A DNA stretch of 32,761 nt, from positions 1-32,761 of the forward strand of contig JBBDXD010000023.1 of the NCBI GenBank assembly GCA_040902535.1, written 5' to 3'. This DNA comes from Dehalococcoidia bacterium. GTDB taxonomy: Bacteria; Chloroflexota; Dehalococcoidia; DSTF01; JACRBR01. Below are positions 1 to 32,761 of this stretch, in pieces. How positions within the stretch are numbered: position 1 is the stretch's first letter; every line of letters starts with the position of its first letter. A program made the translations under genes and the position numbers. The notes under the pieces were generated by a model. It made no database searches. It was not told the origin of the DNA and saw only the letters and a program-made list of their open reading frames with translations.

Positions 1-252
1 AGGACCCGGTCGGACTCTCACAATGAGTGGACCAAAGATCGGGGGCAGGTCACCATCGGCAACTTAACCTACTCCGGATACAACACGGAGATGGGGAACC
101 TTTCCTTTGACGCGAAGAAGAACATCCTTGAACAATCGAACTTCGAGCTCAACAAGCGAATCGTGCACGAGGCCAATTGGACAGAGTCACGAATCGAAGA
201 GCGCAGTAAAGAAATGGCGGATCGCGCCCTGGCGATCTGGAAGCGTACATGA
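1..252 (+). CDS. C-terminal end of a DUF1524 / GmrSD-like protein (partial)
   Basis: The reading frame is open from base 1 and ends at TGA 250-252, giving the last 83 residues of a protein that starts outside the window. The visible part resembles the end of DUF1524 domains found with DUF262 in GmrSD-type DNA restriction proteins. It has a conserved IGNLTYSGYN stretch, then an SFELNKRIV segment and a WTESRIEERSKEMADRALAIW tail-like helix. The catalytic His-containing part would lie upstream and cannot be seen. The stop overlaps the hsdM start at 249 in an ATGA arrangement, so it was probably co-transcribed with the Type I genes as an added defence gene. The family call rests on motif memory only. 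Confidence 0.6.
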   Translation, partial: RTRSDSHNEWTKDRGQVTIGNLTYSGYNTEMGNLSFDAKKNILEQSNFELNKRIVHEANWTESRIEERSKEMADRALAIWKRT

Positions 253-1754
253 CCACGACGACCCGCATCACGCAACAACAGCTCGAAAGCTACTTTGGGG
301 CGCGGCGACGCTGCTGCGTGGGCTGATCGACGCCGGCGACTACAAGCAGTTCATCTTTCCGCTGCTCTTCCTCAAGCGCATCAGCGACGTGTACGACGAG
401 GAGTACGCGCAGGCGCTGGCTGATTCCGGCGACGACACGAGCTTCGCCGCGTTCGCCGAGAATCACCGCTTCCAGATCCCAGATGGCGCTCACTGGAGCG
501 ACATCCGGTCGACAAGCAGCGGCCTCGGGCAGGCGATCCAGCGCGCGATGCGCGCCATCGAGACGGCGAACCCGGAACGGCTATACGGCATCTGGGGCGA
601 CGCGCAATGGACGAACAAGGACCGCCTCCCCGGACCGCACGCTGCGTGACCTCATCGAGCACTTCTCGACGCTGACGCTGTCAATCGCCAACGTGCCCGA
701 AGACGAGCTGGGGCAGGCGTACGAGTTTCTCATCAAGAAGTTCGCCGACGACAGCGGCCACACGGCTGCGGAGTTCTACACGAACCGCACGCTCGTGCAC
801 CTCATGACGCGGATGCTACAGCCGCAGCCAAGCGAGTCGGTCTACGACCCGACGTGCGGTACCGGTGGCATGCTGCTGTCGGCGGCGGTCGAGCTGAAGC
901 GGCAGGGCAAGGAGTGGCGCACGCTCAGGCTCTACGGTCAGGAACGCAATCTCATGACGTCGGCGATCGCCCGGACGAACCTGTTCCTGCACGGCATCGA
1001 GGACTTTCGTGTCGAGCGAGGCGACACGCTCGACGCGCCGACGTTCACGGAGGGCGACCGGCTGAAGACGTTCGACGTGGTGATGGCGAATCCGCCGTAC
1101 TCGATCAAGCAGTGGCACCGCGATGCGTGGGCGTCCGACCGCTACGGACGAAACATGTACGGCGTGCCGCCGCAAGGCCGCGCCGACTACGCGTTTCTGC
1201 AGCACATCATCGCCAGCCTCGATGCGCGCACCGGACGATGCGCGATCCTCTTCCCGCACGGCGTCCTCTTCCGCGACGAGGAGCAGAAGATGCGCGAGAA
1301 GTGGGTCGCGCACGACGTCATCGAGTGCGTGCTCGGGCTCGGTCCGAACCTCTTCTACAACTCGCCGATGGAGGCGTGCATCGTCGTGTGCCGGATGAAG
1401 AAGCCGCCCGAGAGGGCCGGCGAGGTGCTGTTCATCGATGCAGTCGATCAGGTGACGCGAGAGCGGGCGCAAAGCTTCCTTGAGCCGCAGCACGTCGACC
1501 GCATCGTGCAGGCGTGCGAGGCGTTCGAGGACGTCGACGGATTCGCGAAGGTTGCGACGCTCGATGAGATCCGCAGCAAGGACTCTAACCTCAGCATCGC
1601 CCGCTACGTGCGCAAGGCGAACGGGACACCGAACGGCGATGGTGACGTCCCGTTGGCCGCCGTGCTCAGTGAGTGGCAGGCGAGCAGCCTGGAGCTACGT
1701 GAGTCGATGGAGCAACTCTTCCAAACGCTCGAGGAGGCCGGCATTGGTCGTTAG
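249..1754 (+). pseudogene. hsdM: Type I restriction-modification DNA methyltransferase subunit, two frameshifts
   Basis: HsdM methylates adenine in the target set by HsdS and forms part of the Type I complex. The start at 249 overlaps the previous stop. The protein begins MTTTTRITQQQLESY, then loses frame at 291-300 (TTTGGGG), where one base appears missing. It continues one frame earlier with the typical N-terminal segment WGAATLLRGLIDAGDYKQ and a KRISDVYDEEY stretch. At 628-631 an extra C in a CCCC run restores the original frame. The rest holds motif I (DPTCGTGGM, near 850) and the catalytic NPPY motif (near 1090). If both indels are corrected the protein is about 500 residues, normal for HsdM. 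As written, no full-length product can be made. The indels may be sequencing errors, since both lie in homopolymers. Confidence 0.85.
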
Positions 1755-2931
1755 CGACAAGCCGCTCGTACGGCCAATGTCAGGCGATGGTTGGCGTCGC
1801 GTCCGTTTCGGCGATGTTGTGCGGAACGTGGACATCGCTGAGCGCGATCCGCTGTCGAAGGGACTCGAGCGGGTCGTCGGCCTTGAGCACATCGAGCCGG
1901 GTTCTCTGCACATTCGGGAGTGGGGCAACGTGGCCGATGGCACGAGCTTCACGCGCGCGTTCCGCGCCGGCCAGGTGCTGTTCGGGAAGCGCCGCGCGTA
2001 CCAGCGAAAGGTCGCCTACGCCGGGTTCGACGGCATCTGCTCCGGCGACATCCTGGTGTTCGAGGCGGTGAGCGAGGAGATGATGCCGGAGCTGCTTCCG
2101 TTCATCGTGCAGTCAGAGTCGTTCTTCGAGCAGGCGCTGCAGACCTCCGCGGGCTCACTATCGCCGCGCACCAAATGGACGGAACTTGCGAAGTACGAGT
2201 TCGCGCTCCCGCCGAAAAACGAGCAGCGGCGGATTGCGGAGATCCTCTGGGCAGCGGATGCAGTGGTTCAGCAGCGCGACGAATTGTTCGCTTCGCTCCA
2301 TGCAATGAGTGCCGCAGTCGACGACAAATGGTTCGGGCATGCATCTAAGGCCGTCGAACGAGTCGAAGCGGGTGCTATCTGCGACACGACTGTGGGTATT
2401 GTGGTAACCCCGGCAAAATACTACGTGCGCGACGGCGTCCCTGCGATTCGCTCGCTAAACGTCTTCCCCGATCGCTTCAATCTCGACGAGCTAGTACACA
2501 TCTCCGATGGAGGGCACCGACTTCACCCGAAGTCGCAACTCCGTACGGGAGATGTCGTAATCGTTCGATCCGGACGACCAGGCGACGCGGCTGTGATCGG
2601 TCCACAACTTGATGGTGCCAATTGCATTGATCTGATCATCGCGCGTCCTGTGATGCGACTAAGGCCGCATTACCTAACCGGCTTCCTGAACTCAGAGTCA
2701 GGCCGAAGGCAGTTCTTGAGAGGGACGGCTGGAACCGCTCAGAAGCACTTTAACCTCGGGGCGTTCAGGAAGATGCTCATACCGCTCCCTCCCGCCCAAG
2801 ACCAGGACCTCGCTGTACGCGAGTTCGCCGAGATCGACTCGGCGGCGACCCAAGTCGGAGCAATGCGCGATACGGACATCCAAGTGTGTAAGGCACTTCG
2901 CGAAGAGCTGCTCGCAGGAACGCGCTGCTGA
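1744..2931 (+). CDS. hsdS: Type I restriction-modification specificity subunit
   Basis: HsdS recognises the bipartite DNA target for the Type I complex. The chosen start is TTG 1744, because GAGGAGG lies about six bases upstream; it overlaps the end of hsdM. ATG 1777 is the alternative. The product has about 395 residues and two target-recognition halves. The first ends in a conserved stretch (TKWTELAKYEFALPP then EQRRIAEIL) leading into a spacer helix. The second ends in FNLGAFRKMLIPLPP and a final helix. The stop TGA shares a base with the hsdR ATG (TGATG). The gene is intact although its neighbours are not. The second half (from about 2280) is visibly less GC-rich than the first, which suits exchange of the second recognition domain. 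Confidence 0.88.
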   Translation: MVVSDKPLVRPMSGDGWRRVRFGDVVRNVDIAERDPLSKGLERVVGLEHIEPGSLHIREWGNVADGTSFTRAFRAGQVLFGKRRAYQRKVAYAGFDGICSGDILVFEAVSEEMMPELLPFIVQSESFFEQALQTSAGSLSPRTKWTELAKYEFALPPKNEQRRIAEILWAADAVVQQRDELFASLHAMSAAVDDKWFGHASKAVERVEAGAICDTTVGIVVTPAKYYVRDGVPAIRSLNVFPDRFNLDELVHISDGGHRLHPKSQLRTGDVVIVRSGRPGDAAVIGPQLDGANCIDLIIARPVMRLRPHYLTGFLNSESGRRQFLRGTAGTAQKHFNLGAFRKMLIPLPPAQDQDLAVREFAEIDSAATQVGAMRDTDIQVCKALREELLAGTRC

Positions 2932-5268
2932 TGTTCAACGAAGCCAACGCCGTCGAAGCTCTGGTCCTCGACACGCTCGATCCGAAGCGACCTAAGCAGC
3001 CGGCTACGGGCGTCGCAGCGCCACGAACGCCGTTTTACGCCGGCGACTGGGTGTACGTGCCGGCGCTCGAGTTGGGACGCGCACCGGGCGATGTGCTGGT
3101 CGAGCCCGAACTGCGCGAGGCGCTCATCCGCCTGAACCCGGAAATTGCCGAGCGGCCGGACCGCGCCGACGAGGTCATCTACAAGCTTCGTGCCATCCTC
3201 CTCTCGGTGGGGAACGATGGGCTGGTGCGAGCGAACGAGGAGTTCGCGGCGTGGCTCAAGGGCGAGCGCAGCATGCCGTTCGGCCCGAACAACGAGCATC
3301 GCACGGTCCACCTCATCGACTTAGACGACATCAAGCGCAATCACTTCATCGCCACCAACCAGTACACGTACAAGGCGAACGTCGAGCGGCGCTTCGACAT
3401 CGTCCTGCTCGTGAACGGCATCCCGCTCGTCATCGGCGAGGCGAAGACGCCGGTGCGACCCGCGGTCACGTGGTTCGACGGCGCGCACCAAATCAATGTC
3501 GACTACGAGAACAACGTGCCGCAGATGTTCGTGCCCAACGTCTTCTCGTTCGCCACCGACGGCAAGGAGTACAAGTTCGGCTCGATCAAGATGCCGCTCG
3601 AGCTGTGGGCGCCATGGCGTGACGCCGCGTTGGGGGAGGCATCGCGGCTGCCGGACGTCCGCACCACAGTCAGCGAGCAGCTCAAGCCGGAGGTCGTGCT
3701 CGGCATCCTGCGCCACTTCACCGTCTACGCGACCGACAAGAAGCACCGCAAGATCAAGATGATCTGCCGCTACCAGCAGTACTACACGACGAACCAGATC
3801 GTCGATCGCGTCATGGCGGGGTCGTATTCGCAAGGGGCTCATCTGGCACTTCCAGGGATCAGGCAAGTCGCTGCTCATGGTGTTCGCCGCACAGAAGCTG
3901 CGGCTGCATCCCGAGCTGAAGGCGCCGACAGTGCTGATCGTCGTCGACCGCATCGACCTTGACACGCAGATCACAGCCACGTTCAACGCAGCCGACGTGC
4001 CGAACTGCGTCGCCGCCGGCACCCGCGCCGAACTGCGGCAAATGCTCGAGCAGGACGTGCGCAAGGTCATCATCACGACGATCCACAAGTTCGGCGAGGC
4101 GCCTGGCAAGCTCAACGAACGCGACAACATCATCGCGCTGGTCGACGAGGCGCACCGCACGCAAGAGGGCGACCTCGGCCTCAAGATGCGGGAGGCGCTG
4201 CCGAACGCGTTCCTCTTCGGTCTCACCGGCACGCCGATCAACAAGCGCGACCGCAATACGTTCGCCGCCTTCGGCGCCGAGGAGGACGAGAAGGGCTACA
4301 TGAGCCGCTACTCGTTCGACGAGTCGATCCGTGACGGTGCCACGCTGCCGCTGCACTTCGAGGCGCGGCTCGTGCAACATCGCGTCGACCAGGCTGCGAT
4401 CGACGAGGCGTTCGCCAACATTACGGGCGAGCTGTCGGAGGAGGATCTCGAGAACCTGTCGAGCCGCGCGTCTCGCCTGGCGATCCTGCTCAAGGCGCCC
4501 GAGCACGTGCGCGCGGCCGTCAACGACATCGCCGAGCATTTCCAGGCGAAGGTGCAGCCGAACGGTTTCAAGGCGCAGGTCGTCGTGTTCGATCGCGAAG
4601 CATGCGTCGCGTACAAAGCGGCGCTCGACGAGATCCTACCGCCTGAGTGGAGCGAATTCGTGATGTCGGTCGGCCACGGCGACGATCAGGACTGGCGCGA
4701 TCGTTTCGGGCGCAGCAAGGACGACGAAGAGAAGCTGCTCGATCGCTTCCGCGACCCGGCGGACCCGCTGCAGATCCTCATCGTGACGTCTCGGCTGCTC
4801 ACGGGCTTCGACGCGCCCATCCTGCAAGCGATGTACCTCGACAAACCGATGAAGGACCACAACCTGTTGCAGGCGATCTGCCGGACGAACCGTCCGTATC
4901 AAGGGAAGTCGCACGGCCTCATCGTCGACTACCTCGGCATCTTCGATGACGTCGCGAAGTCGCTGAACTTCGATGAGCACGCCGTCCGGCAGGTCATCTC
5001 AAACATCGAAGAGCTGAAGAGACAGCTACCCGAGGCGATGGCTGCCTGCCTCGACTTCTTCATGGGAGTGGACCGTACCGTCGGCGGCTACGAGGGCCTG
5101 ATCGCCGCGCAGGAGCGGCTTCCCGACAACCAGCGGCCGACAAGGATGACGCTGCTCCGGCGCTGCTGCCTCCTCGCGCACCGGCTCGACTGTTATGGCG
5201 CTGGGATTGACGATGCGAACCGCCCGGTCGATAATCGTCTCCCCAAAACGTCGCGAACGGAGGGAGCC
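2931..5268 (+). pseudogene. hsdR: Type I restriction endonuclease subunit, frameshifted and C-terminally truncated
   Basis: HsdR is the translocating nuclease of the Type I complex. The N-terminal part has the nuclease signature FDIVLLVNGIPLVIGEAKT (D...ExK, near 3395-3450). At 3818-3821 (GGGG) one extra base shifts the frame. Removing a G joins it to the motor part, with Walker A FQGSGKS (3850-3870), DEAH-type VDEAHRTQEG (about 4141), GLTGTP (about 4218) and motif VI ending AICRTNRPY. Family resemblance stops near LPDN at about 5130, some 730 codons in. Full HsdR proteins are usually about 1000 residues, so the C-terminal helical region that contacts the methyltransferase is missing. The frame then runs without a stop through unrelated sequence into the next gene. 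The end given is simply the base before that gene's ATG. Confidence 0.82.
5207..5235 (+). promoter_or_regulatory. Near-consensus sigma-70-type promoter for the DUF1326 module
   Basis: TTGACG at 5207-5212 and GATAAT at 5230-5235 are separated by exactly 17 bases. Each hexamer differs from consensus at one position. The DUF1326 gene starts 33 bases downstream behind GGAGGG. The promoter lies in the non-homologous stretch after the truncated hsdR, which supports a junction near 5130 between the restriction locus and an independent transcription unit. Confidence 0.65.
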
Positions 5269-5877
5269 ATGGCCGCAAAATGGATGCTGAAAGGAGATGC
5301 GCTCGGGGCGTGCAGCTGTGACTGGGGATGCCCCTGCAACTTCGACGCGCCGCCGACAAAGGGATGGTGCCACGGCGGCTACTCGTTTCACATCAACGAA
5401 GGCGACTACAACGGTACGAAGCTGAGTGGCCTCAACGTCGGATGGTTCGGCAACTCGCCGGCCGCGCTCCATCTCGGAAACGTCGTCGGCCTGATCCTCG
5501 TAGACGAGAAGGCAGATGATGCGCAGCGTGCTGCGATCGGATAGATTTACGGCGGCGCCGTCGGTGGTCCGTTCGCGGCGCTGGCGTCGCTCATGGTGAA
5601 GGTCATAGGTCCCGAATACGCCCCGGTCCAGTGGAAATTCGACGGCCCTAACAGCTACGCCGTGTTCGGTGATCACGCCGAGACTCGCCTGGCGATGATC
5701 GAGAATCCGGTGACCGGCGACAAGAGCGGCTTCACACTGAAGATGACCGCCGGCCTTCTCACAGACGAAGCCGAACTGATGAAGTCATCGAAGTTCCGCA
5801 TCAATCACCCGGAGATGTCGTACGACCACTCCGGCCAATACGGCGAAACCTTCCACTTCAACTACAGCGGAGATTAA
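5269..5877 (+). pseudogene. DUF1326 protein interrupted by an in-frame TAG
   Basis: DUF1326 proteins are of unknown function and often sit beside DUF2182 membrane proteins. The ATG at 5269 has GGAGGG upstream. The N-terminus carries the family cysteine cluster ACSCDWGCPC. The frame is interrupted by TAG at 5542-5544, after RAAIG. The same frame continues without a shift into IYGGAVGGPFAALASL and on to TAA at 5875-5877, and that continuation is typical of the family. The intact product would be about 202 residues, close to the downstream paralogue. TAG is a normal stop elsewhere here (for example at 7291-7293), so recoding is unlikely. Either the gene is dead, or one base is misread (AAG, CAG or GAG to TAG). 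Re-initiation at ATG 5593 is possible but has no evident ribosome-binding site. Confidence 0.8.
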
Positions 5878-5892
5878 GCATAGGAGGTCATC

Positions 5893-6495
5893 ATGACGTG
5901 GCGCATCAAGGGCCGCAGTGCAGAACTGTGCAGTTGCAACATGCTCTGTCCATGCTGGCTCGGTCCGGAGGGACGTCCTGACCTGGGTTGGTGCGGTGGG
6001 GCGTTTGCCTTCGATGTTCAGGAGGGCGAATCCGACGGGTTGAGCCTTGTCGGCTCCAAGGTGGCGCTCACCGCCGAATGGCCCGGCAACTTCTTCGCCG
6101 GGAACGGCAAAGCCAGACTCTATATCGACGAGAGCGCCAGCCCCGAACAGCGTCGCGAACTCGAGGCGATCTTTAGCGGTCACAAAGGCGGGCACCTCGA
6201 GGGATTGTTCGGCGCCGTCGTCCAAACGTGGCTGCCAGCGCAATTCGTGAAGATCGACATCGACTGGGGCGACAAACTATCGCTCAAGGTCGGGGACGTG
6301 GGAGAGTGCACGCTCGATCCGGTGAAGGATCCGATGGGAAACAGAACCAGCGTTAAAGGCGCGGCCGCACAGGCCGGGTTTCAGATCGAGAGTATGGATC
6401 TGGCGAGCAGCAAAGGGAGCAACTGGAGAGATCCTGATCTGCGCCCATGGTCAGGCGATTCGGGCACACTCCACAAGTTCGACTGGAAGGCCTGA
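5893..6495 (+). CDS. DUF1326 domain protein
   Basis: This is a 200-residue protein with AGGAGG five bases before ATG 5893. The N-terminal cysteine cluster LCSCNMLCPCW resembles that of the preceding gene. It is followed by GWCGGAFAFDVQEG, the typical glycine-rich strand. There is no signal peptide or membrane segment, so it is probably cytoplasmic. The clustered cysteines suggest metal or redox chemistry, but no biochemical function is established for the family. It lies between a broken paralogue and a DUF2182 membrane protein, all on one strand and closely spaced, so they probably form one operon from the promoter at 5207-5235. Because the first copy is interrupted, this copy may be the only working DUF1326 protein of the module. 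Confidence 0.85.
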   Translation: MTWRIKGRSAELCSCNMLCPCWLGPEGRPDLGWCGGAFAFDVQEGESDGLSLVGSKVALTAEWPGNFFAGNGKARLYIDESASPEQRRELEAIFSGHKGGHLEGLFGAVVQTWLPAQFVKIDIDWGDKLSLKVGDVGECTLDPVKDPMGNRTSVKGAAAQAGFQIESMDLASSKGSNWRDPDLRPWSGDSGTLHKFDWKA

Positions 6496-6513
6496 TTGGG
6501 CGAGGAACTATCG

Positions 6514-7293
6514 ATGACGGCAGCGGCGAGCGACTATCCGCTTCCGCGCGAGCGAAACCTGATCATCGTCACGCTCATCGCGCTTGCCGTTGCCGCATGG
6601 GCACTGATCATCTGGCAGTCGTCCATCAATGACGATGACGAGATGATGATGAGTCCCACGATGGGCCTGGCGGCGCCCGTCTTCCTCGGCATATGGATCG
6701 CCATGATGGTCGCCATGATGTTTCCGACGGCGATGCCGATGATCCTGACGTTTGCGCGCGTGCAGTCAGGTAAAGCCGCGCGCGGACAGACGGTTGTGCC
6801 CGTGTGGATCTTCGTCGCCGCTTATCTCCTGGTGTGGACCGCCTTCGGCGTCGCCGCCTTCGTGGTCGCTTCGGCCGGCGAAGAGCTCGCGGAACGCTCG
6901 ATGTGGCTGATGGACAACGCCGCGCGCGTCGGCGGCGGCGTGCTGATCGTCGCGGGCCTGTACCAGCTCTCGCCGTTGAAGCGCACCTGCCTGTCGAGAT
7001 GTCGCTCGCCTATGTCCTGGATCCTCAACTCATGGCGAGACGGTGCGGGCGGCGCGCTGCGGATGGGAGTCGAGCACGGCACGTATTGCCTGGGTTGCTG
7101 CTGGCTCTTGTTCGTGATCTTGTTTCCGCTCGGAATGATGAACATCGCTGCGCTGGCGCTCATCACGGCACTTATTTTCGCAGAGAAGTCGCTGCCGATC
7201 AGCCGCTCTGCGGGAATGCTCGCTGCACTCGCGCTGATCGCGTACGGCCTCTTAGTGCTTGCGTACCCCGACGTACTTCCCACCATGATCTAG
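6514..7293 (+). CDS. DUF2182 integral membrane protein, Met/Cys-rich
   Basis: The start at ATG 6514 is chosen because GAGGA lies about eight bases upstream; a TTG at 6496 would add six residues. The product has 259 residues and about six or seven hydrophobic segments. The DUF2182 signature is clear. It has DDDEMMMSPTMG before a membrane helix, then the methionine-rich IAMMVAMMFPTAMPM, CLSRCRSP in a loop, and HGTYCLGCCW at the start of a later helix. The methionine, cysteine, aspartate and histidine pattern looks like a soft-metal site in the membrane, but the family has no proven substrate. DUF1326 and DUF2182 genes are frequent neighbours, as here. The stop is TAG at 7291-7293. No terminator with a T run follows. 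Confidence 0.85.
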   Translation: MTAAASDYPLPRERNLIIVTLIALAVAAWALIIWQSSINDDDEMMMSPTMGLAAPVFLGIWIAMMVAMMFPTAMPMILTFARVQSGKAARGQTVVPVWIFVAAYLLVWTAFGVAAFVVASAGEELAERSMWLMDNAARVGGGVLIVAGLYQLSPLKRTCLSRCRSPMSWILNSWRDGAGGALRMGVEHGTYCLGCCWLLFVILFPLGMMNIAALALITALIFAEKSLPISRSAGMLAALALIAYGLLVLAYPDVLPTMI

Positions 7294-7454
7294 TCACTGC
7301 TGCTTGCGGCCGCCGAGTAAGTCGGCCGGCGACGACCTCTTAATGGCGAACGAGGATTCGAGTCCGTCCACCTGTGCTAGACGGTCGAATCTACGACTGG
7401 CTCGCGAGGCCGGTCGTCTTGCTCTTGCGCGTCACTTGAGACAGAACTGAGAGT

Positions 7455-9230
7455 ATGGCGATGGTCGGCTGGTCCGCGGCTGAGGACGGCCTTGCCAGGC
7501 ACCAACGCCTGCTCGAAGAGAAGTCTGCGCTCCTCGAGCTTGCGCTCGAATCGGAACGCGAGCGCGGGCGCCGTGACCCGCTCACCGGCGCTCTCAACCA
7601 TGCCGTGATCACCGGGGCGCTCAGCGATGCGGTCGCTGGCACCGAGAGCCGCTCGCTCGCTGTAGCCATGGTGGATGTTGATGGACTGAAGGCTGCCAAC
7701 GACACCTACGGACACCAGATGGGCGACGCCGTCCTCGGCGTCATCGCCGAAGCGCTGGACCGTGACGGCGCTATCGTCGGGCGCTACGGAGGCGACGAGT
7801 TCATGGCCATCCTCCCCGGCGCCAACCGTGACGCCGCGGAACGGTATCGCAGCGCCGTCATGGCGGGGCTCGCCGAAGCGGACCTGACCGATGTCGAGAC
7901 CGGCACGCGCGTCCCCGTCCTCGCGAGCATTGGCCTCGCGATCTACCCCGAAGAGGCGAACGCCGTCGAAGACCTGATCAAAGCATCCGACAGCGCGATG
8001 TTCGTCATGAAGCGCCAGCGCGCCGCGGGCGCCGCCGCGCACGAAACGACGCGGGCGCTCGCCTCGGACCGTGCCGCGACGATGGTCGGCGAGCTGGTGC
8101 CCTTCCTCACGACGCCGGGGAGCCTGGACGAGAAGCTCCGGTTGGTCGCGCAGCGCCTCACCACCGGCGCGGGATACGCCGGCGTCAGCTTTGCGCTGTT
8201 CAAGGAGGAAGAGAGCGATCCGGCCGACTTGAGTTCGTTCGCGGAGGCGCCCAGCGAACTCGTCGAACGATGGGACGAGGCCAACGAAGACGAGCCGGAA
8301 GTCGAGCAGCCGATCCGTCCTATTCTCGAGCGCACCCAGCGCCCGATGATCATGGACGACATCGCGACGACTCCGTTCATCAACGAACGGCGCAGCCTGC
8401 TGCTCTCCGCAAACATCCACTCCGCGATCGTCGCGCCGATGATCTGGCAGGGAAAAGTCGTCGGCACACTCTCCGCCGGCGGCAGGGACATCGCCGCCTT
8501 CGGCCCGCGCGATGCGCAGTTCCTGCACGCCGTCGCCACGCAGGTCACGGCGATCGTGCGTACCGCTTCGCTCGTCGAAGAACTGCAGTACGCCTCCAGC
8601 CGCCTCCTTCAATCGCACCAGGAGACCGTGCTCATGCTGGCGAGCGCCGCCGAGGCGCACGACCACTCGACCGGTCATCACCTCCACCGCGTCCGTTCGA
8701 TCGCCGAAGCGCTGGCGAGCGAACTGGGACACGACGCCGAGGCGGCCAAGGAGATCGGCGTCGCCGCCGTCCTGCACGACATCGGCAAGATCCGCGTGCC
8801 GGACTACATCCTTGCGAGCGCCGAGTCTCTCGGCGATGAGGAATGGCGGCTGATGAAGCATCACACGGTCTGGGGCAGCGAGTTTCTCGGCGACCGGCCC
8901 GAATTCGCGCTCGCGGCCGCCGTCGCCCGCTGCCACCATGAGCGCTGGGACGGCACCGGCTATCCGGCGGGCCTCGTCGGCGACGAGATTCCGCTTGCCG
9001 CGGCCATCACCTCCGTCGCCGACAGCCTCGACGCGATGACCAACGACCGGCCCTATCGCAGCGCCCGCCCGCTGCAGGATGCCATCCTCGAGGTGCAGGC
9101 GTGGTCCGGCCGCCAGTTCAGTCCGCGCGTCGTCGATGCGCTGGTCCGCCTGTACGAGCGCGGTGTCCTGCCCGGGATGGCGGACGAAGACACTACCTCC
9201 ACCGACGATCCCCAGAGCCTCGCTGCGTAG
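7455..9230 (+). CDS. GGDEF-GAF-HD-GYP cyclic-di-GMP enzyme
   Basis: This 591-residue cytoplasmic protein appears able to both make and break cyclic di-GMP. A short coiled-coil-like N-terminus leads into a diguanylate cyclase domain (residues 40-190) with DPLTGALN and an intact GGDEF at 112-116. The usual inhibitory RxxD motif before it reads RDGA, so product inhibition may be lost. A GAF-like sensor domain spans about 210-375. A C-terminal HD-GYP phosphodiesterase (about 390-575) has H441-D442 (HDIGKI), HH at 494-495 and GYP at 502-504, all of the hallmark residues. There is no transmembrane segment. The gene stands alone, 161 bases after the DUF2182 gene and converging on the next. It could feed the Flp pilus at the end of the window, but that is inference. 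Confidence 0.92.
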   Translation: MAMVGWSAAEDGLARHQRLLEEKSALLELALESERERGRRDPLTGALNHAVITGALSDAVAGTESRSLAVAMVDVDGLKAANDTYGHQMGDAVLGVIAEALDRDGAIVGRYGGDEFMAILPGANRDAAERYRSAVMAGLAEADLTDVETGTRVPVLASIGLAIYPEEANAVEDLIKASDSAMFVMKRQRAAGAAAHETTRALASDRAATMVGELVPFLTTPGSLDEKLRLVAQRLTTGAGYAGVSFALFKEEESDPADLSSFAEAPSELVERWDEANEDEPEVEQPIRPILERTQRPMIMDDIATTPFINERRSLLLSANIHSAIVAPMIWQGKVVGTLSAGGRDIAAFGPRDAQFLHAVATQVTAIVRTASLVEELQYASSRLLQSHQETVLMLASAAEAHDHSTGHHLHRVRSIAEALASELGHDAEAAKEIGVAAVLHDIGKIRVPDYILASAESLGDEEWRLMKHHTVWGSEFLGDRPEFALAAAVARCHHERWDGTGYPAGLVGDEIPLAAAITSVADSLDAMTNDRPYRSARPLQDAILEVQAWSGRQFSPRVVDALVRLYERGVLPGMADEDTTSTDDPQSLAA

Positions 9231-9247
9231 CGACCTGCTCGATCTGC

Positions 9248-10744
9248 TTACTGCTCTCCACGCGAGTCCGCCGCATAGACGCCCGCAGATGCGCCGGCGA
9301 TCCGTCCAAAGACCGATCCGGCCATCAACCCCGAACCCCCGGCGTAGTTGAAGTAGAACAGCCCGCCCACCAGCTCGCCCGCCGCGTACAACCCGCGAAT
9401 CGGCCGCTCGTCGCCGTCCAACACGCGCGCGGACTCGTCGATCCGCAAGCCGCCGAACGTGAACGTGATGCCGCATGTGACCGCGTAGCCGGCATACGGC
9501 GGCGTGTCGATCGGCAGCGCCCAGTTGGACTTCGGCGGCTCGACACCTTCCGTGCGCTTGCCATCAAGCACCGTCGGGTCGAACTCGCCCGCTTGCACCG
9601 CCGCATTGAACGCCTGCACGGTCCGCACCAGCCCGGATCTGTCGATGCCCAATGCGTCCGCGAGCGCATCGACGGAGTCCGCCTCGGCTTTGCTCACCTG
9701 CCGGATGCGGTACTCATCACGCAGCAGGTGCGCGACTTTCGCATCGAAGATCTGAAACGCCGCGCGATGCGGTTGCCGCAGAATCTCGCGTCCGTAGCGC
9801 GCGTACGTGTAGTTGCGAAAATCGGCCCCCTCGTCGACGAACCGGTCGCCATCCACGTTCACGACAATGCCGAACGGGTATGAGTGCTTCTGGTACAGAT
9901 CGCCGATGTTCCGATTGCCGTATGGCGGCGCGTTCAAGTCCCACGCGACGGCGTGGCATCCGCTCCAGTGCCCGTACGACATGGCGCCCGCGTCCAGTGC
10001 CATGCGTATGCCATCGCCGGTATTGAATTGCGTGCCGCGCACCTTCGCCAGTTCCCATCCGGCGCCCAGGTAGCGCGCGCGCATCTCCGCGTTGGCCTCG
10101 AAGCCGCCGCACGCCAGCACGACGCTGCGCGCTTCGATCTCCCGCCGCCCCTCGGGCGTCCGGCACACAAGCCCCGCGCCGCGGCCGGTCGCGTCGATCC
10201 GCAGATCGGTCGCCTTCGCCTCGTACAGCACCTCGATACCGGCGCGCTCGGCGATCGCGAACAGCGCGTCCGACAGCCCTTTGCCACCACCGACGCACTC
10301 CGTGATCAGCCCGCCCCAGAACCGGCGGACGCCGCCGGACTCAAACGCTTGCCGCCCGTACTGCAACACCCACCTGACGCCGCGGTCGCGCATCCAGCAC
10401 ATCGTCGGATACGCGCGCTGCACGACGAGGTCAATGAGTCCGTCGTCGGCCAGGCCTTCGGAGACGCGCATCATGTCGGCATACATCTGCTGCGAGGGAT
10501 ACGCACCGACATCGATCGCTGCCGTCTCGGCTTCGCTCAGATCCGGGATCAACCGGCGGATGTCGTCGATACCCTCGTAAGGAAAGCGGAAGCCACCGCC
10601 GGTGAAATACGTGTTGCCACCCCGGAAATGCTCCGGCGCGCGCTCGAGCACGAGCACGCTCGCGCCTTGCTCGCGGGCCGAGAGCGCCGCGCACAGGGCG
10701 GCGTTCCCCGCCCCCGCGACGATGACGTCATACGTCTCTGTCAC
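9248..10744 (-). CDS. FAD-dependent dehydrogenase, tricarballylate dehydrogenase / flavocytochrome c family
   Basis: The 498-residue protein starts with GTG at 10742-10744. It has an N-terminal dinucleotide-binding fold (VAGAGNAALCAALSA, residues 9-23) and the ERAPEHFRGGNTYFTGGGFR segment typical of TcuA-like and fumarate-reductase-like flavoproteins. There is a second FAD contact near ARSVVLACGGFEANAEM. The C-terminal segment AGELVGGLFYFNYAGGSGLM closes the FAD site. Such enzymes oxidise or reduce C-C single or double bonds in small carboxylic acids or steroids. It is divergent from the CoA transferase gene, 105 bases away, so both may serve catabolism of one acid. The substrate cannot be told from sequence. 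No strong Shine-Dalgarno site is visible before the GTG. Confidence 0.85.
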   Translation of the reverse strand: MTETYDVIVAGAGNAALCAALSAREQGASVLVLERAPEHFRGGNTYFTGGGFRFPYEGIDDIRRLIPDLSEAETAAIDVGAYPSQQMYADMMRVSEGLADDGLIDLVVQRAYPTMCWMRDRGVRWVLQYGRQAFESGGVRRFWGGLITECVGGGKGLSDALFAIAERAGIEVLYEAKATDLRIDATGRGAGLVCRTPEGRREIEARSVVLACGGFEANAEMRARYLGAGWELAKVRGTQFNTGDGIRMALDAGAMSYGHWSGCHAVAWDLNAPPYGNRNIGDLYQKHSYPFGIVVNVDGDRFVDEGADFRNYTYARYGREILRQPHRAAFQIFDAKVAHLLRDEYRIRQVSKAEADSVDALADALGIDRSGLVRTVQAFNAAVQAGEFDPTVLDGKRTEGVEPPKSNWALPIDTPPYAGYAVTCGITFTFGGLRIDESARVLDGDERPIRGLYAAGELVGGLFYFNYAGGSGLMAGSVFGRIAGASAGVYAADSRGEQ

Positions 10745-10849
10745 TGAGCTATCATGCGCCCGCGCTCCCTAAGGCTCCACCACGACGTTTGACGCCGGCC
10801 TCTCCGTCGCGGGAGAATCAGCGCGCTCGAACCACAACACGGAGGCGCC

Positions 10850-12175
10850 ATGCCCGCAGCCCTTTCGGGGATCACCGTCATCGACTTCACCGAGTACATC
10901 GCCGGCCCCTACTGCACGATGATGCTCGCCGATATGGGCGCCGACGTGATCAAGGTCGAGCGGCCGCACGGCGACGCCTGGCGCCACACCGCACCCGTGG
11001 CGCCGTACGAGGGACGCGTGGCGCTCGGCGTGAATCGCGGCAAGCGCAGCATCGCCATCGACCTCGCCGCTCCCGCGGGGCAGCAGATCGTGCAGAAGAT
11101 GCTCGCGCAGGCCGATGTGGCGGTGATGAACTACCGCCCCGGCGTCGCGGTGCGCCTGGGCATCGGCTACGACGAACTCGCGGCGGCGAACCCGCGCCTG
11201 ATCTACTGCGAGAACAGCGCTTTCGGCCGCGAAGGCCCCTACGCGGGGCGTCCCGGCTTCGACATCCTGTCGCAGGCCGCGACCGGCATGATCCTCTACG
11301 AGAACAAGGTCGAGCGCGGCGGCACGCCCGGTTACATCTCGACACTCGCCGTCGCGGACCTGACGACCGGCATGTTCATGGCGTACGCCGTCGTATCGGC
11401 GCTGTTCGCACGCGCTTCGAGCGGCCTCGGTCAGCGAATCGAAACGAGCCTCTTCGCGTCGGGGCTCGCGGCGCAGTACCGCCCGCTCATGTCGATCGAA
11501 GACACGGACCGCCCGGTGCGCGAAGGATTCCTCGCTGAGCTGCGAGACCGCCGCGCCGAAGGCATCCGACACGAAGACGCGGAGGCGCTGCGACGCCAGT
11601 ACGTCTCGCCGCGCGGCCGCAATAACTACTACCGTGTGTACGAGACGCGCGACGCGCTCATCGCCGTCGCATGCCTGCAGAACGAACAGCGGCGTGCATT
11701 GCGCGACGCGCTCGGCGTGAGCGACCCGACGGTCGACGGTCTGCGCTACGACTGGTTTTCCGAAGAAGTGCGCAGCACCCACAAGCAACTCGGCGAAGAA
11801 ATGGAGAGCGCATTCCACCACCGGACGACCGCGGAGTGGATCGAAGCCTTGGATAACTCCGACGTGCCGTGCGGGCCCGTGAACTTCCCGGAGGAGATCT
11901 TCGAGCATCCGCACGTGCTCGCGAACGACCTGATGATCGATATAGAGCACGAGATCGTCGGCCCGCTGCGCATGCCCGCCTCCCCAGTACGCATGAGCCT
12001 GACGCCGCCCGCGACGCCGGCACCGCCGCCGCCGCTCGGCGCGCATAGCGTCGAGGTGCTGACGCAGTTCGGCTATCCGGAGCAGGAGATCAACCATCTC
12101 ATCGAGCAAGGCGTCGTGTGGACGCGCGAGCGGATCATCGAGCGCGACCGCAAAATGGGCGAAGGGACGCAGTGA
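10850..12175 (+). CDS. Class III CoA transferase, CaiB/BaiF family
   Basis: This family moves CoA from an acyl-CoA donor to a free carboxylic acid. The 441-residue product starts at ATG 10850, with GGAGG six bases upstream. The family N-terminus is clear: LSGITVIDFTEYIAGPYCTMMLADMGADVIKVE. The catalytic aspartate of the family is very probably D170 in LAVADLTTG. The stop is one base away from the next ATG (12177), so transfer of CoA and dehydrogenation of the product are probably coupled in one operon. The length is slightly over the usual 400 residues. The substrate is unknown; carnitine, bile-acid or formyl-CoA roles cannot be distinguished by eye. Confidence 0.92.
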   Translation: MPAALSGITVIDFTEYIAGPYCTMMLADMGADVIKVERPHGDAWRHTAPVAPYEGRVALGVNRGKRSIAIDLAAPAGQQIVQKMLAQADVAVMNYRPGVAVRLGIGYDELAAANPRLIYCENSAFGREGPYAGRPGFDILSQAATGMILYENKVERGGTPGYISTLAVADLTTGMFMAYAVVSALFARASSGLGQRIETSLFASGLAAQYRPLMSIEDTDRPVREGFLAELRDRRAEGIRHEDAEALRRQYVSPRGRNNYYRVYETRDALIAVACLQNEQRRALRDALGVSDPTVDGLRYDWFSEEVRSTHKQLGEEMESAFHHRTTAEWIEALDNSDVPCGPVNFPEEIFEHPHVLANDLMIDIEHEIVGPLRMPASPVRMSLTPPATPAPPPPLGAHSVEVLTQFGYPEQEINHLIEQGVVWTRERIIERDRKMGEGTQ

Positions 12176-12176
12176 C

Positions 12177-13334
12177 ATGGACTTCCGCTTTCCACCCGAA
12201 GAGGAAGCGTTCCGCGAGGAGGTGCGCCAGTTTCTGCGGGATGAGATGCCGCAGCGCGCGCCGGACCGGATCGACGCCTGGCAGTTCCATCGCCAGTTCA
12301 TCCGCAAGCTCGCCGAGCGCGGCTGGCTGACGCTGAGCTGGCCGAAGGAGTGGGGCGGCGCGGGCGCCGGCCATCTGCGACAACTCGTCTTCAACGAAGA
12401 GATGGCGCACGCCGACGCACCGGCGAACGACCTGGGCAGTGACCGCGTCGGACCGACGATCATCCTTCACGGCACCGACGAACAGAAGCAGCGTTTCTTG
12501 CCGGACATCATGCGCGGCGAGGCAGTCTGGTGTCAGGGCTTCAGCGAGCCGGGCGCCGGCTCCGACCTCGCGTCGCTGCAGGCGCGCGCGGTGATCGATG
12601 GCGACAGCTTCGTGATCAACGGCAGTAAGATCTGGACCAGCCTCGCGCATTTGGCGCAATGGATGGTCCTGCTCGCCCGCACGGAGCCTGACGCACCAAA
12701 GCACAAGGGCATCTCGTACTTTCTCGTCGATATGAACACCCCGGGCATCACGGTCACGCCGCTGGCCGACATGGCCGGACGGCACACGTTCAACCAGGTG
12801 TTCTTCCAGGATGCGCGCATCCCACGCGACGCGTTGCTCGGCGAACTCCACCGCGGCTGGTACGTGGCGACGTCCACGCTCGACTTCGAGCGCTCCGGTA
12901 TCCAGCGCGTCATCGGATCGATGCGTACGTTCGGTGACCTGGTGGACTACGCTGCCGAACTGGCAGCGGGCGGGCATCCGGCCATCGGATATGACAGCGT
13001 GCGTCATCGGTTGGCCGACCTGAAGATCGAATTCGAGGTCGGACGCCTGCTCTCGTATCGCGTCGCATGGTTGCAGAGCCTGGGTCGCGTGCCGAACTAC
13101 GAGGCATCGGTGTCGAAGTTGTTTGGCTCCGAACTGACGCAGCGCCTCGCGCGGACCGGCATGCAGCTTATGGGTCTCGGCGGCCAGCTTGCGCCGGGGT
13201 CAGCGTGGGCGCCGCTCGCCGGCCGCATCGAGTCGCTCTATCTGCAATCCGCTGCGCTGACCATCGCCGCGGGCACGAGCGAGATCAACCGCGGCATCAT
13301 CTCGACGCGCGGGCTAGGTTTGCCGCGCGACTGA
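12177..13334 (+). CDS. Acyl-CoA dehydrogenase
   Basis: This 385-residue flavoprotein has the typical architecture of an N-terminal helical domain, a beta-domain and a C-terminal helical domain. The FAD/substrate signature QGFSEPGAGSDLASL lies near residues 120-135. WTSLAHLAQWMVLLART follows, and the C-terminal AAGTSEINRGIIS is the usual closing signature. It introduces a double bond next to the thioester of an acyl-CoA. It begins two bases after the CoA transferase stop, so it probably acts on the CoA ester made by that enzyme. Electron acceptor genes (etfAB) are not in the window. It belongs to the shorter FadE-like group often found in multiple copies in Chloroflexota and actinobacteria. 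Confidence 0.92.
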   Translation: MDFRFPPEEEAFREEVRQFLRDEMPQRAPDRIDAWQFHRQFIRKLAERGWLTLSWPKEWGGAGAGHLRQLVFNEEMAHADAPANDLGSDRVGPTIILHGTDEQKQRFLPDIMRGEAVWCQGFSEPGAGSDLASLQARAVIDGDSFVINGSKIWTSLAHLAQWMVLLARTEPDAPKHKGISYFLVDMNTPGITVTPLADMAGRHTFNQVFFQDARIPRDALLGELHRGWYVATSTLDFERSGIQRVIGSMRTFGDLVDYAAELAAGGHPAIGYDSVRHRLADLKIEFEVGRLLSYRVAWLQSLGRVPNYEASVSKLFGSELTQRLARTGMQLMGLGGQLAPGSAWAPLAGRIESLYLQSAALTIAAGTSEINRGIISTRGLGLPRD

Positions 13335-13362
13335 CGTATGCGCGCGCGATGTCATAGCGTCG

Positions 13363-15198
13363 CTAAGCGAGACGATCGTCGATCAGCGCTCCCGCTACCA
13401 GCGCGTCGAAGTGCTCGAGTGCAGGGTCGCGCGGCGCGTCGATGCCGCGAAGCGGGCTCTGGTCATCCAGGTAGCGTCGCACGAACAGATCGGCCACGAC
13501 GCCCTTGCGCGTATCGCCAAGCTCGCGTAGCTCCCATTCGGCCTGCTCGCAGAGCAGAGCGCCTGCGTAGACGTCGCCCATGAACTGCGCCAGCGGGAAG
13601 AGACGCGCCTCCGCCGTCACGCGGTCCAACTCTTTCCAGGCTTCGATGGCAGCCGACAGGTCGTCGATACGGCGCGCAAGGACGTTCGCCGCCGGCGATT
13701 CGCCCGCGTTCGCCACCGCCTCGCGCAACCGCTCGACGAGCGGCACGTCAGCCCGATCGCGTTCGATCGCCCGTCGCACGTCCAGGCAGAGGATGTTGTC
13801 CGGGCCTTCCCAGATCGTGTTGACCTGCGCATCGCGCAGGATACGCGCCACCGGCCACGTCTCGATGTAGCCGTTGCCGCCGTGGATCTCGATCGCATCG
13901 CTCGCCATCGTGATGCCGAGACGCGCCGTCTTCAATTTCACGATCGCCGGCGCGATGCGCAGCCGTGCGCGGCTGTCGCGCTGCCGCTGGTGGTTCGCGT
14001 AGCCCGCACCGTCGAGCACGAGCGCCAGGCCCGCTTCGACATCGACGATCATTTCCGCCAGCTTGCGTCGCATCAGCGGGTGGTCGACCAGCGTTTTGCC
14101 GAAGGCCGCGCGCGAGCGCGCATAGCAGAGCGACTCGACGAGCGCACGCCGCGCGCACCCGAGGCCCATCAGCGCCACGCCGATGCGCGCGTCGTTCGTC
14201 ATCTGCATCATGCGGGCTAGCCCCTGGCCATCACCGCCGACATTCTCGGATTCGACGGGCGCGCCCGACATCAGGAATGCCTCGGCGTCGAGGAACTCGA
14301 TCTCGCACGAGGCGACCGAGCGCGTACCCAGCTTGTCTTTCAACTGGCGAATGTGGACGCCGTTCGGCGTGCCGTCGCGGCGCTGGCGCATGACGAGAAA
14401 CGAGCAGACGCCCTTCACGCTGTCCGGCGCGCCGATCGGCTTCGCCAGCACGACGAAGACCTGCCCGTTTGCGTTTGAAGCGAACCACTTGAGTCCGTTC
14501 AGCCGGTACGCGTCGCCGTCGGGTACGGCCGTCGTCTCCATCGCGCCCAGGTCCGAGCCGCCTGTGCGCTCCGTGAACATCTGCGCCGTCTCGCCTTCCC
14601 ATTCGCCCGAGGCGAACTTGCCCAGGACGAGTTCGCGGATGTCCGTCGGCGCGAACTCGGCCACCAGACGCTGGATCATGCCGGAGCCCGTGCCGATGGC
14701 GCAGGTCATGCCGACCTCCGCCTGGTTCAACATGTAGGACTCCGCCATCGCCGGCAGTTCGGTCCGCACGCCCGCCGCGCGCGCAGCCTCAACCAGTGCC
14801 GCCGATGAAAATCGGTTCGCAAGCACATCGCGCTTCGTCTGTTGCGCGGACTCGGGGATCACGACCTCGCTGACGTCGTGGCCCCAGCGGTCGTACTTGA
14901 CCAGGCGCGGCGGATTGCGGTCCGTCTCTTCCGCGCGACGCGAGACCTCCCCGCCCATCAGCTCTCCCCAGCGCTCGAGGTGCGGCTCCGCCCATGCCAG
15001 GTCGTCAGCCGGCATGTAGTAGCGCAGCGTGCGCTGCAGCGAGGGGTCGCACGTATACCAGTTCAGCCCCGTCGCCCCGGCATACTGCTCCGATGCATAG
15101 CGAGCCGCCTTCTCCGGCGTCGTGAAGGCGGACGTGGATGGCGAAGCCGTGCCGTTCGGCGCCGTCTGTTCGATGCGACTGCGGCGTTCGGTCGTCAT
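13363..15198 (-). CDS. Acyl-CoA dehydrogenase, AidB-like
   Basis: The start ATG at 15196-15198 is chosen because GAGGAG lies about eight bases before it; an upstream ATG at 15255 lacks this. The 611-residue product is longer than ordinary acyl-CoA dehydrogenases and matches AidB-like proteins. It has MFTERTGGSDLGAMETT (flavin and substrate region), GLKWFASNANGQVFVVLAK, and IHGGNGYIETWPVARILRDAQ followed by IWEGPDNILCLDV. AidB of E. coli is linked to the alkylation response, but many homologues act in fatty or branched acid metabolism. It converges on the previous dehydrogenase with a 28-base gap. Its strand and position suggest a separate transcription unit in the same catabolic cluster. Confidence 0.85.
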   Translation of the reverse strand: MTTERRSRIEQTAPNGTASPSTSAFTTPEKAARYASEQYAGATGLNWYTCDPSLQRTLRYYMPADDLAWAEPHLERWGELMGGEVSRRAEETDRNPPRLVKYDRWGHDVSEVVIPESAQQTKRDVLANRFSSAALVEAARAAGVRTELPAMAESYMLNQAEVGMTCAIGTGSGMIQRLVAEFAPTDIRELVLGKFASGEWEGETAQMFTERTGGSDLGAMETTAVPDGDAYRLNGLKWFASNANGQVFVVLAKPIGAPDSVKGVCSFLVMRQRRDGTPNGVHIRQLKDKLGTRSVASCEIEFLDAEAFLMSGAPVESENVGGDGQGLARMMQMTNDARIGVALMGLGCARRALVESLCYARSRAAFGKTLVDHPLMRRKLAEMIVDVEAGLALVLDGAGYANHQRQRDSRARLRIAPAIVKLKTARLGITMASDAIEIHGGNGYIETWPVARILRDAQVNTIWEGPDNILCLDVRRAIERDRADVPLVERLREAVANAGESPAANVLARRIDDLSAAIEAWKELDRVTAEARLFPLAQFMGDVYAGALLCEQAEWELRELGDTRKGVVADLFVRRYLDDQSPLRGIDAPRDPALEHFDALVAGALIDDRLA

Positions 15199-15322
15199 AG
15201 CGCAACTCCTCGTGGACGCCGCCCAACGACGGTCGGCGCGGCCAGTTGAGAGCATGATAGATCGCTGCGCGCCGGGCGGCTCTCGCGAAGCTCATCGAGC
15301 GGCGGTTGTCCACATCCCGTGA

Positions 15323-15712
15323 CGCCCGCAGAATGGGCACATCGACCTCGCAAAGCCGAAGGTCGATGTCGGACTCTTCACCGACGACCCCGAGCCCATG
15401 CTCGCCTGGTGGCGAGACGTCGCCGGACTGACGTACGAAGAGATGCTGCCGATGGGCGGCGGGCTGCGACAGCATCGCCACGACATGAACGGCTCCATCT
15501 TGAAGGTCAACGTGTCGCGCGACCCGCTGCCGTCGGAGCTTGAAGTAAGTCCGCTCGCTCGCTCGGTCTCGCCGCTGCCGTCCGGCGTGCAGAACTCAAA
15601 GCGAGTTTGGTGTTCTCGACGCCTCGCCGGCTCGACCATCGGACTGACATCGACCGCACGGGCCTCCCCTGGACATCTTCGATCAGTTCTGCGACGCCGA
15701 GGTATGCTGTGA
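15323..15712 (+). pseudogene. Glyoxalase/VOC-family relic
   Basis: One reading frame from 15323 encodes a convincing N-terminal VOC (glyoxalase/dioxygenase fold) piece, with PKVDVGLFTDDPEPMLAWWRD, a GLTYEEMLPMGGGLRQH stretch and HDMNGSILKVNVSRDPLP. Recognisable sequence ends near 15545; the remainder up to the stop at 15712 looks random. There is a stop just upstream (15320-15322) and no usable start codon before the conserved part. An ATG at 15333 is in another frame. The normal family length is about 150-250 residues, so at most a third remains. It appears to be a decayed gene that has lost its start and most of its C-terminal repeat. Confidence 0.5.
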
Positions 15713-15740
15713 CGCTCTATGCGTCACCTGGAGGCTGTCT

Positions 15741-16190
15741 ATGGACGAGTTCAAATCGGACCTTGCGGAAAATCTGAGAGCGGTCGAGGTGGCCCGCACC
15801 GCACTGCTGGAGCAGTTGCGAACGTTGCAACCCGACGATCTTCGCAGCACGCGGCGTGGAGGCTGGTCGGTGCAAGAAGTCCTTCGTCATGTGATCGATG
15901 CCGAGGTGTCCTACACAAAGGTCATCGGCTATCTGCGTTCGAGCCCGGTCGATCTCCCGAACGCGACCGACGAAGACGTTGCGTCGCCGAAAGCGGCGGA
16001 GGCTGCGTTGGCGCGCGCGCGAGAACGCCTCCTCGCGTTGATCCAGGGCGTCGACGAGCCGACGTTCTACGATCTTCGCGCGCTGGGGAAAGAGCAGTAC
16101 AGCGTCGTAAGCGTGCTGGAAAACGTCGCCAGCCACGACCACGAGCACTTGGAGCAAATCACGAAGACGCTGGCCTCAGCCCGCGTTTGA
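15741..16190 (+). CDS. DinB-like (DUF664-type) protein
   Basis: A 149-residue helical protein starts at ATG 15741, with GGAGG six bases upstream. It has the DinB/YfiT four-helix pattern: an N-terminal helix, GGWSVQEVLRHVIDAE with the first metal-ligand histidine, and HDHEHLEQI near the C-terminus with further histidines. Members bind a divalent metal. They include mycothiol- or bacillithiol-dependent transferases, but most are uncharacterised. The gene stands alone between a VOC relic and a convergent MBL-rhodanese gene one base away. The substrate is unknown. Confidence 0.8.
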   Translation: MDEFKSDLAENLRAVEVARTALLEQLRTLQPDDLRSTRRGGWSVQEVLRHVIDAEVSYTKVIGYLRSSPVDLPNATDEDVASPKAAEAALARARERLLALIQGVDEPTFYDLRALGKEQYSVVSVLENVASHDHEHLEQITKTLASARV

Positions 16191-16191
16191 T

Positions 16192-17550
16192 CTAGCGCTC
16201 AGTGGCGAAACCGGCGTCTCGCCACGCCCCCATTCCGCCGTCCAGGTTGGTTACAACCTTGTGCCCTGCTCGCTCCAACAGAGACGTGGCGCTTGCGGCG
16301 CGCTCGCCGTGACCGCAGTACGCGACGATCGGCCGATCGTCGGGCAGTTCGTCCACCCGGCGAGCCAACTCGCCAAGTGGGACGTGTATGGCGCCGGGGA
16401 TATGCTCTGCCGCGTACTCATCCCGTTCGCGCACGTCCAACGCCGTTGCTCCGGCCAGCAGGGATCCGCGGACCTCGGCAGCATCTGCCATCCTGGAGTC
16501 AGTGACGGGCAACCATGCTGCTTCCCACACATCGATGCCGCCGTCGAGCACGCCGCCGAACCGCTCGTAACCGACGAGCAGTGATTCGTCGATCACGCGC
16601 TCGACCGGAGCGTCGCCGGTGACGAACAGAAGCTGCGCGCCTTCCGGGACCAGCCATCCCAGCCACACCGCGAACGCATCTCGAAACGCGATGCTCAGCG
16701 AGCCGGGAATGTGCGCCCGGGCGTACGCATCCATCGGACGCGCATCGACGATCACCGCATCGCGTTGCAACGCGTCGAAGTCTCGCGCCGAAAGACGAGG
16801 AGGCGACGGGATATCGCGTCGCAGGCGTGGCACGTCCTGGTTGAATGCCCGCATCCTGAAGTAATACGCCGGCGCAGCCGGGAACGTGCCCGGGAACCAG
16901 CGCACGAAGTCATCCTCGTCCTCCACTCCCAACACCGGGTTCGATGCGCGTTCCTGTCCGAGCGTGGATGCGCGCTCGCCTCCGCTTCCAGCCGAGCAGA
17001 ACGATCCACCGCCATGCGTCGGATGCAACCATGTCTCGTCGGGCAGAGCGCTGAACGCGGTCGTCAACGTGCGGAACTGGGCGCGCGTCAGGCGCTCCGT
17101 CATGTCGGGCGTAATCAGATCGGTGCGCGCGGCCCCGCCTACGATGAGGGAGCCACCGCTAAACAAGACCGGCGGCTGCGAAGCTGTTCTCGCCACGTAA
17201 CTCAGATGCTCAGGTGTGTGGCCAGGAGTGCCTACCGCCTCGATCTCCACACCATCAAAGGCAAATCTCGCCAGCGCACCCACCGGCTCGTGTGGCAGGC
17301 GTGAGTGTGCGTCCCTGGGCAGGAAGAGTTTCGCGCCCACGGCAGCGGCAAGCTCGTGCGCGCCGCTCACGAAGTCCGCATGAAGGTGCGTTTCAAGCAC
17401 GTGTTCTATGCGCCAACGCCGATCGGCCGCCGCGTCTAGATATCGTTGGACCGAGCGATCGGGATCGACCAGTAACGCCGTGTCATTGCCGAGCCCGACC
17501 AGGTACGAACTGTTGCCGAGCCCTTCGTGCACGAATGGAATGATGTTCAT
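16192..17550 (-). CDS. MBL-fold protein fused to two rhodanese domains (persulfide dioxygenase-like)
   Basis: The 452-residue protein has an N-terminal metallo-beta-lactamase domain (1-230) and two rhodanese domains (about 250-350 and 355-452). This order resembles CstB-type persulfide dioxygenase-rhodanese enzymes. The MBL domain has THLHAD at 54-59 and GHTPEH at 110-115. Where these enzymes normally have an aspartate metal ligand (GDxL), it has SGGSL at 131-135. The first rhodanese lacks its catalytic cysteine (VTGDAPVER). The second has C412 in YCGHGER and should be active. An extra HPTHGGGSFC stretch at 176-185 offers another cysteine. ATG 17550 overlaps the MFS stop (ATGA), so translation is coupled. 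The likely role is handling of persulfide or sulfane sulfur in the cytoplasm; dioxygenase activity is doubtful. Confidence 0.85.
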   Translation of the reverse strand: MNIIPFVHEGLGNSSYLVGLGNDTALLVDPDRSVQRYLDAAADRRWRIEHVLETHLHADFVSGAHELAAAVGAKLFLPRDAHSRLPHEPVGALARFAFDGVEIEAVGTPGHTPEHLSYVARTASQPPVLFSGGSLIVGGAARTDLITPDMTERLTRAQFRTLTTAFSALPDETWLHPTHGGGSFCSAGSGGERASTLGQERASNPVLGVEDEDDFVRWFPGTFPAAPAYYFRMRAFNQDVPRLRRDIPSPPRLSARDFDALQRDAVIVDARPMDAYARAHIPGSLSIAFRDAFAVWLGWLVPEGAQLLFVTGDAPVERVIDESLLVGYERFGGVLDGGIDVWEAAWLPVTDSRMADAAEVRGSLLAGATALDVRERDEYAAEHIPGAIHVPLGELARRVDELPDDRPIVAYCGHGERAASATSLLERAGHKVVTNLDGGMGAWRDAGFATER

Positions 17551-18842
17551 GTAACAGCCTCGATCGATGCGGCAGATGTTGGCGGGCGGAGCGTCAAGGC
17601 CGCGATCGCGCCGGATGCGACCGTCAACGCAGCGACAACCTGGATCGCCGTATTGAACCCGAATGCATCGGCGAGTAACCCCGCAGCGAGCGCGCCGCCG
17701 ATCGCGCCGGCATCACGCCAGAAGCGATATACGCCAAGCGCCGTCGCCCGTTCTTCAGGATGAACGGCGTCGCCGGTCGCAGCGAGAAGCGCAGGGTAGA
17801 CCATTGCCGTACCGAGTCCGAGGAGCGCGAGCGCGCCCAACCAGAGGCCGAACTCGTTCGAGAATCCGACGACGGAAATCGCAACCGCCTGCAGCAGCAT
17901 ACCGGCGACGATCAACGGCTTTCGTCCGGCAACGTCGCTCGCCCACCCGGTGAAAAGCTGCAGGCCTCCCCAGATTAGCGGATACGTCGCCGCGAGGATG
18001 GCCACGCGGTTGAGCGACAAGCCATGGCTGGCGAAGAACAACGGAAAGATTCCCCAGGCGAGCCCGTCGTTCAAATTATTCACGAAGCCGGTCTGCGAGA
18101 TGCCGACGAGATGTCGGTCGCGCCACGTTCCCCGCGCAAAACTCCGTCCGAGCGACACGTCGGCCGCACGGCCCCGGGCAGCGACCGACTCCATCGCGAC
18201 AAATGGCGCTGTATCCCGGATGAAGAGCACGCTCAACGCAAGCCCGCACGCGACGAACGCAATTCCCAAATACCACGGCTCGGGACGCAGTCCGTATTGC
18301 GTCGCGATCACTCCTGCTCCAAACGCGGCCGCCGCCACCGCGAGGTAGCCGGCCGCCTCGTTCAACCCGAGCGCAAGGCCGCGCCGGCGCGGACCCACCA
18401 AATCAACCTTCATGTTCACCGTCATCGACCATGCAAGGCCCTGGTTGATGCCGAGCAGCGCGTTGGCGCCGATCACCCACCCCCACGACGGCGCTAAGAT
18501 GATGAGAAAAGGCACCGGTAGCCCGAAGAGCCAGCCAACAATCAGTATCGACCGGCGCGAGAAACGCTCCGACAACCGCCCGGCGAAGAGATTGGCGAGC
18601 GCTTTCGTAAGGCCAAACGTCGCGATGAACGACACCGCGACGGTCTTCGATGCAATGCCGAACTCATCGCGGGCGAGCACCGGCAGGATCGAGCGCTCCA
18701 GGCCCACCATCCCGCCGACGAATGCGTTCGTCGCCACGAGCAGCACGAACTGCTGCCAGTTCGCGGCCACGCCCAGGGTCCGTCCCGCGCCCCGTTTGGC
18801 TCCGCTCGCTCGTTCCGCCACGTTTCCCGTCGCGAGCTTCAT
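17547..18842 (-). CDS. MFS transporter
   Basis: The 431-residue protein has about twelve hydrophobic segments. The MFS loop 2-3 signature appears as AGRLSERFSRRSILIVGW, with an equivalent in the second half (GWASDVAGRKPLIVAGM). The start ATG at 18840-18842 overlaps the DUF4395 stop in an ATGA arrangement, and the MFS stop overlaps the next ATG in the same way. It is therefore the middle gene of a coupled operon under the ArsR-rhodanese regulator. The substrate is unknown. Context would suit export of a methylated metalloid, a sulfur compound or sulfite. The ArsJ-like organoarsenical exporters are also MFS proteins, but no specific motif was recognised. Confidence 0.88.
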   Translation of the reverse strand: MKLATGNVAERASGAKRGAGRTLGVAANWQQFVLLVATNAFVGGMVGLERSILPVLARDEFGIASKTVAVSFIATFGLTKALANLFAGRLSERFSRRSILIVGWLFGLPVPFLIILAPSWGWVIGANALLGINQGLAWSMTVNMKVDLVGPRRRGLALGLNEAAGYLAVAAAAFGAGVIATQYGLRPEPWYLGIAFVACGLALSVLFIRDTAPFVAMESVAARGRAADVSLGRSFARGTWRDRHLVGISQTGFVNNLNDGLAWGIFPLFFASHGLSLNRVAILAATYPLIWGGLQLFTGWASDVAGRKPLIVAGMLLQAVAISVVGFSNEFGLWLGALALLGLGTAMVYPALLAATGDAVHPEERATALGVYRFWRDAGAIGGALAAGLLADAFGFNTAIQVVAALTVASGAIAALTLRPPTSAASIEAVT

Positions 18843-19426
18843 ATTCTGTCGAGATCTGCGCGTCCGAACAGCGCCCCATAGACGAGGGACGGTATGCACA
18901 CGTGCGAGACAGTGATGAGCGCAGCCACCGCGACGAACGCGCCGCCGATGATGTATCCGGCGACGTCGAGACCGGCGTAGAAAAGCGTCCCCGCAGCGAG
19001 AAGCCAGGCGCTGCCCATCGCACAGGCGAACCGCCGCGGAGCGCCGTTGCGGGGCAGTTCCGGCGTCGCCGTGACGTGACGGATGCCGAGGTTGTAGATG
19101 AGGTCGAACGGATGGAATGGCAGTAGCCCGCCCAGCGCCGCGAACACCATCAACCCCCAGAGGATCGGTGGCGAAGCGAGCGCCGTGCCGATCGCCGCGA
19201 TGGCCGCGCACAGCGCGGGCGACATCCGGAGCCAGATCTGCGTCCGCGCGAGCGTCGCGTCGTCGACACAGGAGTAGCCCTGGATGTCGAGCCGATGCTG
19301 AGCGTTGCCGAGAGCGCCATGCGCTACCTCGGCTTCACGCCCGAGAAGCTCACGCCGCGCGTGTCGAACTCCTTCGCGTCGGACTCGTGTTTCGACCCGG
19401 AATAGACGTCCGTTTCTGCGCCCCAT
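18839..19426 (-). CDS. DUF4395 membrane protein, start unresolved
   Basis: The C-terminal 140 residues of this frame form a DUF4395-type membrane protein: GYSCVDDATLARTQ, then hydrophobic helices, a conserved GGLLPFHPFDLIYNLGIRH loop and two more helices. The family is often linked with sulfur genes and has no proven function. The TGA overlaps the MFS ATG. The start is a problem. In this frame there is no ATG, GTG or TTG between the outermost ATG (19426, deep inside the methyltransferase gene) and an ATG at 19225, which would cut off the conserved GYSC segment. A probable one-base indel near 19290-19315 separates the frame from ATG 19314-19312 (minus strand), just after the methyltransferase stop. 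The coordinates give the full open frame, and the true protein probably begins near 19310. Confidence 0.65.
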   Translation of the reverse strand: MGRRNGRLFRVETRVRREGVRHARRELLGREAEVAHGALGNAQHRLDIQGYSCVDDATLARTQIWLRMSPALCAAIAAIGTALASPPILWGLMVFAALGGLLPFHPFDLIYNLGIRHVTATPELPRNGAPRRFACAMGSAWLLAAGTLFYAGLDVAGYIIGGAFVAVAALITVSHVCIPSLVYGALFGRADLDRI

Positions 19427-20118
19427 CGCACGTTAAGAAATCCCACCTGGCCGAGCACCCATTGCCACTCTTCCTTCGTCAGCGCACCGGCGATGCAATT
19501 CGACCACAGCTCGACGTCGTCCTTCGCGTCTTGCGGAACGTCGACGTGCACGACGATATCACCGACCTGGAAGCGGCCGCCGGGCTTGAGCACGCGGTAG
19601 ACCTCGCGCATCACGGCTTCCTTGTCGGGCGTGAGATTGAGCACGCCGTTGCTGATCACGACGTCCACGCTCGCATCGGGGACCGGCAATGCTTCGAGGT
19701 AGCCTTCACGTACGTCGACGTTGCGAAGGCCGAGCGCTTCGGCGCCTTCTCGCGCCTTCTCGCGCATCGCGGCCGTCATATCGACGCCGATCACGCCACC
19801 GGACGCACCCACGCGTAACGCGGCCTGCAGCAGGTCAAAGCCGGCACCGCACCCCATGTCGAGCACGACGTCGCCGGCGCTGATGTCGCCCATCGAAAAC
19901 GGGTTCCCCGTACCGGCAAACGAATCGATCGCCGCCGATGGCAGCGTCTCGTAGGAGGACGCCGCGTAGCCAAGCATCTCTGCGAGCGGCCGCCCGGTGT
20001 GGAAGTGGAATCCCTTCTCCGGATCGAGCGCTACTTCCGTGTATTTGGCGCTGATCCCGCTGCGTAGTCGCTCCCGGTCGACGTTTGCGGCGGCTACTTG
20101 CTGGATCTTGTTCGTCAT
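19324..20118 (-). CDS. SAM-dependent methyltransferase, ArsM-like but lacking an arsenic-site cysteine
   Basis: The 264-residue protein has a class I methyltransferase fold. Motif I is VLDMGCGAGFD (85-95), an acidic loop is GVDMTAAMREKA, and SNGVLNLTPDKEAVMREVYRVLKPGG follows. The overall pattern is that of bacterial arsenite methyltransferases. In ArsM the SN-C-V-NL position is an arsenic-binding cysteine, but here it is glycine (G158). C208 (WSNCIAGAL) matches the other C-terminal cysteine. No cysteine lies in the N-terminal segment before motif I. True As(III) methylation is therefore doubtful. GGGAGG lies eleven bases before the ATG at 20116-20118. It is the first gene of the operon and divergent from the ArsR-rhodanese gene. 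Confidence 0.82.
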   Translation of the reverse strand: MTNKIQQVAAANVDRERLRSGISAKYTEVALDPEKGFHFHTGRPLAEMLGYAASSYETLPSAAIDSFAGTGNPFSMGDISAGDVVLDMGCGAGFDLLQAALRVGASGGVIGVDMTAAMREKAREGAEALGLRNVDVREGYLEALPVPDASVDVVISNGVLNLTPDKEAVMREVYRVLKPGGRFQVGDIVVHVDVPQDAKDDVELWSNCIAGALTKEEWQWVLGQVGFLNVRWGAETDVYSGSKHESDAKEFDTRGVSFSGVKPR

Positions 20119-20157
20119 GTCGATGTCGACCTCCCTTGGTAGTTAGCGGATACGGCG

Positions 20158-20186
20158 ATCCTAGCCGTCCGGCGCATCATTGTCAA
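20158..20186 (-). promoter_or_regulatory. Strong sigma-70-type promoter of the methyltransferase-MFS-MBL operon
   Basis: On the minus strand the perfect -35 hexamer TTGACA (20186-20181) is followed after exactly 17 bases by TAGGAT (20163-20158). The methyltransferase ATG lies 40 bases downstream. The -35 lies inside the operator-like inverted repeat at 20183-20198, so a bound ArsR-type protein could block polymerase directly. Confidence 0.7.
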
Positions 20187-20198
20187 GAGATTGCTTGA
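20183..20198. promoter_or_regulatory. Operator-like inverted repeat for the ArsR-rhodanese regulator
   Basis: TCAAG-AGATTG-CTTGA is a perfect 5-bp inverted repeat with a 6-base spacer. A wider pair, GTCAA at 20182-20186 and TTGAC at 20203-20207, flanks it. The locus is AT-rich compared with its surroundings, as ArsR-family operators commonly are. It overlaps the -35 of the leftward promoter and lies 22 bases before the regulator's own ATG, so both autoregulation and operon repression are plausible. Confidence 0.55.
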
Positions 20199-20219
20199 AT
20201 AATTGACTATCCGCCGGGC

Positions 20220-20894
20220 ATGAGGCACACTGGCGCCGTGGCTCATCGAGAATTCAAGGACAAGCTCTATCCCGAGTTCGCGCGCATCGCCCGGGCGTTG
20301 TCGAGCGATCGACGCCTGGAACTGGTCGACCTGCTCGTGCAGGCGCCGCGACGGGTGGAGGCCTTGGTGGAAGAGACCGGCATGACCATGGCCAATGTGT
20401 CGCAGCACCTCCAGGTGCTGAAGAACGCGCGTCTCGTCGAATCAGAGCGAAGCGGGACCGCCGTCACCTATCGGCTCGCGTCGCCCGCCGTCGTGTCGCT
20501 CTGGTTGGCGCTCCGCGGCGTCGCCGAGGACCGCCTGCCCGAGATAGGCAGACTTCGCGACCAATATGCGTCCGACGTCCGACAGGCGCTGCCACGAGCC
20601 GATCTCCAGCGGATGCTCAAGCGAGGTGAAGCTGTCCTGGTTGACGTTCGTCCGGCCGTCGAGTTTCAGCACGGCCATCTCCCGGGCGCGCTCTCCCTTC
20701 CAATCGACGAATTCGGAAAGCGGCTCAAGGACCTGCCGAGAGACAAACGCATTGTCGCGTACTGCCGCGGAACCTACTGCTTGTTCGCCGACGAAGCGGT
20801 CGCGCTGCTGCGAAAACGCGGCTACGACGCCGTACGCCTCGAAGGCGGCTGGCCCGAATGGATAGCTGAAGGGCGCGCCGTAGCCGTTCGATGA
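20220..20894 (+). CDS. ArsR-family regulator fused to a rhodanese domain
   Basis: The 224-residue fusion has an ArsR-type winged helix-turn-helix (about 15-100), with the recognition region GMTMANVSQHLQVLKNARLVESERSG. A rhodanese domain (about 122-222) carries VDVRPAVEFQHGHLPGALSLP and the active loop YCRGTYC (C182 and C187). The HTH part contains no cysteine, so the classical arsenic or metal thiol site of ArsR is absent. Any thiol sensing must come from the rhodanese loop. It is transcribed away from the methyltransferase operon across a short AT-rich region with an operator-like repeat, a typical local repressor arrangement. A GTG at 20238 is an alternative start; no clear Shine-Dalgarno site decides. 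The ligand is inferred to be sulfane sulfur or a thiophilic agent. Confidence 0.88.
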   Translation: MRHTGAVAHREFKDKLYPEFARIARALSSDRRLELVDLLVQAPRRVEALVEETGMTMANVSQHLQVLKNARLVESERSGTAVTYRLASPAVVSLWLALRGVAEDRLPEIGRLRDQYASDVRQALPRADLQRMLKRGEAVLVDVRPAVEFQHGHLPGALSLPIDEFGKRLKDLPRDKRIVAYCRGTYCLFADEAVALLRKRGYDAVRLEGGWPEWIAEGRAVAVR

Positions 20895-21127
20895 CGGCCA
20901 GGAGCCCCTCGCCGTCGCCGACCGCGTCTAGGATGCGTGGCTCGCTGCCGCACGCTGGAGCGCGTTTACCTCTTCACCGCACAGTTACACATCGTCGGCC
21001 ACGACCGGGGCGGCCCGAAGCCCTCTCCCGTGTGGCGATATGCCTCGGCTCCGCATAGAATTGAACATCATCCAGTCAACCAGCGGCCGCCCACGGCTTA
21101 CACCACCGGGAAGAACGGGGAACCCAG

Positions 21128-21830
21128 ATGGTTAACTTCGCACACACCGCACCCGATCAAGAGTCGGCCCTCAGGCGTGGCACGCGATGACCGACGAGAC
21201 ACAGTGCACCAAGCTCGCAGAAGAACTCGCGCTCGCACGCGCGACGGCGCTGAAGTATCCGACGGTTGCCGACGTGAAGGCGGCGGGCTGGAGGCAGATC
21301 ACCCCGTACTTCCGGGCATCGCGGCGCATTTCATGAACTTCGGGCTCGTCGACGGCGAGTTCCACATCGAAGAACCGGAGATGATCCTCTACGACGGCAC
21401 GAGCGATGACTCGCGCGTCGTCGGCCTGTCGTACTACATTCGGCACGCCGGAACTGCGGAGCCCACGCAGGGGTTCACCGGGAACAACGACCACTACCAT
21501 CGGCACGATGCGCTGTGCGTGAACGGCAGCGGCGTCATAGGCGACAGCACGACCACCGAGGAAGAGTGCGCGGCGCGCGGCGGCCGCAAAGCCGACGGCC
21601 AGGCCGGTTGGATGAGCCACGCGTGGGTGGTGCCCCGGTGCGAGAGTCCCTGGGGCGTCTTCTCGGGCGCGTCGCCGGTCTTCGAGTCGGAGCTCACGAA
21701 GAACTCCGGCAAAGATGGCGGCGACTGCGCCGGCAGCGGCGTCCGAAGCCGTTTCGACCTCAGTCCGGGCGACGTATCGAACACACCGACTGACGTGGGC
21801 GGCTCGGTCGACCTCGTGGTGAGCGACTGA
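21128..21830 (+). pseudogene. Conserved hypothetical protein with an HYHRH motif, frameshifted
   Basis: Three reading frames appear to carry successive parts of one protein. The first is MVNFAHTAPDQESALRRGTR from ATG 21128. The second runs from 21187 (MTDETQCTKLAEELALA, then KYPTVADVKAAGW). The third continues after 21312-21316 (CCGGG, where a base seems to be missing) as PGIAAHFMNFGLVDG, with EEPEMILYDG, VGLSYYIRH, GFTGNNDHYHRHDALCV and AGWMSHAWVVP. The histidine-rich NDHYHRH and the later HAWVVP look like metal-binding positions. I recall similar unnamed proteins from actinobacteria and Chloroflexota but know no function. The corrected protein would be about 230 residues. The first junction is less certain than the second. 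An alternative is a real start at 21187 with a single frameshift. Confidence 0.55.
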
Positions 21831-21906
21831 CGCTGGACCGCTCATGCCAACGGACGGCCGGGTTGCACGCAGAGTCGCAACCTCTGCCGTAAGCAGGAGG
21901 GACGCG

Positions 21907-22239
21907 ATGATTGTGGGGCTCCATGGTCTGTTCTACACAACGGATCCGGAAGCGGCGCGCGCGTTTCTGCGAGACAAGCTCGGACTGCCGTCGTACGACT
22001 CCGGTGGCGGCTGGCTGATCTTCGACGTCGCATCCGCCGACATCGGCTGCCACCCATCGGACCGCGCCTATCACGCCGTTTCGTTCTCCTGCGACGACAT
22101 CGACGCAACCGTCGCCGAGATGAGCCAGCGAGGCGTGATCTTCAACCAGCCGGTCGCCGAAGAGGACTGGGGCCGCGTGACGTCGTTTGACCTTCCTGGC
22201 GGTGGCCCGATCCCGCTCTATCAGCCCAAGTACAAGTGA
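21907..22239 (+). CDS. VOC-family (glyoxalase-like) protein
   Basis: A 110-residue single-domain VOC protein starts at ATG 21907, with AGGAGG about eight bases upstream. The N-terminal strand MIVGLHGLFYTTDPEAARAFLRDKLGLP is typical of the family. It is followed by GGGWLIFDVASADIGCHP and the closing SFDLPGGGPIPLYQPKY. Family members bind a divalent metal through His/Glu or act as antibiotic- or toxin-binding proteins; the exact metal ligands are not obvious here. It precedes a methyltransferase gene by nine bases, so they are probably co-transcribed. Confidence 0.85.
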   Translation: MIVGLHGLFYTTDPEAARAFLRDKLGLPSYDSGGGWLIFDVASADIGCHPSDRAYHAVSFSCDDIDATVAEMSQRGVIFNQPVAEEDWGRVTSFDLPGGGPIPLYQPKYK

Positions 22240-22248
22240 GCCACGTGC

Positions 22249-23082
22249 ATGTTGAGGCGTATTCGCGCGCGCACGATGCTTGACGATGGGCAAGCTGGCC
22301 AGCTCTGGACCAGCGCAGAAGTCTACGAACGATACGTGGGGCGCTGGAGCCGCCTGGTTGCGGACGAATTTGTTCCCTGGCTCGCCGCTCCGGCGAACGG
22401 ACGCTGGCTCGACGTCGGGTTGGGCACAGGCGCTCTCAGCGAGACGATCATCGCGACGCAGGATCCCGCCTGGGTGCACGGAGTCGATCTCTCGAAAGCG
22501 TTCATCAGTTCCGCTCGCGAGCAGATCCGCGATCGCCGCATGACCTTCGCCATGAGCGCCGCGCAGTCGGTCGCGGCACCTGAGCGCGTATTCGACATCG
22601 TCGTGTCCGGTCTCGTGCTTAACTTCGTCCCCGACCCGCGCGACGCAGTGCTCGAGTTCGCCCGCGCCCTGCGATCGGGCGGCATTGCAGGTGTGTACGT
22701 CTGGGATTACAGCAGCGAAATGCAGATGATGCGCCACTTCTGGGACGCCGCTGGTGCGCTTGACCCGGCGGCGCGTGAACTCGACGAAGGGCAACGCTGC
22801 TCCATCTGCCAGCCCGAACTGCTGACGGCGCTGTTGCAGTCGGCCGGCTTCCAAACCGTCGAGGCGCGCGCCATCGACGTACCGACGGTCTTCACAGATT
22901 TCGACGACTACTGGCAACCGTTTCTCGGCGGCCGCGCGCCGGCGCCTGCGTACGCCATGTCCTTGAGCGAAGATCGCCGCTCCGCGCTGCGAGAGCTGAT
23001 AAGACGACGTCTGCCCACGGAGGGCGATGGTTCGATTCGGTTGATCGCGCGGGCGTGGGCGGTGAAAGGGACGGCGCCTTGA
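22249..23082 (+). CDS. SAM-dependent methyltransferase, class I
   Basis: The 277-residue protein has a methyltransferase-11-like core. Motif I reads LDVGLGTGALSETI, with leucine where cysteine or glycine is usual. The acidic loop is HGVDLSKAFISSAREQ, and VVSGLVLNFVPDPRDAVLEFARALRSGG is the post-motif helix region. The C-terminal half (DDYWQPFLGG, then SIRLIARAWAVKG) resembles UbiE/BioC-like small-molecule methyltransferases. ATG 22249 lies nine bases after the VOC stop without a good Shine-Dalgarno site. ATG 22276 (MLDDGQAGQLW) is an equally good start. The substrate is unknown. Confidence 0.85.
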   Translation: MLRRIRARTMLDDGQAGQLWTSAEVYERYVGRWSRLVADEFVPWLAAPANGRWLDVGLGTGALSETIIATQDPAWVHGVDLSKAFISSAREQIRDRRMTFAMSAAQSVAAPERVFDIVVSGLVLNFVPDPRDAVLEFARALRSGGIAGVYVWDYSSEMQMMRHFWDAAGALDPAARELDEGQRCSICQPELLTALLQSAGFQTVEARAIDVPTVFTDFDDYWQPFLGGRAPAPAYAMSLSEDRRSALRELIRRRLPTEGDGSIRLIARAWAVKGTAP

Positions 23083-23195
23083 CGCTCGCCGCGGTGGCTC
23101 AAGCGATGGTTGCGGCCACCGCGCCAGCGACAGCGCTCGCGGTCCGTAATACTGCGCACACCTTCGTCCCCGGCCATCACAGAGGAGATCTCGAC

Positions 23196-23683
23196 ATGCA
23201 GGAACAGGTCATCGGTCCCGCCCCGGACGTCACGCTGAAGGCCATCGGACACGCCGCAAGCTCACCTTCAACAATCTTGGCGCAACGGCGCTCGTCGTCT
23301 GCGTCGCGCGCCAGACATCCGACCAGCCGCAACACGTCGTGACGGCGGTGCGCGAACGCTATCCGGAAGCGGCGCAGGTCACGATCATCAGCGTCGCCGA
23401 CGGGCGCCCCTTCCCGAAGCTCATCCGTAAGATCGCCGAGCAGATCATGAAGTCGTCGTACAACGACGCCGTCAAAAACCTGCTGCCCGGCCGGGATCCC
23501 GAGCATTACGTCCTGATCACGCCGGATTGGGACGGCGCTGTCTTCAAGGCGCTTGGCGTCGAGGACGTGACGAAGCAGATCGCAATCGCCGTCATCAACA
23601 AGCAGGGCGATATCGTCGGCACGTACCAGGGCGACGATGCACCAGCTCAGGCGCTGGCGCTGGTCGATCGCGCCGGCGTCTAG
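23196..23683 (+). pseudogene. Thioredoxin-fold/peroxiredoxin-like small protein, frameshifted
   Basis: AGAGGAG lies about eight bases before ATG 23196, and the protein begins MQEQVIGPAPDVTLKAIG, the usual redoxin opening (PAPDxTL). Near 23245-23255 the frame moves: the continuation KLTFNNLGATALVVCVARQ is found in another frame. It then runs on through SVADGRPFPKLIRKIAEQI, LLPGRDPEHYVLITPDWDG and AIAVINKQGDIVGTYQGDD to the stop at 23681-23683. No CxxC is present, so a classical thioredoxin function is unlikely. The whole would be about 162 residues. One base appears to be lost near ATCGGACACGCCGC. Re-initiation at GTG 23339 would give only the C-terminal 114 residues. Confidence 0.6.
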
Positions 23684-23914
23684 ACCCGCACGACACCTTA
23701 GAAGGGGTGCACCACCTCGGGTGACCCATTGATGGTCAACGCGGCAGGGTGGAATGGCGCTGAACGTCGTGCAAGGGCCATCGGCTCAGCCGGCGCGCCC
23801 AAAGCGGCGGCCGCCGTCGAAGCCCTGCCCTGTCACATGCGGTCTAAGCAACGACCGACACGAGCGAGAGTGCCGCGCAGTTCAGCCGTCCCGCGGCTAG
23901 GCCCGTCGTCGGCC

Positions 23915-24778
23915 TCAGCGCCGGAGCCGCTCGCCAGCCCGCCGCAGCGAACGCCTTCGCCGCCGCATGCCTGACCAGAGGTCGCCCACGTCGGCGATAC
24001 GCGTGGCCATCGTCCTCAGCGTAAACGTTTGTGGGCCCGCAGTTCCGCGCTCGATCTCCTGCCACGTGCACGGTGCGGACACGGGCGCTCCGCGTTTCGC
24101 GCGGACGGCGTACGGAGCGGCAAACGTCGCGCTGTAACCGTTGCGGCCCGTGTCGATGTAGATGCGTCCGCGACGCGCTGACTTGCTGAATTCTTGCGTC
24201 AGCGCATCGGGATGACGGCTGACGACCTTCGATCCCACATCGTGCGCGAAGCGTGATACCTCCTCGAAGCCCTCCTTCGCGTCCAGCGGCACGACGATGT
24301 GATACCCCTTGGAGCCGGACGTCTTCACCCAGCTCGGCAGGCCAAGCTCGTCGAGCAGATCGCGTAACGCGAGCGCGGCGTTACGCAGTTGGTCCGGCTC
24401 ATCTGCCGACGGATCGAGGTCGAAGACGCAAAGATCGGGCTCGTACAAGTGCGGCGCACGCGACGTCCACACGTGCGGCGTGATGCAATTCTGGTTCGCG
24501 AGCCAGAGCAACGATCGCGCGTCGTTGGCAAGCGGGTGGCGCACAGTGCCGTCCTTCTTCGGCACCTCGACGCGTTGCAGCCACGCCGGGAAGCCCTTCG
24601 AGACGTCCTTCTGCATGAAGCCATGCTTGCCGATGCCCGACGGATAGCGCTCCATGGTGACCGGCCGGCCGCGGACGTGCGGCAGCATCAGCGGCGCGAT
24701 CGCCTCGTAGTACGCGGCGAGTTCACCCTTCGTGATGCCGTCGTCGGGAAACAGCACCTTCTCCGGATGCGTGATCAA
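23915..24778 (-). CDS. ligD: LigD-type polymerase/primase domain protein
   Basis: This is a stand-alone homologue of the LigD polymerase domain, which fills gaps and adds ribonucleotides during non-homologous end joining. The start is probably TTG 24776-24778 (ITHPEKVLFPDDGITKGEL), overlapping the ligase TGA as TTGA, with GGAG a few bases upstream. The open frame extends further upstream but that part reads as ligase in another frame. The 287-residue protein has the catalytic acidic motif VFDLDPSADE, KTSGSKGYHIVVPL, and IYIDTGRNGYSATFAAPYAVRAK, the hallmark polymerase motifs. The C-terminus ends in an arginine-rich tail. Ku and the phosphoesterase domain of LigD are not in the window. Confidence 0.88.
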   Translation of the reverse strand: MITHPEKVLFPDDGITKGELAAYYEAIAPLMLPHVRGRPVTMERYPSGIGKHGFMQKDVSKGFPAWLQRVEVPKKDGTVRHPLANDARSLLWLANQNCITPHVWTSRAPHLYEPDLCVFDLDPSADEPDQLRNAALALRDLLDELGLPSWVKTSGSKGYHIVVPLDAKEGFEEVSRFAHDVGSKVVSRHPDALTQEFSKSARRGRIYIDTGRNGYSATFAAPYAVRAKRGAPVSAPCTWQEIERGTAGPQTFTLRTMATRIADVGDLWSGMRRRRRSLRRAGERLRR

Positions 24779-25653
24779 AGCGTCTCCCGCACGACGTCGC
24801 GCGCCGCCTTGTCGATGCGGACGCCGAGCAGCCGTGGATGCCGCAGCTTGCCGTGTACCGTCCACTCCGCAAAGGCCACCTGGACCACGATCTCAGGGCG
24901 CGTCCAGTGCGCGCGCTTCGGCAGGCCAATCGCCCTCGTAAACGGTGGCGCCGGCACCTCTAATCGGTCGAGCCGCGCGCGAAGGTCGAGCAGCAGCTTC
25001 GTGTCGAAGCCCGTGCCCACCTTGCCGGCGAACACGAAATCGTCGCCGTCGTAGTACCCGATGAGCAGCGAGCCCAGCCCGACGCGTCCGCCGCGCGGAT
25101 CCGTGAATCCGCCCACCACCAACTCCTGCGTCGCCTCGCACTTCATCTTGAGCCAGTGCGGCAAGCGACGATGTTCGTAGCGCGAATCGCGGCGCTTCGC
25201 GATCACGCCTTCCCAGCCCTCGTTGCACGCCCGCTCCCACGGCTTGGCATCGTCGAGACGTTCGACCAGTGTCAGAGGCGACCGCAGCCGTAGCCTGCTC
25301 AGCCGTTGCCGTCGCTCCTCAAGCGGAAGCGCCGTGACGTCGCGGCCTTCGAGCCACATGATGTCGAAGACGTTGTACGCGACCTCACCCCGCTTGCCCC
25401 ACACGCCTGTCGCTTCGCCGTCGAGGATCACGTTGCGCACGCCGAGTTCGGCGACCGCCTCGACGACGGAAGGATAGTTCGCATTCTGCAGCAGCCGGTT
25501 ACGCGAAAGAAGCCGGACGTTACGCCCGTTCTTGAATGCGAGCAGGCGAATGCCATCGAACTTGCGCTCGAACACCCACTCCGGTGCCGTGAACCGCTCC
25601 TGCGTGAGCGTCGCGGCCATCGGTTCGACCCAGTCGGGGAAGGCGGATGTCAC
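24775..25653 (-). CDS. ligD: ATP-dependent DNA ligase, LigD-type
   Basis: The 292-residue protein begins with GTG 25651-25653, with AGGA about eight bases upstream. It has the nucleotidyltransferase motif KFDG at 31-34 (adenylated lysine K31), VILDGEATG, VFDIMWLEGRD, EGVIAKRRDS and LKMKC. A C-terminal OB-fold follows (GSLLIGYYDGDDFVFAGKVGTGF). The length and motif spacing match the ligase domain of LigD, which seals double-strand breaks with Ku. Here ligase and polymerase are separate genes joined by a TTGA overlap, instead of one fused LigD. They are surely co-translated. The absence of ku nearby is noted; it may lie elsewhere in the genome. Confidence 0.9.
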   Translation of the reverse strand: MTSAFPDWVEPMAATLTQERFTAPEWVFERKFDGIRLLAFKNGRNVRLLSRNRLLQNANYPSVVEAVAELGVRNVILDGEATGVWGKRGEVAYNVFDIMWLEGRDVTALPLEERRQRLSRLRLRSPLTLVERLDDAKPWERACNEGWEGVIAKRRDSRYEHRRLPHWLKMKCEATQELVVGGFTDPRGGRVGLGSLLIGYYDGDDFVFAGKVGTGFDTKLLLDLRARLDRLEVPAPPFTRAIGLPKRAHWTRPEIVVQVAFAEWTVHGKLRHPRLLGVRIDKAARDVVRETL

Positions 25654-25686
25654 GGAGCTGTCCTGTTAAGGCGTACATGGCGCGGC

Positions 25687-27237
25687 TCAGCGGAGGCCGT
25701 CGACGATGGAAGGATCCAGGCCCGGAAACCCGCGCAAGAACTCGGCGCGCTCGCCATTCAGCTTCTCTACCCACGCATCGTATTCGTCGACGCGCCCCAT
25801 CGCCTCGAAGCGCTCGCGCGGACGCAGCAAATCTTCGTCCTCAGCCGCGATGCCCGGCACGTGCGCCGCCAGCGCATACCCGAAGTCGCGATCGTCGATC
25901 CAATCGATGCCACCCTCGGCGACCGCCTGCACGCAGGCCGACGAGTGTCGCACCTTGACCTTCTTCGACCCCTCCCCCGCGTCGTCGACGATCCAGCCGG
26001 TGTTCATCAAGTACACGTCGACCGGGGAGCGGCGCAGCAGTTCGAGAAATCGGTTGCCCTGCAGCGCGTGCGGCATCGGGAAGAAGGGGTTCGTGCCGGG
26101 GACGCGCAATGCCTTGCCCGCCTCGTCCTTGCCGCCGGCGCTCGTGCCCTGGGTTTCTCCCAGCATGAAGTACGCCGCCGCCTGGCGCTGCGTCAGTTTC
26201 GCGATCGCCGGCACGACGCCGCGCGCCCGGTTGAGGATCACGATCGCGCTGACGGGCGGGATGTTGCGCGCGTCCTCGTAGCGCCCCAACGCGGCGAACG
26301 GAAACACGGCGCGGCCGTTCTGCGTGAACGACTCGTTGAAGAAGTCCAGCGTGCCATCGTCGTTACGGTAGACGTTCTCGAGGTACGCGTCCGGACTCGT
26401 CGTCGCGCGGTAGATCTCGGGCTCCGTCTCTTCGCTCAACGCGAAGGTCTTCGCAAAACAGCCGTTCTCGCTGCCGTGGATGCGCCCGTCCGGCATCCAG
26501 GCGATGAAGTCGTCCTGCACCGGCTTCGCGCCGCCGGCGCTCTGGAACGTTGTCGTCGTCTTGCCGGTCCCCGAGAGCCCGATGATGACGATCGTCTTCG
26601 TCCCTTTCGATGTCGGTATGACTTTCGCGCCGGCGTGCATCGCCAGCCCGTCCATGTCGTAGACGATCTTGTTCCACATGCGCAGCCCGCCCTTCTTCGA
26701 CTCCCCGAAGTAGTCGGAGTTCAGGACGCGCGTCACGCCGCTATCAAGATCGACCGCGATGCAACGGTCGTTCGGGTATCCGGGAGCGGTGAGGTTCGGC
26801 GTATCGATGATCGTCACCGCGGGCTCGCCCGCTGCCGCCTTGTCGAAGTACAGGTATTTCTGCATGCCGGCGACGTTCGCGTTGCGACGCTCGATGATCA
26901 GCCGCGCCGGCGTCCGCACCTCCGCCGCGTTCGAGATGTCACCGTCGATGACGATCATCTCCTGTTCGCGCACGTACGCGTCCTGGCGCTGCGCGATCGC
27001 GTCGTAGTCGCTGCGCGACATCACCTGCAGCCCGAACAACGACTCCGGATCATCACTCACGATGTACGTGCTGGCGGTACTGCGCGCATCGACGCGCGTC
27101 AGGACGTCGAGGTTGCCGAACGCGGTCGGCTTCGCGTTCGGCATCTCAGCCGTCATCCGCCGCAGCTCATCCTGCCCGGGATTATCGATGAATGCACGGG
27201 CTTCCAGTTCGTACGACGTCGTCTGCAGCGTCACCAT
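25687..27237 (-). CDS. pckA: Phosphoenolpyruvate carboxykinase (ATP), divergent
   Basis: This enzyme converts oxaloacetate and ATP to phosphoenolpyruvate, the entry step of gluconeogenesis. The start ATG at 27235-27237 is preferred because GGAGG lies five bases upstream; ATG 27249 overlaps that site. The 516-residue product shows YFGESKKG (176-183, cf. the usual YxGExKKG), the P-loop GLSGTGKTTTT (220-230) and the DD pair of kinase motif 2 (242-243) in QDDFIAWMPDG. ENGCFAKTF follows (cf. EGGCYAKT). The usual MHCSAN motif reads MHAGAK, so the enzyme is divergent, but all key phosphate-binding positions are present. A GTP-dependent type is excluded by the ATP-type P-loop context. It is alone in its transcription unit. 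Confidence 0.82.
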   Translation of the reverse strand: MVTLQTTSYELEARAFIDNPGQDELRRMTAEMPNAKPTAFGNLDVLTRVDARSTASTYIVSDDPESLFGLQVMSRSDYDAIAQRQDAYVREQEMIVIDGDISNAAEVRTPARLIIERRNANVAGMQKYLYFDKAAAGEPAVTIIDTPNLTAPGYPNDRCIAVDLDSGVTRVLNSDYFGESKKGGLRMWNKIVYDMDGLAMHAGAKVIPTSKGTKTIVIIGLSGTGKTTTTFQSAGGAKPVQDDFIAWMPDGRIHGSENGCFAKTFALSEETEPEIYRATTSPDAYLENVYRNDDGTLDFFNESFTQNGRAVFPFAALGRYEDARNIPPVSAIVILNRARGVVPAIAKLTQRQAAAYFMLGETQGTSAGGKDEAGKALRVPGTNPFFPMPHALQGNRFLELLRRSPVDVYLMNTGWIVDDAGEGSKKVKVRHSSACVQAVAEGGIDWIDDRDFGYALAAHVPGIAAEDEDLLRPRERFEAMGRVDEYDAWVEKLNGERAEFLRGFPGLDPSIVDGLR

Positions 27238-27542
27238 GCGCGCCTCCATCCCGCTCTACATTACGAGGTGAACTGACAGTACCACGGTTCGCCATGCGAG
27301 GTTCAGATCGTCGGGAACTACATCGGAGCCACGCGGCAGGCGCCTGTTGCGCGACCGGCTCCCCAGGAAAGTGCGAACCTGCGACCATCGGATTAGAGGG
27401 CTCGCCTACGCCTCATGCAGAGCCGCGATTCGTCTTGTCATGGTGTTCAGACTTAACCTTGAGAGCCACGCGACTCACATCCCGGCTGCGATGGCGATCA
27501 CCTTCGCCGATCGACGCGGACAGTCGCTCCTGCGTTCGCCGC
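27238..27542. other. Intergenic region with a tRNA-like fragment
   Basis: This stretch holds the pckA ribosome-binding site at its left end and no convincing gene. On the minus strand, 27399-27374 reads like the piece of an arginine tRNA from the anticodon loop (CCTCTAA) to the T loop (GGTTCG). The matching 5' half and the 3' side of the T stem do not form, so it is not called a tRNA. The rest shows no repeats or terminator. Confidence 0.35.
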
Positions 27543-28835
27543 TTACGCCAGGAAGTAGCTCTTGCAGGCATCGTCGAGCGCGGCGGGCGTGATCTCCGGT
27601 GCGCGGTCGTCGTGGCGCGCAGCGTCGACCACCGCCTCGACGACGTCACGCGGGTGCGATCCACGCATCTCCCGCCGATCGCCGTACCACGTCGCGAACA
27701 GGTGCGTCACCGATGCGTCGTCGTACGCGATCCCGCGCGCCGCGCACTCGCGACGGAAGATCTCGCGGTACTCCGTTTCGTCCGGGCCCGGGATCTCCAC
27801 CTTGTAGCGGATGCGGCGCAGGAAGGCCTCATCGGCGAGACTCTCCGGCGGCAAATTCGTCGAGAAGACGAGCAGCGAGTCGAACGGTATCTCCACCGTC
27901 TGACCGGTGTGCAGCGTCAGGTGGTCCGAGCCGGACTCGAGCGCCACGATCCAGCGGTTGAGCAACTGCACGGCCGGGATCTGCTGGCGGCCCAGGTCGT
28001 CGATGATCAATGTGCCGCCGTTCGCCTTGAGCTGCAGCGGCGCTTCGTAGAGCTTGGTGTCGCTGTCCAGCACCAGCTCCAGGCTGTGCCGCGTCAGCTC
28101 GCCGCCGGCCCAGATCACCGGCCGCTTCACGCGCGCCCATCTGCCATCAAGCCGCGGCCGCATCAGCCTGTCGATGTCGTCGCCGTCATCTTCGTCGGCG
28201 ACCGGCTCGTGTTTCGATGCATCGAAGACTCGCACGATCTGCCCGACGACTTCGACCGCGTACGGCACCAGTACGGTGCCGCCGACGACATTGCCGATCT
28301 TGTGCGCCACCGTCGTCTTGCCGTTGCCCGATTCGCCGTGGATCAGCATCGGCTTGTGCGAGCGCACGGCCCAGCCGATGCGTCGCAGCGTGTCATCGTT
28401 GAGGACGAGCGCGCCCAGACCGCGCTCCAGTTCGTCGCGCGGAATATCGATATCGGCGATGCTTTGCGCGCGCACCTGCGCCACGTAGTCGCTCACCGCG
28501 ACCGGCACCGGCCCGATGTAGCCATTGCGCGCCAGCGCCTCCTCCGCGCGCCGGTGCCCCTGCTGCGTGAGCGTATATCCGTACGATGCTGCATTCGGCG
28601 TATCCGATGTCAGCACCGACGCGAGTCCTTCGCGCGACATCGCTTGCAGGAGCTCTTCGATCGGCGCGAGCGCGACCCGCAGCTCGTCGGACAGCTCTGT
28701 GCGGGTCAGTCTGCCGCGATAGAACATCGTCTTCAGCAGCAGGTCGCGGACGACCGCCGGGCTGACGCCGAGCCCCGAAAGGGTCACCGGCTCGACGCGA
28801 GCTGTTTCGCTGCGTGGACTAATTAAGGTCGTCAT
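27543..28835 (-). CDS. AAA-family ATPase with N-terminal winged-helix-like region
   Basis: The start ATG at 28833-28835 is chosen because GGAGGG lies about four bases upstream; ATG 28865 is the outer alternative. The 430-residue protein has an N-terminal helical segment that looks like a winged helix (about 25-105: FYRGRLTRTELSDEL, then SYGYTLTQQGHRRAEEAL). An AAA ATPase domain has Walker A HGESGNGKTT (166-175) and Walker B GTLIIDDLGR (about 270). FSTNLPPESLADEAFLRRI is the sensor and arginine-finger region. A long insert lies between Walker A and B. It is divergent from a VWA protein, an arrangement seen with MoxR-like ATPase/VWA pairs. A link to the Flp pilus is possible. Confidence 0.8.
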   Translation of the reverse strand: MTTLISPRSETARVEPVTLSGLGVSPAVVRDLLLKTMFYRGRLTRTELSDELRVALAPIEELLQAMSREGLASVLTSDTPNAASYGYTLTQQGHRRAEEALARNGYIGPVPVAVSDYVAQVRAQSIADIDIPRDELERGLGALVLNDDTLRRIGWAVRSHKPMLIHGESGNGKTTVAHKIGNVVGGTVLVPYAVEVVGQIVRVFDASKHEPVADEDDGDDIDRLMRPRLDGRWARVKRPVIWAGGELTRHSLELVLDSDTKLYEAPLQLKANGGTLIIDDLGRQQIPAVQLLNRWIVALESGSDHLTLHTGQTVEIPFDSLLVFSTNLPPESLADEAFLRRIRYKVEIPGPDETEYREIFRRECAARGIAYDDASVTHLFATWYGDRREMRGSHPRDVVEAVVDAARHDDRAPEITPAALDDACKSYFLA

Positions 28836-28972
28836 GCGCCCTCCATAAAGAAACGAACGGGGCACAACATAGTTGATCTTATGGCAGGGCCGCCGCCAGC
28901 GGCCTTGTCAAGACGTGGTCGCGATCTTCACATCCGCAGATCCGGAGGCTATCCTGTGACTCGATCTTCGTT

Positions 28973-30568
28973 ATGTTGCGCGAGGGGTGGCGCGCACGAT
29001 TCGTGGTGCCGGTGATCATGTCTCGCCCGTTCGTGCCCCACGCCATTCGACCCAACCTCGCGCGGGTGACGCTTGTCGCCCTGGCGCTGCTCGTCTGCAG
29101 CGGCGCGATCGGGCGCGGCGCCGCCTCGGCGCAGGACCCGCAGCCGTCCGTCGCCGTAAGCCAGCTTGACAGCGCGTCGTATCCGGAAATGACCGCCGTC
29201 GTGACGGTGCTCGATGCCAACGGCACGACGGTGCGCGGCTTGCCGCCGGAGGCGTTCACCGCCAGCGACGGCGCGAATGCCGTCCAGGTGGCCGCCGTCC
29301 AGCCCGTGCTTGACGCTTCGCTGAGCCTCGGCGTCGTGCTGATCATCGACGTGTCGGGCAGCATGGAGGGTGAGCCGCTCGCCGCCGCGAAGGCAGCCGC
29401 GACGGCCTTCGTGCGCCAGCTTGACCCCGCCGACGAAGCCGCCCTGCTCGCCTTCCAGGACGACGTCCAACTGGTCATCGACTTCACGACGGACCGCGAA
29501 GCACTGGTCGCCGGCATCGATGGACTCGTCGCGGCAGGCGCCACCTCGCTGTACGAAGCGGTGCAGGCCGGCGTCTTCGCCGCCCGCTCGAGCCAGGCGC
29601 CCCGGCAGGCGATCGTCATGCTGTCCGATGGCCAGAACGACACGCTCACGTCCGACGCGACCGAAGCCGGGTCGCTCGACTCGGCGCGCGGAGCCGGCGT
29701 GCCGGTGTTTGCGATTGGCTTCGGGGGCGGCGCCGATCCGGCGTACCTGGGCCGGCTCGCGGATGCCAGCGGCGGCCGCTACTCGGCGGCGAGCGCGACG
29801 GATGTCGCGGCCGTGTATACGGCGATCGCCCAGCAGCTTCGCGGCCAGTATGCGCTGACGCTCCGTTCGACGGCGGCCGCTGACGGCGCCGATGCATCGC
29901 TGGTCGTGGCGGTCGACGTCGGCGGGCAGCGGGTTCAGTCGCCGCCGGCGCCGTTCGTGCGCGGGGAGGCGCCGCCGGCGGCGGTAGTACCGACGAGCGC
30001 ACCGCGGCCGCCCGCCGCAGATGCGGACACCAACGGTGGCACATCGCTGCTGCCGTTCGTGCTCCTGGCTCTGGTCGGCGTGCCGGCCGTTGGCGTGGTG
30101 GTCGTCGTGGCGGTGCGGCAACTGCGCTCGCGTCGCGAACAGCGCGAGCGCGACCGCGTCGCCGGTCAGCAGTCGGACCAGGGGGTGCCGCCTCCGTTCC
30201 CGGGCGCGCCGTTCGAGCATGCGCCGGAACGACACGCGCGCGTGTCGGCGGTCAGCGGCGATCAGGCGGGCACGTCGGTAGCGTTCGGTTCGATACCGAT
30301 CGTCATCGGGTCCGACAAGCAGGCGGACGTGCGATTGGCGAGTTCGCGCGAGGTGGCGCCGAAGCACGCGCTGCTCTGGGTGCGCGAAGGCAAGATCATG
30401 CTGCGGCACACCGGCGGCGTGCGGCAGACGTTATCGGCGGGGCGGCCGGTGGACTGGTTGATCCTCGAGGACGGGGACGAGTTTTCGATCGGCCCGTATC
30501 ACTACCGGGTCGAGGTGCTTGCTCCGAACGGCAGCGCGCCTAGCGCCGGAACGGGTGCTTCCAATTGA
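28973..30568 (+). CDS. Secreted/membrane VWA protein with C-terminal FHA-like domain
   Basis: The 531-residue protein has an N-terminal signal-like helix (VTLVALALLVCSGAIG, 32-47), then a von Willebrand A domain with an intact MIDAS motif D126-x-S128-x-S130 (DVSGSMEG). A proline- and alanine-rich linker follows. A transmembrane helix (about 360-382) and a basic stretch come next. The C-terminal cytoplasmic part resembles an FHA phosphopeptide-binding domain (IVIGSDKQADVRLASSREVAPKHALLWV, then LEDGDEFSIGPYHYRVEV). It therefore has an extracellular VWA and an intracellular FHA. ATG 29018 is an alternative start; neither has a good Shine-Dalgarno site. In Chloroflexota such VWA genes often accompany Flp/Tad pilus genes. 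The gene is divergent from the AAA ATPase. Its end overlaps the next gene tail to tail by 29 bases. Confidence 0.85.
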   Translation: MLREGWRARFVVPVIMSRPFVPHAIRPNLARVTLVALALLVCSGAIGRGAASAQDPQPSVAVSQLDSASYPEMTAVVTVLDANGTTVRGLPPEAFTASDGANAVQVAAVQPVLDASLSLGVVLIIDVSGSMEGEPLAAAKAAATAFVRQLDPADEAALLAFQDDVQLVIDFTTDREALVAGIDGLVAAGATSLYEAVQAGVFAARSSQAPRQAIVMLSDGQNDTLTSDATEAGSLDSARGAGVPVFAIGFGGGADPAYLGRLADASGGRYSAASATDVAAVYTAIAQQLRGQYALTLRSTAAADGADASLVVAVDVGGQRVQSPPAPFVRGEAPPAAVVPTSAPRPPAADADTNGGTSLLPFVLLALVGVPAVGVVVVVAVRQLRSRREQRERDRVAGQQSDQGVPPPFPGAPFEHAPERHARVSAVSGDQAGTSVAFGSIPIVIGSDKQADVRLASSREVAPKHALLWVREGKIMLRHTGGVRQTLSAGRPVDWLILEDGDEFSIGPYHYRVEVLAPNGSAPSAGTGASN

Positions 30569-30821
30569 AGGCCATGCGGTAGGCCTCGAAGATCAGGCCC
30601 GCCCAGAACCCGTAGAAGACGAACGTCGAGACGTACTCGATCACCTGGACGCCGGGATTGACGATGCCGAGGCCGATGATTGCGCCGAGGCCGACGCTTG
30701 TGCCGATGCCGATTCCGTTCATCGTGAAATTATCGACGATGTCAAGGTGCTGTGTCAGCAACGTTCGGGCGGAGTTTCGCAAAGAGTTTGGCGCAGGCGC
30801 GGATTGTTTCACGTGAAACAT
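30540..30821 (-). CDS. Small membrane protein whose start codon lies beside parS
   Basis: The 93-residue frame begins MFHVKQ, the amino-acid reading of a parS site, and continues through DNFTMNGIGIG to one or two hydrophobic helices (TSVGLGAIIGLGIVNPG and STFVFYGFWAGLIFEAYRM). It ends in a basic tail. No family was recognised. A later ATG (MNGIGIG) could be the real start, leaving parS upstream as a non-coding site. Its end overlaps the VWA gene by 29 bases. A small membrane protein here is plausible but not certain. Confidence 0.5.
   Translation of the reverse strand: MFHVKQSAPAPNSLRNSARTLLTQHLDIVDNFTMNGIGIGTSVGLGAIIGLGIVNPGVQVIEYVSTFVFYGFWAGLIFEAYRMAFNWKHPFRR
30805..30820. promoter_or_regulatory. 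parS centromere site (ParB-binding palindrome)
   Basis: TGTTTCACGTGAAACA is a perfect 16-bp palindrome identical to the widely conserved bacterial parS consensus TGTTNCACGTGAAACA. ParB binds such sites to segregate chromosomes, usually clustered around the origin. It overlaps the ATG of a small membrane protein. No parA, parB, gidB or DnaA-box cluster (TTATNCACA) was seen in the window, so this may be an outlying site or the edge of the origin region. Confidence 0.9.
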
Positions 30822-31138
30822 ATGTTCTCCTGAGCGCCGGTCTTCCGTTGGTTCTGGTCACCGTTATGTCGTGAAGATTGTGACGGCCGGCGTGCGGGTT
30901 AGCTTCGGCGGCGGCGCGCGATCTTGACAAGCGGCGTTACAGATCGGGCGAATGTAAAGCCAGATCGTTGACCGCCGGGCCGTCGCGCCCTATTGTTTGC
31001 TCGCGCGGAGGGGCCCCCGCCCCGCACCTGCGTCTCTGTGTCGAAGGTCCCTGGTTTGCAGCAAGGCCGGACGTCTGTCCGGCGGCTTTGCTATGTCCCC
31101 GCACGGTGTGCGGTCCAGAGGGAAGGCAACGGCCCGGT
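30822..31138. other. Intergenic region with two hairpins
   Basis: No convincing gene lies in this 317-base stretch. It contains a large hairpin at 31060-31092 and a smaller one, CCGCAC-GGT-GTGCGG at 31099-31113, just before the next gene. A TTGACA hexamer at 30924-30929 has no suitable -10 at 16-18 bases. Confidence 0.4.
31060..31092. other. GC-rich hairpin in a 5' leader
   Basis: GCCGGAC (31066-31072) pairs with GTCCGGC (31077-31083) around GTCT. The outer arms AGCAA (31060-31064) and TTGCT (31088-31092) also pair, separated by a small internal loop. No T run follows, so it is not an ordinary terminator. It precedes the small membrane protein gene by 46 bases and could be a leader element. 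Confidence 0.45.
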
Positions 31139-31393
31139 ATGAGCATCGACGCTACTCGGCATCTGCGCGCACTGAACCGCTACCGGCTGATGTTCATGAC
31201 ATCGCTGGGGATGGGGTCGTTCGGGGCGGCGCTGATCCTCGCCGGCATGCTGGCGTGGGCGGTCGGACCGTTTCCCGATTACCTGCCGTGGGGCATGGGC
31301 ATCCTTGGGGTGGCCATGATCCTGGGGTGGATGGTGACGTCTTCGACGACGCGGATTCTTGAGCGTGCAGGGTTTTTCGGACACCGCAGGTAG
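31139..31393 (+). CDS. Small membrane protein, two hydrophobic helices
   Basis: The 84-residue protein starts at ATG 31139 (MSIDATRHLRALNRYRLM). It has two predicted membrane helices (SLGMGSFGAALILAGMLAWA and LPWGMGILGVAMILGWMV) and a short basic C-terminus. AGGGAAGG lies upstream at a slightly long distance. The open frame extends upstream but the added part has no membrane or domain character. No family was recognised. Confidence 0.6.
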   Translation: MSIDATRHLRALNRYRLMFMTSLGMGSFGAALILAGMLAWAVGPFPDYLPWGMGILGVAMILGWMVTSSTTRILERAGFFGHRR

Positions 31394-31423
31394 CAGGACA
31401 GCACAAGTTCGCCGGGGGGCGCC

Positions 31424-31627
31424 ATGTTAAAGAGAGATCCAGAACGGCTTCAGAGGCTACGCATCGCGATCCGCTACCTGTTGACGAACGACGCGTTCGA
31501 GCGCGGCGACCAGGTGCGGCTGGCGAGGCACTTCCGGGTGACGCGGCAACGCGTCCACCAGGTGATCGTCGAAGAAGAAGTACGGACGGGCAGCCTCCGC
31601 ATGAAGCACCGTGACGCGGTGAGCTGA
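31424..31627 (+). CDS. Small helix-turn-helix protein
   Basis: The 67-residue basic protein has a helix-turn-helix look across GDQVRLARHFRVTRQRVHQVI (residues about 28-48). This resembles sigma-factor region 4 or small phage-type regulators. A G-rich Shine-Dalgarno tract (GGGGGG) lies just before ATG 31424. It follows the small membrane gene by 30 bases, so they may be co-transcribed. It lies next to the repeat-rich region leading to the pilin gene and could regulate it, but this is inference. Confidence 0.65.
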   Translation: MLKRDPERLQRLRIAIRYLLTNDAFERGDQVRLARHFRVTRQRVHQVIVEEEVRTGSLRMKHRDAVS

Positions 31628-31657
31628 CACGCGCGTCGATAACAGCGGCAAAGCAGG

Positions 31658-31679
31658 CGCCGTCACGGTTGTGGCGGCG
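31658..31679 (+). terminator. Possible terminator hairpin after the HTH gene
   Basis: CGCCGTCAC (31658-31666) pairs with GTGGCGGCG (31671-31679) around GGTT, nine pairs with one G-T pair. The following sequence is T-rich but without a clean T run (TCGTTGTGTGTCTCGTTG). The position 31 bases after the HTH stop fits a terminator. Confidence 0.4.
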
Positions 31680-31700
31680 TCGTTGTGTGTCTCGTTGTAG

Positions 31701-31780
31701 CGGTCAGCTATCAGCGGTCAGCGGTCAGCTATCAGCTGTCAGCGGTCAGCCGTCAACCGTCAGTCTCTCAGTCTGTCAGG
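31701..31780. repeat. Tandem heptamer array (CNGTCAG type)
   Basis: Nine heptamers run end to end from 31701 to 31763: CGGTCAG, CTATCAG, CGGTCAG, CGGTCAG, CTATCAG, CTGTCAG, CGGTCAG, CCGTCAA, CCGTCAG. Two looser eight-base units follow to about 31779. The conserved part is TCAG at a 7-base period. A 7-base period without spacers excludes CRISPR. It may be a short tandem repeat prone to slippage. Confidence 0.75.
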
Positions 31781-31846
31781 GGTCGCCGAATCGCACGGTT
31801 CAAGTGCTGCGCGCCTGAGAACGGCCGGTTGGGAGCGGCGCTTGTC

Positions 31847-31937
31847 CTTGACATGATCGCGCGTGGTCCGTGCTTGACATGATCGCGCGACTTGACATGA
31901 TCGCGGAACTTCATCGCGCGACTTGACATGATCGCGG
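31847..31937 (+). repeat. Iteron-like direct repeats of CTTGACATGATCGCG
   Basis: Four exact copies of CTTGACATGATCGCG start at 31847, 31873, 31891 and 31922. The last two sit in an exact 25-base unit (31882-31906 and 31913-31937) that also includes the palindrome TCGCGCGA. Spacings are 26, 18 and 31 bases, so they are not a uniform array. All are in the same orientation, pointing toward the pilin. They could be binding sites for a regulator or replication protein, or remnants of a duplicating element. Confidence 0.7.
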
Positions 31938-32042
31938 GCGTTGTGCGTTACGCGTTGTGGGTGTCGCCAGCGGTGGTTTTGCACAGCGACATGCGTGTTG
32001 ACAAACGTGCGCTTGCAATGCGTCCGAAAGTAAAGAAATCCG

Positions 32043-32072
32043 TTGACACCTTATTGGAGTGAACCGTAACGT
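32043..32072 (+). promoter_or_regulatory. Possible promoter of the Flp pilin gene
   Basis: TTGACA at 32043-32048 is perfect. The best -10 is TAACGT at 32067-32072, 18 bases away with three matches to consensus. The weak -10 makes this tentative and would suit activator dependence, for example on the repeats upstream. Confidence 0.3.
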
Positions 32073-32303
32073 GACGCACGGGCGTCCGTTATGACATCGA
32101 ACAGTCGCGCGTAGTTTTGGACGCGCGGCGAGACGGCGGCGTTACACCAGGGTCCGACACGGCCGGGAGGGATGGGGCTCTCGATCGATGATCGTCAGCA
32201 CGGCGTTGCCGTCGGCCGTCGGAGCGACAACCGAATAGAGGAGATGACCCCGCGCGGGTGCGACCGGCGGGGCCATGGCAACAGGAGCATGAGGCCCCCG
32301 GGT

Positions 32304-32322
32304 TGCACGACAGTATCGTGCA
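32304..32322 (+). other. Leader hairpin
   Basis: TGCACGA (32304-32310) and TCGTGCA (32316-32322) pair perfectly around CAGTA. It lies in the presumed pilin leader, about 175 bases before the start codon. There is no T run, so it is more likely a folded leader element than a terminator. Confidence 0.45.
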
Positions 32323-32441
32323 TCACGCCCAGCTCCAACAGGGCGGGCGTCCCCTTCCTCCGCGAGGGACCGGAAGACGAGCCTGTTGCCGCGCAAAGGA
32401 GGTGGCATCGGCAGACGACAGTTCTTACCGGCTCGAACGAT

Positions 32442-32468
32442 CCCGTCCGTGTGGGCGGGACGCAAAGC
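32442..32468 (+). other. Hairpin followed by GACGCAAAGC, partial GEMM-I-like motif
   Basis: CCCGTCC (32442-32448) pairs with GGGCGGG (32453-32459) around GTGT. The hairpin runs directly into GACGCAAAGC (32459-32468), a ten-base string that is the hallmark of class I cyclic-di-GMP riboswitches. The 5' GGCAAA part is not present and the second hairpin before the start codon is not formed. It is therefore at best a degenerate or variant aptamer. It lies 29 bases before a pilin start. Confidence 0.25.
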
Positions 32469-32496
32469 AACACCTTACGCAGGAGGATTCTCTTCA

Positions 32497-32730
32497 ATGT
32501 CTGATCTGGCAATTCGCATTCACGTTTGGATGACCTCGACGCTCGCTGCCCTCCGCAGCGAAGAGCGGGGCCAGGACCTCATCGAGTATGCGCTGTGGTG
32601 TGGCGTGATCGCGCTGTTCCTCATCGCCGTTGGGGCACTCGCGCTGTACACAGGGGCGGTTACGGCCATGTCGACCGGCATCGGGAACTGCATCGACTAC
32701 AACACCGTCACTCCCTGCACACCGTTCTAA
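32497..32730 (+). CDS. flp: Flp family type IVb pilin
   Basis: The 77-residue protein has a short basic leader and the prepilin motif RGQDLIEYAL. The peptidase would cut after G25, giving a mature N-terminus QDLIEY with the hallmark Glu5-Tyr6 pair. A single hydrophobic helix follows (about 31-52), then a short tail with C64 and C74 that might form a disulfide. The start at ATG 32497 is preferred, with AGGAGGA about nine bases upstream. Flp pilins build Tad-type adhesion pili; the assembly genes would lie beyond the window. Nearby VWA and AAA genes may belong to the same system. Confidence 0.9.
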   Translation: MSDLAIRIHVWMTSTLAALRSEERGQDLIEYALWCGVIALFLIAVGALALYTGAVTAMSTGIGNCIDYNTVTPCTPF

Positions 32731-32739
32731 GCAAGTTGG

Positions 32740-32761
32740 GGCTGGTGGTTCGCCACCAGCC
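32740..32761 (+). terminator. Hairpin after the pilin gene with TTCG loop
   Basis: GGCTGGTGG and CCACCAGCC form a perfect 9-bp stem around a TTCG tetraloop, nine bases after the pilin stop. The window ends at the last stem base, so a following T run cannot be checked. Such a hairpin could terminate transcription, or stabilise abundant pilin mRNA ahead of downstream tad genes. Confidence 0.6.

Follow-up and report, generated by a model that had tools for sequence, protein, structure and literature searches.

The five genes at positions 16192-20894 of the window, by which we mean the whole analysed stretch of 32,761 nucleotides from a Dehalococcoidia bacterium, raise the question of which stress they serve, a first-pass annotation having seen persulfide-type and arsenic-type parts combined in them. 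The layout described there, four minus-strand genes divergent from an ArsR-rhodanese fusion, agrees with the open reading frames and with the Pfam domains, which back every domain of the five genes. The plus-strand gene (20220-20894) encodes the regulator, a winged-helix ArsR domain fused to a rhodanese (HTH_5, 2.3e-10; Rhodanese, 6.7e-19). On the minus strand lie the genes for an ArsM-fold SAM methyltransferase, the Cys form of a selenoprotein family (19324-20118; Methyltransf_31, 7.7e-35), a DUF4395 membrane protein (18839-19426; PF14340, 4.5e-15), an MFS transporter of 431 aa (17547-18842; PF07690, 6.9e-45) and an MBL-pseudo-rhodanese-rhodanese protein of CstB-like architecture (16192-17550; PF00753 and two copies of PF00581). 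The DUF4395 and MFS genes, and likewise the MFS and MBL genes, overlap by 4 nt (ATGA) and are therefore translationally coupled. The start of the DUF4395 gene is anomalous, because the expected ATG at 19320 does not share its frame with the body of the protein, which is readable from about 19300, whereas the counterparts in the loci L076 and L078 are in frame. The gene would thus carry either a 1-nt frameshift, real or due to an assembly error, or an unusually far-upstream start inside the methyltransferase gene, and this genome may lack a functional DUF4395.

The true start of the regulator is probably the GTG at 20238, since its homologues open with MAHREF or MSHRAF. The only cysteines in the whole fusion, C182 and C187, are both located in the rhodanese loop (CRGTYC, within AYCRGTYC encoded at 20763-20780, plus strand) and are unchanged in 19 of 19 homologous fusions, while the ArsR domain is Cys-free. 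The annotation had stated as much for the ArsR part and had concluded that sensing must use the rhodanese pair, and both points are borne out: as no other conserved cysteine is found among the 19 homologues, C182 and C187 are the proposed sensor pair. Its statement that the system matches neither the BigR/CstR nor the ars operons holds for the regulator as well. In fact, the BigR equivalog model NF040642 gave 34.6 bits against a cut-off of 155 and the Cys pair that BigR carries within the ArsR fold is missing, a Pfam search returned HTH_5 and Rhodanese and no CsoR-family match, and the DNA-binding domain, having no cysteine, lacks the CVC-type As(III) site of canonical ArsR. In the divergent promoter a putative operator, GTCAAGAGATTGCTTGAA (20182-20199), forms the palindrome TTCAA-N8-TTGAA, a feature not mentioned in the annotation. 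The same palindrome is found 5' of ArsR-rhodanese genes in Chloroflexota, Rubrobacter and Acidimicrobiia, and in a degenerate form in Actinomycetospora. The exact 16-base core of the operator occurs only here in the window genome (3.18 Mb); a wider regulon was considered and set aside, the 13 one-mismatch matches to the core being not clearly above the 7 of a reversed control. These features fit a local repressor that would sense through its rhodanese.

Conservation of the gene set was assessed by tblastn against 18 genomes belonging to the same order, and the arrangement of an ArsR-rhodanese gene divergent from DUF4395-MFS-MBL-rhodanese recurs among them, with MFS proteins about 60-79% identical to that of the window. 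Whether the five-gene order is found elsewhere, as the annotation had asked, can thus be answered in the affirmative for other Chloroflexota genomes, and since the same genes stand together there, the cluster is not a product of chance. The position of the methyltransferase varies: it is first in the window and in the genomes G002 and G007, last in G013 and G015, and otherwise encoded elsewhere. Because it is missing from several ArsR-rhodanese/MFS/MBL clusters (L059, L060 and L061), we regard it as an optional partner. Among 79 methyltransferase loci, an ArsR-rhodanese match was present in at least 14, an MBL-rhodanese match in at least 11 and a window-type MFS in at least 9, these counts being lower bounds because many contigs are short; many of the loci, often on such short contigs, show no adjacent sulfur gene. 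Loci with such matches include Anaerolineales, Rubrobacter, two Actinomycetospora isolates and a proteobacterium, so that shorter versions of the cluster exist in Anaerolineales and, outside Chloroflexota, in Actinomycetota (Rubrobacter, Actinomycetospora) and a proteobacterium. The cultured Actinomycetospora cinnamomea DSM 45771, for instance, has in its locus L137 a Sec-methyltransferase together with ArsR-rhodanese, MBL-rhodanese and MFS genes.

The structures closest to the MBL-rhodanese protein are 3tp9 (6e-75) and 3r2u (4.9e-39), the latter of which we take to be CstB. Like CstB-type proteins, it comprises an MBL domain and two rhodanese domains of which one has an active cysteine: the first rhodanese loop, FVTGDAP, contains no Cys, and the second, YCGHGER, carries the active C412. 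The metal-site Asp of CstB and type III persulfide dioxygenases is absent, the SGD motif of 3tp9 and 3r2u being FSGG in the window with Gly133 in place of the Asp. Both G133 and C412 are conserved in an alignment of 13 sequences. In Anaerolineales and Rubrobacter, whose loci give weak MBL matches (29-31% identity), the proteins of L113 and L127 retain the metal-ligand Asp. As the Asp is replaced by a conserved Gly, ordinary persulfide dioxygenase chemistry appears doubtful for this protein. The annotation had not noted the loss of this ligand.

The wider surroundings of the methyltransferase genes in different phyla also contain sulfur-handling families. In the 116 open reading frames flanking them, the informative families met most often are rhodanese (11), ArsR (7), OsmC (6), MBL (6), DsrE (2) and DUF4395 (2). 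A relative of sulfide:quinone reductase (SQR) is encoded in five methyltransferase loci, one of the five matching the NCBIfam type III model at 239.7 bits, below its cut-off of 525, and no type III SQR above that cut-off was found in the window genome. In L076, a TusA and a DsrE-like protein are encoded between the regulator and the methyltransferase.

A first search revealed in most orthologues of the methyltransferase a single in-frame TGA per gene, which aligns exactly with Cys208 of the window (LWSNCIAGAL, against LWSGUIAGAL or LWTGUIAGAL in relatives). Of 83 sequences, 76 have TGA at this position and 7 have TGC or TGT, among them the window with TGC (19495-19497, minus strand). Directly 3' of the UGA lies a SECIS-like hairpin, GCUCUGCU-GGA-AGCAGAGU, with all 8 pairs in 53 and at least 7 pairs in 69 of the 76 UGA genes and with two-sided, compensatory changes at three pairs. 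Slid controls average 2.4 to 4.2 pairs and the Cys genes form 3 to 5, and it is this contrast between UGA and Cys genes that makes the stronger argument for a SECIS, because protein conservation constrains part of the hairpin. No such hairpin is present in the window gene (z +0.6, 5 of 8 pairs), which is a Cys homologue of the Sec family. Reading of the UGA as Trp or as a reassigned stop was rejected in view of the one fixed site, the SECIS-like hairpin and the co-occurrence with selB and tRNA-Sec. SelB scored above its cut-off in 12 of the 18 genomes of the order, and neither in the window genome (G000, 96% complete) nor in G002 (only 72% complete), which are the two Cys-form genomes of the set. 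SelA was not found in either of the two, and their tRNA-Sec candidates reach 44-47 bits against 66-82 bits in Sec users; the candidate on contig C9 of the window genome (47.4 bits) was accordingly taken as background. In the tree, the window protein and its sister from L076, 79% identical to it, form a fully supported pair nested inside the Sec clade, which indicates that Cys replaced Sec in this lineage. On this sequence evidence the window lineage gave up its Sec machinery and relies on Cys, and the methyltransferase of most relatives is a selenoprotein. The annotation was silent on the Sec/Cys nature of the enzyme.

A preference for Sec at the catalytic site in many phyla invites the reading that the operon detoxifies selenium or tellurium, selenide being volatilised as methylselenides and the rhodanese sensor answering to selenium as well as sulfur. 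Rhodaneses can carry selenium, which agrees with such a role. However, the operon was kept in the window lineage after its Sec machinery was lost, and the SQR, DsrE and TusA neighbours indicate sulfur, so that selenium detoxification, the best surviving of the alternatives, is still an unlikely account of the cluster. Selenide is nevertheless the main alternative substrate of the enzyme.

Resistance to arsenic or organoarsenicals would demand an arsenite methyltransferase that tolerates the loss of two cysteines, with the MFS protein exporting methylarsenicals. ArsM/AS3MT is indeed the nearest fold and sequence family: the AF2 model (pLDDT 92.3) has an ArsM-like class I SAM fold, its 13 best PDB matches are all ArsM/AS3MT, and both NCBIfam and reviews name the Sec family, with its UxxG motif, 'arsenite methyltransferase' (PMC13188914). 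However, the As(III) ligands C72, C174 and C224 of CmArsM align with T70, G158 and C208 of the window, and in none of the 83 homologues is a Cys found at position 70 or 158, where T/V/I and G stand instead; as a positive control, 16 canonical paralogues across the order keep all three ligand cysteines. The window genome also possesses a separate arsR-arsM-arsC operon (L171:5844-7420), whose genes, as read from their sequence, encode an ArsR with ACVCGD (contig C15), an ArsM with YGCG, SNC and GCAAG and a CxxxxxR-type ArsC, and canonical ArsM with the full triad is present in relatives too. Furthermore, none of the arsenic transporter and reductase families ACR3, ArsB, ArsC and ArsP is among the 25 commonest neighbour families, and the regulator has no CVC motif. 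As a canonical triad-bearing operon serves the same genome elsewhere, an arsenic role of the window methyltransferase seems unlikely, and for the operon as a whole it is a poor explanation. Of the mixture seen by the annotation, the arsenic-type part is consequently not supported, the enzyme being a paralogue of ArsM that lacks the As(III) triad.

The loss of the arsenic-binding residues and the adjacent sulfur-handling genes suggest that the enzyme probably handles reactive sulfur, and we consider an operon against sulfane-sulfur (persulfide or polysulfide) stress, equipped with a Sec/Cys chalcogen methyltransferase, to be the best explanation of the locus, with a probability of roughly 0.6. 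Its weakest link is the chalcogen substrate, to which the neighbours and the missing arsenic ligands point. The many methyltransferase loci with no adjacent sulfur gene, the clusters that do without the enzyme, the lack of a type III SQR match above cut-off in the window genome and the possibly damaged DUF4395 weigh against this account. We hypothesize that without stress an ArsR-rhodanese dimer would occupy the palindrome at 20182-20199 and repress transcription in both directions. As sulfane sulfur rises, C182 would be persulfidated and form a di- or polysulfide with C187, resulting in derepression. The CstB-like MBL/pseudo-rhodanese/rhodanese protein would then take up and transfer sulfane sulfur, the Sec/Cys at position 208 would hold sulfide, persulfide or possibly selenide as the chalcogen to be methylated, with SAM as methyl donor, and the MFS exporter and the DUF4395 membrane protein may handle the product or sulfur oxyanions. 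If the same cysteines sensed oxidants and the methyltransferase modified a small organic thiol, the cluster would serve a general thiol-redox or electrophile stress. OsmC proteins, a family often tied to peroxide reduction, are among the neighbours and sulfane-sulfur sensors can cross-react with oxidants, but sulfane sulfur better fits the two rhodanese-containing proteins and the SQR, TusA and DsrE genes found nearby, which renders this option improbable. That the operon is a decaying copy, no longer working as a unit once the Sec machinery was lost and DUF4395 frameshifted, would account for the DUF4395 start and for Cys in place of Sec, but is very hard to reconcile with four other intact genes, an intact operator core and a Cys form 79% identical to that of L076, in which DUF4395 is intact.

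More broadly, and as a tentative possibility only, the widespread UxxG selenoprotein family as a whole may consist of Sec/Cys-dependent sulfide/persulfide (or selenide) methyltransferases of sulfane-sulfur detoxification, and ArsR-rhodanese may be a new type of sulfane-sulfur sensor that signals through cysteines of its appended rhodanese instead of the ArsR fold. If so, an abundant selenoprotein family is misnamed and credited with the wrong function, and a comparison of the window Cys form, made in E. coli, with Sec forms would offer a route to understand why bacteria spend Sec on a methyltransferase. The regulator would likewise represent a kind of sulfane-sulfur sensor whose ArsR DNA-binding domain relies on a borrowed rhodanese as sensing module, and soil and groundwater Chloroflexota would become a possible origin of volatile sulfur compounds. 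The annotation had put the combination forward as the best candidate for an undescribed system, a view that stands as far as could be checked. In the literature we found neither the combination of ArsR, rhodanese and DUF4395 nor the term 'ArsR-rhodanese', nor Rv0324 in connection with a rhodanese, and DUF4395 appears only in unrelated contexts. Within a neighbourhood literature that is incompletely checkable, no description was found of ArsR-rhodanese with this gene set, of a subfamily-wide loss of the arsenic triad or of a link between the Sec methyltransferase and a sulfane-sulfur operon.

With the same reservation on the neighbourhood literature, the parts are known, and the combination and the reassignment of the methyltransferase are new. 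The Sec form of the methyltransferase domain has been described (PMC9312934, PMC2398784, PMC13188914: NF008823, motif UxxG), and the window protein shares this domain with the Sec 'arsenite methyltransferases' (NF008823, NF041536, NF041537, NF047649; PMC13188914) in full-length model alignments, their UIAG corresponding to C208IAG. In contrast to these, it has Cys, scores under every cut-off (NF041537, 2e-71; NF008823, 227.6 bits against 263), lacks an AhpD, DUF2284 or UXPK fusion and is linked to ArsR-rhodanese, MBL-rhodanese and MFS genes. The H2S/MeSH S-methyltransferases MddA, MddH, MddM1 and MddM2 (PMC12904073) are alike in the proposed SAM-dependent chalcogen methylation and role in sulfide stress, but by the description in that paper they belong to different methyltransferase families, MddM1 being UbiG-type and MddM2 UbiE-type, of about 200 aa, with no Sec/Cys catalytic site described. 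Operons for sulfane sulfur are also known (PMC5823870, PMC7533328), as is the MBL-rhodanese architecture. In BigR-Blh of Xylella and Agrobacterium (PMC5823870), the repressor is likewise of the ArsR family and controls an MBL protein connected with sulfur transfer, but the ArsR domain of the window is Cys-free, and the window reaches 34.6 of 155 bits with the BigR model and 29 of 625 with the Blh model. The CstR-CstA-CstB-Sqr system of S. aureus and the ScCsoR-PDO-rhodanese-TauE system of Streptomyces (PMC7533328) share with the window a multidomain MBL-rhodanese, a transporter and, as proposed for the window, regulation by sulfane sulfur. Nevertheless, the window regulator is an ArsR-rhodanese and not a CsoR-family protein, an MFS transporter replaces TauE or CstA, the metal-ligand Asp of the MBL domain is a Gly, and a methyltransferase and DUF4395 are added to the set.

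In the neighbourhood of the selenocysteine (Sec) methyltransferase, a family of the ArsM fold whose homologues mostly carry UGA at the catalytic site, a gene of the OsmC family immediately adjoins the methyltransferase gene at seven loci of varied lineages (L062, L085, L089, L111, L113, L117 and L129). In the window, a gene resembling DinB/mycothiol transferases (15741-16190) is convergent toward the end of the operon, and a DinB gene likewise lies downstream of the methyltransferase at locus L098. Two loci from cultured Actinomycetospora isolates, L128 and L137, hold a predicted Sec methyltransferase together with ArsR-rhodanese, MBL-rhodanese and MFS genes.

Further in-frame stops were observed in several methyltransferase loci. 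At L088 (9913-10434), and also in L119 and L122, a second, divergent methyltransferase with an in-frame TGA adjoins the Sec methyltransferase, and is possibly another selenoprotein. In L099 and L136 each methyltransferase reading frame contains two in-frame stops, one of which lies at the Sec site.

Within the operon itself, the body of the DUF4395 gene is not in frame with the ATG at 19320 (window 19280-19326), the start predicted from relatives, and the gene probably carries a 1-nt frameshift, either real or assembly-derived. The MBL domain (16192-17550) retains HxHxD and other histidine ligands, and the metal-ligand aspartate of SGD is replaced by a glycine conserved across the subfamily; a two-His site could support unusual chemistry.

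Outside the window, the same genome encodes a canonical arsR-arsM-arsC operon (L171:5844-7420, contig G000:C15), in which ArsM has a complete As(III) cysteine triad and ArsR possesses the CVC motif.

Follow-up and report, generated by a model that had tools for sequence, protein, structure and literature searches.

What are four identical 15-nt words doing in the space ahead of a pilin gene of a Dehalococcoidia bacterium? Our analysis of the window, i.e. the complete 32,761-nt stretch of DNA, makes it reasonably probable that the 15-mers form a putative multi-site operator through which the Tad pilin gene downstream of them would be controlled.

Four same-strand copies of CTTGACATGATCGCG within 90 bases, as claimed by a previous sequence-only reading of this DNA, are indeed present as exact matches at 31847-31936 (Table 1). 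The 25-base duplication including TCGCGCGA described there is real as well and was measured as 30 nt (93%). Start-to-start spacing of the copies is 26, 18 and 31 nt, with gaps of 11, 3 and 16 nt between them. When the copies are lengthened to 20 nt, a CGCG tail is common to copies 1 and 2 and a CGA lead to copies 3 and 4; a shorter relic unit, AACTTCATCGCGCGA, sits between copies 3 and 4, and TRF reports a period of 18 for 31873-31936 (3.8 copies, 72% matches, 19% indels). The fifth, inverted and imperfect copy lies ~100 nt from the start of a 93-aa ORF and overlaps a TTGACA at 30924 (+). Of 100 first-order Markov randomisations of the window none contained any 12-mer four times in 90 nt, and a single one reached a 12-mer three times within 90 nt. 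The genome (3,184,540 nt, 28 contigs, 96% complete) was searched allowing ≤2 mismatches and yielded 18 matches to the 15-mer (4 exact, 0 with one mismatch, 14 with two) versus 10 for a reversed-pattern control. All four exact copies are located inside the array. The 15-mer is thus no dispersed genomic repeat, the outcome that the earlier reading had named as speaking against itself. The exact 15-mer was absent from 59 relatives; its paired form was missing from 392 further genomes within the class, from viral contigs and from the species collection (from which the window's own record was possibly left out). The full 15-mer is lineage-specific, with only the TTGACA core common to relatives, and it could partly be a product of local duplication.

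Table 1. Positions of the 15-mer copies and of the features surrounding them in the window.
Feature	Position	Strand	Remarks
HTH67, 67-aa helix-turn-helix protein, candidate regulator	31424..31627	+	homologs in 8/8 family genomes
15-mer, fifth copy, inverted and imperfect, GCTTGTCAAGATCGCGCG	30915-30932	-	16/18 to copy 2 extended
Terminator-like hairpin after HTH67	31656..31691	+	stands between HTH67 and array
15-mer copy 1, CTTGACATGATCGCG	31847..31861	+	-195 from pilin -35 (TTGACA to TTGACA)
15-mer copy 2	31873..31887	+	-169 from pilin -35
15-mer copy 3	31891..31905	+	-151 from pilin -35
15-mer copy 4	31922..31936	+	-120 from pilin -35
Further TTGACA box, GTTGACAAACGTGCGC	31998..32003	+	-45 from pilin -35
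Putative pilin promoter	32043..32072	+	-35 TTGACA 32043-32048, 18-nt spacer, -10 TAACGT 32067-32072
Tad/Flp-type pilin gene, 77 aa, ERGQDLIEYA motif	32497..32730	+	first gene of Tad cluster

The gene order on the contig is PEPCK (-), an ATPase (-), a VWA-FHA protein (+), the 93-aa ORF (-), with an exact parS across its start, an 84-aa ORF (+) and HTH67 (+). Beyond HTH67 come the terminator-like hairpin, an array of heptads and the 15-mers, from which ~560 nt lead to the pilin. The 15-mers are therefore positioned between the hairpin and the predicted pilin promoter, which has a sigma70-type layout; the array lies 120-195 nt upstream of it. The hairpin is a weak call, because two such sites were found where 1.5 are expected by chance. 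The pilin itself has no Pfam or NCBIfam match. Pfam does label CpaE-like (response regulator plus AAA_31) and T2SSE ATPase genes downstream, and the genes in between we take to be TadE, TadG and CpaB. Dehalococcoidia MAGs provide the best 4 of the 80 matches listed for the T2SSE ATPase, and a Tepidiforma MAG is also near the top among those listed. Pilin homologs were found in 17 of 40 genomes, including all 8 family genomes.

Some further observations were made along this stretch. The parS (30805-30820) falls in the first codons of the 93-aa ORF, where it reads MFHVKQ. The degenerate heptad array just upstream of the 15-mers (31699-31763) consists of 9.3 copies of an AGCGGTC unit with a 21-nt higher-order period. 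The predicted pilin leader (32079-32496) measures ~420 nt, and promoters of the family also sit roughly 340-620 nt before their pilins; a structured RNA in this leader was considered and set aside, its folding being just slightly better than that of shuffles (z -1.18, 12/100 shuffles as good). Right after the pilin the window ends in an assembly gap, with undetermined bases in a GC-rich hairpin (L009 about 2762-2775) and X residues in the frames crossing it.

The main evidence comes from the pilin promoters of relatives. Seven pilin loci of the family, from four genera, have promoters organised alike, with a TTGACA followed after 17-18 nt by TANNNT or a similar sequence, and upstream of this equivalent promoter TTGACA boxes cluster. 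In the commonest arrangement, seen at 6/7 loci, one inverted box precedes the -35 by 14-15 nt; the exception is the window, whose own pilin promoter lacks the inverted box at -15. Most of the seven loci carry further boxes between -34 and -195. Within 250 bp upstream of the six other family promoters TTGACA/TGTCAA ranked first of 889 hexamers, with 13 occurrences against 0.22 expected and hits in 6/6 loci (-35 excluded), a count that none of 2000 Markov shuffles reached; with the window added the figures are 18 versus 0.25 in 7/7 promoters. Likewise, 22 of the 43 TTGACA/TGTCAA hexamers in 150,248 nt of family DNA fall into six 271-nt pilin-promoter windows (-35 hexamers included). These numbers have to be read with two selection effects in mind, as L147, one of the seven loci, was picked up by means of the inverted repeat, and TTGACA also served to choose the promoter anchor. 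The enrichment could also partly reflect extra -35-like sequence, TTGACA being the -35 consensus as well.

A comparison of upstream regions placed TGTCAA exactly 15 nt before the promoter TTGACA in four genomes. The corresponding exact form, TGTCAA-N9-TTGACA, occurs five times in 20 genomes (once in each of five family genomes, not in the other 15); a search across 18 genomes of the order returned the same five sites, with one-mismatch sites scattered. All five are located upstream of a pilin gene at the promoter -35, and the exact N9 inverted form is confined to pilin promoters in the genomes searched. Four of them are the promoters of the four genomes just mentioned; the fifth site belongs to the window's own genome, where it precedes a second pilin gene on contig C3, and more TTGACA boxes lie distally at this locus (-125 and -151). 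This genome contains seven pairs of TTGACA in direct orientation separated by 5-35 nt. The pairs fall at five places, and both boxed pilin promoters of the genome are among these. A further family genome (G002) has two contigs with a common 141-nt end; if these are taken as neighbours, its pilin promoter shows an inverted box at -14 and a direct box at -66. The latter, CTTGACAAGATCAGG, agrees with the 15-mer in 12/15 positions (1/25 background windows as good), and the same contig encodes homologs of the 93-aa ORF (53%), the VWA protein (41%) and HTH67 (61%).

The pattern has clear limits. Among 12 assessable family pilin loci seven have boxes and five (L148-L152) have none nearby; L148 is counted here as box-less, with a pilin that was listed in one homolog search and not recovered at E 0.01 in another, and one locus was left out of the assessable set since its contig begins ~190 nt before the pilin. 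Pilin loci of order-level relatives are without the box pattern, and the best match to the whole 15-mer was no better than background in 5/6 other promoters. Inverted TTGACA pairs with a spacing of 1-30 nt occur at 33 sites in eight genomes, six of them at pilins (five N9, one N8). As the remaining 27 are away from pilins, TTGACA pairs are not exclusive to pilins; among the part of these 27 that was inspected, some lie near TetR-like, ArsR-like and response-regulator-like genes (labels by eye). TGTCAA-N6-TTGACA stands beside TetR-like genes (label by eye) at three loci in three genomes, where it looks like another regulator's operator.

The array thus has a predicted pilin promoter directly downstream, and its core, not the full 15-mer, recurs at orthologous promoters. 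Because the TTGACA core recurs at the pilins of sister genera, the 15-mers look like docking sites for a protein that controls the pilin. Pilin control had been offered in the sequence-only reading as the alternative and gains from this family-wide recurrence, whereas the iteron, origin or partition role that it put first loses ground. Mechanistically, we infer a dedicated DNA-binding protein for which TTGACA would be a half-site. At the -35 this protein would keep RNA polymerase off the promoter. From the distal copies it may increase occupancy locally, or reach the promoter by looping or stacking, and so set the threshold or timing of pilin expression. The net effect could go in either direction, repression or activation. 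The species of the window lacks the inverted site close to the promoter, and its distal site would have been duplicated locally to four identical copies and then kept.

Local duplication by itself could, of course, account for the array: slippage or unequal recombination could have multiplied an 18-bp unit in an intergenic stretch already bearing degenerate heptads, which would leave a minisatellite without function. The TRF period of 18, the heptads less than 100 bp away, the decayed unit between copies 3 and 4 and the absence of the full 15-mer from all 59 relatives and of its paired form from class genomes and species collection alike fit such an origin. We nevertheless consider it unlikely, if well worth keeping in mind. 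The 15-mer is identical in 4/4 copies while the tails (CGT, CGA, GAA, GGC) and gaps vary, and a purely local event is at odds with a TTGACA core that recurs at sister-genus pilin promoters. Duplication and function are compatible for this array.

If the 15-mers are an operator, HTH67 is the nearest candidate binder, although our confidence that it regulates the pilin array is low. Its alignment comprises 18 members with 13 invariant columns, and the predicted model has three helices (pLDDT 82). Family profile matches are weak: YdaS with 18/18 members (best 1.9e-4), Sigma70_r4 with 16/18 (best 2.1e-4) and KORA with 5/18, the last alongside the KorA-domain chain 7bca at E 0.0043. The HTH67 of the window has no Pfam match at E<=0.001, and Foldseek against the PDB returned 388 rows at E<=10 and none at E<=0.001. 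The best VIA-align Z was 7.4, to homeodomains, a range which the tool's own note calls common. HTH67 is found on the pilin contig, or on its apparent neighbour, in two genomes (G000, G002), and homologs are on other contigs in the remaining ones. Inspection by eye of the ORFs listed within 4.5 kb upstream at five of the boxed pilin loci revealed no regulator gene that these loci share. A side observation concerns TGTCAAG, which was found 20-27 nt before the first HTH67-like gene at four loci (L023, L024, L027, L030) and was absent at three others (L025, L026, L028). It is close to the ribosome-binding site there, in four genera and with differing flanks, and is a possible autoregulatory site; a second, more distal hit was discounted because it apparently lies inside divergent coding sequence.

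A more specific version casts HTH67 and its relatives as free-standing minimal mimics of sigma region 4, which would read the -35 hexamer and, as a repressor, compete with sigma at the pilin -35; upstream arrays of free-standing -35 boxes could then act as a reservoir or cooperative platform. The recognition helix, TRQRVHQ in HTH67 versus TRERIRQ in sigma70 (chain 3n97_A aligned), invites this idea. Sigma region 4 is not among the 50 matches listed by either Foldseek or VIA-align for HTH67. We rate this version as improbable.

In another reading every TTGACA is a -35, and the array would provide the pilin with several transcription starts stacked one behind the other. Copies 2 and 3 do pair as TTGACA-16-CATGAT with a TG before the -10 (10/12 matches), and the promoter scan found three promoter-like sites against 0.4 expected. 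The same scan shows no -10 at a distance of 16-18 nt for the other three copies. In relatives many boxes face the opposite way to the pilin and therefore cannot be pilin -35 elements, and no -10 was seen behind them (by eye, unscored). Extra promoters are accordingly a very unlikely explanation of the array.

The origin hypothesis fares even worse. Under it the copies would be iterons bound by a replication initiator, or would belong to an origin, be it chromosomal or of a plasmid, or to a partition site. Iterons at the origins of plasmids and of Vibrio chromosome II are short identical direct repeats and are regularly spaced. The 15-mers resemble them as short, identical 15-nt direct repeats in one orientation, and an exact parS is found 1 kb from the array. 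Unlike those iterons, they come without an initiator gene or origin features and in a promoter context, and their start-to-start spacing is irregular rather than regular near whole helical turns. No replication protein was found by Pfam among nine neighbouring proteins, the array has no plasmid or viral match, and its contig bears ordinary chromosomal genes (PEPCK, Tad). The dnaA gene is on contig C18 (295,874 nt) and the window on C23 (82,110 nt), the contigs being unordered. The closeness of parS, which had made an origin- or partition-related role seem worth testing, means little because the genome holds ten exact parS on nine contigs. DnaA boxes (<=1 mismatch) were found neither in 30500-32761 nor in the 3.5-kb dnaA locus, so that the motif used may not fit this lineage. 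The lowest 50-bp GC in 31600-32500 (0.42 at 32013) coincides with the promoter. Taken together, an origin or partition role of the 15-mers is highly improbable. We give next to no credence to a transcribed element (an RNA structure, or a small peptide from a reverse frame with repeated DHVK): a 74-aa reverse ORF does cross the 15-mers, but folding is no better than in shuffles (z +1.5 and +0.4 on the two strands) and no Rfam family scores above its gathering score. The sole Rfam line, a trypanosomatid snoRNA (20.5 bits versus a gathering score of 50), was rejected.

Within open-licence full texts little is said about how Tad pili are controlled outside Proteobacteria, and we found no paper there on Tad pilus transcription in Dehalococcoidia or on a regulator of a Tad pilin promoter. 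The Bdellovibrio TAD operon is similar to our locus in that the first pilin gene has its own promoter control; unlike here, that operon is controlled by the sigma factor FliA, and the term "direct repeat" has 0 occurrences in that paper (PMC5430801). For an uncultured lineage, TGTCAA-N9-TTGACA and the TTGACA arrays constitute a testable cis-element, together with a candidate regulator. Caulobacter PilA is a Tad/Flp-type pilin, as is the one studied here, and CtrA is a response regulator. The Caulobacter crescentus pilA promoter is reported to contain four CtrA sites, of which one covers the -35 and the other three lie unevenly spaced upstream of it (PMC11264516). One site over the -35, several upstream and a motif of half-site type are common to both systems, and the gaps are irregular in both (31, 3 and 78 in Caulobacter pilA, PMC11264516; 11, 3 and 16 between the 15-mers). 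The motifs differ, TTAA-N7-TTAA in Caulobacter pilA (PMC11264516) versus TTGACA direct repeats here, four of them identical, and the CtrA-type TTAA-N7-TTAA has 0 matches at <=1 mismatch in the window. What remains is an apparent parallel in architecture to a pilin promoter whose extra upstream CtrA sites are reported to lower and delay expression (PMC11264516).
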